Part shown: positions 1 through 64,000 of the stretch, piece by piece
How the letters are laid out: the number at the start of each line of letters is the position of its first letter
Position numbering within the stretch: position 1 is the first letter of the stretch
NCBI RefSeq assembly: GCF_010091925.1
Contig: NZ_WVID01000009.1
Location: 186,001-250,000, forward strand
DNA length: 64,000 nt
Reading direction: 5' to 3'
From: Nostoc sp. B(2019)
GTDB lineage: Bacteria; Cyanobacteriota; Cyanobacteriia; Cyanobacteriales; Nostocaceae
Notes under the pieces: generated by a model
The model's database searches: none
Seen by the model: the letters and a program-made list of their open reading frames with translations, nothing else
What the model was told of the DNA's origin: nothing
Translations under genes and position numbers: made by a program

Positions 1-368
1 CGAGTGGATGGTTTTTCTCTGTTTTCCGCTTTTTCCACCTGCAAGCCAAAGTAAGTAAGAACAAGCTCAGTTGAGCCAGTGTTAACTATTTCGTGAACTT
101 CCCCCAGTTCTACCGCTATACAGGTTCCTGGAAGTAAGGGATTTTCTTTACCATCAATGTGAATTACGCCTGAACCAGCTTCCACAAAGAAAACCTCACA
201 CATATCCTGATGCGCGTGTCCTGGTGCGCTTTGTCCGGGCGCAAAACGTGCTTGAGAAAAGTTAGTCAAGTGAGGTAAATCGCCTAACCTCAACATTACT
301 TTTTTCTTGATTTCAGGATTATGGGAAACAGACTCTTCTGGTAAGTCTTTTAGGGAAGTACTAATCAT
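1..368 (-). CDS. Cupin-domain protein, C-terminus cut by window edge
   Basis: The frame opens with ATG at 366-368 and stays open to base 1, so about 122 residues are visible and the C-terminus lies outside the window. It is a single-domain cupin: motif 1 reads GHAHQDMCEVFFVEAG, matching G-X-H-X-H-X4-E-X6-G with the two His and the Glu that usually bind a metal, and motif 2 reads GEVHEIVN with its His. The start codon overlaps the stop of the upstream 963-residue gene in an ATGA, so the two are probably translationally coupled. Substrate unknown; many such small cupins bind a metal and a small metabolite. Confidence 0.85.
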   Translation of the reverse strand, partial: MISTSLKDLPEESVSHNPEIKKKVMLRLGDLPHLTNFSQARFAPGQSAPGHAHQDMCEVFFVEAGSGVIHIDGKENPLLPGTCIAVELGEVHEIVNTGSTELVLTYFGLQVEKAENREKPST

Positions 369-3256
369 TCCGGTCTTAAATCGTTGGATAGTTCCACAAT
401 ACCCCTAGAGCCATCAATCCGTACTCGTTGACCATCTTGCAGGAGCCATGTAGCACCGCGAACATCCATGACAGCGGGAATCCCATACTCACGCGCCACG
501 ATCGCCCCGTGAGAAAGTCGTCCACCAGCTTCAGCAATTAAGCCTCCAGCCCTTACTAAGAAGGGGGCCCAGCCTGAGTCTGTGTAAGGAACTACTAAAA
601 TCGTCTCTCGATCTATCTGCGGTATATCTTGTAAATTTCGCAACACTTTCACCCGTCCTTCGGCTTGTCCGTGACTGGCGGGAATACCTTGTAAAATTTG
701 GTCAGAGTAAATAGCAGAAGGAGCTAAGGGGTGAGGTGGTGTATTGCCGTAGACTAAAAGCGGTATTTGATTAAACTCGCTATCTTGGACGAATTGCGAT
801 CGCCTTAATTCCACCAACTTAACTAACTGAGCAATAAATTTGGAATCGGAACCCGCAATTAGACGGCGCACTTCATCAAATTCAAGAAAAAAGATATCCC
901 CGGTTTCCTTAAGCAGACTTGATTTTAACCAAATCTTCTCTAAGGCTACAAAACTCCAACGCAATTCAGCTAATAGCCGCGAATAAACTTCGGTAACTCG
1001 CCCTTTGAGATCCACACGCCGCTGTACAAAAGAGCGCTTTTGCTTTTTTGGTAAGACGAGATTGATCTGATCTACAGCGCCAGTTTGTGGTTCATTTCCC
1101 TGCATCAACTGCACAAACATCTGCTTGACTGGCTGGGGATTCTCTCGCCAAGTCGGAACGGAAATATCAGTTCCCACTTCACTTAAATAGCCATAATCCT
1201 GAAGCAACTCGTCAAACTGTTGCAGAATCTTCTCTCCCTCTGGGGTTTGCGCCAACTGATCAAATACTTTACCTGGCTCAAATTCAGCTAATATCTGTTT
1301 AGCATCTGCGGCTAGAGCACTGAGCGATCGCAATGCTCCCACTTCTGGGGAAACGCTGTTGTCAATTTTCCCATCTTTAACGCGAAAAATTGCCTGTCTT
1401 AATGCCGCACTTAAGGGAGCTAAAATGCTGTAGTAAGTCCCGCGGTGCAGTAACTCCAATATTCGGTCAATTCGTTCCAATAGCTTGGGTGCATCCAGAT
1501 CATCTATATCTTCTTGCGCCAAATGCGACAATTCTGGAATAAATCGATTGTGATAATCCTGCTTAAAGTCCTGCTCTAAGTTTAATTCCCGCCTTAGCAA
1601 TCTCGTCAGTCCTGGTAGATTCTCCCAGGTTGACTCTAAGGATGGCTTACTCATTTTGGCTCCTCTAGTCAAAAACTCCAGACTTTCCGGCGGCAATCCC
1701 ATACGGCGAAAAATCTCCCCTAGGAAAGATGCGTTAAAGTAAGCTCTAGAGTAATGCAGAGTTGCTGTTTGGTTGAAATCTAAGCCAAGGGCGCGATCGC
1801 CTAAAACTAAAGTAAAAATTTCTCCCCAAACTCCACAAGTTAAGGGACGATTAATCGACCAAGTTAAAGGGTGAATTACGCCAGGAATCACTTCGGCGGC
1901 GATTTTGCGCGTCCAGATGGGTAGTAAAGTAGTAATTGGTCGAGCTTGCAGAACCCACAGTGTTTGCCCATCATAACTCCACTCGATATCTTGGGGAATG
2001 CCGTGATAACGCTTTTCGAGTTTGCGAGTTAAATATGCTACTTGCTTGATTAATGCTTGGGGGATTCGTCCTTGTCCTTCTAATTGGACAGAGGAAAAAG
2101 TTTCTGTCTCAACAACAAAAGCGCGATATTGTTCTGGCGTGACTTTGCCAGAAACAACTTGTGTGGGGCTACCTGGAAGGGCTTCAATGACGATCGCATC
2201 ACCTTGCTGAGTAATGGGATCGCGGCTGAAAGCTACTCCCGAATATACGCTTTGGACTTGTTGTTGAATCAGCACTGCCATTGCTGTATCATTTGAGCCG
2301 CGATCGCGTCGATATTGTACAGCAGATGGATGGTTGTAGGAAGCTTGAACTTGAGCGATCGCTTCCTGTAACTCCTGCTGGCTGGTGACATTCAAAACCG
2401 TTTCATACTGACCAGCGGCGGAAGCTTGTTCTGAATCTTCTCCAATGGCGGAGGAACGCACCACCAAGGGTGATAGTTCTGATGGCTGGAGAAATTCTGT
2501 TGATGCGGGATCATCACCTGGGCCAAGTACCCACCCTTTCGGTACTGGGTAGCCCCAGCGCTTAATTTGAGATAGTGTAGCTGCCTTTTCTCCAACTATG
2601 GCAGCATCTAACTCTTCGTCTAAAGAGAGAATAGCGCGATCGCCGCGCAAAAATTCCAACATTGGTTGCGACTCTGTTTGTGCCTCTTGGGCTGAGAGGT
2701 TCATGTCATCGGGAATTTTTGTGTAAATCCAGCCCAGTAACCCAGCCAGGGCGGTAGCAGCCATCATTCTGGGGATATCGCCAACGTGCAGAAATGTCAC
2801 AAACAGGGGCAATAAAATCAAAACCCCAAATTTTACTATCTGTCTTGAGCGCAGGATTAAAAAGCTGATGGCTGCAAAAAAAAGTGTAAATCCTGACACA
2901 AGTGGATCGTGTACCAGAAATCCCCAAACAACATTTGTCGTGCCTGCCCCTTTGCCCATCCAGTACCTACCGATGACCAGGGCAATGAGAGCTATCAATT
3001 CCCACGGTGATCCTGCTGGGAAGAAAGCACGACTAAGCAATACTGCTGCTATTCCTTTTAAAGCTTCTGACAAAACTGCCAGAATACCTACGAATGTGCC
3101 ACCGTGGTAAAACGCAGCGGAGACACTAACGTTTCCTGTACCAATTTGCGATAATTGCTTCTGCTTCAGGGCGGAGGTGATCCACCCAATCAGTGGTAAT
3201 CCGCCCAAAAGGGGACAGGCAATTAAAATAACTAAAGCGCCCCAAAGGTCAAACAT
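365..3256 (-). CDS. PlsY-like membrane domain fused to PEP-synthase/rifampicin-phosphotransferase-like enzyme
   Basis: 963 residues in two parts. Residues 1-185 are hydrophobic with several membrane segments and resemble the acyl-phosphate glycerol-3-phosphate acyltransferase PlsY (IGTGNVSVSAAFYHGG near residue 38, EALKG near 64, a second glycine-rich GKGAGTTNVVWG near 101). Residues about 200-440 are the ATP-binding domain of PEP synthase/PPDK (VVRSSAIGEDSEQASAAGQY). The C-terminus is the swivelling phosphohistidine domain (GGRLSHGAIVAREYGIPAV, His about 916). The PEP-binding TIM barrel of true PEP synthases is absent, so the domain order matches rifampicin-phosphotransferase-type dikinases. 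It may phosphorylate a small molecule or lipid precursor at the membrane. The stop overlaps the downstream cupin start by 4 bases. Reaction not known. Confidence 0.85.
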   Translation of the reverse strand: MFDLWGALVILIACPLLGGLPLIGWITSALKQKQLSQIGTGNVSVSAAFYHGGTFVGILAVLSEALKGIAAVLLSRAFFPAGSPWELIALIALVIGRYWMGKGAGTTNVVWGFLVHDPLVSGFTLFFAAISFLILRSRQIVKFGVLILLPLFVTFLHVGDIPRMMAATALAGLLGWIYTKIPDDMNLSAQEAQTESQPMLEFLRGDRAILSLDEELDAAIVGEKAATLSQIKRWGYPVPKGWVLGPGDDPASTEFLQPSELSPLVVRSSAIGEDSEQASAAGQYETVLNVTSQQELQEAIAQVQASYNHPSAVQYRRDRGSNDTAMAVLIQQQVQSVYSGVAFSRDPITQQGDAIVIEALPGSPTQVVSGKVTPEQYRAFVVETETFSSVQLEGQGRIPQALIKQVAYLTRKLEKRYHGIPQDIEWSYDGQTLWVLQARPITTLLPIWTRKIAAEVIPGVIHPLTWSINRPLTCGVWGEIFTLVLGDRALGLDFNQTATLHYSRAYFNASFLGEIFRRMGLPPESLEFLTRGAKMSKPSLESTWENLPGLTRLLRRELNLEQDFKQDYHNRFIPELSHLAQEDIDDLDAPKLLERIDRILELLHRGTYYSILAPLSAALRQAIFRVKDGKIDNSVSPEVGALRSLSALAADAKQILAEFEPGKVFDQLAQTPEGEKILQQFDELLQDYGYLSEVGTDISVPTWRENPQPVKQMFVQLMQGNEPQTGAVDQINLVLPKKQKRSFVQRRVDLKGRVTEVYSRLLAELRWSFVALEKIWLKSSLLKETGDIFFLEFDEVRRLIAGSDSKFIAQLVKLVELRRSQFVQDSEFNQIPLLVYGNTPPHPLAPSAIYSDQILQGIPASHGQAEGRVKVLRNLQDIPQIDRETILVVPYTDSGWAPFLVRAGGLIAEAGGRLSHGAIVAREYGIPAVMDVRGATWLLQDGQRVRIDGSRGIVELSNDLRPE

Positions 3257-3338
3257 TGTGGATTTTGGATTTTACGAAAAGTCGTAAAGAGGGTTTCCCG
3301 ACCTAACAAACTTTTCAAGACGGATTTAAATTTTCCAT

Positions 3339-3366
3339 CTCAAATCTCAAATCTCAAATCTAAAAT
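3339..3366. repeat. Heptanucleotide tandem repeat (CTCAAAT x4)
   Basis: Three exact CTCAAAT units followed by a fourth with one change (CTAAAAT). It lies about 80 bases upstream of the PlsY-fusion start codon. Heptameric short tandem repeats (STRR) are typical of heterocystous cyanobacteria. Confidence 0.8.
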
Positions 3367-3480
3367 TTTTCTGAAATTTTGATGGTTGTCAGGGGCTTTT
3401 ATTTATTAGTTGCACAATGGACACTTGGCTACGACGGAAACCGTTTTCACCAATGTCCTTTTTCTAAGCTACTGATGATT

Positions 3481-3621
3481 TTAGTTTAGCGCATAGGCGG
3501 CTTGCAGCGCCCAAATGATCAGAGCGGCGATCGACCCCAAAAGCAACACAGTAGAAATAGTGACTACTTTTGGTGAATCTGCACCCTCAAATTTCATAAT
3601 TCCGCGATTTAAGTCGGACAT
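3481..3621 (-). CDS. 46-residue single-membrane-span protein
   Basis: ATG at 3619-3621 follows a near-perfect Shine-Dalgarno (AAGGAGGAATT, about 7 bases upstream of the ATG), which strongly supports translation. The protein has a polar N-terminus (MSDLNRGIMKFEGADSPKVV), then one hydrophobic helix of about 22 residues, and ends AAYALN. Size and layout are like small accessory subunits of thylakoid complexes (PSII, cytochrome b6f, NDH-1), but I do not recognise it as a named subunit. It is followed on the same strand by the PlsY fusion, 224 bases away, so it may have its own promoter. Confidence 0.8.
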   Translation of the reverse strand: MSDLNRGIMKFEGADSPKVVTISTVLLLGSIAALIIWALQAAYALN

Positions 3622-3921
3622 AGCTTGATAATTCCTCCTTCGTCACAGCGTGAAGCATTTGTCCGTTTTGATTGTAGTCCTTCTATTTGCGGACAATGTT
3701 AAATTCCTAATACTATTTTGTTTAAAGTTTGCAACTTTTCCATCACCAAAATTACTTAGTCCTATAGACATAGTTTGCTTATTTATACATGACTGTAACC
3801 GATACATCAATAGTTTAGCGTAATCTCACTTAATAGAATTTACTGTTTGCAAGTCAAGCGACAAAATAAATTGTAGTATAATTTGTTACTTTATTTTTAA
3901 CGAGATTTTCAAAATTTTGAG

Positions 3922-4887
3922 GTGAAAGTGGTGCTAAGCATAATTTTGGCAGTGGTTGTGGGATTTTTTGTGGCGACAGAGATCGGATTGCGATCGCTCT
4001 TTGGCTTTGGTAATCCGCTAATTTATATTAGTGATGCGAAGATTGGTTATTTATTAGCTCCTAACCAGCGTACCCGTCGCTTTGGTAATCGCATTGAGAT
4101 TAATGAGTATTCTATGCGAGGTGCGCCAATCCCAAAGACACCTGCACCCTCTACACTGCGGGTGCTACTCTTAGGGGACTCTATCGCTAATGGTGGCTGG
4201 TGGACAGACCAAGCTAATACAATATCTAGCTTGATGATGCGTTCTTTATCATCAGCAATCGCTCAGAATTACCAGGAAGTAGAAGTGCTTAATGCTTCAG
4301 CCAACTCTTGGGGGCCAAGAAACGAACTAGCCTATTTAGAGAAGTTTAGCAATTTTAACGCCCAAGCAGTGGTGTTATTAATTAATACCGATGATTTGTT
4401 TGCTACTGCTCCCACTTCTTTACCAGTGGGACGCGATCGCAACTATCCAGATACTAAACCTGCTCTGGCATTAGTGGAAATATTACGGCGTTATGTCTTC
4501 ACACAAAAGCCAATTCCCGAAATGAAAGCAATGAATAATGAACCAGGCGATCGCGTTGGTTTTAATCTAGAGGCGATCAGCAAAATTCAAGCGCTGACTA
4601 GTCAAAGCAACAGTAAATTTCTCCTAGTTATGACTCCCTTACTCCGAGAACTTGGCGAAACAGGTTCCCGCGATTACGAAATTCAAGCACGTCAGCGCCT
4701 CAGTGATTTTACTCAAGCCCAGCAAATTACTTATATAGATTTTCTGCCAATATTTAACTCGACTTCCAACCCACAAAGCTTGTATCACGATCATATTCAC
4801 CTCAACTTGCCAGGCAATCAGCTTGTGAGTAAAGTTATGGAGCGATCGCTTTTAGAATTATTAGGGGATACGCCGCCAAATAACTAA
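3922..4887 (+). CDS. SGNH/GDSL-type hydrolase, membrane-anchored
   Basis: 321 residues beginning with GTG (a second in-frame GTG lies two codons on; only a weak GAGG precedes it). An N-terminal hydrophobic helix acts as a signal anchor. The catalytic frame is of SGNH type: block I LLLGDSIANGG with the nucleophile Ser, an Asn block (NASANSWGPRNE), and block V DHIHLNLPGNQL with the Asp-x-x-His pair. It probably works in the periplasm as an esterase or acetylhydrolase on cell-envelope polysaccharide or lipid; substrate unknown. It stands alone, transcribed away from the small membrane protein. Confidence 0.8.
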   Translation: MKVVLSIILAVVVGFFVATEIGLRSLFGFGNPLIYISDAKIGYLLAPNQRTRRFGNRIEINEYSMRGAPIPKTPAPSTLRVLLLGDSIANGGWWTDQANTISSLMMRSLSSAIAQNYQEVEVLNASANSWGPRNELAYLEKFSNFNAQAVVLLINTDDLFATAPTSLPVGRDRNYPDTKPALALVEILRRYVFTQKPIPEMKAMNNEPGDRVGFNLEAISKIQALTSQSNSKFLLVMTPLLRELGETGSRDYEIQARQRLSDFTQAQQITYIDFLPIFNSTSNPQSLYHDHIHLNLPGNQLVSKVMERSLLELLGDTPPNN

Positions 4888-4937
4888 GTTGGGAAAGTGA
4901 ATGGCAGAACGCAGCGATTACCGATTCGGGAGTATCT

Positions 4938-5555
4938 TCAAGTTTCTCGAATCCAGAGTGCTAACCCTCCGCCACGACCACGAGCTGCAATGAAATCTTC
5001 TGTCACTAAAAAGAAGGCAAAGAAAGGTAGTTTAGCTATGGGCTGGTTATAGAAATCCTCAGACTGAACTTTACCAGAGCGAATCTGCTTGTTGTACACC
5101 ACACGACCAAACAGACTGATAAGCATCTGGGTAAAGTCAAACGCTAATAAATTTTTCTTACTTAAATATTGGACTGGCCCGGTGAGCTTCAAGAACACTG
5201 AGCCTAATTGGACTTGATTAGCAATTTCGCCTTTACCTAAATCTTGTTCTATGGCACTAAAGAAAATATGGATTGCTACCAATTTGGGCACATACAAACC
5301 TTTACCTAATACAATTCCTCCTCGCTTTCTGACGTTCTTAGTACCAGTAGCAAAGCAAAGTCGCCATTTACCCAAAAGAGACTCAAACGAATAAGCTAAC
5401 CGTTGTTGCTTAGCTGCTTTTTCTGCTTGTAATAACGCATTTACTAATATTTCAGCACTAGGACGTGTGCCTCTCTGTTCTCGATACGCAGCCGCAGCCT
5501 GGGATAGGGTGCTTATAAAATCAGGTGTAGCCGTGGATTTCAAATCAGCGGTCAT
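4938..5555 (-). CDS. PAP/fibrillin family protein
   Basis: 205 residues with the plastid-lipid-associated protein (fibrillin) signature: LLGKWRLCFATGTK near residue 64, followed by a beta-rich region and a conserved GRGGGLALWIRE end. Members in plants and cyanobacteria associate with plastoglobules and thylakoids and bind prenyl lipids; cyanobacterial homologues take part in photoprotection. There is no signal peptide or membrane segment. It converges on the SGNH hydrolase gene, 50 bases away. Confidence 0.8.
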   Translation of the reverse strand: MTADLKSTATPDFISTLSQAAAAYREQRGTRPSAEILVNALLQAEKAAKQQRLAYSFESLLGKWRLCFATGTKNVRKRGGIVLGKGLYVPKLVAIHIFFSAIEQDLGKGEIANQVQLGSVFLKLTGPVQYLSKKNLLAFDFTQMLISLFGRVVYNKQIRSGKVQSEDFYNQPIAKLPFFAFFLVTEDFIAARGRGGGLALWIRET

Positions 5556-5652
5556 GAGGGCACTCTGGATTTAACTCTTTTTTTAACTTTTCCGTACTTT
5601 TAATAAATTTTAACGTTTATCTATTGAGTCACTATGAAGAATGCGATCGCCT

Positions 5653-5808
5653 CTATCCTAAAGCCAATACTCCTGCTGGAAAATCCACCAACAGCCGCCG
5701 AGTTCTTAGCCAAGGTAATCCTAATATAATTTCCCGGAATTCAGAGCCAGCAATCAACTCAATTTCAAAAAATAACTGACCAATCTCATCAAACTCACCT
5801 TGGATCAT
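5653..5808 (-). pseudogene. Internally deleted retropepsin-like protein (51 residues)
   Basis: A 51-residue frame whose ATG overlaps the stop of the upstream 105-residue gene in ATGA, so it is positioned as the second gene of a coupled pair. Its N-terminus (MIQGEFDEIGQLFFEIELIA) and C-terminus (LGLPWLRTRRLLVDFPAG) look like the two ends of the short clan-AA aspartic-protease-like proteins that often follow such genes in cyanobacteria. The middle, including the catalytic DTG, is missing. This suggests an in-frame internal deletion. The family assignment is from memory of the pattern, not a search. Confidence 0.55.
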
Positions 5809-6122
5809 ATCCGACCACAGACCCCAGTTTCATTTAGCCGGAAAGTTGCAAATCGACGCTGCGGATATTTTTCAAGTGCTTGCTGTACAGCAACCATGCT
5901 ATCTGGAGCAATGAAATAGTCTCCACTATCTGGCTCAATGTACATAAACCAGTTATAGTGCTTCTCGATTAACTGTGGGCGAAGTTTCTCAAAAATTACA
6001 CGGCCTCGCTGCTGAAATGCTTCTAGTTCAGCTTGGCGCTTGGCTTGTTCTTCGGGAGAGATAGTAAGTTCTGGAAATAATCTTCCTCGACGGGGTTTTT
6101 GATGAGAATTCAGTTGTGTCAT
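5805..6122 (-). CDS. Small conserved cyanobacterial protein, partner of retropepsin-like gene
   Basis: 105 residues, soluble, charged N-terminus, with a helical stretch rich in Glu and Gln (SPEEQAKRQAELEAFQQRG) and a C-terminal alpha/beta part (YNWFMYIEPDSGDYFIAPDS). Proteins of this type are common in Nostoc-like genomes and usually sit directly upstream of a small aspartic-protease-like gene, as here. Its function is not known; a two-gene addiction or regulatory role is only a guess. No clear ribosome-binding site precedes the ATG. Confidence 0.7.
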   Translation of the reverse strand: MTQLNSHQKPRRGRLFPELTISPEEQAKRQAELEAFQQRGRVIFEKLRPQLIEKHYNWFMYIEPDSGDYFIAPDSMVAVQQALEKYPQRRFATFRLNETGVCGRI

Positions 6123-6264
6123 GGGTTTTATTTGATAAGACTCTTAATCAAAGATACCATTAAAGTTTGTGGTATTTATTGAATTTGTGTGAATGGCGAT
6201 CGCAAGTCTGGAATGAAATTCTCAGGCTTAATAACTAATATCAAGTAATCCAACTTTTTCTTAT

Positions 6265-6789
6265 TTAGATGTTAGCTGAAGCTAAATTTTTAATAATCAC
6301 ATTAACTGGCCCAGAACAGTAAACACATAACTCATTAGCAATCTCAACAGCTTCTTGAGGGCTTTTCTCTAAATACATTGCTGTTAATGCAAAGTGCTGC
6401 CCTGCACCAATGGCACTAAACTCGTTGATTTTTTCAACTAGGTAGCTATTACTAACTCGAAAAATTTCTCTTTCTATGCCAATTAAATAGCTATTTTTTC
6501 TGCCAAAGGCATCATCTTTTTTCTTAGCCCAACTATAAAATTCAACCATAAAATCTAAAACTGCTTCAACCGTAGCAGCAGAGGGCTTGTGATTTCTAGC
6601 AAATATTTGCATGAAACTTAACTCCATAACATAGCCCACACTGCCAATAATCATGTCATTAACTTCAAACAGTTTACCCTGTTCATCTCCGGTCACACGG
6701 GAGTTTTCTGTTAAATAACCATCAACACGAATGCTATCAGCAGCAAACTCTAACTTATCAGCATATTTTTTAGCTGCAACAACGCTCAT
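6265..6789 (-). CDS. HslV/proteasome-beta-like Ntn hydrolase
   Basis: 174 residues, matching HslV in length. After Met removal the chain would begin SVVAAKKYADKLEFAADS, which lines up with the HslV start TTIVSVRRNGHVVIAGDG and puts Ser at the nucleophile position instead of Thr. The motifs GSVGY and AIGAGQHFALTAMYLEKSP followed by a helix ending in CVYC match the second half of HslV/beta-type subunits. No hslU/clpY-like ATPase is adjacent. It may be a self-assembling proteasome-like peptidase; similar stand-alone genes occur in cyanobacteria and phages. Function inferred from fold only. Confidence 0.75.
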   Translation of the reverse strand: MSVVAAKKYADKLEFAADSIRVDGYLTENSRVTGDEQGKLFEVNDMIIGSVGYVMELSFMQIFARNHKPSAATVEAVLDFMVEFYSWAKKKDDAFGRKNSYLIGIEREIFRVSNSYLVEKINEFSAIGAGQHFALTAMYLEKSPQEAVEIANELCVYCSGPVNVIIKNLASANI

Positions 6790-7123
6790 AATTATTTAAG
6801 TTACAACTTGTCACATTTATCTTAGATTAATAATGCAAATTAATTTATTAAATCAATTTTCTCTTAATTAATCGGCTGGTAGTAAATAAGTGATTATTCT
6901 CATTCAAGTAGAAATACTAAAAATACACTAATTACTCATTACCACTAGAACAAGTATATTTCCATTAAGTAAATGTTTAAACAGTCAAAATTTGTAGCAA
7001 AATAAGATTACAAGTCTTAGCTAAAATCCCGATTGCTAGCAACTCAACAAATTGTCTTTGATGTGGTTTGGGTAGTGTTAACTCACTAGACTTATTTACC
7101 TACAGACATTACGAGGTGATGAT
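6790..7123. other. AT-rich divergent intergenic region
   Basis: 334 bases between the divergent HslV-like and pentapeptide genes. Strongly AT-rich, with no open frame or strong hairpin that I can support; it presumably holds both promoters. A Shine-Dalgarno (GAGGTGATG) sits just before the pentapeptide start. Confidence 0.5.
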
Positions 7124-7672
7124 ATGGACGCTAACAGGCTCCTGAATCTATATGCAGCAGGAGAACGGAATTTTAATAGAGCAAATTTGCATCAAGTAAA
7201 CCTGACTCAAACTGACTTGAGTGGTGCAAATTTAGCCGAAGCTGACTTGAGTGGTGCTGACCTCTCTCAAGCCAACTTGAGCGAATGTAACCTCAGCCGT
7301 GCAAATCTGACTGATGCAGAACTGAGTGGAGCAAACCTGAAACGTGCAAACTTGAGTGAGGTAAACTTAATTGGTGCAGACTTGATTAGAGTAAACTTGC
7401 AAGAAACCAACCTGAGTCGTGCAGATTTGCGGAGTGCAAACTTAGCTCTAGCAAACTTGTTTGGTGCAAACCTCAGTGAGGCGGAAATGAGTGGAGCAGA
7501 TTTAAGTCATGCCAATCTTAAAAAGGCAAATTTAATTGGCAGCAATATTAATGAAGCAGATCTTTATGGTGCAGATTTAACAGGAGCAATCATCACTGAA
7601 CAAGAGATGATTGGGGAAGTTTTGCATATAGGTTTATCTCATAAATGGGTAACTTGGGCTGGTGGTTGCTAA
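7124..7672 (+). CDS. Pentapeptide-repeat protein
   Basis: 182 residues. From about residue 17 to 160 it is built of A(D/N)LXX repeats (SGANLAEADLSGADLSQANL and so on), which fold as a right-handed quadrilateral beta-helix. The short N-terminal cap begins MDANRLLNLYAAGERNF. A good ribosome-binding site (GAGGTGAT) precedes the ATG. Such proteins are abundant in cyanobacteria and mostly of unknown function. There is no signal peptide, so it is probably cytoplasmic. A strong hairpin follows 42 bases after the stop. Confidence 0.85.
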   Translation: MDANRLLNLYAAGERNFNRANLHQVNLTQTDLSGANLAEADLSGADLSQANLSECNLSRANLTDAELSGANLKRANLSEVNLIGADLIRVNLQETNLSRADLRSANLALANLFGANLSEAEMSGADLSHANLKKANLIGSNINEADLYGADLTGAIITEQEMIGEVLHIGLSHKWVTWAGGC

Positions 7673-7713
7673 TCTTCCTAGATAGTGGTCTTCGTTTGAA
7701 TAGACACGTGTTA

Positions 7714-7737
7714 AGGGCACAACAGGTGTTGTGCCCT
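7714..7737 (+). terminator. Hairpin AGGGCACAACA / TGTTGTGCCCT
   Basis: A perfect 11-bp stem with a 2-base loop, just downstream of the pentapeptide gene. It is related in sequence to the palindrome at 54354-54377, so it is probably a dispersed element that also ends transcription. There is no long T-run. Confidence 0.6.
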
Positions 7738-7780
7738 CACAAATGTTTATAGATGTTGCTTTGTAGTCGCTGGTGAAATA

Positions 7781-8131
7781 CTAATAAACTAAGGGTGTTG
7801 CGCCGCGCATCTGACGTAAAGAATTTATACAAGCAGGACAGTCACAGTTAAATAAAGTGACCGCCATCTCACTCTCTTCAACGTTAAACTCTAGCATCGG
7901 AACATCATTTTGAGAAAACTCTACTTCAGGCTGATAGTTAGGGATTTGAGCCAATACAGAAGCCCTAGCACATACAAAACCAACTTTATGGTAATTGCGT
8001 ATGCAAGATAGGCGGTCTGTAGTTTTGGCTTCTGGCTCTGTAGCTTGTGCTTGATTAAGCATTACTCCCATAGAAAGAATGGAGCTAATTAGCACTGGAG
8101 AAGAAAGTAAACTTAGTATAAATTTATTCAT
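7781..8131 (-). CDS. Small secreted Cys-containing protein, unknown function
   Basis: 116 residues from the ATG at 8129-8131, chosen because AAGGAAG precedes it at good spacing; the open frame continues upstream to 8164 without such support. The first 30 residues form a signal peptide (MNKFILSLLSS... ending NQAQA), giving a mature protein of about 86 residues with five Cys, including CDCPAC near the C-terminus. It is likely periplasmic or extracellular, possibly disulfide- or metal-binding. I do not recognise a family. Confidence 0.65.
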   Translation of the reverse strand: MNKFILSLLSSPVLISSILSMGVMLNQAQATEPEAKTTDRLSCIRNYHKVGFVCARASVLAQIPNYQPEVEFSQNDVPMLEFNVEESEMAVTLFNCDCPACINSLRQMRGATPLVY

Positions 8132-8497
8132 TGGCTTCCTTAGAAAACAATCTTGATTGCTCACAATATCTGATTAAATCTTACAATTCAAGTAGATGTC
8201 CATCAGGAATACTAAAGATTTGTAGTATCGAGTCGGTTAATTAACGGGATACCGGGTGTTTGCAGTTTATTGTGAATGCGATCGCTTTCAGCAAGATTCT
8301 TAGTCTGATGCACCTCTTGTTGCTTCAGATTAAGCTGGAATGGCTTCTAAAGGAACAAAAGTAAAAAAAACTTTTTTTATTCGTAGTGAGCGATTGATCG
8401 CTACATACAAATATTTAAAATAATGTAGAGACAAGAAATTTTCCGTCTCTACACCCATAGCACTCGCTAAATATACATTTAACTCAACTGAGGCTAT
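8132..8497. other. Intergenic region with two dispersed hairpins
   Basis: 366 bases without a gene. It contains an imperfect hairpin around AGCGATtgATCGCT (8388-8401) and a TGTAGAGAC / GTCTCTACA hairpin (8424-8453), both of types scattered through Nostoc-like genomes. It lies downstream of folE and upstream of the secreted protein, on the same strand. Confidence 0.6.
8424..8453. repeat. GTAGAGAC-type dispersed hairpin
   Basis: Arms TGTAGAGAC and GTCTCTACA (9 bp) around a 12-base AT-rich loop. The same arms recur at 48002-48029 and 63320-63348. It lies about 45 bases after the folE stop and may act as its terminator. Confidence 0.65.
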
Positions 8498-9148
8498 TTA
8501 ACGAAAATTAGAATTGTGGCGTACCAAATTCATAAATTCTTCGCGAGTCTTGCCATCTTCTGCAAAAACACCGCGCATCGCACTAGTTACAGTCCAAGAA
8601 CCGGGTTTTTGAACACCACGCATCACCATACACATGTGGGTTGCTTCTACTACAACTGCTACTCCTTGAGGTTTGAGTAACCCTTGCAATGCATCAGCAA
8701 TTTGCACCGTCAGACGTTCTTGCACTTGTAAGCGTCGTGCATACATTTCGCAGATGCGGGCAATTTTAGATAATCCTATCACTTTGCCATTGGGAATGTA
8801 GGCAACATGAGCGCGACCAATTATCGGCAAAATATGATGCTCGCAGGAACTAAAAATATCGATGTCCCGAACCAACACCATTTCATTGGCATTTTCTGTG
8901 AATACTGCTCCATTTAGCAGTTCATTCAAAGATTCATGATATCCCTTGGTGAGAAACTGCAATGCTTTCATCACCCTTTTAGGAGTATCTTTTAGTCCTT
9001 CGCGGTCTGGATCTTCTCCTAATCCAATCAACAAAGTACGCACAGCTTGCATCATTTCTGCTTCTGTTACAGTTTGCTGTTGCTGAGTTGCTAAAGATGA
9101 CAATATTTGATCAGCAGAAGTTAGATCGGGACGAATCGATAGAGTCAT
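8498..9148 (-). CDS. folE: GTP cyclohydrolase I
   Basis: 216 residues, the usual length for type IA FolE. It converts GTP to 7,8-dihydroneopterin triphosphate, the first step to folate, tetrahydropterins and queuosine. The zinc ligands are present: Cys102 and His105 in [19 protein letters not shown] and Cys173 in [30 protein letters not shown] is the conserved substrate-pocket helix. It lies 106 bases downstream of a cobW-like GTPase on the same strand, so the two may be co-transcribed. FolE is a zinc enzyme, which fits that neighbour. Confidence 0.96.
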
Positions 9149-9254
9149 TTTTTGAGTTTTGTGGGAATGTTTGACAAATTAGTCTGTAGTCAGATATCGG
9201 TTGCGATTGACCGCTAACTAGTGACTGAGTGTAACATATCTTTACACTTCTTAA

Positions 9255-10292
9255 TCATACCAAACATTTATGAAGCTGATAGTGAATTTCACTCGTCTCC
9301 AAGTTCCGTCCAATAAAAACTAGTTGATTTTTAGGTGAAGAATGCCAGTCATCAGCGTGTAAGTTGTAACGAGGGCCACTGAGTTGAAAGATATGGCGTA
9401 AGTCGCTATCACTAAACCAAAGAATACCTTTAGCGCGAAACACACCTTGTGGCATTTGTCCAGTAAGAAATTCCTCAAACTTGTGAATATCAAAAGGGCG
9501 ATCGCTTTGGAAAGAAACCGAAACAAATCCATCATTGTCTAAATGATGTGAGTGATGTTCGTGATCGTGATGGTGATGATGCTCATGTTCATGATCATGG
9601 TGATGCTCGTGGTTGTCCTCTTGAGCAAGAGAAGTATATTCATTTGTAGGAGTTAACTCCACATCCAAAATTAATGGTAACGAAACTTGTCCATATTGGG
9701 TATGTAGAATTCTCGCTCCCGCCTTCATTTCGTAGATGTAAGTTTCTAATTCTTTGAGTTTTTCTGAGTTCACGAGGTCAACTTTATTCAGGAGAATAAT
9801 ATCTGCATAAGTTATCTGTTTTAAAGCAGCTTCGCTCTGGAAATGTTCTGCATTAAAAACCTCGGCATCTACTAAGGTGAGGATAGAATCGAGGTTAGTC
9901 AAATCTCTCAACTCTGTGCCCAAAAACGTTAAGATAATTGGCAAAGGGTCAGCAACCCCTGTGGTTTCAATGACTAAATAATCAATGCGGTCTTCTCTTT
10001 CTAAAACGCGATAAACAGCATCAACTAAACCATCGTTTATCGTACAACAAATACAGCCATTGCTGAGTTCTACCATATCTTGATCTACAGAAACTAGTAA
10101 TTGGCTATCAATGTTGATATCGCCAAACTCATTAACTAGTACTGCTACTTTTAAATCTTGTTTGTTTTTGAGAATTTGATTGAGCAGGGTAGTTTTACCA
10201 CTACCTAAAAATCCAGTGATGATAGTAACAGGCATTCCCTTTTTAGGAATATCAAGAATAGCATTAGTAGCTGATTCTTTGAAAGTGTTCAT
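9255..10292 (-). CDS. COG0523/CobW-family GTPase, likely zinc chaperone
   Basis: 345 residues. Walker A is GFLGSGKTT (residues 27-35), the COG0523 metal motif is GCICC (Cys80, Cys82, Cys83), and the guanine-specificity motif is NKVD. A His-rich loop (about residues 228-250, mostly His/Glu/Asp) precedes the CobW C-terminal domain. Such histidine-rich G3E GTPases deliver zinc under limitation. The ATG follows AGAGG. A Zur-like palindrome lies 275 bases upstream and folE directly downstream, so a role in supplying zinc to FolE or its paralogues is a reasonable inference. Confidence 0.9.
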   Translation of the reverse strand: MNTFKESATNAILDIPKKGMPVTIITGFLGSGKTTLLNQILKNKQDLKVAVLVNEFGDINIDSQLLVSVDQDMVELSNGCICCTINDGLVDAVYRVLEREDRIDYLVIETTGVADPLPIILTFLGTELRDLTNLDSILTLVDAEVFNAEHFQSEAALKQITYADIILLNKVDLVNSEKLKELETYIYEMKAGARILHTQYGQVSLPLILDVELTPTNEYTSLAQEDNHEHHHDHEHEHHHHHDHEHHSHHLDNDGFVSVSFQSDRPFDIHKFEEFLTGQMPQGVFRAKGILWFSDSDLRHIFQLSGPRYNLHADDWHSSPKNQLVFIGRNLETSEIHYQLHKCLV

Positions 10293-10566
10293 GTGCTATC
10301 CTCTTGTAGAGTTATTAAAGGTAAAAACTGGTCAAAAAAGCAAAATTTCCAGCGTAATTCTCGCTCAATATCCCCAAAAATCTCTCCAATGAGCCAAAAA
10401 CTGGTCAATGAATCATAATTGGTTGTTGGCGATCGCCATTAGGTTTAGCTCCCCAAAAAGGACTTTTGCACAGCGATCGCCAAAATGTGGGTGCAGATGT
10501 GGCGAATTTGTACAGGTTAATTTTTCCTGGGACTGGGTTAGAGAACTGACCATAACTCACAAATAA

Positions 10567-10581
10567 TGAGAATCGTTATCA
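10567..10581. promoter_or_regulatory. Putative Zur box
   Basis: TGAGAATCGTTATCA is a 7-1-7 inverted repeat, differing little from the cyanobacterial Zur consensus TGATAATNATTATCA. It lies upstream of the zinc-type CobW GTPase. Zur would repress the gene when zinc is sufficient. A Fur site is the main alternative, since the two motifs are related. Confidence 0.6.
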
Positions 10582-10721
10582 TAGTAACGCAAAAAACTCT
10601 GTGCAACACCATCTATGCAAAGGAAAAGCAGAAAACTGCACATTCGTGAGATCCGAACGTTATTTAGGTATTTCTACAGATGGTGAGTAGCTAGATGTAA
10701 TTAAATATTAGATAAGACTTA

Positions 10722-10769
10722 TGTTCGTAGTGTTCGCGTAGCGTCTCGCAGAGAGCGATTTATCGCTCT
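10722..10769. repeat. Dispersed GTTCGCGTAGCGTCTCGCAGA repeat with hairpin
   Basis: The segment around GTTCGCGTAGCGTCTCGCAG resembles those at 27340-27380 and 16755-17110. It ends in a palindrome AGAGCGAT-tt-ATCGCTCT (10752-10769). This is a common Nostoc interspersed repeat type; function unknown. Confidence 0.5.
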
Positions 10770-10868
10770 TTGTAGAGTTTTAAAATATAGTTTTGAAAAT
10801 ACAAAAGTTGAGGTTAAATAAATAAAGTCCGCAAAACTGGACATTTTATTTTTACTTTTAAATTGCTC

Positions 10869-11288
10869 ATGACTTATAAAATTATTGCCAAGTTGAATGA
10901 AAATCAGATTTTAGAACTAGTAGAATTGTACAAAAATGAATTTTGGAGTAAAAGCCGTACGTATCAGCAAGTTGTTAAGATGTTGAACGCATCAGATATT
11001 ATCATTGGTTTAGTAGATGACAGCGAACAATTGATTGGGTTTACTCGCGTTCTCACTGACTTTGTATATAGAGCAACTATTTATGATGTCATCATCAAGC
11101 CGAACTATAGAAATATGGGACTTGGCACTAAATTACTGGATGCAGTGATTAATCATCCCCAGTTAAGCGCAGTTGAAAATATTGCTCTTTACTGTTTACC
11201 AGAAATGATCCCATTTTATGAACGTTGGGGTTTCACAAGTAATGTGGGGGAAATTCAGTTAATGTATATGGGAAAACCAATTACTTAA
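10869..11288 (+). CDS. GNAT-family N-acetyltransferase
   Basis: 139 residues from the ATG at 10869 (MTYKIIAKLNENQ); a TTG two codons upstream is also in frame but less likely. The acetyl-CoA motif A is visible as VIIKPNYRNMGLGTKLLDAV, followed by a motif B region ending in PFYERWGF. Single-domain GNAT; acceptor substrate unknown. It is followed 11 bases later by a cupin gene on the same strand, so the two form a likely operon. Confidence 0.85.
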   Translation: MTYKIIAKLNENQILELVELYKNEFWSKSRTYQQVVKMLNASDIIIGLVDDSEQLIGFTRVLTDFVYRATIYDVIIKPNYRNMGLGTKLLDAVINHPQLSAVENIALYCLPEMIPFYERWGFTSNVGEIQLMYMGKPIT

Positions 11289-11299
11289 AGAAGCTACAA

Positions 11300-11764
11300 A
11301 TGATTATTAAACCAGAAAATGTGCCAAGTCGGACAACTTCGATTTACCCAGATAAATTTAAGCCTCTCGTAGTAGGACGAGCGAAACAGGCATTAGGAAA
11401 TGCGGCGGGATTGAAAAATTTTGGTGTAAACTTAGTCACTCTTGCGCCAGGAAGCTGTTCTGCTCTCAGACATTGGCATACCCGCCAAGATGAGTTTATT
11501 TATGTCATAGAAGGTGAAGTGACGCTAGTTAACAATGCAGGAAAGGAAATCCTTAAACCGGGAATGATGGCAGCTTTTCCAGCAGGGGAAGCGGATGGAC
11601 ACCAACTGGTAAATCACTCCAATGCAGTAGTAGTGTATTTAGAAGTTGGGGATAGAAGCCCTAATGATGAAGGTTACTATCCAGATGATGACTTGATTGC
11701 TAAATCTGCTGCTGATGGCGGTCGAATTTTCACACACAAAGATGGTACTTTGTACGAGAGTTAA
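11300..11764 (+). CDS. Cupin-domain protein
   Basis: 154 residues. The cupin motif 1 is HWHTRQDEFIYVIEGE (His-x-His-x4-Glu), and motif 2 contains PAGEADGHQLVNHS with its His. Length and sequence match the cupin proteins often found next to acetyltransferases in bacteria. The C-terminus (DDDLIAKSAADGGRIFTHKDG) is a typical tail of this group. Probably metal-binding; enzymatic role unknown. Confidence 0.85.
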   Translation: MIIKPENVPSRTTSIYPDKFKPLVVGRAKQALGNAAGLKNFGVNLVTLAPGSCSALRHWHTRQDEFIYVIEGEVTLVNNAGKEILKPGMMAAFPAGEADGHQLVNHSNAVVVYLEVGDRSPNDEGYYPDDDLIAKSAADGGRIFTHKDGTLYES

Positions 11765-11907
11765 GCAGTGGCTCCAAATATAATGAAGTCAACTGCCCCA
11801 CCCACGAGGGGATAGGGCTTGTAACTCAGTCATCTGTTTAGCCACTCTCTTAGGCACACAGCAGTGTTCTATTGCTAGCCCACGATTTCAGACATTCTTC
11901 GGGCTGC

Positions 11908-12396
11908 TTAGACAGGAATTACTAGAGCAATTAGTGAGCGTTTATCGAGCGACTGGACTTTACCTACTTGACTCAGATCAGTTACAACGCGGTCTAGTAA
12001 TTCTCCAGCTTGCTCACGATATTGATGTTCTCGACCTCGTAAACGAACAGCAAACTTCACGGAATCGCCTTTACTCAACCACCCAATTGCTTGTTCGATG
12101 CGTAACTTATAATCAGCCACACCCACATTTAACCCAAACCGAACTTCCTTTACTACTGGTCTAGCACTCTGTGCTTGACGCTTTTTCTTTTGATACTGAA
12201 GTTTGCCATAATTAAGAATCTTTGCAACTGGAGCATCTTTTCCTTCGGAGACTAAAACTAGGTCAAGCTCTACGCTGTTGGCTAACTCCAGTGCCTTATC
12301 TGTGTCGATCAGACCTCGATTGTTATTTTCATGGTCAATCAAGAAAACTTGGGGTGACTTGATTTGCGAGTTAATTAGTTGCTTTTGAATTCCGAT
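11908..12396 (-). CDS. Translation initiation factor IF-3, divergent second type
   Basis: The sequence from INSQIKSPQVFLIDHENNNRG through the C-terminal domain (RLRGREHQYREQAGELLDRV) is IF-3. No ATG lies at the right place. An in-frame stop lies 21 bases upstream, and an AUC codon at 12394-12396 follows GGAG with 9-base spacing; AUU at 12388-12390 is the other choice. IF-3 genes are known to use AUU/AUC starts for autoregulation. The length is then about 162 residues, slightly short at the C-terminus, where the usual basic tail is missing (ends SLIALVIPV). The sequence differs from canonical cyanobacterial InfC, so it is probably a paralogue. Confidence 0.85.
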   Translation of the reverse strand: MGIQKQLINSQIKSPQVFLIDHENNNRGLIDTDKALELANSVELDLVLVSEGKDAPVAKILNYGKLQYQKKKRQAQSARPVVKEVRFGLNVGVADYKLRIEQAIGWLSKGDSVKFAVRLRGREHQYREQAGELLDRVVTDLSQVGKVQSLDKRSLIALVIPV

Positions 12397-12655
12397 AACG
12401 TTTGACTCCGATTTATTCTAAACCTGTAAAGTATCAGCCATGCCCACTTAACACGGCTTTATTGCCTAATTCTATCGTAACTTATGCTCTTCCCTATTTA
12501 CAAAACCTGCACTCCACAAGCATCGGTTCTCTTGGGAATCTCACTTACGCTTTAGCATTCGCTCATAACTATACTCACCCAATATTCGGAACTTGTGTGA
12601 AGCTGTAATAGAGTGAAGAGTCAAACTCTCTTCTGGTGATCAGTTCTCACTTAAT
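12397..12655. other. Intergenic region, no gene supported
   Basis: Between the IF-3 start and the 66-residue gene. An open frame on the plus strand covers much of it but has unremarkable composition and no ribosome-binding site. It probably holds the promoters of both flanking genes. Confidence 0.4.
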
Positions 12656-12856
12656 ATGATTGCAAATATGCCTTCAATTACCTACAACCGCACCGACAGC
12701 CAGCAGCCCCAAAGCATTACTATTAAAGGCTATGTTGTCCGTCCAGGATTACACATTCTCAGCTACGAGCAACTCAAGTTGCTGCGAGAGCAAACACAGC
12801 ACCATTCTCAGTTTGAATATTTAGTGAGCCAAGGTGTGATTAAGTTGACTGGCTAA
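12656..12856 (+). CDS. Small hypothetical protein (66 residues)
   Basis: Begins MIANMPSITYNRTDSQQP; a start at the second Met is possible. It has a compact middle (ITIKGYVVRPGLHILSYEQL) followed by a charged helix and LVSQGVIKLTG. No membrane segment. A strong hairpin follows (12927-12953), consistent with a real transcription unit. No family recognised; no clear ribosome-binding site. Confidence 0.5.
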   Translation: MIANMPSITYNRTDSQQPQSITIKGYVVRPGLHILSYEQLKLLREQTQHHSQFEYLVSQGVIKLTG

Positions 12857-12926
12857 TAGCTGACTGTTCATGGATCGCTCAGAGCAATCCAGTATGGGCA
12901 TTGCTTGCAACTTCAATTGCGTATGT

Positions 12927-12953
12927 CCCCACCTTACTTCGTTGAAGGTGGGG
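12927..12953 (+). terminator. Hairpin CCCCACCTT / AAGGTGGGG
   Basis: A perfect 9-bp GC-rich stem with a 9-base loop, 70 bases after the 66-residue gene. There is no T-run, so it may be a dispersed element rather than a classical terminator. Confidence 0.45.
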
Positions 12954-13024
12954 CGGTAAGGGGGAAAATTGAAGGCTCGATCTCGCAAATAGTTTTTTTG
13001 CCTCAACTTGGTCAGATTCATGGA

Positions 13025-13177
13025 TCAGATGTAACCACAACCATTATTCATCTTTAACTTTACATACAGTTTTGCCACTCTCTCAAACCATTCAACTCCG
13101 CTGCGATTATTTTCCCAATTCCAAACCGCACTTTCCGTAACTCCCACTAAATCAGCTAACTGCCGTTGCGTTAAACT
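13025..13177 (-). pseudogene. XRE-type helix-turn-helix remnant
   Basis: The frame reads SLTQRQLADLVGVTESAVWN and on through WENNRSGVEWFERVAKLY to a stop. This is a recognisable Cro/C1 helix-turn-helix. A stop codon lies directly upstream in the same frame and no start is available, so the gene has lost its beginning. It abuts, in another frame, a WD40-like scrap. Confidence 0.65.
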
Positions 13178-13284
13178 TTACCAGAACTACGTAACGCTTT
13201 TTTTTCATCTGGGGCGATCGCTACTGTATTTACCGAATCTTTATGACTAGTCAGGGTAAAGATTTCTCTTCCCGTCCACAAATG
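13171..13284 (-). pseudogene. WD40-repeat fragment
   Basis: About 37 residues bounded by stops, reading WTGREIFTLTSHKDSVNTVA then IAPDEKKALRSSGK. This is one WD40 blade of the kind found in cyanobacterial WD40 proteins (GREI..L.GHKDSV.AVAI.PDGK). It lacks the rest of the propeller and runs into the XRE remnant after a frame change. Confidence 0.6.
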
Positions 13285-13359
13285 TCAGACAAGGTGTTGT
13301 CATCTGAAGCTAAAAATAGAAGCTAAAAAAATTGATATTCATCTGGAGAAAGAAAACTT

Positions 13360-14361
13360 TTGGTATCAACTTTATTTACATTATTAAACTGGAAATTATG
13401 CTTTTTGCTAGGTATAATTGCATATCATACAATTGTTAGTAGACACGAAAGACTGTATACGAAGCCATTAGGCAATTTGATTAATGTGGATGGTCATAAA
13501 TTACATCTCTATTGCGCTGGTGAAGGAAATATAACAATAGTTTTGGATCATAGTCTTGGAGGAATAGAAGGATATTTACTAGTAGAAGAATTAGCTAAAC
13601 TTACACGAGTTTGTATATATGACAGAGCCGGATATAGTTGGAGCCAATCAAATTGGAAACCGCGTACTAGTGAACAGATAGTTAAAGAATTACACAGTCT
13701 TTTAATTAAAGCAGAAATTGAGCCGCCTTACATCTTAGTAGGGAACTCGTTCGGTACTTATAATATGCGTCTCTATGCTCATCATTTCCCTGAAGAAGTT
13801 GTAGGAATGGTTTTAACAGATGGTTTGCATGAAAAATTGATGTTAGCGATGCCAATCAGTCTCCAGGTTTTGAAATTATTTTTCTCAATTTCTTTTGCGA
13901 TCGCATCTTTTGGAGCTGCATTAGGAATTGTTCGCTTTTTAGGTATACTAGGCACATTTGAAGTTATTAAAAAAGAACTTCGCCAGTTTTCGCCTACATC
14001 ATTAAAAATCGTTAAAACATCTTTTTACTCTGCAAAACATTGGCTAACTATGTTTCGAGAAATGTGGAGTTTGAATACTAGTAGTTATCAAGTCCAGAAA
14101 GCTAACGATTTTGGCATGATTCCAATTATTAATATCAAAGCAAATACTTTTCTAAAGCCTTCTTTCGGAAGGCTTTATTTTTCGATTCAATCAGCCGATA
14201 AACTTCGCAACAAAATGCACTCTAATTTACTCTTGCTTTCAGCTGACTGCCAACAATTATTAGCAGAAAAGAGCGGTCACTTTGTTTGGATAGATCAGCG
14301 AGAAATAATTTTGCAAGCAGTTACACAAATTTTACAAAAAGTTCAAAATACGAATCATTAA
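13360..14361 (+). CDS. Alpha/beta-hydrolase fold protein, membrane-anchored
   Basis: 333 residues with a TTG start supported by an upstream GGAG (about 11 bases). An N-terminal hydrophobic helix (residues 5-25) anchors it. The fold signature is HLYCAGEGNITIVLDHSLGG (oxyanion region) and the nucleophile elbow GNSFG; the likely acid is in LLSAD and the catalytic His in KSGHFVWIDQ. The cap region (about 155-240) is unusually hydrophobic. The substrate cannot be told; esterase or lipase-like activity is likely. Codon use is AT-rich like its intergenic surroundings. Confidence 0.8.
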   Translation: MVSTLFTLLNWKLCFLLGIIAYHTIVSRHERLYTKPLGNLINVDGHKLHLYCAGEGNITIVLDHSLGGIEGYLLVEELAKLTRVCIYDRAGYSWSQSNWKPRTSEQIVKELHSLLIKAEIEPPYILVGNSFGTYNMRLYAHHFPEEVVGMVLTDGLHEKLMLAMPISLQVLKLFFSISFAIASFGAALGIVRFLGILGTFEVIKKELRQFSPTSLKIVKTSFYSAKHWLTMFREMWSLNTSSYQVQKANDFGMIPIINIKANTFLKPSFGRLYFSIQSADKLRNKMHSNLLLLSADCQQLLAEKSGHFVWIDQREIILQAVTQILQKVQNTNH

Positions 14362-14460
14362 CTAGCTGGAGTGCTTACCAGTATAATAGCCTGAATATTG
14401 TTTACCAATACCTGCTGCTCAAACTTCTCTGTGTGTCCTTTGCAGTTCCATATTCTCACT

Positions 14461-15372
14461 ATGTCCACCCAACACATAATCCAAAGTATATATACTGATG
14501 GCGCTTGCACTGGTAATCCTGGGCCTGGCGGTTGGGGTGTCGTTATCTATTTCAGCGATGGCTCAATTCACGAAATGGGCGATGCATCCCCACATACCAC
14601 CAATAATAAGATGGAAATGCAAGCTGCGATCGCTGCTCTAAAGTTCCTGGAAACGTCTGGACAAACTGAACCCGTAACCCTTTATACCGATAGCGAATAC
14701 CTGATTAACTGCGTTACTAAGTGGGTGACAGGTTGGAAAAAGAAAGGTTGGAAAAAGTCAGATGGAAACCCCGTCCAAAACCAAGACCTTTTAGAAACTC
14801 TTGATGAACTCAATAACCGACTAGTAAAATGGCAACACGTCCGGGGACATTCTGGTAACATAGGTAACGAACGTTGTGATGTGATTGCTCGCACCTATGC
14901 TAGTGGCAAAACCCCATCTCTACAACAATTATCTCCCATATATTCTCATAAATCTTTACATTCTTCAAACGACATAAATGTAGCAAAAGTAACTGACAAT
15001 AACGCAAACTCTACAATAATTGACAAAAAGACACAGGAAATCAGTATTTCTAGATCAGAAATAACTATTATGGAACCATCAACTGGGACAGCCGCAGCCA
15101 CAAATGACGAAAAACTGCCTGAGATGAGGGTTTCGCAACTCCGTAACTTGGTCGAAACTCTGCGTATTGCTGATGAAATTGCCGAAAAAGGTTATTTAAT
15201 CACCAGTTCTGAACTAGCAGACTTGATGGATGTTCACGCCAGCGCCGTCACCAGTCGAGGAGATCAGTGGCGCTGGCGAAACTGGATAGTATCACGGGTA
15301 CGTCGTGAAGGTAATCAAATTCTTTGGGAACTGGAACGCGGCGATAAAGTGGGAGGTGAAAGTGAGGAGTGA
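14461..15372 (+). CDS. rnhA: Ribonuclease HI with cyanobacterial C-terminal domain
   Basis: 303 residues from the ATG at 14461; the frame is open further upstream, but the RNase H fold begins here. The catalytic carboxylates are all present: Asp13 (YTDGACTGNPGPGGWG), Glu52 (KMEMQAA), Asp77 (YTDSEY) and Asp140 (GNERCDVIAR), with the basic handle WKKKGWKK. It removes RNA from RNA-DNA hybrids. After a low-complexity linker (about 155-220) comes a second domain (RVSQLRNLVETLRIADEIAE ... SRVRREGNQILWELERG) that looks like a winged-helix, seen in other cyanobacterial RnhA proteins. Confidence 0.93.
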   Translation: MSTQHIIQSIYTDGACTGNPGPGGWGVVIYFSDGSIHEMGDASPHTTNNKMEMQAAIAALKFLETSGQTEPVTLYTDSEYLINCVTKWVTGWKKKGWKKSDGNPVQNQDLLETLDELNNRLVKWQHVRGHSGNIGNERCDVIARTYASGKTPSLQQLSPIYSHKSLHSSNDINVAKVTDNNANSTIIDKKTQEISISRSEITIMEPSTGTAAATNDEKLPEMRVSQLRNLVETLRIADEIAEKGYLITSSELADLMDVHASAVTSRGDQWRWRNWIVSRVRREGNQILWELERGDKVGGESEE

Positions 15373-15425
15373 GCAGGGGGGCAGAGGGACAGGGGAGCAG
15401 GGAGGGACAAGGAGGAAAGGAGGAG
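15373..15425. repeat. G-rich low-complexity tract
   Basis: Between rnhA and cruG: an AG-rich stretch with many GGG runs (GCAGGGGGGCAGAGGGACAG and so on). A very similar purine-rich tract lies inside cruG at about 15676-15737. It is a dispersed low-complexity repeat. Confidence 0.6.
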
Positions 15426-15440
15426 AATAAATATTATCTC

Positions 15441-15488
15441 TTGACTCTTGACTCTTGACTCAGCACTCAGCACTCAGCACTCAGCACT
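15441..15488. repeat. Heptanucleotide repeats (TTGACTC)3 (AGCACTC)4
   Basis: Three TTGACTC units followed by three AGCACTC units and a six-base partial copy. The array overlaps the end of cruG, whose last codons and stop are made of the AGCACTC units read on the other strand. A typical STRR of heterocystous cyanobacteria. Confidence 0.9.
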
Positions 15489-16697
15489 ATATTTGCGTCC
15501 CCGCCACTCGCGTGGAGTGCGGAACGCAGACAAGAAGATTCGTAGCACTGCTATGGGGTCAGCTAAAGGAGAAAGCCAGAACAACCAGCCACCTTTGACG
15601 CTTTTTCGATCATAAGAAGGTGCGATCGCTAATAGCATTGCAAAGCGAATCACCAGTAGAAATAAATTTAGTCCTAGCAGGAGGAGTGGGGGAGTGGGAT
15701 AGGGGGGGAAAGCAAGAGGGAGGGAAAGGAAGAGGTAAGCAAGGACGACTAAAAGAGGTAGACCCTGGACTGCGGAGAGTAGCCATAAATCTCCCCACAG
15801 CTGAGCAGAAGAAGATGCATCTTTGAGGTCGAGACTCCGCCCCCATTCTTTCCATGTCTCCATCGCTCCCTCATACATCCGCACTTTCAATACTTTCGCA
15901 CCATCTAAAAAGCCCACCTTAAACCCTTGAGCAGCAATATTCCGTGCCAAAGTGACATCATCGCAAAAAGAACCACGCGCACTGGTATAACCACCTACAG
16001 CTGCTAAAACAGAACGACGGCACAAAAAGCACTGTCCATTAGCCATTACCCTTTCTGGCTGCTCCGTATTTATCCCAGCTGGGTCAAACCGATAAAGTAG
16101 AGTCATCAACAAAGCCGGTTGTAACCAGCACTCGCCTGGATATTTGAGGATAAACTGAGGCGAAAGAGAAACCAGATCATAGCCTTGTGCTTCGGCTGTC
16201 TTCACTAAACCAGCTATCAAACCCGGATGGGGTTGGATATCAGCGTCCAGTCCCATAAACCACTGACTGTCTTCTGAACTATGCAAAAAGCCGTTATGCA
16301 AAGCCCAAGGACGCCCCACCCAACCCGATGGTAAGGGGTCATCCGTCATTAAGCGAAACCGGGGATCTTGCTGTTGTGCTGCTTTGACTAAATCAGGAGT
16401 GCCATCCTGAGAGTTACTGTCTACAACGATAATTTCCCGGACTTCGTAGCTTTGCCGACTTAAGCCAGCTAACAGAGGGCTAATGCGAAGAACCTCATTC
16501 AGCGTGGGAACGACAACACTAACACTACCCAATAGCTCCGGCGTTGGCTGTTGGGGTTCTATCGGAGGATGGCGTCTTGGCCCCTTCAGCAAGCGCGAAA
16601 GCAGAATCGCCGTTGCTGGTATCTGGATAAGTAGTAAGAAAAGCGATACGGCGCTTTCTACTGTCAAGGCGTTGTCCACTATCAAAATACTTAACAA
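15474..16697 (-). CDS. cruG: Glycosyltransferase family 2, CruG-like (myxoxanthophyll 2'-O-glycosylation)
   Basis: 407 residues. An N-terminal membrane segment, then a GT-A family 2 domain: SVVVPTLNEV, VVDSNSQDGT, the metal-binding GLDADIQPHP, and a conserved CDDVTLARN (acceptor/base region); three C-terminal membrane spans follow. Size and sequence fit CruG, which adds the sugar in myxol glycoside (myxoxanthophyll) synthesis, and cruF lies upstream on the same strand. The start is uncertain (TTG at 16697, or GTG at 16679), with no good ribosome-binding site. Oddities: a G-rich repeat encodes the Pro/Leu-rich insertion LSLPLAFPPYPTPPLLLL, and the C-terminus comes from a heptamer repeat. Confidence 0.85.
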   Translation of the reverse strand: MLSILIVDNALTVESAVSLFLLLIQIPATAILLSRLLKGPRRHPPIEPQQPTPELLGSVSVVVPTLNEVLRISPLLAGLSRQSYEVREIIVVDSNSQDGTPDLVKAAQQQDPRFRLMTDDPLPSGWVGRPWALHNGFLHSSEDSQWFMGLDADIQPHPGLIAGLVKTAEAQGYDLVSLSPQFILKYPGECWLQPALLMTLLYRFDPAGINTEQPERVMANGQCFLCRRSVLAAVGGYTSARGSFCDDVTLARNIAAQGFKVGFLDGAKVLKVRMYEGAMETWKEWGRSLDLKDASSSAQLWGDLWLLSAVQGLPLLVVLAYLFLSLPLAFPPYPTPPLLLLGLNLFLLVIRFAMLLAIAPSYDRKSVKGGWLFWLSPLADPIAVLRIFLSAFRTPREWRGRKYSAEC

Positions 16698-17302
16698 GTA
16701 AAATCCCGACTATACAAATGTCAACTTGGTATTGGGGAGCCATTGCCGTGGTGTTAGCGTAGCGGTAGCGACGTAGGAGCGTCGGCAGTCCGGTCTTCTC
16801 CCAAGGGGAGACGCCAAGGGCGATGGCAGGGCTGTTTCATTCCCTAAAAGGCGCTGATTTACAAGCGTTTCAAGCAAAAAAAACAGGTGACTAAAAAATC
16901 TGATTGGGCAAGAAAATGGTGAACGCACTTAAATTTGCTGGTTGAGGTGGTAGTTTTTCTTTTTTCCACTCAAGCAAATTTCTGACTCATACTCTTGACA
17001 AAATCCCTAAGAGATCGAATGAATCAGCCCTGCAAGGGCGATGGGGGTTTCCCCCATGAGGAACTGCCGTTAGCGCAGCGGTAGCGTTAGCGAAGCGGTA
17101 GCGAGGAACGAGCGTCCGTAGGAGCGTCAAGGGTTTCCTCCGGTTGTTCGCTCTTAGCGTTCCCGTAGGGTAGCAAGTGGGGTGCAACTGGCATCATTGG
17201 GCATTGGGAAAGATAATTATTCTTTTGCTCTTCAGTCCCCAGTCCCCATTGTCCCTTATCCCCAGAGAGCGCCACGTGTTCCCCAATCCCTAACTTATCG
17301 AC
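16698..17302. repeat. Intergenic region filled with dispersed repeats (cruF-cruG spacer)
   Basis: 605 bases between cruF and cruG. It holds several copies of related units such as TAGCGTAGCGGTAGCGACGT (16755-16780), TTAGCGCAGCGGTAGCG and TTAGCGAAGCGGTAGCG (17070-17102) and GGAGCGTC motifs, plus AGTCCCCAGTCCCCATT at about 17236. The open frames here are by-products of these repeats. The insertion separates two genes that are normally close. Confidence 0.65.
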
Positions 17303-18211
17303 TTACTTCAGAGCAACTTTGACGTTTGCTACTGAGACTTCATTGGTTGCTGGTTCAACAGCAACTTGAGCGGGTGTGGTTGAGCTTCTTAACCATAGCG
17401 CCACAGCGGGAGCTACACCTAGAAATAAGCCTAGTAACACAGGGATGGAGAACCCAGCTGCCAAACTTAGCCCGGCGGCGAAGGCAAAGTTAGTTAAATA
17501 AACAACTAAGGGCAGATTGAGCTGCGATCGCTCTAATTTAATTGAAGTATTTTTCCACAACAATCCTGCCACACTCATAAACAGTGCGCTAGTGCCAAAC
17601 CAACCTGCATAATTTTGGTAAGGTGTGCCAAAGAAAGCTCCTGGTTTTTCCCAGTACCAGAAAGGCAAAGCCGATTGGCTCATAGCTGGCTCAAGGGCAA
17701 AGTCCCAGCAAGTGAAGAGCAAAGCACCAACGGCTATAGCACCAATATGGCGTCCCCAACTGGGTTTTTGAGCAACTTTCAAACCAGATCTAGCAATTAA
17801 GTAAGACGACAGCCCAACATAAAACCAAGATAAAGGAATTGTGAAAGGAACTAGCCCCCCAATTTTATAACCCAAGCCACTCAAATAGCTATAATCACCA
17901 AATGGGAAACCCGTACTGGTTCCCAGTAGTTCACTCCCCAAAGATATAAACACAGCCGGCAGCATAAAAGCTAGCCAAGCTCCCAATCCTAGCGATCGGT
18001 AGGCATAAATAGAGACAGCTATCGTCCCCAAAATTATATCAACTACACCGCCGCCAGCCATACTTAACTGTATGGCAGTTTCTCCAACCTGCGATAAGTT
18101 TAAAATTATTTCGGCATGAGGTACTACAAGTAGCATCCCTACCAGTCCAAATGCTTTTGACACGATATGACCAATGAGGCATACGCGCTCAGCAATAATA
18201 AGTTGTCTCAT
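17303..18211 (-). CDS. cruF: Carotenoid 1',2'-hydratase CruF
   Basis: 302 residues, an integral membrane protein with about seven to eight hydrophobic segments. The family signature is visible: SELLGTSTGFPFGDYSYLSG, then GLVPFTIPLSWFYVGLSSY and CWDFALEPAMS. CruF adds water across the 1',2' double bond of gamma-carotene or lycopene-type ends in myxoxanthophyll synthesis, and CruG then glycosylates. The ATG is preceded by AAGGA at 7 bases. It probably shares a transcript with cruG, despite the repeat-filled spacer. Confidence 0.92.
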   Translation of the reverse strand: MRQLIIAERVCLIGHIVSKAFGLVGMLLVVPHAEIILNLSQVGETAIQLSMAGGGVVDIILGTIAVSIYAYRSLGLGAWLAFMLPAVFISLGSELLGTSTGFPFGDYSYLSGLGYKIGGLVPFTIPLSWFYVGLSSYLIARSGLKVAQKPSWGRHIGAIAVGALLFTCWDFALEPAMSQSALPFWYWEKPGAFFGTPYQNYAGWFGTSALFMSVAGLLWKNTSIKLERSQLNLPLVVYLTNFAFAAGLSLAAGFSIPVLLGLFLGVAPAVALWLRSSTTPAQVAVEPATNEVSVANVKVALK

Positions 18212-18611
18212 GATTATTCCTTAACAAGATATGATACGCGGCTACTCGGCTGCTAATAGTTTACAAATGTTTAAGAACATATTTAAACACTTTATGTCGC
18301 AATTCTGGAGCAAACTTGTTTGGCTTTGTTGGGCAGAGCATAACAGCCTATTGATTGAAGCAATAAGAAATATGATGATAGACTTACCAGTCTAAGCCAA
18401 GATAGTCAAGATATACATAACTTTCGTTTGGTTTGCTTCAAGTTTATTGTCACACTGATACCCAGAGGCGAAGAAACTCCTTTTATACATAGATATCGTT
18501 GAGGGGAGACAAATGTCACCAACTCATCAAATCCTCAAGTAAAATAGAGCCTTTAATTACCCCACAAAGTTGTGGAATAATAGCTTGACCCAGTACAGGA
18601 AATATAAACCC
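18212..18611. other. Divergent intergenic region
   Basis: 400 bases between cruF and the membrane-protein gene. I see a nine-codon ATG frame at 18513-18542 with a GGGGAGA ribosome-binding site just upstream, which could be a leader peptide for the 18612 gene. There is no other supportable feature. Confidence 0.35.
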
Positions 18612-19037
18612 ATGTCAATTTTGAAAAGAGTTCCCTGGGTTTCCTTGGCGCTAGTATTGCTTAGCTACAGTACTTTGGGCTGGGTAATATCTGAAACGCG
18701 TCCCCCTTTGTTTGTGTGGCTGGTAGTTGTAGTTGCTATCTTACTTTTACTGATAACGTTGACCACTCCTTGGTCGAAGATGGCACGCTATTATACTATT
18801 TTGTTTAAATCAAATACTAGGTCTTTTGGTGTTGCTGTTTTAGCGGCTTTCTTGTTCTTCGTCATGCTTGCCTGGTTTCGGGTATTTCTTGATACCTTGC
18901 TTATCCTTTCTGCGACTATATTAGTCAAGATAGACTTTCAAACAGCTGGTTTTAGAGAAGGGCTAGCTTTTGGGATTACATCTATCTTTTCATTGTCAGG
19001 TTTAGCTTTGGGTGCGCTAGTCTACAAGTTAATATGA
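18612..19037 (+). CDS. Conserved membrane protein, unknown function
   Basis: 141 residues from the ATG at 18612 (MSILKRVPWVSLALVLLSYS), chosen because AGGAAA lies about 10 bases upstream; the frame is open to 18570. Four hydrophobic segments: about 8-25, 34-52, 77-105 and 118-140. No catalytic motif is seen. It resembles small multispan proteins annotated as hypothetical in cyanobacteria. Its 3' end overlaps a response-regulator scrap on the other strand. Confidence 0.7.
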   Translation: MSILKRVPWVSLALVLLSYSTLGWVISETRPPLFVWLVVVVAILLLLITLTTPWSKMARYYTILFKSNTRSFGVAVLAAFLFFVMLAWFRVFLDTLLILSATILVKIDFQTAGFREGLAFGITSIFSLSGLALGALVYKLI

Positions 19038-19108
19038 ACCATTTGCTGCAACATCAGCTGAATCATTCTTTGATTAATTACATGGTCTTCCACTAACAGT
19101 ATTTTCAT
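19022..19108 (-). pseudogene. Truncated response-regulator receiver fragment
   Basis: A 28-residue frame starting MKILLVEDHVINQRMIQLML, which is the first strand, acidic pocket (VED) and first helix of a receiver domain, followed after a few residues by a stop. Everything past helix 1, including the phospho-acceptor Asp, is missing. It overlaps the end of the membrane-protein gene by 16 bases. Confidence 0.6.
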
Positions 19109-19159
19109 ACGTAGACATAAATCCCTATCACTGAAGACGAGAAATTTCGACACTTCGGT

Positions 19160-19966
19160 TCAAAATGTGGGATGTTCAAACAGCACTAAAGAGAGGAAAA
19201 AATCCATGATAAAAATGGACACCCAAGTAGTGACAACGGCTTTTGTTGCTGATTCTCCTACTTCTTTGGCTCCTCCCTTGGTTGTTAAACCCCAACTACA
19301 ACCGTTGATAGCAACTAAAGCTCCAAAAATAAATCCTTTAAGCAAAACAATAAACAAATCTGATGGTTCTAAAAAGTTTCTGACTGACTCTAAAAAAGTT
19401 TCTGGAAGAATTTGGTAGAACTGTGAACCGGCAAAAACTCCACCAATGATACCCATAAATAAAGCAAAAACTGTCATAAAAGGCATCATCAAACAGCAAG
19501 CAATTACTCTTGGAAGTACTAAATAATCAATTGGATCAGTTTTGAGCATATACAGTGCATCAATTTGCTCTGTCACCCGCATTGCTCCTATTTCTGCTGC
19601 ATAAGCAGAGCCTACTTGTCCCGCAAGAATACTAGCAGTCAAAATTGGAGCCAGTTCTCTGCAAAAAGCTAACGCAAAAGCACCTCCCACTGCATTGACA
19701 GCACCAAATCGCACTAATTCTCTTGCAGTCTGAATTGTAAAAATCATGCCTGCAAAACCACTCACAAGAAGAACTGGAGAGATAGAAGTCGGCCCAGCAG
19801 TCACCATGTGTTGCAGAATCTTGCGGTAGTAAGTTTTTCCTTGAAGTAAATGTAGCCAAACTTGACCACAAAGGAGTATTGCAGCAAAACAGCGTACAAT
19901 GCAGGATTGCTCGATTTTTTTTTGGGGTTGCAATTTGATCGCCATTAAGACTGATTTTTTTTGCAC
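19160..19966 (-). CDS. MlaE-type ABC permease (lipid transport)
   Basis: 268 residues from GTG at 19966 (ATG at 19943-19945 is an equally good start, giving 261). It has about five membrane helices and the MlaE/YrbE family core: GQVGSAYAAEIGAMRVTEQI then DALYMLKTDPIDYLVLPRVI, and a GCSWGLTTKGGAKEVGESAT loop. Such permeases move lipids between membranes with an MCE protein and an ATPase; neither partner is adjacent, as is common in cyanobacteria. It is a divergent member compared with the usual cyanobacterial copy. Confidence 0.88.
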   Translation of the reverse strand: MQKKSVLMAIKLQPQKKIEQSCIVRCFAAILLCGQVWLHLLQGKTYYRKILQHMVTAGPTSISPVLLVSGFAGMIFTIQTARELVRFGAVNAVGGAFALAFCRELAPILTASILAGQVGSAYAAEIGAMRVTEQIDALYMLKTDPIDYLVLPRVIACCLMMPFMTVFALFMGIIGGVFAGSQFYQILPETFLESVRNFLEPSDLFIVLLKGFIFGALVAINGCSWGLTTKGGAKEVGESATKAVVTTWVSIFIMDFFLSLVLFEHPTF

Positions 19967-20087
19967 CTATGTTAAGGCGTGGTTCATGAATAGACGCTGC
20001 TTGCCCTCAAATTTTGAGGATAATGTTTCAGCATGGATCAACTCAGCTTAGTAAACTCTACCGGAAAATAGCGTTAATCTTTCAAAT

Positions 20088-20396
20088 ATGAGCACGATAA
20101 AATACGTTATTTTTGTGCTGCTATTGATACTATCGTTCTCAGTGGCACTGCCATCTGATGCGTCTGTGTGCCGTAATTATGATGGTCAACAGATTTGCAT
20201 TCTCAGTATCAATCGAAGTGCCAAAAATTATTGGGAATACAGAGCAACTGTAAGTGTGAATGGAGTAAAAAGGCCCATCGAGGTCTACAACTGTCGTGAG
20301 CAAGTCAAGGTGCAACAAGACGGGACTGTTTTGCCATTTGAGCAAAAAGACCCTGGTAAGTTGATATGCAGTTTTTTTAATTCTTTTGTGCGGTAA
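20088..20396 (+). CDS. Small secreted protein, unknown function
   Basis: 102 residues. A signal peptide (MSTIKYVIFVLLLILSFSVA ... PSDA) is followed by a mature part of about 77 residues with four Cys (VCRNYDGQQICIL, YNCREQV, LICSFF) that could form two disulfides. The hydrophilic beta-rich pattern (YWEYRATVSVNG) suggests a small extracytoplasmic domain. I do not recognise the family. Confidence 0.7.
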   Translation: MSTIKYVIFVLLLILSFSVALPSDASVCRNYDGQQICILSINRSAKNYWEYRATVSVNGVKRPIEVYNCREQVKVQQDGTVLPFEQKDPGKLICSFFNSFVR

Positions 20397-20481
20397 ATAC
20401 GCGCCAGATGATGAAAACCATGAAACTTAGATAGGCCAATACCGTTAGCCACTCTTGCCAGCTACTAAATGTATTATTCAT
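20377..20481 (-). CDS. Possible 34-residue single-span membrane protein
   Basis: ATG at 20479-20481 opens a frame reading MNNTFSSWQEWLTVLAYLSF, continuing through a hydrophobic helix (VFIIWRVF) to TAQKN and a stop. The layout (amphipathic start, one span, basic end) is typical of small membrane proteins. It overlaps the 3' end of the secreted-protein gene by 20 bases on the other strand. There is no clear ribosome-binding site, so it is only a candidate. Confidence 0.4.
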   Translation of the reverse strand: MNNTFSSWQEWLTVLAYLSFMVFIIWRVFTAQKN

Positions 20482-20603
20482 TAGCAAAAGCCGAAAAATA
20501 AATAAAGGTAATTTTTTTCACCTCTAAATCCTACACGCTGACGCTATCAGTCGGTTACTGTATTGCTCATAACGTTGGTGATAAAGGCTATTCAAAATCT
20601 TTT

Positions 20604-20787
20604 AGCTAATTTTCCGGAATTGATAACGCTGGGGTGGTATCCCTGATCAGACTATCGATTTTATGTTTACCATCTATAACTAACCTCCGGGGAATATTGC
20701 CCCATCTTTTCTCAAAAGCTCGGTCTTCACGACTGGGCTTTTGATTTTTTATACATACCCTTTGTGGTAGCGTGAGCCAGCTTGGGA
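20604..20787 (+). ncRNA. Copy 1 of a tandem 184-bp structured element (candidate sRNA)
   Basis: Identical to copy 2 at 179 of 184 positions with no indels. It contains a GGGG-AATATTG-CCCC hairpin (20692-20706) and a terminator-like stem, AAAAGCTCGGTC / GACTGGGCTTTT (20714-20742), followed by a T-run (GATTTTTT), so a plus-strand RNA would end there. Short frames on both strands are open but not protein-like. No named RNA family was recognised. Confidence 0.5.
20714..20750 (+). terminator. Intrinsic-terminator-like hairpin, copy 1
   Basis: A 12-bp stem with two G-T wobbles, a five-base loop (TTCAC), then TTTTGATTTTTT. It has the form of a Rho-independent terminator for plus-strand transcription. 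Confidence 0.6.
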
Positions 20788-20834
20788 ACTGTATTTTGCT
20801 GATCACATTGGGAAAAAGTGACTCCAAATTTCCT

Positions 20835-21018
20835 AGCTAATTTTCCGGAATTGATAACGCTGGGGTGGTATCCCTGATCAGACTATCGATTTTATGTTTA
20901 CCATCTATAACTAATCTCCGGGGAATATTGCCCCATCTTTTCTCAAAAGCTCGGTCTTCACGACTGGGCTTTTGATTTTTTATACATGCCCTTTGCGGTA
21001 GAGTGAGCCAGTTTGGGA
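20835..21018 (+). ncRNA. Copy 2 of the tandem 184-bp structured element (candidate sRNA)
   Basis: Starts 231 bases after copy 1. The five differences from copy 1 lie outside the terminator hairpin stem. The 47-base spacer between the copies does not match the sequence upstream of copy 1. It ends about 110 bases before the 465-residue membrane-protein gene. Confidence 0.5.
20945..20981 (+). terminator. Intrinsic-terminator-like hairpin, copy 2
   Basis: Same stem-loop and T-run as copy 1, base for base. Confidence 0.6.
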
Positions 21019-21126
21019 GTGGGAGCAACATTTGTGTACACTGCCGCGTATCATATAAGACATTTTTCTAGAAACTTTTGAGGGATTCTATCAGTCTGGT
21101 ACTCCAAAATCTGCAAATACCCGCCA

Positions 21127-22524
21127 ATGTCATCTTTTGCTCAAGGTATCCCCGGATTGCCCGATCTGACACATCCAACTGAGCTAGTCCAATTTGGAAC
21201 CCAGGTGCTCAAAGGTTCACTATTATTAGTATTTTTGGTCATAGCTTTGGGAGTTGCGATCGCTCTCTTTAGTTTTTCTCTACGTCGAAATCAGCCAGAA
21301 CAATTGATATTTATCGGCGACTGGGCTGTTCGTTATTCCCAACTTTTACGGGGATTGCAGCATTTAACTTTGGTATTAATTCTGTTAGTGACTGGATTTT
21401 TTCTCTGTTCCACTTTGAGCAATCGCTACCACCACTGGGAACAGGCTAAAGTGACTCAAGTAGCCCAAAGTGTCGCGGGCGAGAAGCTCGAACAATTTGC
21501 GCCCCAAGTGCGCTACGTTACGCAAGAGCCATACACCTATACCACCCAAGTTAATGGCAAGATAGTCCAGGTAAATGAGACGCGAGAAGTCAACCGCTAC
21601 CTAACGCTGGCTGGCTCGCAAATTCAGGTAAAGCTTGATCAAAGCACAGATGTTCGAGGTCGCAGCTCAATTTATCGCGCAGATTACACTGCTGATTATA
21701 AAGTTGTCAACCAACTCAAAAATATTAGTAATTTTTTCTTTGAAGCACCGCCACCCAATGGCTACACGCTTCTCGCCAGCTATAAAGTAGAGCGTGACCG
21801 TACTCGGCTCCAACAAACTAATCCGGGGGAATATAGCTTTCCCTTTCGCCTGCAACCAGGTGAAGAAACTAGCTTTCGCGTCACGTATCAGGCTCAAGGA
21901 GGGCCCCGTTGGGTTTATAGCGCCACAAGTCAGTTGCTTTCTAATTTCCGCTTGACTGCGATCGCTAACTTTGCTCCTGCTGATTTTGCCAGTGGTATTG
22001 TACCAAATGAGATTAAAGGTGACGGACGTAGCACCCAATTTACTTGGATATTTGATGACAATGTTTCAGTAAAAAATCCTTTGGGAGTATTTACCAATAC
22101 CGACCCGATTCGACACACTGGGATTATTCCCCGGATTTTATTGCTAGCACCAGCATTATTTTTGTGGTGGATATTGTTGCTATATTGGTCGCTACCCATG
22201 AGTCTCAAAAATGTTGCGATCGCAGGCGGTATTTTCTTTGCCTGCCTGCTGGCTTTAACCTATCTGGGTCGCTTGATAAATGCTCAGTTAGCTTGGACTA
22301 TAATTTCTCTGGTATTACTTATCTTGACATGGGGGTTGGGATCAAACCGCAGTGCCTCCCTAGCTGCTATTATCTGCACTATTGCCGGAACTGTACTACC
22401 CGTCTTTGGTTTACTAGTACCATTCAGCGGACTCACCCTCAGCCTAGCGGGTCTACTTTCAGCGATCTGGCTAGCAGTTCGCCATTGGTATGGCTGGTAC
22501 AATTTGCACCCAGAAAACCGATAA
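21127..22524 (+). CDS. Conserved cyanobacterial membrane protein with large extracytoplasmic domain
   Basis: 465 residues. Two N-terminal membrane helices (about 30-52 and 78-98) are followed by a beta-rich hydrophilic domain of about 230 residues (100-335) with no cofactor motif, then five to six C-terminal helices (about 340-455). The middle domain (GEYSFPFRLQPGEETSFRVT) has an Ig-like or DUF-type look. Function not recognised. The stop is 14 bases from the end of the convergent channel-like gene. Confidence 0.75.
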   Translation: MSSFAQGIPGLPDLTHPTELVQFGTQVLKGSLLLVFLVIALGVAIALFSFSLRRNQPEQLIFIGDWAVRYSQLLRGLQHLTLVLILLVTGFFLCSTLSNRYHHWEQAKVTQVAQSVAGEKLEQFAPQVRYVTQEPYTYTTQVNGKIVQVNETREVNRYLTLAGSQIQVKLDQSTDVRGRSSIYRADYTADYKVVNQLKNISNFFFEAPPPNGYTLLASYKVERDRTRLQQTNPGEYSFPFRLQPGEETSFRVTYQAQGGPRWVYSATSQLLSNFRLTAIANFAPADFASGIVPNEIKGDGRSTQFTWIFDDNVSVKNPLGVFTNTDPIRHTGIIPRILLLAPALFLWWILLLYWSLPMSLKNVAIAGGIFFACLLALTYLGRLINAQLAWTIISLVLLILTWGLGSNRSASLAAIICTIAGTVLPVFGLLVPFSGLTLSLAGLLSAIWLAVRHWYGWYNLHPENR

Positions 22525-22538
22525 ATTAAAGTTTTGAT

Positions 22539-24611
22539 TTACTCTGTATCTTGAGTAAATGGTTTTAAGCGGGCTGTAACTCTTAATTTACTGAGCCTTT
22601 GCACTAGGTACAAAGCTTGTTGTTTATATAGTGCTATTGATAGCTGTCCAGGCAAATTATTCATCAACTTTCTAGCTGTACTGATGTTACATCCTGAAAT
22701 TATACTTATTTCATTTGCACCGTCAAAAATAGCATCTTGAGCTAAAGCTTTCTCGACCTGTACTTGCCAAGTTCGAGGAAACATTTCGCCTCGCTCAATC
22801 CGCTGGAGACTATTACTATTAGCTAAAACAATCAGGCGATCGCCAACAGCAAGTCGTATATTATTAGTAGGCATTAACTTAACAGGCGATCGCTTAAATT
22901 TTTGGTATAAAATCGGCACAACACCATAACCATAAGCGACTTCAGCTAAAAGTAATTCATTCAGTGTATCTCCAGCTTCAACCATGTACTCCACTACCAA
23001 AATAGTCTGAGTATCGAAGTGAAAGACGCTGAGAATATTTTCCCCAAAAGCAGCAGCAGCAAAGACTTCTGCTGAAATAGCAGAGGTGCAAAGAACTTGA
23101 GCATAGGGAAATAATCGTGCTACGCTATCACTAAAATATCGGTCATAAGTACGAATAACCACATGAGTAGTAGGACTATGAGCATGAGCCATCAAAGCTA
23201 TTTCTAGATTCTCCATGTCATCGTCCGTAACTACAACAATACTTTTAGTATTGGCGAGATTTATCTTGTCTAAAGCATCAGAAATACTACCAATAATCAG
23301 CGGTATTTTATTGAGAAAATCTGCGTTCATTGCCGTACTACTAATACCTACCAAAGGTTGCTTGAGTTCTTGTAACAAAGCTGCGACTCGCTGACCAACT
23401 CGATTCAACCCAATAAGTACAACGTAGTTTTTTTGGGGCATAGATGGCTGGTAACTGTTGAAAAACTGGAATCTTGAACTTAACAGAGCATTCGTTAGTA
23501 ATGCATATAAAACCCCAACAAAGCCTATACCAATCACAGTTAATCCGAGGCTAAACAATCGTAACCACCCTGGCATATTTTCAGCTAGCTCTGGTGGTGT
23601 TTTAAAATTAACACCACTAAATAAATCACTATATCCTCCTAAAAGCAACATTGCAGTAGCATAAAATGCTTCTATTATGTTAGTTTCAGGATAATTTAAG
23701 CTATAAATAACTGTTCCAAAACACCAGAGAAAAAATACTGTAATGCCACAGATAATTGCCACTCGCAAACTCTGATAACGATCTGATGTTTGCCAGAAGT
23801 GCGCTATTTGCTGTTTGAAATTCTTCCATGCTCTGCCTAATACAATCTCTTGCCATAATTGCTGCAAATTGTATCTAGGCTGAGTAGTAAGTTGTTTAAT
23901 TGTAAGCTGCTCTGTAACTTCAATATATATAACAATATCCCCTGGATGTAATATGGCCTCTGGTTCCCACTGATGAAATTCTTTAGGCAAGCAAGATGGA
24001 TTGTTTGTATGATTTAGTACTCTACGACATAAAGTATTTAGTTCACATATATGCCATTTATTGCTCCATTGATCACTCGGTTTAATCTGATGCTTTACTA
24101 CCCGAAGTTGACGTCCTTCAAGTTGAAAACATCCGAGATTCTCATCTCCAAGAGCTGCAATAGCAAAGCCAGCAGCGGAAATTTGATTTGGCTCAAAGGC
24201 AATAAAATTGCCAAGATTTTGACTTAAAAGTTCATTGAGATTTTGTTTATCAGAACGTACAACAAGGCGAACTTGGGGATTTAAAAGCCGTGCTGCAAAG
24301 GCAGCTTCTATATTCACCCGTTCATTGCCAGTGACTAAAAGTATAGTTCGGCACTTACAAATGTTGGCTTGTTCTAAAATACTGGTTTGACGGCAATCAC
24401 CGATTAGCAACTGTTCCAATAAATTTAATAAATTCGGTACTTGCCAGTTTTTGGGTTCTTCTTGATCAATAGCATTGACAACAGCACCATATTCTTTCAA
24501 GATGGCAACACAATGCTGACCCAAACTTCCTAGCCCACAAACTAAAAACTGATCTAGTTTTGTCTGAGAATCTTTAACAGGCTGGTAATTACTTTCTGAT
24601 GATGGCAGCAT
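22539..24611 (-). CDS. Two-RCK, 2-TM channel-like protein with altered filter (1)
   Basis: 690 residues. Order: N-terminal Rossmann RCK_N/TrkA-N domain (FLVCGLGSLGQHCVAIL, residues 23-39, then IDQEEP), a linker with TrkA-C-like region, two membrane helices around residues 285-305 and 355-380 with a pore loop between, then a second RCK_N (YVVLIGLNRVGQRVAALL) and a C-terminal TrkA-C-like region. In the pore loop, where K+ channels have TVGYGD, this protein has LLLGGYSDL. NAD or nucleotide binding is likely; conduction selectivity cannot be told. A paralogue lies at 28560. Confidence 0.85.
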   Translation of the reverse strand: MLPSSESNYQPVKDSQTKLDQFLVCGLGSLGQHCVAILKEYGAVVNAIDQEEPKNWQVPNLLNLLEQLLIGDCRQTSILEQANICKCRTILLVTGNERVNIEAAFAARLLNPQVRLVVRSDKQNLNELLSQNLGNFIAFEPNQISAAGFAIAALGDENLGCFQLEGRQLRVVKHQIKPSDQWSNKWHICELNTLCRRVLNHTNNPSCLPKEFHQWEPEAILHPGDIVIYIEVTEQLTIKQLTTQPRYNLQQLWQEIVLGRAWKNFKQQIAHFWQTSDRYQSLRVAIICGITVFFLWCFGTVIYSLNYPETNIIEAFYATAMLLLGGYSDLFSGVNFKTPPELAENMPGWLRLFSLGLTVIGIGFVGVLYALLTNALLSSRFQFFNSYQPSMPQKNYVVLIGLNRVGQRVAALLQELKQPLVGISSTAMNADFLNKIPLIIGSISDALDKINLANTKSIVVVTDDDMENLEIALMAHAHSPTTHVVIRTYDRYFSDSVARLFPYAQVLCTSAISAEVFAAAAFGENILSVFHFDTQTILVVEYMVEAGDTLNELLLAEVAYGYGVVPILYQKFKRSPVKLMPTNNIRLAVGDRLIVLANSNSLQRIERGEMFPRTWQVQVEKALAQDAIFDGANEISIISGCNISTARKLMNNLPGQLSIALYKQQALYLVQRLSKLRVTARLKPFTQDTE

Positions 24612-24761
24612 ATAATTAATACCGCCAATGGTATATATTATTTACCTAATATTATTTATATCGTACATTTTGATAGGCTTTTTACTGAATTCAACCGCCA
24701 ATACCAGAAATATCGATCAACAGCAAAAATGGTATTGTTGAGTTAATTAAAGACGATTAAT
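24612..24761. other. AT-rich upstream region of the riboswitch
   Basis: Divergent promoter region between the channel-like gene and the riboswitch. AT-rich; no other feature is supported. Confidence 0.4.
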
Positions 24762-24826
24762 GGCGATGGAGCTCGCCAAAACCGCCATTCCAGTCTAATT
24801 TGGAAGGCTGATGGCTCCTACTTTCC
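24762..24826 (+). promoter_or_regulatory. Fluoride riboswitch (crcB motif)
   Basis: All conserved parts of the aptamer are present in order: P1 hairpin GGCGA-tggagc-TCGCC, the AAAACCGCC linker, a long P3 stem (GCC-a-TTCCA ... TGGAA-GGC), then TGATGGCTCCTACT. The P1 loop GGAGC can pair with GCTCC at 24814-24818, the diagnostic pseudoknot; in known examples these bases differ but still pair. Downstream, ACAGCGGGAG (24833-24842) can pair with CTCCCCTGT (24872-24880) as a possible expression platform. It should turn on the antiporter gene in fluoride. Confidence 0.9.
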
Positions 24827-24922
24827 TGGCTTACAGCGGGAGGGTAGGGCTTGGCTAAAAGCATCACCTGACTCCCCTGTAGAAAGTATCTGTCTACAAA
24901 TTGCACTTCAAGGAGTTATGGG

Positions 24923-26557
24923 ATGTTAGCCAGTGTGTTGTGGATTTTGATGATGGGCTTTTTTGTGGGTCAACTTGCTCGTCGTTTGGGTTCTCCGCCT
25001 TTAATTGGCATGATTTTAGTCGGGATTATTCTTGGCCCCCAAGTGCGTAATGTCATTAGTCAGGATGTGCTAGGTGCTGCTGATGAGTTAAGAACTTTGG
25101 CGGTGATGATTATCTTGATGAAAGCTGGACTAGGGCTAGATCGAGAAAAGCTAGCTCAACAAGGAACTGTGGCGCTGCGCTTGGGATTTTTGCCGGCGAC
25201 AACAGAAGCGATCGCAATTGCGATCGCTTCTATGGTAATTTTTCGGTTAAACTTTCCCACTGGATTGCTCTTAGGCTGTGTGATTGGCGCTGAATCTCCC
25301 GCTGTAATCGTCCCTGGAATGCTCAGACTTAAAAGTTTAGGCTGGGGTGTCACAAAAGGCATTCCCGATGCAATTTTAACTGGGAGTGCCTTATCTGATG
25401 TATTGCTATTGCTAGTCTTCAGCCTCTTACTGAGTTTCTTGGGTGATGGAGGTGTTGAGCAGATTTCTCTACCTGGGGGATTTACTTTAACTGCTCTACA
25501 ATTACTTCCGTTGCAAATTATTATGCAAATCTTTTTGGGAGTTTTGTTTGGCTATTTAGCAGCCCGTTTGCTAGTTTTGCTATTAACAAAACAAAATTGG
25601 ACACAGAACGCAGTTCAAGATACAGTGATTGCCGCAGGTTTGGCCTTGTTGCTAGTAATTGTTGCTCATGCTGTACCTTACTTTTCTGGTTATTTAGCAG
25701 CAATGGCTATGGGGTTTTTCTTAATTGAATTAGATGCTCCTTTAGCTCGAAGATTGCGTGTTGGATTTGACAGCTTATGGATAGTAGCTGAGATTTTTTT
25801 ATTTGTCTTATTAGGGGCAACTATTCAACTGCAAGTATTGGAGAAAATTCTGTTACCTGGCATTTTAATTCTGGCAATTGGTTTATTCATCGGTCGAATG
25901 CTGGGCTGGTATCTTTCGACTCTGGGTAGTAATTGGAATTGGCGTGAAAAACTGTTTTTGTTACCAGGAAACTCCGCTAAAGCCACAGTCCAAGCTGCCA
26001 TTGGTGCAATTCCCCTTTCCCAAGGCATTGTAGGAGGAGAGATAATTTTAGCGATCGCAGCTTTATCAATTGTAATCACTGCACCGTTGGGCGCTTGGGC
26101 AACGATGACTTTTGCTCCTAAATTGCTCACAAAAGGAGAAGTTGACCCCACCAAAGTCACGGTTGCTACTCGTACTTTGTTGCTAGCAGCAGTGGATACA
26201 TCTAGTTTAATAACCGAAGTTTTAACCAAAGTTGCAGATTTGGCACGACGTAGTAATGGTGAAGTGATTGTTTTGCATGTCATTAACACCTCAAACCAGC
26301 AAGCTGTAGAACAAATAAACGAACAAGCTCAACGGTTGCTGTCTGATATCAGATATGAGTTTCTGACTACGGCTGGCGCTGTTCCAGAAGAGATTATTCG
26401 CATCGCTCAGGAGCATCATGCCACTGCGATCGTTATGGGAAAACGGGGACATCAACCTTGGGAACAAGTACTGATTGGTTCAGTATCACAAGCAGTTTTA
26501 GAAGCCAGTCCAATACCTGTAATCTTGCTGGAAAACCGTGAACCTAAGTCAGTTTAA
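24923..26557 (+). CDS. Kef-type cation:proton antiporter with C-terminal universal-stress domain
   Basis: 544 residues. Residues 1-400 are a CPA-type antiporter with 12-13 helices (GQLARRLGSPPLIGMILVGI; KAGLGLDREKL; GAESPAVIVPGML; GSALSDVLLLLVF). Residues about 415-540 are a UspA-like domain with the ATP-type motif GKRGHQPWEQVLIGSVSQAV and a final SPIPVILLEN. It exchanges Na+, K+ or other ions for protons. The fluoride riboswitch upstream suggests it serves fluoride stress, since fluoride entry as HF acidifies the cytoplasm. The ATG follows AAGGAG. Confidence 0.9.
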   Translation: MLASVLWILMMGFFVGQLARRLGSPPLIGMILVGIILGPQVRNVISQDVLGAADELRTLAVMIILMKAGLGLDREKLAQQGTVALRLGFLPATTEAIAIAIASMVIFRLNFPTGLLLGCVIGAESPAVIVPGMLRLKSLGWGVTKGIPDAILTGSALSDVLLLLVFSLLLSFLGDGGVEQISLPGGFTLTALQLLPLQIIMQIFLGVLFGYLAARLLVLLLTKQNWTQNAVQDTVIAAGLALLLVIVAHAVPYFSGYLAAMAMGFFLIELDAPLARRLRVGFDSLWIVAEIFLFVLLGATIQLQVLEKILLPGILILAIGLFIGRMLGWYLSTLGSNWNWREKLFLLPGNSAKATVQAAIGAIPLSQGIVGGEIILAIAALSIVITAPLGAWATMTFAPKLLTKGEVDPTKVTVATRTLLLAAVDTSSLITEVLTKVADLARRSNGEVIVLHVINTSNQQAVEQINEQAQRLLSDIRYEFLTTAGAVPEEIIRIAQEHHATAIVMGKRGHQPWEQVLIGSVSQAVLEASPIPVILLENREPKSV

Positions 26558-26693
26558 ATCAACTGCTCTTGAATTGATCAATAGTTCCCATTACTTCATA
26601 TCCAATTACTGTTTAGTCATTTGGTGAGGTATTGCGTTAGAATAAGCGATCGCTATCCTAGTAAGTAATGCCCGGAAATTCCCGGAGGTGTGA

Positions 26694-26993
26694 TTGACCA
26701 AGTTTATTTTGAAAATTTTGTGGTTAGACGAAAACGTCGCCTTAGCAGTCGATCAAGTAGTGGGCAAAGGCACAAGTCCTTTGACTAAATACTTTTTCTG
26801 GCCGAGAAATGATGCCTGGGAAGAGTTAAAGAAGGAACTCGAATCCAAACACTGGATTAGTGACCTAGATCGCGTCGAGTTACTCAACAAAGCGACAGAA
26901 GTGATTAACTACTGGCAAGAAGAAGGCAGAAACCGTCCGATGGCGGAAGCTCAGTTGAAATTTCCGGAAGTTGCCTTTACAGGTAGCGCGTAA
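26694..26993 (+). CDS. Plastid-specific-type ribosomal protein PSRP-3 (Ycf65)
   Basis: 99 residues, recognised by [20 protein letters not shown] and [18 protein letters not shown]. It binds the 30S subunit in cyanobacteria and plastids. The start is TTG at 26694, supported by GGAGG five bases upstream; no ATG is available. It is followed by a long region without genes. Confidence 0.95.
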
Positions 26994-27264
26994 TCTCACC
27001 AAAACAGTACTAAGCAATGAGTCACTGAAGTTCAGTTTGCCCAGGCGAGGAAAGCGGAGTCAAACACTCTGGTTTGGAAGCCTTGCGTAGCAAGCTTTAA
27101 GCGTAGTACGGCTCGGACTTTGCGCTTTGATCTGCTCCGACTTCTAGCTGAGTACTAGGTTAAACGAAACACATTAGAACTCTTGCAAGAGTAATTTGGT
27201 CTGAGAACAAGCGACTTTAGTCATGGAAAAACAGAAATTTTTTCCATATTCAATCCCCCCAAGT

Positions 27265-27291
27265 TCTGAGCGTCTCTATCCGACGCTCAGA
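27265..27291 (+). terminator. Hairpin TCTGAGCGTC / GACGCTCAGA
   Basis: A perfect 10-bp stem with a 7-base loop, followed by CTTCTCTCT. It is about 270 bases past PSRP-3, so it could end that transcript or belong to an unseen RNA. Confidence 0.5.
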
Positions 27292-27335
27292 CTTCTCTCT
27301 AAGCTTTAGCTACCTACCGTGTACCCGCAAAAGCG

Positions 27336-27420
27336 AGGCAGCGCGGTCTTCTCTACGTTCGCGCAGCGTGTCGCAGACAGACTCTCCTTCGCGTTGGGGG
27401 TTTCCACGCCAGTTGCTTTA
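27336..27420. repeat. Dispersed GTTCGCGCAGCGTGTCGCAGACA repeat
   Basis: A block of GC-rich motifs (GCGGTCTTCTCTACGTTCGC, GTGTCGCAGACAG, GTTGGGGGTTTCC) that echo those at 10728 and 16790-17170. Confidence 0.5.
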
Positions 27421-27682
27421 AGTCGGTACAGCCGACGAAACTTGCTACCCTTGAACAACGCTCTTAAGCCGCGCAACGCAGTGTCTTCCCATGAGCGACT
27501 GCCGTTGCAAAGCTACCAAGAACAATTCATCCGTCAATTCAGCAACGCCAAAAATCTTACCAATATCCCGAATAGCCAATCAACTTTACGTCTAGCGGCA
27601 TCCATAGTCTAAAGTCACTTTTGCTAGCGTAGTGATATGAGGTTTAATCATTCCCTGATAAGTGGCTGGATAGAGGACTAAT

Positions 27683-28555
27683 ATGGCTCATTTAAATCTG
27701 CGTCATACACAAAATGTCAACGGCGATTTTTATGTAGATACCACCTGTATTGATTGTGATACCTGTCGCTGGATGGCTTCTGAAGTATTTTCTCGTGTTG
27801 ATGAACAGTCAGTAGTTTATCACCAACCAAAAAATGAAACAGAAAGATTAGCGGCGCTGGAAGCACTGTTATCTTGTCCGACTAGTTCCATTGGTACAGT
27901 TGAAAAGCCGCAAGATATCAAAGTTGCTCAGCAGAGTTTTCCAATTTTAGTAGAGGAAAATGTTTACCACTGTGGCTATCATTCCGAAAAATCTTACGGT
28001 GCTGCTAGCTATTTAATTCAACTACCAGAAGGTAATATTTTGGTAGATTCTCCCCGATTTACGCCGCCTTTGGTCAAGCGTCTAGAAGAGATGGGGGGAA
28101 TTCGTTATATGTATCTAACTCATAGGGATGATGTGGCAGATCATCAAAAGTTTGCTGAACATTTTCAGTGCGATCGCATTCTCCACACTGATGAGATTTC
28201 GGCGGGTACTCGCAATGTAGAAATACAGCTAACTGGTTCTGAACCATTTAACTTGACTCCAGATTTATTGATTATTCCAGTTCCCGGCCATACCAAAGGA
28301 CACACTGTTTTACTCTACAAAAAGTTTCTCTTCACTGGCGACCATCTCGCTTGGTCAGAAAGCTATCACCAGTTGGCTGCGTTCTACGATGTCTGTTGGT
28401 ATTCTTGGTCAGAACAGATTAAATCGATGCGTCAATTGGCTAATTACGCTTTTGAGTGGGTTCTACCGGGCCATGGGCGGAGGTTTCATGCTGATGCTGA
28501 TACCATGCGCCAGCAGATGCACAAGTGTATTGAGTTGATGGAATCTTTAGAGTAA
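27683..28555 (+). CDS. MBL-fold hydrolase with N-terminal ferredoxin-like segment
   Basis: 290 residues. The first 75 look like a single-cluster ferredoxin (CIDCDTCRWMA near residue 22 and SCPTSSIG), with three Cys before the usual final CP. Residues about 85-280 are a metallo-beta-lactamase fold: SYLIQLPEGNILVDSP, THRDDVADHQ (variant of HxHxDH, with Arg in place of the second His), PGHTKGHT, FTGDHLAW and LPGHGRRFH. It is related to hydrolases common in cyanobacteria; substrate unknown. The iron-sulfur part suggests redox sensing or electron transfer. The channel-like gene converges on it, with 4 bases between them. Confidence 0.85.
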   Translation: MAHLNLRHTQNVNGDFYVDTTCIDCDTCRWMASEVFSRVDEQSVVYHQPKNETERLAALEALLSCPTSSIGTVEKPQDIKVAQQSFPILVEENVYHCGYHSEKSYGAASYLIQLPEGNILVDSPRFTPPLVKRLEEMGGIRYMYLTHRDDVADHQKFAEHFQCDRILHTDEISAGTRNVEIQLTGSEPFNLTPDLLIIPVPGHTKGHTVLLYKKFLFTGDHLAWSESYHQLAAFYDVCWYSWSEQIKSMRQLANYAFEWVLPGHGRRFHADADTMRQQMHKCIELMESLE

Positions 28556-28559
28556 ATTA

Positions 28560-30251
28560 TCAACTGATCATGACTTGCGATCGCTCGTCACGCCACAATT
28601 GATATAACCGATTTGCCGGCATAGTCATATATAAAATATCCCCAGCACTGAGGTTGGTTTCTAGTAAATCCCACCCGTGAAGGGTTTGGTAATTCGTTTC
28701 TAAGTACAAAGGAACAAAGTCAGCAGACATTGCTACATCTTTTACACGCTGACCATACAAGGGATGTAACGGTGTAATCACCGTAGCAAAAGCCACCCAA
28801 AGACTATCGGCTGTGATGCCATTACCAAGGATTTGTCCTCCAAGTGCCGCCGCCGCAAAAGCTGGAGCGGCTAGTTCAGCCGGACTCAGTACGGCCTCAA
28901 AATCAAATACTTGTTGTGCCATACCAGCAAAATCGGGATCAGCATAATGGACAATCACCGGAATGCTAGGTGTTAGTCCTTTGGCCTTGAGGGCAATCTC
29001 TAGATTAGTAGCATCATTGTTAGTAACGGCAAGCACTGCGGCGGCGGCGTCTACATTGCTAGCTTTGAGTGTTGCCCGAAAGCTAGCATCACCCTGAATT
29101 ACTGGAATACCCAGCCCCCGCGCAGTGTTGACATATTTGTTATTGGAGTCAGTTTCAATTACTACCACCTCATTGCCGCTAGCGTGGAGTTGCTGGACAA
29201 TTCTTAGACCGATGCCACTCAAGCCACAGACAATATAGTGATGTCGCTGGGGAATGCGAGCAGCATCCCAAAACTGCTTAAAGCGGCTTCCTAGGACAAA
29301 ATCGGTGAGCATTGCGTACCAAATACCAATTACCACTGCCCCAACTAGCATCATGACAACGGTAAATAATTTAATACTGTCGGGAGCTTTTTCTACAACT
29401 TTGTCATTACCACCTGCTCCCGTTATCATGCCTACAGAAAAATATAAAGCATCAACAACAGACAAACTCAGTTCAGCAGACATGTAGGTAAGTGTGGCAA
29501 CCATAATAACAGCGAGCAAAACAACAGCACCAACCACTACCGATCGCCCGTGTTGTTGAAACTGCCTAAAATTGCTCAGGACTTTCAGCAGTTTTCTAAT
29601 CATTGATCTGCGTTTGGAACGGACGTAAGGTTGAGTGCCAATGATTAAGCGATCGCCTACTTTGATTTCTTGTCCTGATAGCACCGCAGATACCAAATTC
29701 ATCTCACCTTCCACTGGTAAGTAATAAATTAGCATCCGCGATCGGTCTTCCCACAATTCACTTAATTTTCGACCCGTCCACGGATGGTTTTCGTGAATGT
29801 ACTCTTCTTGGATAGGCCAAGTCTGCTTAAATAACTTGATTTGTCCGATCGCTTGGTTTCCTAATGCTGCAAAAGTAAATACGGGTGCTGCCAAACCGAC
29901 AACACTCATACTCAAATGATCCGGTAAAGTATGATCTAGGCGCTCCCCTAAATTTGTATTGTAAAAGCGGTTGATAATCCGAATTTGGGGATTTAGAACC
30001 CGCGCCTGCATCATAATTGACAAATTTATAGCATCATCAGGCCCAGCGATCACTAAAGTCTGTGCCTGCTCAATTTCCGCTGCTTTCAGGGTAGCAGCTG
30101 CTTGTAATTCACCAACAATCACGTCTCCTGTGTCTTCGCCAAGAATGGGTTTGTGATGAACACCAACGACAAACGCTCCTTGCTGTCTCAGCAAACGAAA
30201 GATTTTATATCCAGTACGTCCTAAGCCACAAACAATAATTCGGGGTTTCAT
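28560..30251 (-). CDS. Two-RCK, 2-TM channel-like protein with altered filter (2)
   Basis: 563 residues, with the same plan as the protein at 22539: RCK_N (IIVCGLGRTGYKIFRLLR), TrkA-C-like linker, two helices (about 240-262 and 298-322) around a pore loop, a second RCK_N (YIVCGLSGIGLRIVQQL) and a C-terminal RCK part. Where K+ channels have TVGYGD it has MITGAGGND. The intact GxGxxG motifs predict nucleotide binding. It may gate a non-K+ ion pathway or be a non-conducting regulator. Confidence 0.85.
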   Translation of the reverse strand: MKPRIIVCGLGRTGYKIFRLLRQQGAFVVGVHHKPILGEDTGDVIVGELQAAATLKAAEIEQAQTLVIAGPDDAINLSIMMQARVLNPQIRIINRFYNTNLGERLDHTLPDHLSMSVVGLAAPVFTFAALGNQAIGQIKLFKQTWPIQEEYIHENHPWTGRKLSELWEDRSRMLIYYLPVEGEMNLVSAVLSGQEIKVGDRLIIGTQPYVRSKRRSMIRKLLKVLSNFRQFQQHGRSVVVGAVVLLAVIMVATLTYMSAELSLSVVDALYFSVGMITGAGGNDKVVEKAPDSIKLFTVVMMLVGAVVIGIWYAMLTDFVLGSRFKQFWDAARIPQRHHYIVCGLSGIGLRIVQQLHASGNEVVVIETDSNNKYVNTARGLGIPVIQGDASFRATLKASNVDAAAAVLAVTNNDATNLEIALKAKGLTPSIPVIVHYADPDFAGMAQQVFDFEAVLSPAELAAPAFAAAALGGQILGNGITADSLWVAFATVITPLHPLYGQRVKDVAMSADFVPLYLETNYQTLHGWDLLETNLSAGDILYMTMPANRLYQLWRDERSQVMIS

Positions 30252-30488
30252 GAAACAGCAGCATTGTTTACTGAAAGGGCTGCATTTCTAGTTATTTATC
30301 AATATTGTTGCTTACTTCCCTTGCACATAACTGTAGCTGAAAACACGATAATCTAAATGAGATGACATTTTGACAAAATTCTTAAACCTAATGTTATGAT
30401 TTATCGCTAAATCTATAGCATAGCTGTAGTATGTATTCTCAAAAAACATTAGGGTATGGTGATTTACACTACCTTGATTAGGATATTG

Positions 30489-31451
30489 TTAGGGAGAATT
30501 TTGTTGATTGATTAAATTATCAATTTGCTGTTGAGTAATGGAATTAAATTCTGAACTTTTTCTATTCTCTAAGGTATCCAACCTTTGAAAAAGTTTTTTA
30601 ACCGCGCTCCAAATAGGATCTCTACTATCTTCAAAAGCTAACATAATTAACTTATTTTCCCGATGATAATGAAGAAGTACCTCATCATCATGCAAAGCGC
30701 AATCATCTACTCTGATATCCCGGCTCAGCCTAGTTAAATTGTAGAAATAATCATCGCTAATCCAGTAAGATGGGATGTCTTTACCTGTCTTATCCCAAAA
30801 CGCTTTCATAATATCGGGATTTGTTAGCTCTTTTTGTTCATCTTTATTAAGAATAATTATTCTTTTTTTATCAATGTGAGAATCAGAATTTCTTAAGGAA
30901 GAAAAGTAAAATTCTCCCTCGTTATCAATAGGGTTAAAACCTAACTTACTAATCTGTCCTTGGTGAATTGCACACCAGCTTCTAGATGAGGCCCTAATAC
31001 CCAAGGTTAGTATTTCGTAGAAGTCATCTTCAGAAGCTCTTGGTATATAGCAAGGATGTCCTACTGCTTTTTCAATGAAGCTTTCTACTAAATATCTGTG
31101 AGTTTTACTCGCAATCAGCAATCCCCTGACAGTAGCATAATGATTCAAGCTAGATTTTGCTGCATCAACAAAATCATAAATTTGTTCAAGATGTTTTTCA
31201 TTCTTATCAAGAATTTTAGTTAATCCCCTAACCTCTTGCTTATATTCTATTAGCGTTTCTTGATAAGTTTGAATGAAAGCAAACAGCAATCCAGCAATTA
31301 AACCTGGAGGAATTGAGATAATAGCAGGTAAGATAATTTTGTGTAGTTGTTCTGATGGTGCTATAGATGCTGTACTACTTAACGTTAAAATAAAGGAAAA
31401 CAATGCACCAATAAAAGCAAAAGCAATGTTTCTTTTTAAGGAACTATCCAT
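30489..31451 (-). CDS. Two-span membrane protein with large cytoplasmic domain, unknown
   Basis: 320 residues from the ATG at 31449-31451, chosen because AAAGGA lies 7 bases upstream; the frame continues to 31481. Two N-terminal helices (about 10-30 and 40-62) are followed by a coiled-coil-like stretch (YKQEVRGLTKILDKNEKHLE) and a cytoplasmic domain of 220 residues with many aromatic and acidic residues (SYWISDDYFYNL; DDEVLLHYHRENKLIM). I do not recognise the domain. It lies 78 bases behind the methyltransferase gene on the same strand. Confidence 0.7.
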   Translation of the reverse strand: MDSSLKRNIAFAFIGALFSFILTLSSTASIAPSEQLHKIILPAIISIPPGLIAGLLFAFIQTYQETLIEYKQEVRGLTKILDKNEKHLEQIYDFVDAAKSSLNHYATVRGLLIASKTHRYLVESFIEKAVGHPCYIPRASEDDFYEILTLGIRASSRSWCAIHQGQISKLGFNPIDNEGEFYFSSLRNSDSHIDKKRIIILNKDEQKELTNPDIMKAFWDKTGKDIPSYWISDDYFYNLTRLSRDIRVDDCALHDDEVLLHYHRENKLIMLAFEDSRDPIWSAVKKLFQRLDTLENRKSSEFNSITQQQIDNLINQQNSP

Positions 31452-31529
31452 TCTTGTGTCCTTTAAGAGTCTTGAGTTCAATTCTGATTAAGGGAATTTT
31501 CTCATATATTAAATTAGTATGTGTATGTT

Positions 31530-32291
31530 TCACAAGCAGCATACTTTAAAAACATAATTACCGCCTGTTTTACCCAATTTAGATTCATCTTTAGGCCAAA
31601 CACGCTTTTGTGTCACAATCTGAAGTCTAGCTTTAGCTAAATCTTTTAGTAGCAGCGACAGAGAAACCTTATATTCATAGTCCCCATCATAACCATACTG
31701 AGCCACTCTTTTGATTAGATTCGCTACATAATCAGGAAGGTGAGGATTTTTTTGTTTTGCAGTAATCAGAACTTCAGTGTAAAACTGTTTAACAGCATGA
31801 GCATATTCTTCAGTGTTACCTTCTTCATATTCAGGTAAAACATTTTCTGCAATGATTGCATAGCCAGAATTGCTAAGTAGATAACGTACACGATTTAAAA
31901 ATTCAACTTTTCTTTCATGTTCGATATGATGATAAGCTGATGCCAACATGATCACATCCCATTTCTCACGTGGAAGTTTAACTGATACGGCATCGCCAAG
32001 GATAAAGGTTGGTTTCAACTTACATTGTTCGTATTTTCTTTTGGCAAAGTCTAGGTATGGTTGGCAGATATCAACGCCTACAGCATATAAGATATTTGGA
32101 TGATTAATAATACGTTCTAAAGAAAGTCCAGTACCACAACACAAATCAAGTACAACGGCATTGTGAGTATTTTCAAGTGACTCTATCGCCATTTCGCCAG
32201 CAACCTCAAGCATGAGCATTTCGTCTGGACGAGAGCGTTCTTCAATTTCGTAAGCTTCAGGATCATTTTTGTAGTCAGGAAGGGATGCCAT
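31530..32291 (-). CDS. Class I SAM-dependent methyltransferase
   Basis: 253 residues. Motif I is VLDLCCGTGLSLERI, the acidic residue ending strand 2 is in VGVDICQPYL, and motif III is DVIMLASAYHHIEH; a C-terminal extension of about 70 residues follows. A strong ribosome-binding site (AGGAGG) precedes the ATG. Small-molecule methyltransferase; substrate unknown. It probably forms an accessory pair with the downstream membrane protein. Confidence 0.85.
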   Translation of the reverse strand: MASLPDYKNDPEAYEIEERSRPDEMLMLEVAGEMAIESLENTHNAVVLDLCCGTGLSLERIINHPNILYAVGVDICQPYLDFAKRKYEQCKLKPTFILGDAVSVKLPREKWDVIMLASAYHHIEHERKVEFLNRVRYLLSNSGYAIIAENVLPEYEEGNTEEYAHAVKQFYTEVLITAKQKNPHLPDYVANLIKRVAQYGYDGDYEYKVSLSLLLKDLAKARLQIVTQKRVWPKDESKLGKTGGNYVFKVCCL

Positions 32292-32659
32292 ATAATACCT
32301 CCTACTTTTTAGTATACTTAAAGACTGTTTTCAAGGTCAGCTAAAATACTATGTTTATTACAAAATAACTAATTTAGCGTGAATTTTCTTACAAAGATAG
32401 GCTTTGTAGATAAGTAGGTAAAATTAGATTATTGGTTTCTAGTTGGGGGAATTCACTAGTTGCGTTATTAGAAGCCATTTTGGATTTTGCTCCTTGCCAA
32501 GATTAATTTTTTGAATATTTATGAGATTATTTTTTCCTCTAGTTAACATAATTTGACCAATGAGCAATCAGCGTTTGATAAGTCAATCCGCTTGGGTTAA
32601 AAATAATTGTAACTACAAAGCATTTTCTATTTAATAGGGAAACTAAATTTCTGGATCGA
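32292..32659. other. AT-rich intergenic region
   Basis: 368 bases between the methyltransferase start and the LtrA pseudogene end. AT-rich; nothing else is supported. Confidence 0.4.
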
Positions 32660-33425
32660 CTAAGCGTGTAGTGGGACGACTTTGATATAAATCTTGACGA
32701 CTTGCACAGCAGCAACTACGGCTACAACAGCGATGACTGCAACGGGTAACAAACCTTTGCCAAAAATAGCGATCGCAACTAGCAAAACTGCCCCCCCCAA
32801 GTCTATACTGGGAGCGGATTTTGCAATAGCGGATTACCCCAAATCTATGGAGAATGCCCAGAGCTAGCAAGCATAATGCAACTGCACCGCAGATAAGCCA
32901 TCGCTGGGGATCGGGTAGTGCTAATCCTGATTTACTCAACAAGATTTGTTCTACGCCGACTCCACTAGCAGCAATCCCAATCACTAGCGGTAAATGGGTG
33001 TAGAGCCAGAGATTGACAATACCGACTCGTCCATTTGTCCGCGCCGTCTGAATGGGTGTGCCACCTGGATTATCAAAATATACCCACCACAAGCTAAAAG
33101 CAATAACTAAACCAAACACAGCAGAAATCACCGTTAAAAAATCCCATTTCTGCTCAGATACACCTTTAACTACCGCGATAATTGCTTCGCCCAAGACAAT
33201 CATGGTAAACAACCCGAAACGTTCTGGTAAGTGGGAGGCGTGGGGAAGTAACCCTAGTTGAAACTTATGTGCTGTTAGGGGTGTAGCAAAGTCAATTATG
33301 ACTCCTAATGTCCAGAGTGCGAATCGCCAAGAAATGGGTAACAATACCGATACTAGCCAGAGGAAGGCTGCTCAGACCACTGCACGAGATAATAACAATG
33401 CCTCGTTCAATTGTTGCCAGCCATC
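32660..33425 (-). pseudogene. low temperature requirement protein A (LtrA) pseudogene
   Basis: The recognisable part begins near 33420 (NEALLLSRAVV), hits an in-frame TGA, and continues AAFLWLVSVLLPISW and then DFATPLTAHKFQLG ... PERFGLFTMIVLGEAIIAVV, which is the LtrA core. A run of eight C (32791-32798) holds one extra base: removing it restores the C-terminus AVLLVAIAIFGKGLLPVA to a stop at 32660-32662. The first roughly 150 residues of the usual 380-400 are missing, replaced by the Rpn gene. Three lesions make it a clear pseudogene. Confidence 0.85.
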
Positions 33426-33426
33426 A

Positions 33427-34306
33427 ATGTCCTTTGATAATCTCTGCAAACTACTATCCGAAAAATATCCAGAACGTTTTGCTAGTTGGGTTTTGGGTAC
33501 ACAGCAAACAAGCGTCAAAGTCCTTAAAACCGAATTGAGCATTAGAACCCATTCGCGCTGATTACGTCACATTTTTACAACTACAAGGACGCATTCTACA
33601 CCTGGAATTTCAAACCAAATTAGAATCCACACCACCACTACCCTTGCGGATGCTAGATTACTGGGTACGCTTGTATCGTTTGTATCGTTTACCAGTAACG
33701 CAAGTTGTCGTATTATTGCTTCCCCCTGCACTAGAAACAGTAATTGAAACTGCTTTTACAGTCGAAACGACTCGTCATGAATATCGCGTAATTTCTATGT
33801 GGGAAGAAAATCCCGAACTATTCCTCAATGATCCAGCTTTGTTACCACTAGCACCACTGGCAGCAACCACGCAACCTCAAGCTTTGTTGCAACAAGTTGT
33901 GGGAAAAGTTAATCAACTTGAGCCAAGACAACGACCAGAAATTTCTGCTTACACCCAAATGTTAGCCGGGTTAAAATACAAAAAGGATTTGATTCGACAA
34001 TTATTTCGGGAGGGCATGATGCGCGAATCAGTAATTTTTCAAGAAATTCTCGCAGAAGGGGAACTACTATGAGAACAACGAGGGCGGCAAGAAGGACGAA
34101 AAGCAGAGGGGCAATTGCTCGTTCTCCGACTGCTTACTCGACGGGTGGGAGAATTACCCCAAGAAGTGCGATCGCGCATTGAAACTCTCTCGTTAGAACA
34201 ATTAGAAAATCTTGGTGAAGCATTGTTAGATTTTCAGGCGATTGCCCAAGGGGCAACGGCAAAGCCGAACGCGGATTTAAAAGCCTGGTTTAGTACATTA
34301 GAGTAG
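33427..34306 (+). pseudogene. Rpn-family nuclease/transposase-like gene with frameshift and nonsense mutation
   Basis: Start ATG at 33427 (MSFDNLCKLLSEKYPERFAS). Near 33540 one base change in frame joins to ADYVTFLQLQGRILHLEFQT, the conserved PD-(D/E)xK-like core of recombination-promoting nucleases (DUF4351 group). A TGA at 34070-34072 interrupts ELL-x-EQRGRQEGRKAEGQ; the rest (VRSRIETLSLEQLENLGEALLDF) is the usual C-terminal helix. CGA to TGA would explain the stop. These genes are abundant and mobile in cyanobacteria. Confidence 0.85.
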
Positions 34307-34333
34307 CAATGTCTTTCTGTTGAAAACAGAATA

Positions 34334-36859
34334 TTACAACACAATAATTGCCCACATACTAGCTCCTAGTCCAATAGCTGCTAAATGTTGCCAAAGGAGC
34401 GATCGCACTGGTTGCTTTGCAATCTTTTGCGTTAATAAAATCGTCAATAACACTGAGAAAATTAGGGTTGTACCTTGCAGAAAGTCAATCACAGCAGGGT
34501 GTGCTACCAAAATTGGTAATTGCTCACCATTCAAACCAAAAGTAGCAAAAGTCACAGGTAAAATTCGCCCGCCTTCACCCAAACCCAAACGCAGATAGTG
34601 AGCCAAGTTTCCCCCCAAAACTAATGGCAGATAGCCATAAGCAAGCTCTACAAATGGTCGAGACTTACGCTGAAAATTGAACAATCGAAGTAAGCTGTAT
34701 GCTGCAAAGGTAGCTGCTGCCGGGATAATTAACACTAGCAGCGACAATCCCAAGTGCTGCCAAAACTGAGTTAAATCCAATTGTAACCCTAACCAAGATT
34801 GCACTTCTGGCAAACGATGCAGATATACACCACCCAATAGCAAAAACAATAATGCTACTTCATAGGTGCGGGGTACATGCGTTGTCCACAGTTCAATACC
34901 AGGAGGACGCAAGTTGAACTCGACGGAACGATGGGGACAAGCTTTTAGGCAAGTCATACATAGCACGCAATCTCTGTTATCTTCTAACTGCGCTGGGTGA
35001 GAATATAAGGGACATCCATTTGTTTCCATCCCTTCACCCTTTTGCGGCCCACCTTTATAGCACTGATAAGTGGTGCAAGTGGCAGAACAGATGCCTTGCT
35101 GTGCCCGAAGTTCGGTCATCGAAAGTTTGGCAAATAAACCATTCATCCCGCCAATGGGACAGAGATAGCGACACCAAAACCGCCGCTCAAAAATAGCAGA
35201 GAAAATCATCGCCCCAGCGGTAATTAATAACAGCAAACAAGCGGAAAGGTAAGCAGTATTTTCTAATTTCCAGAGTTCTTCCCACAAGAAAATTAAGGTA
35301 AACAGCCCAAACATAAACCATCCGCCCCATTTCTCAGCTTGTTGTCTCGGCCAGCGTTTGAGTTGTCGAGGCCACAGCCATAACGATAACTTTTGGGTAA
35401 TTTCCCCGTAAATCATGAAGGGACAGACAGAGCACCACACACGACCCAAAAAGGGAAAGAGAAATAGGAAGAAAGGCCACCACCAAGCCCAAAATAGATT
35501 TAAAACGAAATTGCGATCGCGTGTTTGAGGCCCAACAAATAACACTACAATAATGATGGCAAAAGCAGCTGCGGTAAAACCATAATTAATGCGATCGGGC
35601 CACCACGGACTACGTAAAAACTTCCGTAAACTAGGATAGGCATTTAAAAGATTCACCCGAAATCGTTTTTTCTTCGTTTCGGCTGGCCAAAAGATTTCTT
35701 CTGTTAATTCACTAGCATCCTGCGCTTGGACTATTGCCCGTTCTACCAAATTTTTCAACTCTTTGAGATTGCCTGGAAAATCGTAGGACTGCAAGCGGCG
35801 CAGAGCTTCTGGGGTAATGTGTGGTTTAGGAATACCTCTAGCCTGTGTGTAAAGACTAGTATAATATTCCACCTGAGTTTGAATATCAGTTTTCCGTACC
35901 CGTAGCGGCGGTACTTTAATAATATGACCAACACAACGTTCAATTGTCGGCTGAGTTTTCTCTGAAACAATCAGAATACGTGCTTTGCTGGGGCGGGCTT
36001 GGGCGGTTGGCTCTCCGGGACGAGTAACGGGGGTATATGTGCCAGTTTTTAGCAACTGTGTCACAGCAGGTAATAACTCACTTGGCAATTCTTGGATGTT
36101 ATTAAAAACTAAAGTGCCTTCCCCTAGCCATTCCAACAGTCCTGGTTTGCCACCAAAACGACCGAATAAATCTGCACCGCTAGTTTGGAGAATACCACAA
36201 TTAACTTTAATAATTGGTTCTCGCCTTTTTGGAGAGCCAAAGTGGATTAAGGCAGCTATATTGTCTTTTTCTAATCCTGGTTCACCGAAAATGTTTACTG
36301 ATTTGCGGTCAGCAGCAGCTTCTCTAATTTGCTCCCGCAGACGTACAGCATAGCGACTTGTACCCACAATTCCCCGTTGTGCTTTGGTGACTAAATATGG
36401 TCGTAAAGCAAGGGAACGTTCTTGTTCATAGCTTAGAGCAGATGTTACCTGAGCCAATTCTTGAGCTAATTGGCGGGAAAAAGCTTGATTAATTTCGGGG
36501 TATTGGGTAGCAAAAGCGCGAAATTTAGCAGCAGGTACAACCCACAAATGACATTCTGTTAAGGCGGTAATTGTAAACGGAGTTGATTCATCCAACAGCA
36601 GTTCTTTGAGGTGAATTACTGCGCCAGGGAGGAATCCACAGGCTAAAGCTGAGTTGGTTTGATTGGTGCTACTGCTTTCAAGTTGACCTTGGATGAGAAT
36701 ATAAAGCGCTTCTGGAGGAGTACCTTCGCTAACTAGGTTAGTTTGGGCTGGTACAACTTGTTCTTCGATGACTTCGGCGATCGCATTCAACACCGTAGGT
36801 GAGAGAATTCCTAAAGTCGAGCGTTCTTGTAGCCATATAACCGTTTCTGGAGATGTCAT
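34334..36859 (-). CDS. cNMP-binding / degenerate sigma-54 AAA / iron-sulfur membrane fusion
   Basis: 841 residues. Residues about 15-130: cyclic-nucleotide-binding domain. About 150-395: AAA domain of NtrC type, ending in the FIS-like helix region (YDFPGNLKELKNLVERAIV). Walker A is weak (GEPGLEKD), Walker B has NN for the acidic pair (GTLVFNNIQEL), and the sigma-54-contacting GAFTGA loop is lost. About 410-841: a membrane domain like NapH/NosR with Cys motifs CSVCPF, CRYLCPIGG, CSATCTTYQC and CVLCMTCLKACP for two or more 4Fe-4S clusters. Cyanobacteria lack sigma-54, so the AAA part probably has a new role, such as sensing and gating electron flow. Confidence 0.85.
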   Translation of the reverse strand: MTSPETVIWLQERSTLGILSPTVLNAIAEVIEEQVVPAQTNLVSEGTPPEALYILIQGQLESSSTNQTNSALACGFLPGAVIHLKELLLDESTPFTITALTECHLWVVPAAKFRAFATQYPEINQAFSRQLAQELAQVTSALSYEQERSLALRPYLVTKAQRGIVGTSRYAVRLREQIREAAADRKSVNIFGEPGLEKDNIAALIHFGSPKRREPIIKVNCGILQTSGADLFGRFGGKPGLLEWLGEGTLVFNNIQELPSELLPAVTQLLKTGTYTPVTRPGEPTAQARPSKARILIVSEKTQPTIERCVGHIIKVPPLRVRKTDIQTQVEYYTSLYTQARGIPKPHITPEALRRLQSYDFPGNLKELKNLVERAIVQAQDASELTEEIFWPAETKKKRFRVNLLNAYPSLRKFLRSPWWPDRINYGFTAAAFAIIIVVLFVGPQTRDRNFVLNLFWAWWWPFFLFLFPFLGRVWCSVCPFMIYGEITQKLSLWLWPRQLKRWPRQQAEKWGGWFMFGLFTLIFLWEELWKLENTAYLSACLLLLITAGAMIFSAIFERRFWCRYLCPIGGMNGLFAKLSMTELRAQQGICSATCTTYQCYKGGPQKGEGMETNGCPLYSHPAQLEDNRDCVLCMTCLKACPHRSVEFNLRPPGIELWTTHVPRTYEVALLFLLLGGVYLHRLPEVQSWLGLQLDLTQFWQHLGLSLLVLIIPAAATFAAYSLLRLFNFQRKSRPFVELAYGYLPLVLGGNLAHYLRLGLGEGGRILPVTFATFGLNGEQLPILVAHPAVIDFLQGTTLIFSVLLTILLTQKIAKQPVRSLLWQHLAAIGLGASMWAIIVL

Positions 36860-36954
36860 ATTGGTTTCTCCGTGCAGGTTGTTGTATAAATATAAAAAGA
36901 ATTATCCCTTGAAATCTGGATCAAGAATTCATAATTCTAAATATTGGATTAAGT

Positions 36955-37398
36955 TCAGATCGAGCTACACTTTACCTTTTCCCTTAATTTCTCCAGTAAG
37001 CTCCAAGACCTTTTTTCATTCTCAGATATAAACAGAGGAAGCCAGTACACTGCTTTCTCTAACAACCTATTACTCTCATCATTCAAATCTTCAATTAATT
37101 TTACTACTGACTTAAATCCCAGCTTGGGAATTGCAAATTCTAACCATAACTTAATAGATTGAGCATTAGATTTTACAACTCCATAGTTGAACAATCTTGT
37201 TACATAATCTCTTGTGTGCAAAACCTTCTTTGCAATTGCAATAGTAATCTGACTTTTTTGTTCAACCATGCTCTTGATAACTTCATACGCTTCAACTTCA
37301 GGTATTGACTTCAGATACTCCAAAATTACCTTTTCTTCATGAGAAGACAAGGATCTATAAGTGCTGGTTTGTATTAAATTTTGAATATGATCATTCAT
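36955..37398 (-). CDS. Candidate immunity protein
   Basis: 147 residues, all-helical and soluble (SSHEEKVILEYLKSIPEVEA; AIPKLGFKSVVKLIEDLNDE). The ATG lies three bases after the stop of the toxin-like frame, the usual arrangement of toxin C-terminal domains and their immunity genes. Low GC compared with the flanks. I do not recognise an immunity family; the assignment is from position. Confidence 0.6.
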   Translation of the reverse strand: MNDHIQNLIQTSTYRSLSSHEEKVILEYLKSIPEVEAYEVIKSMVEQKSQITIAIAKKVLHTRDYVTRLFNYGVVKSNAQSIKLWLEFAIPKLGFKSVVKLIEDLNDESNRLLEKAVYWLPLFISENEKRSWSLLEKLREKVKCSSI

Positions 37399-37401
37399 AA
37401 G

Positions 37402-37881
37402 TTATTGTAAAAAATCATACGGGTTGAAAAGGTCTAATGGTAAACCTGCGTTACCTGCTGAAGTCGCGGATGGTTTGTAGTGACCAGAAACATTATTCCA
37501 GTATTTAATTTGACCTTTATTGTTTTTATTGTGTCCAAAGCGAATTTGACCTGCAAAATCAACGTTGTTACCTCTTGCAATATCAATATGACTTCCCAAA
37601 CCAAATTTTTGTCTTGCTATATATATCTGGCCTCCCTGTACTACAAAGTTGTACTCACCATTAGGTGTAAACACTTTTTTGCGAGGTGTTTTATATCTCC
37701 ACTTCTTGCCATCAAACACAAGCTCATTACGTTGAATATAATTAGGAATATCTTCGGGATATAGATTTGGAAAATAGCCTGATGCTGAACTCCCTTCGGA
37801 TGGCAGTCCTGAATCAATAGTATGCCAAGGGTTAGAAAACAGTAGAGGATATTTTGTTAAATAAGAAAGTCTAAGCTGCAC
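37402..37881 (-). CDS. Orphan polymorphic-toxin C-terminal domain
   Basis: The domain runs from about FPNLYPEDIPNYIQRNELVF through TPNGEYNFVVQGGQIYIARQ, GSHIDIARGNNVDFAGQIRF and NNVSGHYKPSA to NAGLPLDLFNPYDFLQ. This pattern is known to me from the C-terminal ends of large secreted polymorphic toxins (probable nuclease; I cannot fix the type). There is no delivery domain, and the frame runs into the antisense of the transaldolase start. GTG at 37881 is the only reasonable start, without a ribosome-binding site. It is likely a displaced toxin tip, perhaps silent. Confidence 0.6.
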   Translation of the reverse strand: MQLRLSYLTKYPLLFSNPWHTIDSGLPSEGSSASGYFPNLYPEDIPNYIQRNELVFDGKKWRYKTPRKKVFTPNGEYNFVVQGGQIYIARQKFGLGSHIDIARGNNVDFAGQIRFGHNKNNKGQIKYWNNVSGHYKPSATSAGNAGLPLDLFNPYDFLQ

Positions 37882-37921
37882 ATCTGGTAAATTAATTTTG
37901 ACAATCGATTCAGAAAAAATT

Positions 37922-38557
37922 ATGGCATTATATTTGGACTCAGCGATCGCATCTGATGCTGAAGCTGTTAAGCTTTGGGGTTGGGTAAAGGGCATTACAA
38001 CCAATCCAACGCTTTTGGCTCAAAGCGATACCCCACCAGAAACTACGCTCAAAAAATTAGTTACCTTGACATCTGGGCCGTTATACTATCAACTTGTGGC
38101 ATCTAATAAAGATGAGATGCTGACTGAAGGTAGGAAAGCTTTTGAAATTATTGGTTCGCAAACAATATTAAAGATTCCTGCAACACCTGTAGGGTTTGAG
38201 GTGGTGGCGAGTTTGTCGTCAGAAATTACTTGTTCGGTGACAGCAATATATAGTGCAGCACAAGCAGCAGTAGCACGGGAGGCGGGGGCTAAGATTGCCA
38301 TAGCTTATGTAAATCGCGCTACCCGATTGTTAGGTGATGGTATTGCTTTGGTGCGGGATATGGCTAGTGTACTCAAAGGTAGCGATACAGAAATCCTCGC
38401 AGCTAGTATCAAATCTCCGCAAGAAGCAGCAGAATCGCTACAAGCTGGAGCGCATCATCTAACTTTACCTTTAACAATGTTGCAGGCGATCGCAACTCAT
38501 GAATTATCACAAAAAACTGTTGAAGAATTCGCTAAAGGAGGCATCGGTTTAAAATAA
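37922..38557 (+). CDS. Transaldolase / fructose-6-phosphate aldolase family
   Basis: 211 residues from the ATG at 37922 (MALYLDSAIASDAEAVKLWG); the frame runs further upstream but only into the toxin antisense. The Schiff-base Lys is Lys84 in TILKIPAT, and TTNPTLL and the final GGIGL region match the small TalC/FSA group, which transfers dihydroxyacetone units or cleaves fructose-6-phosphate. Cytoplasmic. Which of the two activities it has cannot be read from these motifs alone. Confidence 0.9.
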   Translation: MALYLDSAIASDAEAVKLWGWVKGITTNPTLLAQSDTPPETTLKKLVTLTSGPLYYQLVASNKDEMLTEGRKAFEIIGSQTILKIPATPVGFEVVASLSSEITCSVTAIYSAAQAAVAREAGAKIAIAYVNRATRLLGDGIALVRDMASVLKGSDTEILAASIKSPQEAAESLQAGAHHLTLPLTMLQAIATHELSQKTVEEFAKGGIGLK

Positions 38558-38584
38558 TTCATAATTCATAATTCGTAATTCGTA
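38557..38584. repeat. Heptanucleotide repeat (ATTCATA)2 (ATTCGTA)2
   Basis: Four exact head-to-tail 7-mers starting at the last base of the transaldolase gene. STRR type, as at 3339 and 15441. Confidence 0.85.
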
Positions 38585-38591
38585 ATTAAAT

Positions 38592-38684
38592 ATGAGTTTG
38601 TTTGATGTGCCTAATCTCTGGGTTCCGTTAGCACTTTTGGGTTTAATTATCCTAGCTGCTATATTTTTTAGTCGCGGTAACTGA
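38592..38684 (+). CDS. Possible 30-residue membrane peptide
   Basis: ATG frame reading MSLFDVPNLWVPLALLGLII then LAAIFFSRGN and stop: one membrane helix with a basic end, like very small photosynthetic subunits. It follows the heptamer repeat; no good ribosome-binding site. Not matched to a named subunit. Confidence 0.35.
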   Translation: MSLFDVPNLWVPLALLGLIILAAIFFSRGN

Positions 38685-38916
38685 TTTTGAAAGCAAATAT
38701 GGTTGTGTTGCAAAAACAGGTATTGGTCTGGTACAAGAGGAAATCTCAGGCGGTGGCTGGGGTCATCCTGTGCAACGCCTTAAAATGAATTTGAGGTAGG
38801 TGGAGAGCGATCGCTCTTTTTCCTCATTGACTTACTTGATATGATTGCGGCTTATATTAGGCATCGCTCTTTTTGAGATGTAAGCTAAAAGCACAAAAGA
38901 TATGAGTTAACATCCT

Positions 38917-39705
38917 ATGCAGCAGTCCACAAGAGGCAATTACCGGGATCTTTGGCGGCAGCTTGTTACTTTGGCTGCAATCTTGGGTGCTTTCGTTGTC
39001 AACGTAGTATCGAACATTTTTCCACTCAATGGACTCAGCATAGGGGAAATTTCCAATACTTTGTTTAAAAATGTCCTGATTATTCCTGCTAATTACGCCT
39101 TTGCTATCTGGGGGCTGATTTACCTTGGGTTGTTTGCTTTTGGGGTATACCAAGCTCTACCTGACCAACGACATGAGCCTGATTTACGTAAGACAGGTTA
39201 TCTGTTAGTGATTGCCTGTGTTGCTCAAAGTATCTGGGTGTATCTGTTTTTGTCTAGGCTTTTTGCTCTTTCTGTAATTGCAATGCTCTTGATTCTGTTG
39301 CCCCTGATTGCTGTTTATGTGCAGTTAGAAGTTGGCAACAAGCGTGTACCTCGGCTCAAAAAATGGTGTATTCACTTTCCTATCAGCATTTATCTAGGCT
39401 GGATTAGCGTGGCGACCATTGTCAACGTAGCGTGTGCTTTGTATTTTCACGGGTGGAACGGTTGGGGAATTTCTGCTGTAATATGGACTCTCATCATGTT
39501 ATTAATAGCAACAGCAGTTGCAGCAGTTATAGTCATCCAGCGTCGAGATATCGCTTATACAGGAGTAACACTCTGGGCATTGGTGGCGAACGCACTCAAA
39601 CACTCTGATAACTCAATGCTCAGAAATACCGTGTTGTTTTTGGCAATTGTCCTGATTTTGACCGCTACGATTAACAGCTTACGCCCCCAACAAGAACATA
39701 TTTAA
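38917..39705 (+). CDS. Tryptophan-rich sensory (TspO-related) membrane protein
   Basis: 262 residues with six to seven helices. The TspO/MBR-like pattern is seen in IPANYAFAIWGLIYLGLFAF, VACVAQSIWVYLFLSR with its paired aromatic residues, and SIYLGWISVATIVNVA. It is longer than classical TspO (about 160 residues), as in the cyanobacterial tryptophan-rich group. Ligand unknown; tetrapyrroles or carotenoids are possible. Confidence 0.8.
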   Translation: MQQSTRGNYRDLWRQLVTLAAILGAFVVNVVSNIFPLNGLSIGEISNTLFKNVLIIPANYAFAIWGLIYLGLFAFGVYQALPDQRHEPDLRKTGYLLVIACVAQSIWVYLFLSRLFALSVIAMLLILLPLIAVYVQLEVGNKRVPRLKKWCIHFPISIYLGWISVATIVNVACALYFHGWNGWGISAVIWTLIMLLIATAVAAVIVIQRRDIAYTGVTLWALVANALKHSDNSMLRNTVLFLAIVLILTATINSLRPQQEHI

Positions 39706-39712
39706 GGGACTA

Positions 39713-40351
39713 TTATGTTCCCGGACGAGAGCGAATACGATCGGGTATATGATGGCGATCGCCTAATATTTCTAACAAAGGGCCATTAACGTCAAATTTA
39801 ACCATACTTACCGACGCGACCAAAATATTCACCCGATAGCGATAGCGTCCCAAATCAATTCCCAGTAAACTGCAAAGCATAATCCGAATCGTGGCTTTAT
39901 GGGAAACTACTAAAACATTACCTTGGGGATGCTTTTCTTGAATTTCAGCAATTACAGGCATAGAACGGTTAGCAATATCTACCGCAGTTTCTCCACCTAG
40001 TGGTGCATTCCAAGCGGGTTCTGTCAGCCATTTTACATAGTTTTCTGCGTAATTCTCTTGGGCAAACGATTTACTCTTAGTTTCCCATTCGCCGTAACTA
40101 CCTTCTCTAAGTCCGTCACGCAACTGCATGTCCATCCCGATAGCATCACAAAATGGCTTGGCAGTTGCAATTGTGCGCTTCATCGGGCTAACATAAACAG
40201 CCTCCCACTTCAATTTTTGATAAACATCGGCAAAACCGGATGCCATCTGCATCCCCTCTGTTGTCAACTCCGCATCAGTTTCACCGCAGAAATTACCACT
40301 TTGACTAAAAGTAGTTTCTCCATGTCGCAGTAAATATAAATTGAGTGTCAT
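39713..40351 (-). CDS. Histidine phosphatase (phosphoglycerate-mutase family)
   Basis: 212 residues from the ATG at 40349-40351 (MTLNLYLLRHGETTFSQSGN). The phosphohistidine motif LRHGE, the second-site VSPMKRT, the Glu of REGSYGEWE and the second His (VVSHKATIR) are all present. This is a branch-1 histidine phosphatase acting on a phosphorylated sugar or nucleotide; the actual substrate is unknown. The convergent TspO-like gene ends 7 bases away. Confidence 0.9.
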   Translation of the reverse strand: MTLNLYLLRHGETTFSQSGNFCGETDAELTTEGMQMASGFADVYQKLKWEAVYVSPMKRTIATAKPFCDAIGMDMQLRDGLREGSYGEWETKSKSFAQENYAENYVKWLTEPAWNAPLGGETAVDIANRSMPVIAEIQEKHPQGNVLVVSHKATIRIMLCSLLGIDLGRYRYRVNILVASVSMVKFDVNGPLLEILGDRHHIPDRIRSRPGT

Positions 40352-40771
40352 AGCTTGTATCGCGATTGGGATAAAGGAGTTTGTGCAAAAATAAAATACC
40401 ATCAATCTCGCAATCGAGTATGTGACACCAGGACAAAGTAATCAACCAAAAAAGTCAATCAACCACAAACTTTTGAAATCGAAGACAAAAGTAGCAGTTT
40501 CAACTAGTGGGACTTAGACAAAAAGTAACCAGAAAAATACCTTAAATGTATATACAAAGGGACTTCGACATCGATTTGCTTAGTTTCTTGATATATCTGG
40601 GTTTCAAGTATTTAAGCGTTGTATCTACTGAAAATAGGGCAGGTAAAGACAATACAAGATTTGGGAAGAGTAATCCTGGCTGACGCGCAATCATAGTTGC
40701 ATTGAATCCTGGCTGAGAAATGTCATGATTGCAGGTCTGAGCGATGAACATTGCAGGTCGCTACACTTACC

Positions 40772-43700
40772 TCACAAATGGGTTGCAGAAGGAACTTTGT
40801 CATCATGACTAGAATCTAGCTGCTGAGGCGGACGACGTGGACTCATGCGATCGCGAATGCTTCCAATCACGATATATAGAATTGGTACGATAAATAGACT
40901 CAAGAAAGTTGAGACAATCATCCCGCCAGCCACGGCTGTACCAAGAGATTTTCTACTGGCTGCACCTGCGCCTTCAGGATTTACCAATGGCCAAACACCC
41001 AGAATAAAAGATAAGGAAGTCATAAGAATCGGTCGCAAGCGCTCTTGTGAAGCTTGTATTGCGGCTTTGGTCAGCGAAAGACCTTGATCTCGTAGTTGGT
41101 TGGCAAATTCTACAATCAAAATGGCATTTTTACTTGCCAGACCAATCAACATCACTAAACCAACCTGGCAAAATACATCATTAGCTAGACCACGCATCGA
41201 CTGCGCCAATAATGCCCCCAAGATGGCTAGGGGAACTGACAACATAATAATCAGTGGGTCAACATAGTTCTCATACTGAGCAGCTAGCACGAGGAAGACG
41301 AAGACAAGTCCCAATCCAAAAATTAAGGGTGCTAAACCCCCAGACTGCTTTTCTTCAGCGGTAATACCTGCCCATTCGTAACCCATACTTGCTGGTAAAA
41401 CCTCTTTTGCCAGTCCCTCCATTGCTGTGGTTGCTTGTCCAGAACTATAACCAGGAGCGGCGGAACCGTTAATTTCAATTGAGCGGAACAAGTTGAAGTG
41501 ATTAATCGTTTGCGCTCCGGTAGCAGGAGTAAGTTTCACCAAATTGCTCAGAGCAATCATCTGATTGTTGGCAGAGCGAACGTATAATTTACCGATATCC
41601 TCTGGGTTGGAGCGGAACTGAGCATCTGCTTGGACATACACCCGGTAAGTCCGCTGTAGCAAATTAAAGTCGTTGACATACCGCGAACCCAAGTAACTCT
41701 GTAGGGTATTAAAGATATCGTCTACGTCTACTTGCAAAGATTTGGCTTTGTTGCGGTCTACTTCAATCAATATCTGAGGCGTATTTGCACTAAAAGTGCT
41801 AAAAACAGCTTGCAATCCTGGTGTCTGATTACCGCGCTCTAGCAACTGACCCATAGTTTGCAACAGGTTATCTAAGCCGCTGTTACCTCTTCTGTCTTGT
41901 AGTTGAAATTGGAAACCGCCAAAACTGCCTAAACCCTGAATAGATGGCGGATTAACTGGAAAAATTCTTGCTTCGGGAATTGCCGATAGCACTCCTGTCA
42001 ACTTGCCAATGATAGCCTGTGCTGATTGTCCCGGTTCGTGACGATCGCCCCAAGGCTTGAGGGTCGTAAAAATTGCACCGCTATTAGCAGAGTTGCCACT
42101 AAAACCAAAGCCACCGATGGCGAAAGTACCCGTAACTTCGGGCAATTTCAGGATTTCTTTTTCTACCTGAGCCATGACTTTGCTGGTGTAGTTTAGCGAA
42201 ACTCCTTCTGGGCCTTGGATAATGGTGATGAAATAGCCTTGGTCATCATCGGGGATAAATGCTGTGGGTACGCGAGTATAAAGCCAGCCTGTCAGCCCCA
42301 AGGACAAGATAAATAGCAGCACAACGATCGCTTTTACACGATTCAAACGGTAGAGCGATCGCTCATACTTCCTACGTGTCCAATCAATAAACCTGTTAAT
42401 TCGTTCAAAAATCCAGCCCAACCAACCGCGTGGTCTTTGTCCCGGTCGCAGCAGCATGGCTGAGAGCGAGGGAGTCAAAGTTAGTGCCAGAAAGGTAGAA
42501 ATCAGCATCGAAAAGGCGATCGTGAGCGCAAATTGCTTATATATCTGTCCCGTAGATCCTGGAAAGAAGGCAACGGGGATAAATACAGCCATTAGCACTA
42601 AGGAAGTCGCAATTACTGCTCCAAACAGTTCCTTCATTGACTCAGAAGCAGCCTGGCGGGGCGACATGCCCTCATCTTCAATTAAGCGAGAGATATTTTC
42701 GACTATGATGATTGCGTCATCAACCACTAACCCAGTTGCCAAGGTTAAACCAAACATGGTTAGGGTGTTGATAGAAAATCCGAAAACTTTGATAAAGGCA
42801 AAAGTGCCAACCAAGGTTAAGGGAACTACAATCACCGGAATCAACGTGGTGCGCCAGTCTTGCAAGAAGATATAGATTACCAAGACTACAAGAGCGATCG
42901 CTTCTATCAACGTCTTGATCACTTCTGCTAGAGACGCTTCTACAAAGAGTGTCGTATCAAAGGCTACCTCATACTCCATTCCCGGTGGAAAACTTTGCCT
43001 TAGTCGTACCATTTCAGCTTTCACTGCTTTAGCAACGTCCAAAGCATTACTCCCCGGAGTGGGAAATATCCCCATACCCACACCCTCATTGCCTTTAAAT
43101 CGCAAGAAAGTGCTGTAATTTTCCGCTCCTAGTTCCGTCCTACCCACATCTTTCAACTTGATCAGTGTGCCATCCTCACCGGTCTTGATCACCATGTCAG
43201 CAAATTCCGTTGCCTCGCTCAACCTACCAAGAGCTTGCAAATCTATTTGATACATCTGCTCTGGCGATGTTGGCTGCTGCCCGATTTGCCCAGCACCCAC
43301 CTGTAAGTTTTGTTCATCGAGTGCATCGATCACATCCTGGGCAGTGAGGTTACGACTAGCAAGGCGGTTGGGGTCGAGCCACAGACGCATAGCATAGCGG
43401 CGTTCACCAAAAATCTGTACCTGGCCCACACCCTTGATTCTTTTGAGGGCATCTACTACGTATAGGTCAGCGTAATTACTTAGAAATACATTGTCGTAGT
43501 CTTTGTTATCTGAGTAAAGCCCGATCGCCAAAAGAATGTTGTTAGATTGCTTATTAACAACAACTCCCGTTCGCTGCACAACTTCTGGTAACAGCGGTTC
43601 GGCTAGAGACACACGATTTTGCACATCGACCGCTGCAATATCTTTATCCCGCGATGCATCAAATGTGACTGTAATCGTACTTGTGCCATTGTTACTGCTA

Positions 43701-43945
43701 CTTGAGGTCATATACTTCATGCCCTCAACGCCGTTAATTTGCCGCTCTAAGATAGTCGTAACCGTATTTTCTACAACTTCAGCAGTGGCTCCGACATAGT
43801 TAGCAGTAACATTAATTTGAGTCGGGCTGATCTCTGGATATTGATCTGTGGGCAATGTTGGAATACTGATTGCTCCTACCAGCAGAATGATGATGGCGCA
43901 GACACTCGTAAATACAGGTCGCTTAATAAAGAAGTCAACAAACAT
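40772..43945 (-). CDS. RND multidrug efflux transporter, HAE1 family
   Basis: 1057 residues, the full AcrB-type length, with twelve predicted helices and two large periplasmic loops. It begins MFVDFFIKRPVFTSVCAIII. The proton-relay pair is in GLVVDDAIIIVENI, and the second half carries the matching GLASKNAILIVEFAN segment. It exports drugs, detergents or metabolites with the adaptor encoded just upstream. The outer-membrane channel is not in the window. Confidence 0.95.
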   Translation of the reverse strand: MFVDFFIKRPVFTSVCAIIILLVGAISIPTLPTDQYPEISPTQINVTANYVGATAEVVENTVTTILERQINGVEGMKYMTSSSSNNGTSTITVTFDASRDKDIAAVDVQNRVSLAEPLLPEVVQRTGVVVNKQSNNILLAIGLYSDNKDYDNVFLSNYADLYVVDALKRIKGVGQVQIFGERRYAMRLWLDPNRLASRNLTAQDVIDALDEQNLQVGAGQIGQQPTSPEQMYQIDLQALGRLSEATEFADMVIKTGEDGTLIKLKDVGRTELGAENYSTFLRFKGNEGVGMGIFPTPGSNALDVAKAVKAEMVRLRQSFPPGMEYEVAFDTTLFVEASLAEVIKTLIEAIALVVLVIYIFLQDWRTTLIPVIVVPLTLVGTFAFIKVFGFSINTLTMFGLTLATGLVVDDAIIIVENISRLIEDEGMSPRQAASESMKELFGAVIATSLVLMAVFIPVAFFPGSTGQIYKQFALTIAFSMLISTFLALTLTPSLSAMLLRPGQRPRGWLGWIFERINRFIDWTRRKYERSLYRLNRVKAIVVLLFILSLGLTGWLYTRVPTAFIPDDDQGYFITIIQGPEGVSLNYTSKVMAQVEKEILKLPEVTGTFAIGGFGFSGNSANSGAIFTTLKPWGDRHEPGQSAQAIIGKLTGVLSAIPEARIFPVNPPSIQGLGSFGGFQFQLQDRRGNSGLDNLLQTMGQLLERGNQTPGLQAVFSTFSANTPQILIEVDRNKAKSLQVDVDDIFNTLQSYLGSRYVNDFNLLQRTYRVYVQADAQFRSNPEDIGKLYVRSANNQMIALSNLVKLTPATGAQTINHFNLFRSIEINGSAAPGYSSGQATTAMEGLAKEVLPASMGYEWAGITAEEKQSGGLAPLIFGLGLVFVFLVLAAQYENYVDPLIIMLSVPLAILGALLAQSMRGLANDVFCQVGLVMLIGLASKNAILIVEFANQLRDQGLSLTKAAIQASQERLRPILMTSLSFILGVWPLVNPEGAGAASRKSLGTAVAGGMIVSTFLSLFIVPILYIVIGSIRDRMSPRRPPQQLDSSHDDKVPSATHL

Positions 43946-43949
43946 GGGT

Positions 43950-44106
43950 ATTAGGTATTGGGGATTAGGTATTAGGGATTGGGTGTTGTATTGGTTGTTG
44001 GGTATTTAAGTATTGGGTCTTAAAGATTGGATATTTAGGTATTGGGAAACTCTTCCCCAGTCACGCCAGTTCGCTCAACGGAGGACGCCTCCGCACGCGA
44101 CTGGCT
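43950..44106. repeat. Degenerate ATTAGGTATTGGG repeats between the efflux genes
   Basis: The 182-base gap between adaptor and pump genes holds repeated short units (GTATTGGGGATTAGGTATTA, TTGGGTATTTAAGTATTGGG) and a GC-rich dispersed motif (GAGGACGCCTCCGCACGCGA) near 44080. Confidence 0.65.
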
Positions 44107-44127
44107 CCCCAGTCCCAGTCCCCATTT

Positions 44128-45447
44128 CTAAGATTCTGGAACGATTGGAACACCATCCCTAAGATTAAGCAAGCCTGAGATAACAATTTTCTCTTCTGGC
44201 TGTAATCCTTCAAGAACTTGGTAATTATTACCTCTGATATCGCCTAGCTTCACCCGCTTTTGTCGAGCTACTTGTTGAGACACACCTTCGGGAGATTTTT
44301 CTGTTTGAACTACATAAGCAAAAGTTTCCCCAGCTACACGAGTTATTGCTGTCGTTGGGATTAAGACTCCAGACCGCTGATTCCAGATCACTCTAGCCCG
44401 TACTAATTGATCTGCACGTAGCTGACCTTTAGAGTTGCTGAAAAGTGCTTTGATCTGGATTGATTGCGTATTGTCGCTGACGTTAGGAGCAATGAAAAAA
44501 ACTCGACTAGTACCCAGGCTTTGTCCTTGGGCATTCATGATCTCTACTGGCATTCCTTTACGCAATTGCGATCCCCGTTCTAGTGGCACAGAGATTTGAA
44601 CTTCTAAAGGCCGGTTTTGAGTGATGGTAGCTAATTGTGTAGAAGTATTAACAAAATCACCAACTTTCACTGGGATGTCACCAACTGTGCCATCAAAGGG
44701 AGCGGTAATTTTGTAGTACTGGAGTTGGACTTGTTGTCCTCTGGTATTTGCATCAGCTTGCAATAAGGCTTTTTCAGCCTGTAATATTGTGGCTCTTTGT
44801 GCTTGAATTCGAGAATCAATTGCACCGAGTCTAGCTCTAGCTGTGGCGAGCCTGTTAGCATATTGCTCGCTAGTCTGTCGAGATACGGCTCCTTGGTCTG
44901 CCAGGTCAGAATACCTTTTGTAATCTTGCTGGTTTAACTGTACATCAGCGACGTTGGATAGTCGTTCTGCTTCCAGGGATTTTAGTGTAGCGCGAGCATT
45001 CTCCAACTGAGCCACAGATGCTTGAGCCGCAGCATTAATTCCACTGAGTGCAGCTTGTTGCTCTCTGGGATCTACTTGGATAATTGCTGCTCCTGCTGCA
45101 ACTGGATCTCCTGATCTGACAAATATTTGGGTGACTTGACCCTGAATTCTGGGCTGGAGGCTGACAGAGCGCCGGGATTCTAGGCTAGCAATAAAATCTG
45201 AACTTTCCTCAATTGTGCCAGTTTGTACTGTCGATAGCTTTACTCTCACCCCTGGAGGTTGAGCATTAGCAGTTGCCGGTGCTGAATCTTGCGGATTGAG
45301 TAAACGCAATACTATAGCTGCTCCGCCCCCAAACACTAGTAGTACAGCTAACAATAACCAAAGCCACCGCCGTTTTCTAGGAGGTGGCTCAAATGAGGTT
45401 TGTGGAATATTTTCTCCAAAATCAGTTTGAGGCTCAGGGGATGTCAT
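44128..45447 (-). CDS. RND periplasmic adaptor (membrane-fusion protein)
   Basis: 439 residues. An N-terminal anchor (WLWLLLAVLLVFGGGAAIVL), a lipoyl/biotinyl half-motif (SLQPRIQGQVTQIFVRSGDP), a long coiled-coil hairpin (about 130-225), then the second lipoyl half (ITAPFDGTVGDIPVKVGDFV), a beta-barrel and membrane-proximal domain. It links the inner-membrane pump at 40772 to an outer-membrane channel. It is the first gene of the likely two-gene operon. Confidence 0.94.
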   Translation of the reverse strand: MTSPEPQTDFGENIPQTSFEPPPRKRRWLWLLLAVLLVFGGGAAIVLRLLNPQDSAPATANAQPPGVRVKLSTVQTGTIEESSDFIASLESRRSVSLQPRIQGQVTQIFVRSGDPVAAGAAIIQVDPREQQAALSGINAAAQASVAQLENARATLKSLEAERLSNVADVQLNQQDYKRYSDLADQGAVSRQTSEQYANRLATARARLGAIDSRIQAQRATILQAEKALLQADANTRGQQVQLQYYKITAPFDGTVGDIPVKVGDFVNTSTQLATITQNRPLEVQISVPLERGSQLRKGMPVEIMNAQGQSLGTSRVFFIAPNVSDNTQSIQIKALFSNSKGQLRADQLVRARVIWNQRSGVLIPTTAITRVAGETFAYVVQTEKSPEGVSQQVARQKRVKLGDIRGNNYQVLEGLQPEEKIVISGLLNLRDGVPIVPES

Positions 45448-46398
45448 GGCTTACGAGGAACCTAAAGAACAAATTAACTTGAACTTAATCAGGATTCTAT
45501 CTGTCGATATTGAAATTACTTATTTAGCATGAGGTTTTGTCGCAAGTTATGTGTTACTCCATCTAAATATACATTTTTATAATTTTGTCTAAATCTACCG
45601 AAAGGTGAATGATAAAACAAGCTTAAAAATGATGTGATTCCGTTATAGTTTCAGAGATTGCATAAAATCTTCTAATTTTGCTATAATTATGCGCTCTAAA
45701 TTCTAAATTTCGGTATATAAACAAAAGACACAAGGATCACCTAATCCAAACTGTGAAAACTTATCAAACTTCAACAGTGATTATTAGCTTAATGTTTTTA
45801 TCCTACAAAAAATCCTTCTTTATTTTTTAAATGTAATTTAGCTTTAGTATCAAAGGTTTTATTTAACTTTAAATCAAGTTTAGGTTAATTATTCACTTTT
45901 AACAGTATGAAAAAGTAATATGTCGTCAGGTTTTTCAAATGTCATTTATATTAATTTATATAAATTATGTGAGTAAAAGTCTGAAAATGTCATGTTGAGT
46001 TTTGTTTCATATTGAAATTAAGAGATATTTCTGTTCTGCGATCGCACAATTTTCAGATGACTGCGTAATACTTTTATTCCTTGCATTTTGATTGATTTGG
46101 GCGGACTTATTGCTATAGAAAGTACTACTTTCACTCTCCTAGCTATATTTGCTAGTTATCTATCTTCATTAATTTTATATATCAATTATCAGCGAGCAAA
46201 TGAATAACAAAAAAGCAATTTTTGAATAATATTTTTACTTATCTCTGATGTCAGGCTTGTTTTATTTAGATATCTGCATTCAGAAAAATACATTACACCT
46301 TAAAAGGGCTAGTCTGCTTACATTTGAATAATGGTAATTCGCAAAACTTAAATTACAAACCCTATATTTAGAGACGAAAAGTAAAGAGTTCTCGTTAA
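45448..46398. other. Long AT-rich intergenic region
   Basis: 951 bases between the adaptor start and the end of the pentapeptide gene, both on the minus strand. Mostly AT-rich with a possible -10 (TATAAT) near 45690. A short hydrophobic frame at about 46090-46208 has no start or ribosome-binding site. Nothing is supported as a gene. Confidence 0.5.
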
Positions 46399-47205
46399 CT
46401 AATCGTGCCTTGAAGAATCAGGCATAATCGTCTGCTGGAGATTTACGCCGCTAAGGTTAGCTCCTCTAAGGTTAGCTCCTCTAAGATTAGCTCCTCTAAG
46501 ATTCGCCCCTGCTAAGTTCGCTCCAGTGAGATTAGTCCATGCCAGATTAGCATCGGTCAAGTCAGCTTCACTCAGGTTAGCTCGTAACAGATATGCACCG
46601 CTTAAGTGAGCCTTAGTCAGATTAGCTTTGTACAGATCAGTTTTGTAAAGGTAGGCCCCCATCACTTCCGCCTCGTAAAGGTTTGCCTCGCTCAAGTTCG
46701 CCGCAATCAAGTTAGCTGCGATTAGGTTTGCAAAACTGAGGTTAGTTCGATGAAGCTTTGCTGCACCCAAATCAGCATCTCTTAGATTAGCGCCTCTCAA
46801 ATCAGTGCCAATCAGGTTAGCATCAGTAATCACAGATTTTATCAGATTTGCCTCACTCAAGTCGGCTCCAATCAGATTGGCATGACTGAGATCTGCCTGT
46901 GTAAGTGTAGCGCCTCTCAAGTTAGCAATAGTGAAGTTAGCTGCACTCAGGTTAGCTTCAACGAGGATTGCTTTGTAGAGGTTAGCGCTGCTGAGGTCAG
47001 CACAGCTGAGGTTTGCTCGCACAAGTAAAGCATTACCTAAGTCTGCTCTGCTCAAGTTGCTCCCTTGGAGGTTTGCACCTCTAAGATTATTCCCTTGCAG
47101 GTTTGCAGCGCTAAGGTCTGGTTCAATCTGAGGATTTTTCTGTCTCCACTCAATCCATTTGACTGCACCTGCTTTGAGTAAAGCCAGATGCTCTCGATTT
47201 GCCAT
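46399..47205 (-). CDS. Pentapeptide-repeat protein, long
   Basis: 268 residues. After a 30-residue head (MANREHLALLKAGAVKWIEW) come about 45 A(D/N)LXX repeats from residue 30 to 258. This gives a long right-handed beta-helix. Several late repeats at the DNA level are near-identical (GGTTAGCTCCTCTAA type), showing recent expansion. The start is 10 bases after the CcmP stop, so the two are co-transcribed. Function unknown. Confidence 0.88.
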   Translation of the reverse strand: MANREHLALLKAGAVKWIEWRQKNPQIEPDLSAANLQGNNLRGANLQGSNLSRADLGNALLVRANLSCADLSSANLYKAILVEANLSAANFTIANLRGATLTQADLSHANLIGADLSEANLIKSVITDANLIGTDLRGANLRDADLGAAKLHRTNLSFANLIAANLIAANLSEANLYEAEVMGAYLYKTDLYKANLTKAHLSGAYLLRANLSEADLTDANLAWTNLTGANLAGANLRGANLRGANLRGANLSGVNLQQTIMPDSSRHD

Positions 47206-47215
47206 TTTTTATCCT

Positions 47216-47854
47216 TTACTCCTGACGTCCACTCTGAGCAACCCGTCCAGCTACATTTTCAATCGCCGCTAACGCTCCCGCCGCACCTGCAAGAATATCC
47301 CGTTCTTGTCCACCTAAGTAAAGCCGTCCAAAACTGCCTACAGCTTGAACCTCAAGAATATTAATCGATGCTGCTTTCTCCGCTTCATTCGCAGCTAGTG
47401 CGGCGTAAGCAGCAGGTTCAACTTCTAATACATATAGCGTTTGTCCTGCTAATAATAGCTGTCCCCGTCGTGTGCGATTGATGAGTTGTGTTTGGTAAGC
47501 ATCAATGTTGCGGATAATCTGGGTGGAAACCACACGCGGTTTCAGACACTCTTCTTTTTTAACTCCTAGTGTCTCCAAAATCGCTTGACCAGCAGCTCGC
47601 GTTTCTCCTTGAGAGGCAGAATGAACTTCTAATAGACCATACAGGCGTTCAACTACCTGTACTCCTGGACGAACAGAAGCAGATTTGAGCGCTACATCAG
47701 TAATTTTATTTATTTCGATACCAGGAGAGATTTCAATCCACAATGACGTATCTCCTGGTAATGGTAAAAAACCTTGGGCTACTGTTCCTATGTATGCTGC
47801 ATGTTGAGGTTGCAGGCTGTCGAGAAAGACGAAACTGCGTAGTTCGATTCCCAA
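47216..47854 (-). CDS. ccmP: Carboxysome shell protein, tandem-BMC type CcmP
   Basis: 212 residues with two bacterial-microcompartment domains in one chain, matching CcmP in length. The signatures are [20 protein letters not shown] at the start and [12 protein letters not shown], where the adjacent Glu-Arg pair lines the gated central pore of CcmP; the second half ends [20 protein letters not shown]. CcmP trimers stack as double layers in the beta-carboxysome shell and may gate metabolites. TTG start with GGAG nine bases upstream. Confidence 0.93.
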
Positions 47855-48001
47855 GGTGTCGCTCTCCAGTCATAAGGGTAAAAGTTATCTATTGCAATAT
47901 ATGAGTGTAACGTTAAACTACCATCTGAATTTGTTGTGTGGCGATCGCAAGCTTACAGCAAGCTTGTAGTCATTACAATGCCAGTCCTGCTCTTGACTTT
48001 T

Positions 48002-48029
48002 GTACAGACGCGATCAATCGCGTCTCTAC
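48002..48029. repeat. GTACAGACGCGAT / ATCGCGTCTCTAC dispersed hairpin
   Basis: A 13-bp stem with one mismatch and a 2-base loop, 11 bases downstream of the SDR-like gene stop on its strand. Same family as 8424 and 63320; it may end that transcript. Confidence 0.65.
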
Positions 48030-48039
48030 TCTTATCTAA

Positions 48040-48714
48040 TTAATCCAAACTAAATTCTGGAAGCTCTGATTGCCCAAATAGCATATTTCGATCCACTGCT
48101 GACAAAACTTTATTGTTAGCACGATCAGAATTTAAACACCGACAAACCAATTGCGCGACATCTGCACGATTAATAGTGCCAATAATGCGTGGATCTTCAC
48201 TTAAAATGCCATTACCCGTTGCTGGATCAGATTTTAGTCCGCCAGGACGAATGATTGTGTAGGTTAGTCCACTAGCAATTAAATATTGTTCAGCTTTGTC
48301 TTTCTCGGCTAAAACAGGGCCCAGTGTTTGCAAAACTTGGGGAGGCACAGCAACGGCACTATTCCCAGTCCCAATTGAAGATACAAGAATAAATTTTTTC
48401 GCTCCAGCTTTGAGAGCCGCATCGATCAGATTTTTATTACCAAAGTAATCTGGTCTTTGAGCGTCTGTAGGTAAGCCGCCAAGTGTACTGATAACGGCGT
48501 GGATAGGTTCTGTGAGTATTGCACGTTCTACATCACCAACATTCAAAGCATCTCCCAAAACCACCTGAATACCCATTGCTTCAAGTTCAGCAGCACTAGC
48601 TTCTGTTCTCAGAAGTGCTTTTACTTTTAGCGATTGTGCTGTTAAATATGTGGCAATTTCTCTACCAACGCCGCGACTTGCTCCAGCCAGAAAAATGTAA
48701 GATGCACTTGTCAT
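48040..48714 (-). CDS. NAD(P)-binding atypical short-chain dehydrogenase
   Basis: 224 residues. The Rossmann nucleotide-binding motif is FLAGASRGVGREIATYL (G-x-x-G-x-x-G), with the acidic/basic pattern of NADP preference (ALLRTEASAAEL). VSSIGTG takes the position of the SDR Ser. NmrA/YwnB-like proteins with this plan are often redox sensors or reductases. It follows ureC after 56 bases; a functional link is not clear. Confidence 0.85.
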   Translation of the reverse strand: MTSASYIFLAGASRGVGREIATYLTAQSLKVKALLRTEASAAELEAMGIQVVLGDALNVGDVERAILTEPIHAVISTLGGLPTDAQRPDYFGNKNLIDAALKAGAKKFILVSSIGTGNSAVAVPPQVLQTLGPVLAEKDKAEQYLIASGLTYTIIRPGGLKSDPATGNGILSEDPRIIGTINRADVAQLVCRCLNSDRANNKVLSAVDRNMLFGQSELPEFSLD

Positions 48715-48770
48715 AATGATTTAGGATTTTTGGTTATTTAGACAAACTTATTTCACTACTAACAAATCAA

Positions 48771-50495
48771 TTAAAACAAGAAGTAGCGCTGGGTCATAGG
48801 TAAATTAGAAGCAGGTTCGCAAGTTAACAATTCCCCATCGGCTCTGACTTCGTAGGTTTCGGGATTAACTTCAATGTGTGGTGTAGCATCGTTGTGTTTC
48901 AAATCCTGCTTCCTGATATTACGGGTGTTAGAAACAGCTGCGGTTCGAGTGGTTAAGCCTAGTTGTTCAGGTATATTTCTATTCAAAGCTTCTTGAGAAA
49001 TGAAGGTAATTGAGGTAGCGCCAATGGCTCCGCCAAAAGCGCCAAACATTGGACGCATATAAACGGGTTCGGGGGTGGGAATACTGGCATTAGGGTCGCC
49101 CATTTGTGCCCAAACAATCATTCCTCCTTTAATGACAAGCTCTGGTTTTACGCCAAAAAAGGCAGGTTTCCATAAACACAAATCAGCTAATTTACCTTCT
49201 TCAATAGAACCGACGTAATCAGCAATTCCATGAGCGATCGCAGGATTAATCGTGTATTTTGCAATATAGCGCTTAGCCCTAAAGTTATCATTGTTTGGGG
49301 AACTTTTCTCAGGAGATAACGGCCCTCTCTGGACTTTCATCTTATGAGCAGTTTGCCAAGTTCGCAGAATGACTTCCCCGACTCTGCCCATTGCTTGGGA
49401 ATCGGAAGCCATAATGCTAATGACGCCCAAATCATGCAAAATATCCTCAGCTGCGATCGTTTGTGGGCGAATTCTAGAATCGGCAAATTTGACATCTTCC
49501 TCAATGTTCGGATCAAGGTGATGGCACACCATCAACATATCCTTGTGTTCAGCTAAGGTATTGATGGTGTAAGGACGAGTGGGATTTGTCGAAGCGGGTA
49601 AAACATAATCATATTGGCAAACTTTTAAAATATCAGGCGCATGTCCACCACCTGCACCCTCGGTGTGGAAAGTGTGAATCACACGTTCTTCAAAAGCTGC
49701 AATTGTCTTTTCCACAAATCCTGCTTCGTTGAGGGTGTCAGTGTGAATGGCGACTTGTACATCATATTCATCAGCAACACTAAGACAAGTACGAATGGCC
49801 TCTGGCGTAGTTCCCCAGTCTTCATGCAGCTTTAAACCGATGACTCCAGCCGCAACTTGTTGGATTAAGCCATCACGTACACTGGTATTACCTTTACCCA
49901 AGAAACCGATGTTTACAGGAAAAGCATCAGCCGCTTGTAACATCAGGTGAATGTGCCAAGGGCCAGGGGTGCAAGTGGTGGCGGTAGTACCAGCCGCCGG
50001 GCCTGTACCACCGCCAATCATGGTTGTAGTTCCAGAGGCGATCGCGGTTTCGATTTGTTGGGGACAAATAAAGTGAATGTGGCTGTCAATGGCTCCCGCT
50101 GTAACAATTCTGCCTTCTCCGGCTATAACTTCTGTACCTGGCCCAATGATAATATCGATATTATCTTGAATATTGGGATTGCCTGCTTTCCCAATTTTGA
50201 AAATTTTCCCGCCTTTAATGCCGATGTCGGCTTTAACGATGCCCCACCAGTCGAGAATCAAGGCGTTGGTAATTACCGTATCTACAGCGTTATTTTTATC
50301 GTCACCATTAATGATGGGAGATTGTCCCATACCATCTCGGATCACCTTACCGCCGCCGAATTTTACTTCTTCGCCGTAGGTGGTGTAGTCTCTTTCAACT
50401 TCGATAAATAATTCTGTATCAGCAAGGCGGACGCGATCGCCAACAGTCGGGCCGAACATTGCCGCATAGTCTTGTCGTTTGATCCGATAGCTCAT
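48771..50495 (-). CDS. ureC: Urease alpha subunit
   Basis: 574 residues, full length. It hydrolyses urea to ammonia and carbamate. The nickel ligands and catalytic residues are visible: HIHFI, the carbamylated Lys in [31 protein letters not shown] and the mobile-flap region MVCHHLDPN; the Asp ligand is in [10 protein letters not shown]. The N-terminus [20 protein letters not shown] is standard. No ureA or ureB lies upstream within the window. Confidence 0.97.
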
Positions 50496-50522
50496 GTTTT
50501 TCTTCCTAATTAAGCGTTCTCA

Positions 50523-50649
50523 TCAACAAGATGTATACTGACGATACAGAACGCGCTCAACTGTGAGCATAACTCGATGGACAGCATCGGCATTGGGAAA
50601 GGTTTTTGCAACATCAGGTTCCGCAACGTGATCTTTAATGATTACCGAG
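50523..50649 (-). pseudogene. Short fragment resembling a small antitoxin-like domain
   Basis: An open frame without start reads VIIKDHVAEPDVAKTFPNAD then AVHRVMLTVERVL. The pattern (DVA..FP..DAV...L) resembles the C-terminal part of small antitoxin-like proteins. It overlaps the LRAT-like gene end by a few bases. Weak call. Confidence 0.3.
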
Positions 50650-51115
50650 TAATACTAGGATCAACCTTCTTTAAGTAATCGTGAAAGATTTGATATGCAG
50701 TTTTATGGTTGCCTTCTGGAGTCATATCGCACAACCACCATATAGGGCTACTTTGATAGCACCTTGGTTGATCTGTTGCAATTAACCGACCGAGGTGTTC
50801 ACAATTCCAACCAAAGAAAGTGTACTCCCAACTAGCAAAAACATGAATAGCTTGTTTGAGCCGCTCAATTGTTTGCTTTGGCTCAAAAGCGATATGGTCA
50901 ATACCAAGAACGAATTTTGCTTCCTTTCTTTCAAATGGACACAACCCACGACCTGTATCAAAAATATGTATATCTGACATACCAATCCCGTAATGCCAGA
51001 ACGGATCGGATGGATTTTGCCAGTTCAATAAACGTCCGTATCGTTGACTCCAAGGGTCAGCAAGACGCTCGATTGCTTCTATTATGTTTTCAATTTGGTC
51101 TAGGGATAACGGCAT
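50642..51115 (-). CDS. LRAT/NC-domain-like (permuted papain-fold) protein
   Basis: 157 residues. The LRAT-type triad is present: His41 in WHYGIGMSD, His50 in DIHIF, and the nucleophile Cys105 in GWNCEHLGR. Such proteins are acyltransferases or thiol hydrolases of lipids or peptides. No signal peptide. ATG at 51115. Substrate unknown. Confidence 0.75.
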   Translation of the reverse strand: MPLSLDQIENIIEAIERLADPWSQRYGRLLNWQNPSDPFWHYGIGMSDIHIFDTGRGLCPFERKEAKFVLGIDHIAFEPKQTIERLKQAIHVFASWEYTFFGWNCEHLGRLIATDQPRCYQSSPIWWLCDMTPEGNHKTAYQIFHDYLKKVDPSITR

Positions 51116-51208
51116 ACATCAAATACGGATTCATTAGCTACTGGAAATTTAGCACTTTTATCCCTGAGATATTAGACTTCTTACAAAAATCGGAATGAGA
51201 CCAAAATA

Positions 51209-51262
51209 AACCACAGATGAACACAGATAAACACCGATATTTATATGTATTCATCTGTGGTT
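51209..51262. repeat. Inverted repeat AACCACAGATGAA / TTCATCTGTGGTT
   Basis: Perfect 13-bp arms around 28 bases that themselves contain CACAGATAAACACCGAT. This ACCACAGATGAACACAGAT type of repeat is widely dispersed in many bacterial genomes. Confidence 0.75.
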
Positions 51263-51306
51263 AGATTTAATAAATCTCGACTTATGCAAGAGATCTATTG
51301 AGGATG

Positions 51307-51360
51307 CGATCGCTCAAGTATCCGATTCTTTATAAGATGTTCAACAGCAGAACAACGATT
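51307..51360 (-). repeat. Duplicated fragment of the neighbouring amidohydrolase gene
   Basis: GCGATCGCTCAAGTATCC and the following AAGATGTTCAACAGCAGAAC closely match the amidohydrolase coding region at about 52226-52275. In that frame the fragment still reads CSAVEHLIKNRILERS against CTAVEHLKRIGYLSDR. It is a decayed, out-of-place copy, directly downstream of the DUF2281-like gene. Confidence 0.7.
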
Positions 51361-51366
51361 AAGTAT

Positions 51367-51594
51367 CTACCACTCACTGGTATCAACCTGCTCACAATCT
51401 TGCTCAATTGCCTCACGCATTAACTGGAGATCATCGGGTGGTATTGAACCTGCAAAACGTAGCAATTGTTGCCCTGGAGTCCCTTGAACTTGAGATTTCG
51501 TCAGTATCCGAGCAAATTCAAGTACTTGCCATCGCAGGTGTTGTGGCATCACTCTTAGTTGCTCGATTACCTCGTCGATGATAGATATGTTCAT
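51367..51594 (-). CDS. DUF2281/VapB-like antitoxin, orphan
   Basis: 75 residues from the ATG at 51592-51594. The N-terminal helix IIDEVIEQLRVMPQHLRWQV and the C-terminal LLRFAGSIPPDDLQLMREAI match antitoxin-like DUF2281 proteins that are usually paired with a PIN-domain toxin. None follows here; instead a scrap of the amidohydrolase gene lies downstream. The start lies 5 bases after the amidohydrolase stop. Confidence 0.7.
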   Translation of the reverse strand: MNISIIDEVIEQLRVMPQHLRWQVLEFARILTKSQVQGTPGQQLLRFAGSIPPDDLQLMREAIEQDCEQVDTSEW

Positions 51595-51598
51595 AGTC

Positions 51599-52993
51599 TT
51601 ACAACCCCATGACTGTGCGATAATGTGCTTCAATTTGCGCCACGGTTTGAGATTTGCGCTGGGTATCCCATTGACTGCGGTTAAATAGTTCTTGCCGCAA
51701 TTCATCAACGTTAATTGTTGTTACTTTACCATCAGCAATAACTTGCTTGCCATTCACCCAAGCACTATTCACAACATTGGTGGGACGCCCCAAAACTAAT
51801 AAACCAATGGGATCTGTACGGGGTAATAAAGATAAATTAGTCAGGTCATAAAGTACCAAATCGGCTTGTTTTCCTGGAGTGAGGGAACCGAGTTTATCTG
51901 CTATATTCAATCCCTTCGCGCCTCCCAAGGATGCCATTTCCACTGCTTGCCGGGGCGTAATCCAATACTGATAATCTGAGTCTGTAACGTTGTGCAAAAT
52001 GGAACCCATTTTGATGGCTTCTAGCAAGTCTTGGGAATCATTGCTGGAAGCGCCATCACAACCAAAAGTCACGTTTACCCCAGCTTGGCGGTATTTTAAA
52101 ATTGGGGCGATGCCACTGCCTAAGCGCAGATTACTCAGGGGATTATGAACGACTGTAGATTGAGTTTCTGCAAGGATGGCGATGTCAGCATCATTTAAGT
52201 GGACACAATGAGCTAGTGTGGTGCGATCGCTCAAGTACCCAATTCTTTTAAGATGTTCAACAGCAGTACAACCGTATTTTTCTTCGGCAAGTTTTTCCTG
52301 TGCTTTGGTTTCCAGTAAATGGGAGTGACGACAAAGATTATAGCGTGAGCTTAACTCAATACATCCTTCAAATAAAGCATCAGTACACAATTGTATCCCC
52401 GTTGGGGCGACTAAAATATTTACACCCTCATCCGGGCGATGAAGTTGTCTCACCGCCTCTTCAATGATTTCCAATGTGGCCGCAGTTGAGCGAAAATAAG
52501 GCTCGTGAGTTTGTGCTGATTCCCCCGATGGCATCCCTGCTGTGAGAGATTCATCTTGAATCAAGGGGGCGATAAAGGCACGAATCCCAACTTCTCTGTA
52601 AGCGCGAGTTGCAGTGGCGATCGTTTCTAACTCTTGTCCTGGAATTAACACCAGATGATCTACCACACTTGTACCGCCAGAAAGTAGGGTTTCCACCGCA
52701 GTTCCCAAGGCGCTGAGATAAACCTTTTCTAAATCCAGAGGTGCAAAATCATACAGTTCCGCTAGCCATAGTTCTAAGGGCAAGGCTGACATGATCCCGC
52801 GTTGCCACATCTCTGATGAGTGGGTGTGAGCGTTAAAGAAGCCAGGAAGCAACAGTTTATTGTTACCATCAAAGGCAGTACCGACAACATCTAAATCGGC
52901 TGCAATGGCGGCAATCTTCCCGTCCACAACCTGTAAATCTACGGTTGCATAACTGTCATCGGTGGCAATTAAAACATTCTGGATGGTGATCAC
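51599..52993 (-). CDS. Amidohydrolase, TrzA/MTA-SAH-deaminase family
   Basis: 464 residues. The metal site is intact: HTH in PGFFNAHTHSSE, His in CRHSHLLETK, His in TLAHCVHL and the catalytic Asp in TFGCDGASSND. It deaminates or dechlorinates ring nitrogens; relatives act on methylthioadenosine, guanine, atrazine derivatives or cytosine. Divergent from an isochorismatase-family gene 82 bases away. Substrate not determined; a purine or triazine-like compound is reasonable. Confidence 0.88.
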   Translation of the reverse strand: MITIQNVLIATDDSYATVDLQVVDGKIAAIAADLDVVGTAFDGNNKLLLPGFFNAHTHSSEMWQRGIMSALPLELWLAELYDFAPLDLEKVYLSALGTAVETLLSGGTSVVDHLVLIPGQELETIATATRAYREVGIRAFIAPLIQDESLTAGMPSGESAQTHEPYFRSTAATLEIIEEAVRQLHRPDEGVNILVAPTGIQLCTDALFEGCIELSSRYNLCRHSHLLETKAQEKLAEEKYGCTAVEHLKRIGYLSDRTTLAHCVHLNDADIAILAETQSTVVHNPLSNLRLGSGIAPILKYRQAGVNVTFGCDGASSNDSQDLLEAIKMGSILHNVTDSDYQYWITPRQAVEMASLGGAKGLNIADKLGSLTPGKQADLVLYDLTNLSLLPRTDPIGLLVLGRPTNVVNSAWVNGKQVIADGKVTTINVDELRQELFNRSQWDTQRKSQTVAQIEAHYRTVMGL

Positions 52994-53075
52994 GATTTTA
53001 ACCTTGATTAAGTAATTGAACGCTCAACAGAATTTCAAGTTACAAAATAAAAAAGGTGTTGGGTGTTGCAATTTT

Positions 53076-53870
53076 ATGAATATGGCTTTTCGGACATTGG
53101 GAGTTGCACCAAATGCTTGGACTGTGAATCATGCGATCGCAGATATTACTCGTCCTCACAAGACCCCACAACCCGTTATCTTATCAACAGAAACTAAAAC
53201 CCTGCGCCTAGATTTGGCAAAAGCTGCCATTCTTGTCATCGATATGCAAAACGACTTCTGTCACCCTGATGGTTGGTTAGCGCATATCGGCGTGGATGTA
53301 ACTCCGGCGCGAAAGCCTGTTGACCCTTTAATCAGCTTACTTCCTGAACTGCGTGACGCTGGTGTCCCGGTAATTTGGGTCAATTGGGGAAATCGTCCCG
53401 ACTTACTCAATATCAGCGCCGCCTCGCGTCACGTCTACAACCCCACAGGTCACGGCGTGGGATTGGGCGATCCGCTACCTAGTAATGGTGCTAGGGTACT
53501 TTTGGCAGGTAGTTGGGCGGCGGCGGTTGTAGACGAACTAGAACAGCTACCGGAAGATATTCGTGTGGATAAATACCGCATGAGTGGCTTTTGGGATACT
53601 CCTTTAGATAGTATCCTGCGAAACCTGGGAAAAACGACACTATTTTTTGCTGGTGTCAATGCTGACCAATGTGTGTTCACTACGCTATGTGACGCTAACT
53701 TCTTAGGATATGATTGCGTTTTAGTTAAAGACTGCACAGCTACAACTTCTCCCGAATATTGTTGGCTGGCGACACTATATAACGTGAAACAATGCTTTGG
53801 TTTTGTCACTGATTCACAAGCAATATTAACAGCGCTGAATAATCCTGAATCAACAGGAGGAGATAAATAA
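53076..53870 (+). CDS. Isochorismatase-family cysteine hydrolase
   Basis: 264 residues from the ATG at 53076 (MNMAFRTLGVAPNAWTVNHA); the frame opens at 53016. The triad is Asp in ILVIDMQNDFCHPDG, Lys in VDKYRMSGF and Cys in GVNADQCVFTTL. Relatives include biuret hydrolase, N-carbamoylsarcosine amidase and ureidoacrylate amidase, all freeing ammonia from small amides. A cupin gene follows immediately (stop TAA, then ATG). Substrate unknown. Confidence 0.88.
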   Translation: MNMAFRTLGVAPNAWTVNHAIADITRPHKTPQPVILSTETKTLRLDLAKAAILVIDMQNDFCHPDGWLAHIGVDVTPARKPVDPLISLLPELRDAGVPVIWVNWGNRPDLLNISAASRHVYNPTGHGVGLGDPLPSNGARVLLAGSWAAAVVDELEQLPEDIRVDKYRMSGFWDTPLDSILRNLGKTTLFFAGVNADQCVFTTLCDANFLGYDCVLVKDCTATTSPEYCWLATLYNVKQCFGFVTDSQAILTALNNPESTGGDK

Positions 53871-54326
53871 ATGCACGCTACTCGTTGTGTAATTCCTATT
53901 ATCAAATCTCCCAAAGATTACCAAGTATATCGCATTAGTCCTCACGACTCTAATCGATTAGCAATTATCTTCGATTCAACAAACGCTAATACTTCCTTGA
54001 CTTGCTGCATAGAAATTTTTGATGTTGGTGGACAAACACCGCCAAATCGTCATCAGTGGGCGGTGGAAATGTTTTTCATCCTCAAAGGGGAAGGAATAGC
54101 CATGTGTGATGGCAAGAGTGTCAAGATACAAGCAGGAGATAGTTTGTTAGTGCCTCCGACTGGTACTCATTTAATTAGAAATACAGGTTCCAGCCGCTTG
54201 TATACGCTAACTGTGATGGTTCCCAATGAGGACTTTTCTGAACTAATTCGCAGTGGTACACCAGTGGAGTTAGATGCGGAAGATATGGCTGTGCTAGGGA
54301 GATTAGATGCTTTGATGCCTTGTTAA
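53871..54326 (+). CDS. Cupin-domain protein
   Basis: 151 residues. The ATG follows AGGAGG and the stop of the preceding hydrolase directly, so they share a transcript. Cupin motif: HQWAVEMFFILKGEG (first His-x-His is reduced to a single His) and PPTGTHLIRNTG. It is likely a small-molecule-binding or accessory cupin for the hydrolase pathway; the weakened metal site is a question. Confidence 0.8.
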   Translation: MHATRCVIPIIKSPKDYQVYRISPHDSNRLAIIFDSTNANTSLTCCIEIFDVGGQTPPNRHQWAVEMFFILKGEGIAMCDGKSVKIQAGDSLLVPPTGTHLIRNTGSSRLYTLTVMVPNEDFSELIRSGTPVELDAEDMAVLGRLDALMPC

Positions 54327-54353
54327 AGATATTTGGAACCACAGATGATCTCA

Positions 54354-54377
54354 AGGGGCACAATATATTGTGCCCCT
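54354..54377 (+). terminator. Palindrome AGGGGCACAATATATTGTGCCCCT
   Basis: A perfect 24-base palindrome, 27 bases after the cupin stop. Related to the 7714-7737 hairpin; both follow plus-strand genes and could end transcription. Confidence 0.7.
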
Positions 54378-54419
54378 ACTCGTTTACGAGTATTTATAGC
54401 AGCTCTCAATTGTGTGAAC

Positions 54420-54600
54420 TACGCCAAAAAAAACTTAACTTCCAGTCCCTTCCTCAAAATTGAGGAGCCAGTGCCGTGGGCGGGTATCCCGACTTGAGGC
54501 GACTGACGTCGGCTTTTGTCTAACGCGTCTTGTGGTTAACATTTGTATTGCCGTGCCATCAAAATGCAATCTCATGACCGCAGAGTCGACAGGGCATTGT
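54420..54600. repeat. Dispersed Nostoc-type repeat block
   Basis: Contains a TCCTCAAAATTGAGGA hairpin (about 54451-54466) and GC-rich motifs (GTGCCGTGGGCGGGTATCCC, GACTTGAGGCGACTGACGTC) that I recognise as interspersed sequence of these genomes. No gene. Confidence 0.45.
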
Positions 54601-54609
54601 TTTTGGAAA

Positions 54610-56079
54610 TCAGGCTGATTTTATTCTCTCGTATGATATCAATCCCACGCTTCTCTGCGGCACGATCGTTTCAGCTATTGCGTGACAGATGGTGACAACT
54701 TCGCTACTTTTACCCCGAATTGGAATTTCAATTACAAATTCTGCTCCCTTCCCTGGACTTGAAATACAGCGTAACGAGCCACCTTGCTTTTCACTCACAA
54801 TCTGATGGCTAATCGACATCCCCAACCCTGTCCCTTTACCTGTAGGTTTAGTCGTGAAGAAAGGATCAAACACTCGTTGTTGAACTTCCTCTGGCATCCC
54901 TGAACCATTGTCAGCGATCCGAATAGCAATGCGATCGTCTCCCAGAACTTCTGTGCGAATCCAAATCGTAGGTAATAGAGTAGAACTGTTAGTATCGTCT
55001 ATTGCCTTCTCCAAAGCGTCAATCGCATTGCAGAGGATGTTCATAAACACCTGGTTCATTTTTCCTGCATAGCATTCCACTGGGGGCAAATCGCCGTACT
55101 CCTTGAACACCTGAATTGCCGGATAATCTGGTCTTGGCTTCAGACGATTCTGGAGAATCATCAGCGTGCTGTCAATGCCCTCATGAATGTCTACAACTTT
55201 GATCTCAGCTTCGTCATGGCGGGAGAAGTTACGCAGGGACTTGACTATTTCGCTAATTCGTTCAGTTCCAATTTCCATTGATGAGATGATTTTAGGCAAA
55301 TCTTCTCTCAGGAACTCTAGGTCAATTTTCTCTTTTTTAGCCTGAAGCTCTGGTATGAAATGGGTGACCTGAGCCTCATAAAACTGTAGTAATTCTAGCA
55401 AATTATTAGTATAATGACCAACATGATAAATATTGGCGTGTATGAAATTGACTGGATTGTTAATTTCATGAGCGATACCCGCCACCAACTGACCCAGTAT
55501 GACTAATTTTTCTGATTGCACAAGCTGAACTTGAGCCTGTTGTAAGTCGTGCAGTGATTGAGAGAGTTCCTGGGTTCGTTCTGTCACCAGTTGCTCTAAC
55601 TCCTGAGTGAGCTTCTGTAATGCTGTTTCTGCGACAGTACGTTCTTTAATTTCTTGTTGCAAACGTATATTCTGCTCTTCCAGTGTGGCGCTCATTTGTC
55701 GCAGCTTGACATGGATCTGGACACGGGCTAGCACCTCCATTTGCTGAAAGGGTTTGGTGATGTAATCCACAGCACCTAGAGACAGACCTTTGACCTTATC
55801 TGTTGTCTCAGTCAGGGCAGTCATAAAAATTATCGGGATATCTTTTGTTTTTGGATTTGCCTTTAGTCGGCGGCAAGTTTCAAATCCGTCAATTCCCGGC
55901 ATCATCACATCCAACAAAATCAACATCGGTGGATCGTATTCGACCTGTTTGATGGCACTTTCTCCATTTATTGCCACTGCAACTTCAAATCCAGCGTCTG
56001 TTAGGGCTTCTGAAAGTACTTCTAAGTTTGTGGGTGTATCATCCACTATCAAAATTACACTGGTATCTAAGGTATTCAT
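54610..56079 (-). CDS. Response regulator-sensor kinase hybrid
   Basis: 489 residues: receiver domain 1-125 (phospho-Asp in LILLDVMMPGIDG), a coiled coil (about 130-195), then HisKA with His in GIAHEINNPVNF and a HATPase_c domain (N box NILCNAIDAL, G box DNGSGMPEE, GKGTGLGMSI). There is no membrane segment. Such REC-HK proteins relay signals in cyanobacterial phosphorelays. It is downstream of the 942-residue kinase by 67 bases, so the pair probably works together. Confidence 0.93.
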   Translation of the reverse strand: MNTLDTSVILIVDDTPTNLEVLSEALTDAGFEVAVAINGESAIKQVEYDPPMLILLDVMMPGIDGFETCRRLKANPKTKDIPIIFMTALTETTDKVKGLSLGAVDYITKPFQQMEVLARVQIHVKLRQMSATLEEQNIRLQQEIKERTVAETALQKLTQELEQLVTERTQELSQSLHDLQQAQVQLVQSEKLVILGQLVAGIAHEINNPVNFIHANIYHVGHYTNNLLELLQFYEAQVTHFIPELQAKKEKIDLEFLREDLPKIISSMEIGTERISEIVKSLRNFSRHDEAEIKVVDIHEGIDSTLMILQNRLKPRPDYPAIQVFKEYGDLPPVECYAGKMNQVFMNILCNAIDALEKAIDDTNSSTLLPTIWIRTEVLGDDRIAIRIADNGSGMPEEVQQRVFDPFFTTKPTGKGTGLGMSISHQIVSEKQGGSLRCISSPGKGAEFVIEIPIRGKSSEVVTICHAIAETIVPQRSVGLISYERIKSA

Positions 56080-56146
56080 ATATAATTACTTTGATTGAGG
56101 TAGATGGTGAGAGATCAACCATTAAAAGTTTGAAGTTCAGCGGGCT

Positions 56147-58975
56147 TCAGTTCAGATATTTGTTAATAAAGCTTTGAAGTTTTTCTATTTGAAAACTCTG
56201 AGCTAATTGATAAATCTCTTGAGCAAATGGAGCCAATTGATAATCCATTTTTGCCAACTCATCTGCATACTTTTGAATTGCTTTAATGCGACCTTTCAAA
56301 GCCAGTTCATATAGCTGATTTAGTTCTTCTACTCCAGGAGGTGTGATTTCTTTTGCAGCTGACAATGATGAGGAATTACCTTCGTCTGGGCTGAATTTGA
56401 CATCAGGAGAAGACGCGATCGCATCTAAACTCTTTTGTTCATAAATCCAGTTTAGTTCTAGATGTAGCTGTAACTTTTCTAGCAGGTCAGAGGCTTGTAC
56501 AGGTTTGGGAAGAAAATCATCAGCACCTGCATCTAAACTCTTCTGTTTGTCAGTCTCGAACACACTTGCTGATGAGATAATGACCTTGAGATTTTTGAAC
56601 TCTGGCAAGTTTCGCAGATGGTGCATCATCTCAAATCCATCCATCACTGGCATAATCACATCGCTGATAATCAGGTTAGGAAGAAACTCGGCGGCTTTTA
56701 TTAAACCGTCTTGACCATTTTCTGCCTCTGCAAGTTCAAAGCCAATTGGTTCTAGCAAGTTAACGATGACAGAGCGATTTTCCCAACGATCATCGACCAC
56801 CAGGATTTTTCGTTTTTCACCCTTGAAACCAATGATTGCTCCTTGTTGAAAAACTTTAGATGTCTCTGCCCATTCTCTTGCTTCAGGAATCTCTACATCA
56901 AACCAAAAGGTACTACCTTTTCCCTCTTGGCTCTGCACTTTTATAATACTGTCCATCATGACAATAATTTTCTGACTGATAGTTAACCCCAGTCCAGTTC
57001 CTTCTGATTGCTTTTTGATATTCCCGACTTGCTCAAAGGGTAAAAAGATTTTCTCTAATTGATCGTTGGTCATTCCCACGCCAGTATCTTCAACTTGGAA
57101 GCGAATGCGGTAGGTTGAAAGTTCGTCTTGCTGGTTACTTGTGAGCTTCTGAGTTTTAACTAGGAAAGTTACTTCACCCTTGTCAGTAAACTTGATGGCA
57201 TTGCCCAGTAAATTAATCAAAACCTGGCGCAACCTTTTTTCATCAGTGTGGATGCCAAGTGGTAGTTGATTATTGGGTTGATAAACAAAGTTAACGCCCT
57301 TTTGCTCAGCTTTAATACGACAAATCTCAACAACACCCTGGAGAAAGGAAGGAAAATAAAAACTTGTGGGATGCAGTTCCATTTTCCGGGCTTCGATTTT
57401 GGAGAGATCAAGAACATCGTTAATCAGGGTCAGTAGGTGTGAGCCACATTGGTTAATAATGCTGATGCCTTTTTGCTCTTTCTGTGTTAAATTTTTTGAG
57501 CCTTTGAGGATCTGGGCATAGCCTAAGATACCGTTAAGGGGAGTGCGTAGTTCATGGCTCATATTGGCGAGGAATTCGCTCTTGGCTACGTTAGCACTAT
57601 CAGCAGTTTCTTTGGCTTCCTTAAGTTCGGTGGTGCGTTCCTCAACCCGAATTTCTAGTTCTTCATTTGTCTTTGCTAATTTAGTGAAAGATTCGCGCAA
57701 CTGCTGTGCCATGCGGTTGAACGATTGGGAGAGAACACTGAGTTCATTAACATGGGATTCTTCCACTTTCTGATCTAGCTCTCCAGAAGCGATCGCCTCC
57801 GAAGCCTGACTCAATTGCAGAATCGGTTGAGTAATCCAACGAGATGTATAGAACCCCAACACAATTGCCAGTCCTAAAGCTAACAGACACAACATGATTG
57901 TTGTATGGGTATTAGCGTCAATTTGCTTCATAAAGTCGGCTTCAGGCACAATAATGACCATCAGCCAATCTATCCCTAACTCATCGCGCCAAGGAGTGAC
58001 CTGAACAAACTGACGCTTACCTTTGAGCGAAAATTCAAGTTGTTGGATATCGCGAATTTTACTTAGAGCACCAAAATTCTCTGTTAAATATTTTGCAGTT
58101 GCGTTAATCAGGGGATCTTTACTGTCTGAACCCTTAAAGCGTTGAGGTTTACCATTCACCAGCATGAAGGGTTGCTCATCACTGGAACTGGCGATCAACA
58201 GTCCATTACGTTCCAAGACGAAGGTTTTTCCCGATGGACTAACTTTTAAGTGGCGCAAGAAATCACTAATCTGTGAAAGCCTTTGTTCAGCAGCAATCAC
58301 GGCAATCAGATTTTTGTTTGAATCATAGATGGGAAGGCTGGCAGCAATAGACAAATTAAAGGGTTCTACTAGCCAGTTATAAACTGGACTCCAGACAGGT
58401 TTACCTTGTTTAATTGCCTCTAAATACCAACCCTCATTTTGTGGAATAAATTCCCCATTGTCTTGAATAATCTTGATACGTTTTCCCTGGTTATCTGTTG
58501 CCCAACTGTAGAGATGATTGCTGCCATTGTACTTTTTTGGGGAAAGTTCATCGATGGTAATGCGTTGATCGCTAAAGAGATAGCCAGTAGCCAGGTAATC
58601 ACCTGTGGGGAAGCCACAAAGGATATAGCCAATGTTAAATGAATTTAGTCGCTTCCAAAAAAACTGCCCTAGTTGTTCTCTGTTTTCTAAATTTATCAAG
58701 CCCATTTCTATTACATCCGAATTAAGCTGAATAACCTTGTGGGGAATCTCCATGTAGCTATCCAGGCGTTGCTCAATACGTTTACTGACTTCACTTTGCA
58801 ACCGACTCACCAAGTCACTAACAGCCTTCTGCCCATTGCGTAGTGATAGGTATCCAGTCAGCCCTACAGCTGCAACGATTTGCAGGACAAAGGGAAAGAC
58901 AAGAATTAGACGCAGTGAGACTTTTTTGGATTTGCTAGAGCTAGAAACCTGACCAGAGAAGCTTTTCGATGACAT
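56147..58975 (-). CDS. Membrane hybrid sensor histidine kinase (Cache-HAMP-HisKA-HATPase-REC)
   Basis: 942 residues. Helices near residues 25-48 and 350-372 flank a periplasmic Cache-type sensor ([19 protein letters not shown]). A HAMP linker ([20 protein letters not shown]) leads to HisKA ([20 protein letters not shown]), HATPase_c and a C-terminal receiver ([11 protein letters not shown]). The last 80 residues are helical. It senses a periplasmic small molecule or ion; ligand unknown. First gene of the two-kinase pair. Confidence 0.94.
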
Positions 58976-59063
58976 AAACCTATGGACTCACATTGGCACA
59001 GTTTGCTAAATATAGAATTCCCAAATTGAATTTGAAGTTTACTTAAACAGAGTTCAGGAGGAG

Positions 59064-59104
59064 CCAGTTGCTCCACTTGGGGTTTCCCCAAGTGGAGCAA
59101 CTGG
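59064..59104. repeat. Perfect 19-bp inverted repeat with 3-base loop
   Basis: CCAGTTGCTCCACTTGGGG, then TTT, then its exact complement. It sits in the 148-base gap between the membrane-protein gene and the hybrid kinase, both on the minus strand. Very stable as RNA on either strand. It could end the upstream transcript or be a mobile hairpin. Confidence 0.85.
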
Positions 59105-59123
59105 TGTTCAGGAACCAGAATGT

Positions 59124-59789
59124 TCACCACCAGTTGTTACGTTTGTTACCTGCATAGAGAGTCCTGCTCTGCTTGCAGATTCTTCTTCGTCTTTGCTGTT
59201 TGTAAGAGATCACTTGAACTGGTACTTTGGCACATAGAAGGAACGCAACAATGGTAGTAGTAACACCAAATAAGTAGAGAGGATAAGCCGAGAGTGCAAA
59301 AGACCAATGTTTAAGGGCGAAAAGATTGAGTATATGCGCTGCCGAAAATAGCATCCAGGTAAGTAGATCTTCTGTCTCAGGCTTATAGTATGACTTTCTA
59401 ATTGTGGGTAGTGCGCCCAGAAAATCAATCATGATATTGATTGAGAGCGCAATTAGGGGTGAACTAAACCGCCACCAGAGGAAGAGACTGATGCCAGCAC
59501 CCAACATACAGGCTCTGTCAAAGCGATTCCAGCCTCCTTCTCCATACTTAAGAGCAAGAATAGCAACAATGAGATGACCAATCGCAGAACAGACTGGAAC
59601 CCATATCGTGTTATCCGCACCAGAAAAGTAATAGCTGGTGGTAAGTATGAGACCTACAATCGCCCAAATCCACCAAGTTGCTCGATTAGGTCGAGTTTTG
59701 CCTTGAAAGATTGTGACTAAGTACGGCACAAAACCTAGTAGAGAGAGAAAACCGGCGGTTATACCAATTACTGCTTGCCAGTTCAGCAT
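59124..59789 (-). CDS. Multispan membrane protein with SWEET/PQ-loop-like look
   Basis: 221 residues from the second ATG (MLNWQAVIGITAGFLSLLGF), which fits the first helix better than the ATG at 59831. Seven hydrophobic segments. The stretch GFLSLLGFVPYLVTIFQGKT followed by RPNRATWWIWAIVG is PQ-loop/SemiSWEET-like, but the protein is longer than a SemiSWEET. The C-terminus is basic (QQRRRRICKQSR). Function unknown. Confidence 0.7.
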   Translation of the reverse strand: MLNWQAVIGITAGFLSLLGFVPYLVTIFQGKTRPNRATWWIWAIVGLILTTSYYFSGADNTIWVPVCSAIGHLIVAILALKYGEGGWNRFDRACMLGAGISLFLWWRFSSPLIALSINIMIDFLGALPTIRKSYYKPETEDLLTWMLFSAAHILNLFALKHWSFALSAYPLYLFGVTTTIVAFLLCAKVPVQVISYKQQRRRRICKQSRTLYAGNKRNNWW

Positions 59790-60001
59790 ATTTAATAATC
59801 CAATAAATCCATGAAAGGGTAGATGCACCAAAGAGGCAAGAATTCTCTGCCCCAGTGTTCAAGATCAAATTTATGTTCTAACCCTTACACTGGACTGTGG
59901 CCGAATGATTCTGAACTGGGGAAAATAATAATCTAGCAGTTCACCAATCCAAAAATAATGGGTGTAGGTCAGGTAAAGGGTAAAGGAAATAAACCTTTCC
60001 C

Positions 60002-60021
60002 CCGCCAAGTTTTTTTGGCGG
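60002..60021 (-). terminator. Hairpin CCGCCAA / TTGGCGG
   Basis: A 7-bp stem just after the stop of the haem-oxygenase-fold gene on its strand. Likely transcript end for that gene; no T-run on the minus strand. Confidence 0.45.
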
Positions 60022-60025
60022 ACTA

Positions 60026-60928
60026 CTAGAGTCCACAGTCCATTGTCTGAACTTCAGAACTAAACTGAACTTTCTCATGACTCTGAAGCAGTTCCAGACA
60101 TTCCCGATAAATCTCTCTGAACAAACGCTGTTGTAACTCCACAAATGCTTTATAGCCTTGAAACACCCATTCCATAATTTGCTGCTCCGATTCAGGCCGA
60201 TAGCGGATTAACATATTTAGAGCCTTCAACACATGCACAAAGTGTCTAGCCTCCGCACCGGAACCCTCATGCTTGCCGTGGATGACGACATAGCACCAAG
60301 GATCGTAATGATGACCCCGAATTTTAACAGGGGGAGTTCTCTCTCTAAGGTAGCGATCAAATCCAGTACCTTTGTTTTCGTAGCGGATAATCATGTCTAA
60401 CAACGCATATTCGCTATCGCCCAACATTTCAGAAGCTGCATGAAATCCTATTGCCTTAATCAAGGAAGCAATATCGCCAGGAGTTCCCGCATAGCCAACC
60501 ATTACCTCATCCACGATCGCATTCAGCCAAGTTGGAACCTGAGAAAATTGGTTGCGCTCTTCAGCGGAAAGTCCTGCATAGTCTCCCGCCGTCTTTAGAA
60601 ACAATTGAGCTAATTCGCGGTGGGTAATTCCGTGTGCACCTTCATCAGATGCCGCAACCATAACCTCAGCAGAAATCTGGAATCCCCGATCTGCTTCTTC
60701 GATCACTAATATCTCTGCATCTACAAACAAATAGCGAGACATAGCTATAGAACTCGCAAGGCGGGCAATCACTGAAGATGCATAGCCATTAAAGTAGCTA
60801 TAGCGCTGGAATAATAGATATAACGCAGTAGGGTTTTGTGCAGCCAAGCGAATCGTTGATGTTACTGTCTCATCTAGGTCTGAGAAATTAACCAATTCCT
60901 TAAAGATATTTTCAGAAAAGAGTGTCAT
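60026..60928 (-). CDS. Haem-oxygenase-fold (CADD/PqqC-like, DUF3865-type) protein
   Basis: 300 residues, all-helical and soluble. Several conserved acidic and His positions lie in helices (VDAEILVIEEADRGFQISAE; SDEGAHGITH; DPWCYVVIHGKHEGSGAEAR), consistent with a di-metal site of the haem-oxygenase-like oxidase fold. It resembles the cyanobacterial DUF3865 group (CADD-like). Redox enzyme likely; substrate unknown. It is followed on the same strand by the SWEET-like gene, 236 bases away. Confidence 0.7.
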   Translation of the reverse strand: MTLFSENIFKELVNFSDLDETVTSTIRLAAQNPTALYLLFQRYSYFNGYASSVIARLASSIAMSRYLFVDAEILVIEEADRGFQISAEVMVAASDEGAHGITHRELAQLFLKTAGDYAGLSAEERNQFSQVPTWLNAIVDEVMVGYAGTPGDIASLIKAIGFHAASEMLGDSEYALLDMIIRYENKGTGFDRYLRERTPPVKIRGHHYDPWCYVVIHGKHEGSGAEARHFVHVLKALNMLIRYRPESEQQIMEWVFQGYKAFVELQQRLFREIYRECLELLQSHEKVQFSSEVQTMDCGL

Positions 60929-61436
60929 AACTAAATTTTGTATGCTGCCAATTTCACTTTATTTCCAAAACAACTTGCTGGCTTCGAGAAGATTACTGGT
61001 TGTGTTGTGAGAATCGGTGACAGACTTTAATTTTTTTAGTTGCGGTCTGGTTAAGTGTTCTTAGGGTTTAATTAGAGCGTCTTTATAAAGTTTTTAATTG
61101 TTAATAAATGGTTGCTTTTTACAAAAAACTAGCAGTTTTCAGTACTTATTGTGTAGATAAAATGAAGTTTTATATTTAAAACGCTCATGAGCCTTGAAAA
61201 ATCATCAATGGGTTGATAAAGATTTAAAAATAAAGTTATAAGTAGAAGCGCTAATCATTAGTAAGTGTTGGATAGCTGTGAATAAACTGAAAATGAGGTA
61301 ACAAATAAGCAAATCCGGAGAATATTACAGCAAAAAAAATACGCTTACCTCTTGGCAAAATGCACCCTCAAGGACAAACAAGACCAAAAAAGAGAGAAGC
61401 GTAAGTGCAAGCAATAAACTCAAGATTATCATATTT
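60929..61436. other. Divergent AT-rich intergenic region
   Basis: 508 bases, AT-rich, between the haem-oxygenase-fold gene and the CocE-type hydrolase. No gene, repeat array or clear hairpin recognised; presumably promoters. Confidence 0.45.
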
Positions 61437-63056
61437 ATGCTCAAAATCCTCCCCAAACAAACTGCCTCAATGTACACTCGTGATGGAGTGCGCCTAGATG
61501 CAGATATCTACCGCCCCGATGCAGATGGTAAGTTTCCAGTATTATTAATGCGACAACCCTATGGACGTGCGATCGCTTCTACTGTTGTCTATGCTCATCC
61601 TACTTGGTATGCTGCCCACGGTTATATTGTGGTAATTCAAGATGTTCGAGGACGTGGCACATCTGAAGGTGAATTCAAGTTATTTATTAATGAAATTGCT
61701 GATGGCGAAGATGCAGTAAACTGGGCGGCAAAACTACCTGGTAGTAATGGCAAAGTTGGTATGTATGGTTTTTCCTATCAGGGAATGACTCAGCTATATG
61801 CCGCAGCTGGCAAACCCAGCGCCCTCACAACAATTTGCCCTGCCATGATTGGTTATGATTTGTATACAGATTGGGCTTATGAAGGAGGCGCATTCTGTTT
61901 GCAAACTAATCTCGCTTGGGCAATTCAATTAGCTACTGAAACTGCACGTTTGCAAGGTGATAAAACAGCTTATCAAGCATTATTCGCTGCTTCTCGCAAT
62001 CTGCCTTTAAATAATCCAGAAATACTGAATAATCTTGCGCCTGAATCGTTTTATCATGAGTGGTTAGCACATCCTCAACCAGATGCATATTGGGAACAAC
62101 TTTCGCCCAAAAGCCACTTGCAAGCTGTTGATTTACCCATGTTCCACATCGGGGGATGGTTTGATACCTACCTGCGCGGGACTCTGCATTTATATCAAGA
62201 TATGGCAGCCCGTAGCACTAAACCACAACATTTGTTAGTCGGGCCTTGGGCACATTTGCCTTGGAATCGCAAAGTTGGCGATATTGATTTTGGTACAAAG
62301 GCGGCGAGTCCTGTAGATAGGATGCAAATTCGCTGGTTTGACCAGTTTCTCAAAGGTATTGATACAGGATTGCTTCAGGAAGCGCCTGTTTGCTTGTTTG
62401 AAATGGGAAGTAATTTTTGGCGTAGTTTTCCTAACTTACCTATACAAAACCAGAAATCCTATTTTTTGTCAACCACCGGAATTGCCAGCATCCGAGAAGA
62501 TTCAGGAACCCTTAGCACTGAAATCTCAACACTCAGCACTACTGACGTATTGGTTCATGATCCTTGGCGACCAGTTCCGGCTGTGGGTGGTCATGCAGCA
62601 ATTCCAGCTGGTGTATTTGAGCGATTGCATATTGATTGTCGTTCTGATGTCTTAACTTACACTAGTGAAGCATTAATAGAAGACTTGCATTTGGCGGGGA
62701 ATGTGACGCTGGAAATCTGGAGTAGTGCCGATCAACCCAGTTATGATTTATGTGCAGTGCTGTCAGAAATTTATCCCGATGGGCGTGTGTTCAATTTAAC
62801 TCAGGGTTATGTGCATTGCCCCGATGGGGTAAATAATGTTTCTAGAAAAGTTCAATTGCAAGCGACTTGTATACGAATTGCTAAGGGAAACGCCTTACGT
62901 CTGAGTTTGAGTGCCGCATGTTTTCCGGCATACGCGATGAATGGTAATGGTGCAGTTATTAGTAGTGATAGTTTATTGAATGCTCAAGTTATCACTGTAA
63001 CGGTAAGTTGTGGATCAACTCATCCATCACAAATTGTTTTACCTGTGTATTTGTAA
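61437..63056 (+). CDS. CocE/NonD-family hydrolase (peptidase S15-like)
   Basis: 539 residues. The N-terminal alpha/beta-hydrolase domain carries the nucleophile in MYGFSYQGMTQL (G-x-S-x-x-G), with VVIQDVRGRGTSEGEF upstream; the His is probably in GPWAHLPWN and the acid in GGWFDTYL. The C-terminal jelly-roll domain (about 340-539) is of X-Pro dipeptidyl-peptidase type. Members cleave esters or acyl-peptides such as cephalosporin or cocaine; natural substrate unknown. It ends with TAA TAG just before a 21-bp minisatellite. Confidence 0.88.
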   Translation: MLKILPKQTASMYTRDGVRLDADIYRPDADGKFPVLLMRQPYGRAIASTVVYAHPTWYAAHGYIVVIQDVRGRGTSEGEFKLFINEIADGEDAVNWAAKLPGSNGKVGMYGFSYQGMTQLYAAAGKPSALTTICPAMIGYDLYTDWAYEGGAFCLQTNLAWAIQLATETARLQGDKTAYQALFAASRNLPLNNPEILNNLAPESFYHEWLAHPQPDAYWEQLSPKSHLQAVDLPMFHIGGWFDTYLRGTLHLYQDMAARSTKPQHLLVGPWAHLPWNRKVGDIDFGTKAASPVDRMQIRWFDQFLKGIDTGLLQEAPVCLFEMGSNFWRSFPNLPIQNQKSYFLSTTGIASIREDSGTLSTEISTLSTTDVLVHDPWRPVPAVGGHAAIPAGVFERLHIDCRSDVLTYTSEALIEDLHLAGNVTLEIWSSADQPSYDLCAVLSEIYPDGRVFNLTQGYVHCPDGVNNVSRKVQLQATCIRIAKGNALRLSLSAACFPAYAMNGNGAVISSDSLLNAQVITVTVSCGSTHPSQIVLPVYL

Positions 63057-63060
63057 TAGT

Positions 63061-63249
63061 CATCTACGAGTATCAAAGACTCATCCGCGAGTATCAAAGA
63101 CTCGTCCGCGAGTATTAAAGACTCGTCCACGAATATCAAAGACTCGTCTGCGAGTATCAAAGACTCGTCCACGAGTATTAAAGACTCGTCCACGAATATC
63201 AAAGACTCGTCCACGAGTATCAAAGACTCGTCCACGAGTATCAAAGACT
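63061..63249. repeat. 21-bp minisatellite, nine copies
   Basis: Nine head-to-tail units of CGTCCACGAGTATCAAAGAC-T type with scattered single-base changes, 189 bases, starting four bases after the CocE stop. As 21 is divisible by 3, each frame gives a heptapeptide repeat: in the CocE frame it is STSIKDS, on the opposite strand ILVDESL. The frame is open for both but no start or ribosome-binding site is seen. Confidence 0.95.
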
Positions 63250-63319
63250 CATTTGCTAATGATTATACTAGAACACCGATTCAGTATTTAAGATAGGGGC
63301 GAGAAAAACCGATTATTTC

Positions 63320-63348
63320 GTAGAGACGTTGCAATGCAACGTCTCTAC
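63320..63348. repeat. GTAGAGACGTTGCA / TGCAACGTCTCTAC dispersed hairpin
   Basis: A perfect 14-bp stem with a single central base. The best copy in the window of the GTAGAGACG family (see 8424 and 48002). Confidence 0.85.
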
Positions 63349-63400
63349 AGTCAACGATAATTGGTCGTTTTACCGAAAATAAATCGGGTTTTTGCGATTA

Positions 63401-64000
63401 CTAAATCGATGCTCTAGTTAACTCCATAATTTTTTCAAACTGAAAGTTATGAGTTAAATCTATTAAATAGTTATTCAATACAGCATTTTCTGAGGGAATT
63501 TGCTCAATCAATTCTAAAATTAAATAATCGCTGCATTGGGCGGCGGCATTATACACCTTTGTTAGCCATTCAGATGACATTTGAGATAACAGAGGAACTA
63601 AATCTGTAGAAGTCAAAATTGGTTCTTCTTGTTGCTTTTGATTAGATATTTGCTGACTATCTTGGGAATAAACATATTGTAAACCTAGATATTCGCTCAA
63701 TTTTTCTAGTAGTTGTTCTTCTCGGAAAGGCTTGTTAATAAAATCATCACAACCTACCTTTATCATTGCCTCTCGTTGTTCTTCAAAAGCGTTGGCAGTT
63801 AAGGCAATAATGATAGTATTGGTACGCTGTAATTCTTCACTATTCTCTTTTTCTCTAGATTTAATAATTTTTGTGGCTTCGTAGCCATCCATAACAGGCA
63901 TCCGCATATCCATTAAAATCAGGTGTGGTTGCCATTTCTGCCAAAGAGCGATCGCTTCGATGCCATTTGCAGCCTCCTGGGTTACAAAGCCAATAGATGT
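63401..64000 (-). CDS. Hybrid sensor kinase or regulator, C-terminal receiver (cut by window edge)
   Basis: About 200 residues are visible; the 5' part lies past base 64000. A receiver domain with phospho-Asp in LILMDMRMPVMDGYEA and the Lys of FINKPFREEQ is followed by a linker and a helical tail (SSEWLTKVYNAAAQCSDYLI) typical of the C-terminus of cyanobacterial hybrid kinases. The upstream kinase domains are assumed, not seen. Confidence 0.85.
   Translation of the reverse strand, partial: TSIGFVTQEAANGIEAIALWQKWQPHLILMDMRMPVMDGYEATKIIKSREKENSEELQRTNTIIIALTANAFEEQREAMIKVGCDDFINKPFREEQLLEKLSEYLGLQYVYSQDSQQISNQKQQEEPILTSTDLVPLLSQMSSEWLTKVYNAAAQCSDYLILELIEQIPSENAVLNNYLIDLTHNFQFEKIMELTRASI

Follow-up and report, generated by a model that had tools for sequence, protein, structure and literature searches.

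A fluoride riboswitch before an NHA-like antiporter in a Nostoc genome without CrcB or CLC-F: a candidate translational switch

An exporter, either CrcB/Fluc or CLC-F, is regarded as necessary for fluoride resistance. According to a 2024 review (PMC11139923), Na+/H+ antiporters rank next after these exporters in frequency among riboswitch-linked classes, and pH homeostasis is given as the explanation. An earlier sequence-only reading of this DNA had also named such antiporters among the known targets. Riboswitch control of Na+/H+ antiporters is already published, and the riboswitch-antiporter pair that we describe here is of that published kind. The antiporters of Baker 2012, to the extent that PMC11139923 reports them, likewise follow a riboswitch and may partly include the present family; compared with that account, the protein described here is NHA-like and stand-alone, carries a universal-stress domain, and takes turns with CrcB among the genomes of its family. 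The possible role of the antiporter as a stand-in for an exporter appears to be new, and its alternation with CrcB is an addition to the sequence-only reading.

The window is the whole 64,000-nucleotide stretch of Nostoc sp. B(2019) DNA that was analysed, throughout by computation. Its features at this locus are as follows.

22539 to 24611, minus strand: divergent neighbour of 690 aa, two TrkA-N domains, channel-like (Pfam)
24753 to 24827, plus strand: fluoride riboswitch aptamer (RF01734; cmscan, single genome copy)
24768 to 24772, plus strand: pseudoknot 5' strand, GGAGC (pairs with 24814 to 24818; compensatory variants in relatives)
24814 to 24818, plus strand: pseudoknot 3' strand, GCUCC (DNA GCTCC), also part of the competing antistem
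24813 to 24851, plus strand: antistem, a competing hairpin, 24813 to 24815 and 24817 to 24828 with 24837 to 24851 (MFE fold)
24833 to 24880, plus strand: proposed ON-state helix, 24833 to 24842 (ACAGCGGGAG) with 24872 to 24880 (CTCCCCTGT) (slid control)
24862 to 24925, plus strand: OFF-state hairpin, 24862 to 24865 and 24867 to 24875 with 24912 to 24918 and 24920 to 24925 (MFE fold)
24910 to 24915, plus strand: Shine-Dalgarno AAGGAG (from the sequence; 7 nt 5' of the ATG at 24923)
24923 to 26557, plus strand: NHA-like cation/proton antiporter (residues ~14 to 388) with universal-stress domain (421 to 535), 544 aa (Pfam)

The aptamer and the antiporter

A cmscan search of the whole window matched RF01734 (the crcB motif) at 24753 to 24827 on the plus strand with 52.3 bits (E = 1.3e-11), well above the gathering cut-off of 34 bits, and over model positions 1 to 64, which is the full length of the model; this was the single match across the 7.4-Mb genome. 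The sequence-only reading, which had called for this search, had placed a fluoride riboswitch with the conserved crcB blocks in the antiporter's leader, and both are there: the blocks and the pseudoknot are those of RF01734, and the aptamer itself is no different from that motif, the difference lying in a platform that looks translational, with a hairpin burying the Shine-Dalgarno sequence. The span it had given, 24762 to 24900, covers most of the expression platform; it omits the 5' end of the aptamer, which starts 9 bases earlier at 24753, and the last part of the platform, which reaches the start codon (position 24923). The GGAGC and GCTCC strands that it had matched do pair. All five pseudoknot pairs form in 44 of the 47 aptamers parsed phylum-wide, and double changes in these aptamers give GAAAC/GUUUC, GGAAC/GUUCC, GGAGU/ACUCC, and GAAGC/GCUUC in place of the GGAGC/GCUCC found here; the pseudoknot co-varies across relatives and is kept by compensatory change. 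Fluoride-Mg binding and gene control by the aptamer are predictions from its sequence.

The open reading frame at 24923 to 26557 is, as had been claimed, an antiporter fused to a universal-stress domain, with PF00999 on residues 14 to 388 (E = 7e-33; 114.4 bits against a cut-off of 26.2) and PF00582 on residues 421 to 535 (E = 7e-21). The label Kef-type did not survive. The antiporter shares the CPA2 superfamily and the NhaA fold with the KefB/KefC K+/H+ antiporters, but Pfam found PF00999 and PF00582 only and no TrkA-N (RCK) domain, the unwound helix reads A-E-S-P rather than the L-S-S-T of the Kef-like clade, and the ion-site pair is Ser-Asp; the missing domain and the different ion-site motif rule out a Kef-type identity. 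The closest solved sequence is that of NHA2 (SLC9B2), an Na+/H+ exchanger of animals (E = 1.7e-29), and the named close relatives of the antiporter come from Komarekiella, Roholtiella, and Nostoc. An AlphaFold model of medium confidence (mean pLDDT, 75; pTM, 0.63) matched MjNhaP1 (Z = 42.1; rmsd, 2.6 over 379 residues), bison NHA2 (Z = 36.1), and PaNhaP.

With NHA2 the protein shares the aligned Asp 159, the KATVQAAIG block, and E95. With its position counted by hand, E95 aligns with the TM3 glutamate (E214/E215) that is a mark of the NHA-like clade, and E95 is invariant in 30 relatives. In the CPA motif of the animal-NHA-like CPA2 clade, positions 6 and 7 are described as Asp and position 8 as Arg; here a Ser-Asp pair, S158-D159, replaces Asp-Asp and a lysine, K353, replaces the arginine, so we call the antiporter NHA-like and not a member of the clade. 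It also differs from NHA2 in its C-terminal universal-stress domain and in an extra glutamate, E124, in the unwound helix. Among 108 antiporter sequences, S158, K353, and E124 are invariant and D159 is kept in 106. Under the published CPA rules (PMC6181914), exchange is expected to be electroneutral when the residue at position 6 is not acidic, and exchange by this protein is probably of that type, one for one. The universal-stress domain retains a nearly invariant G-x2-G-x9-G-[ST] motif (G506-KR-G509-HQPWEQVLI-G519-S520) and may therefore bind nucleotide.

The sequence-only reading had reported no crcB gene nearby, and the absence goes further than that: CrcB (PF02537) is absent from the whole genome, and a CLC-F query gave no match in it. 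In these family searches for CrcB and CLC the control genomes gave matches as listed. The genome encodes two CLC proteins, with the chloride-type motifs GSGIP/GRQGP and GPGLS/GPEGP; the signatures of CLC-F are GNNLI/GMGLI, GREGT/V, and GEVTP (PMC11139923), and these motifs rule out either gene as a hidden CLC-F. The antiporter is unrelated to both exporter families. In relatives, members of these families are found at the same riboswitch loci, where CrcB alternates with the antiporter statistically and CLC-F shares its operon.

The 690-aa TrkA-N protein adjoins the riboswitch in several close relatives and is at most a candidate for a role in fluoride. A second channel-like protein with paired TrkA-N domains lies at 28560 to 30251 on the minus strand, so that the two flank the riboswitch gene, and a potassium link between these neighbours and the antiporter is possible. 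Elsewhere in the window, an Rfam match to 5_ureB_sRNA (104.5 bits; 50045 to 50339, plus strand) lies antisense within the urease alpha gene (48771 to 50495, minus strand); we do not count it as a sign of a small RNA here, since it most likely reflects conservation of urease coding sequence.

Antiporter and exporters across Nostocaceae

The family survey covered 109 genomes of the source's own family, Nostocaceae, with 50 antiporters counted intact, 59 CrcB, and 22 CLC-F. Ten genomes have both the antiporter and CrcB, 40 have the antiporter without CrcB, 49 have CrcB without the antiporter, and 10 lack the two (odds ratio, 0.05; P = 3.9e-11). This exclusion was also seen with one random genome per genus (median P = 5e-7; worst, 1.4e-4) and with CrcB shuffled within genera (P = 0.008); kinship is controlled at the genus level only, and shared descent can give rise to such a pattern. 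In the same 109 genomes the antiporter is independent of CLC-F (P = 0.81), and it is found together with CrcB or CLC-F in 20. Neither exporter was found in 34 of the family genomes, and 30 of these have the antiporter, 16 of the 30 with a riboswitch in the genome. Because the antiporter of related species tends to occur where CrcB is missing, these data suggest that it can stand in for CrcB.

The antiporter might instead be an accessory, pH-balancing gene, the true exporter being an unrecognised protein encoded elsewhere without a riboswitch. The review's ranking of Na+/H+ antiporters next after the exporters, its explanation of them by pH homeostasis, and its account of many exporters without riboswitches (PMC11139923) all agree with such a role, as do ten family riboswitch loci whose gene run includes a known exporter as well as an intact antiporter. 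A helper, however, should go with an exporter and a substitute should alternate with it, so the pH-homeostasis explanation does not predict that antiporter and CrcB avoid each other; the 30 antiporter-bearing genomes among the 34 without either exporter, and the negative CrcB and CLC-F searches of the Nostoc genome, also count against it. We regard an accessory role as unlikely, though deserving of serious weight.

The layout of the locus varies among relatives. A fluoride riboswitch is present in 50 of 386 genomes of the phylum, and the first gene after 52 family riboswitches is the antiporter, intact or broken, in 32 cases, CLC-F in 10, CrcB in 7, and none of these in 3. The riboswitch-antiporter layout also occurs among phylum relatives; elsewhere the antiporter is followed by CLC-F (G278, G306, G099, G129, and G068) or by CrcB (G177, G286, G340, and G024), or a broken antiporter is followed by CLC-F (G338, G336, and G203). 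In G167 and G125 the complete leader, Shine-Dalgarno hairpin included, is fused directly to CLC-F with an identical 96-nt spacing, and in G068, of the same genus, the antiporter lies between leader and CLC-F. G289 (locus L047) has a riboswitch and an antiporter with an in-frame deletion of about residues 118 to 374 that leaves the N-terminus and the universal-stress domain; searches of that genome found neither CrcB nor CLC-F. Three riboswitches above the cut-off (G404:C32:31082, G435:C185:30406, and G391:C88:110422) have no antiporter, CrcB, or CLC-F within 4 kb downstream. No riboswitch lies within 300 nt of 19 of the 51 family antiporter entries, some of which keep leader remnants, so the antiporter gene also serves without fluoride control. 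Loci L140, L142, and L145 keep the antiporter without an aptamer match, and pieces of their leaders resemble the Shine-Dalgarno hairpin or the antistem.

The replacement of the antiporter by CLC-F behind the same leader, together with its alternation with CrcB across genomes and the unusual E124 and Ser-Asp pair, invariant or nearly so, is also what one would expect if the antiporter itself exported fluoride and formed a third bacterial family of fluoride exporters. The protein retains the CPA cation site (Asp 159 and Lys 353), however, and the added acid of E124 should repel an anion. We know of no CPA protein that carries fluoride, which further disfavours such export, and we consider it quite improbable.

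The expression platform

The leader has an MFE fold of -72.7 kcal/mol (z = -4.45) with two hairpins 3' of the aptamer stems, and its description as an expression platform is new relative to the sequence-only reading. The upstream hairpin, the antistem, takes up the pseudoknot's 3' strand and is therefore incompatible with the bound aptamer; the pairs of its core (columns 10-40 and 13-37, for example) are formed in 29 of 29 leaders. The downstream hairpin sequesters the GGAG of the Shine-Dalgarno sequence plus the start codon. RNAalifold, applied as a single structure to all 29 leaders, recovered the antistem core alone, because the 3' half of the leader is unalignable across genera, and for the same reason the Shine-Dalgarno helix was tested on the 12 close leaders only. 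In these, four of its pairs are changed on both sides (8 cells), which 3 of 500 shuffles reached, and 86% of cells are paired, as against 36 to 45% when the helix is slid.

The proposed ON-state helix joins the 3' part of the antistem to the anti-Shine-Dalgarno strand and dominates the MFE fold in the relative G278; 87% of its cells are paired in the 12 leaders, as against 44 to 66% when slid, with weak covariation. Covariation of the antistem and of the ON-state helix showed no excess over shuffles, so that both are supported by conservation of pairing and by slid controls, and the order of switching is one that we infer.

The leader has the look of an ON switch that acts on translation. Intrinsic terminators are known from other fluoride riboswitches, a precedent for control by transcription termination here too; we found no terminator-like site in 24600 to 24960 and rejected a terminator on that account, and the last hairpin, which co-varies, covers the Shine-Dalgarno sequence and start codon, so termination seems very improbable. 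That the aptamer is degenerate or repurposed and has lost its response to fluoride, for which one could cite some relatives that lost the aptamer and kept the antiporter, is scarcely credible against a full-length match well above the cut-off, an intact pseudoknot, and close relatives with intact aptamers.

A proposed fluoride response

Our preferred reading, which we hold to be probable though well short of assured, is that a fluoride-induced translational ON switch controls the NHA-like antiporter as the cell's main riboswitch-controlled fluoride defence. When fluoride is scarce, the antistem (24813 to 24851) would capture the pseudoknot 3' strand of the aptamer, so that UGACUCC (24869 to 24875) could base-pair with the Shine-Dalgarno region, which would be the OFF state. 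Once fluoride-Mg is bound in vivo, the pseudoknot would keep its 3' strand, the 3' arm of the antistem would pair with CUCCCCUGU, and the ribosome site would open, which would be the ON state.

HF diffuses into the cell, and a more alkaline interior traps it as F-. The antiporter would swap H+ against Na+ or K+, probably in a one-for-one ratio, and such exchange would change cytoplasmic pH, the driver of HF uptake and F- trapping. Electroneutral exchange with H+ moving in and K+ or Na+ moving out would lower the F- trap; exchange in the opposite direction, with H+ moving out, would protect pH and raise trapped F-, and both directions are compatible with the sequence. The pH route is the most likely one for the antiporter, and a fluoride response through pH or ion exchange, as the sequence-only reading had proposed, is plausible, with precedent in the literature. 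Against our preferred reading we counted the 19 of 51 antiporter entries without a riboswitch within 300 nt, the 20 of 109 genomes that have an exporter as well, the independence from CLC-F, G289 with its internally deleted antiporter and no exporter found, the shared descent that could produce the exclusion, and the lack of excess covariation in the antistem and the ON-state helix.

More tentatively, it is possible, if not the likelier case, that across Nostocaceae a protein of antiporter fold is a stand-alone determinant of fluoride resistance that replaces CrcB/Fluc, through a lower pH gradient or through fluoride transport of its own. Both known exporters seem to be missing from a large group of cyanobacteria, and many members of that group instead place a proton antiporter under a fluoride switch. 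If the antiporter alone protects these cells, then either fluoride can be handled by control of pH or a further family of fluoride exporters exists.
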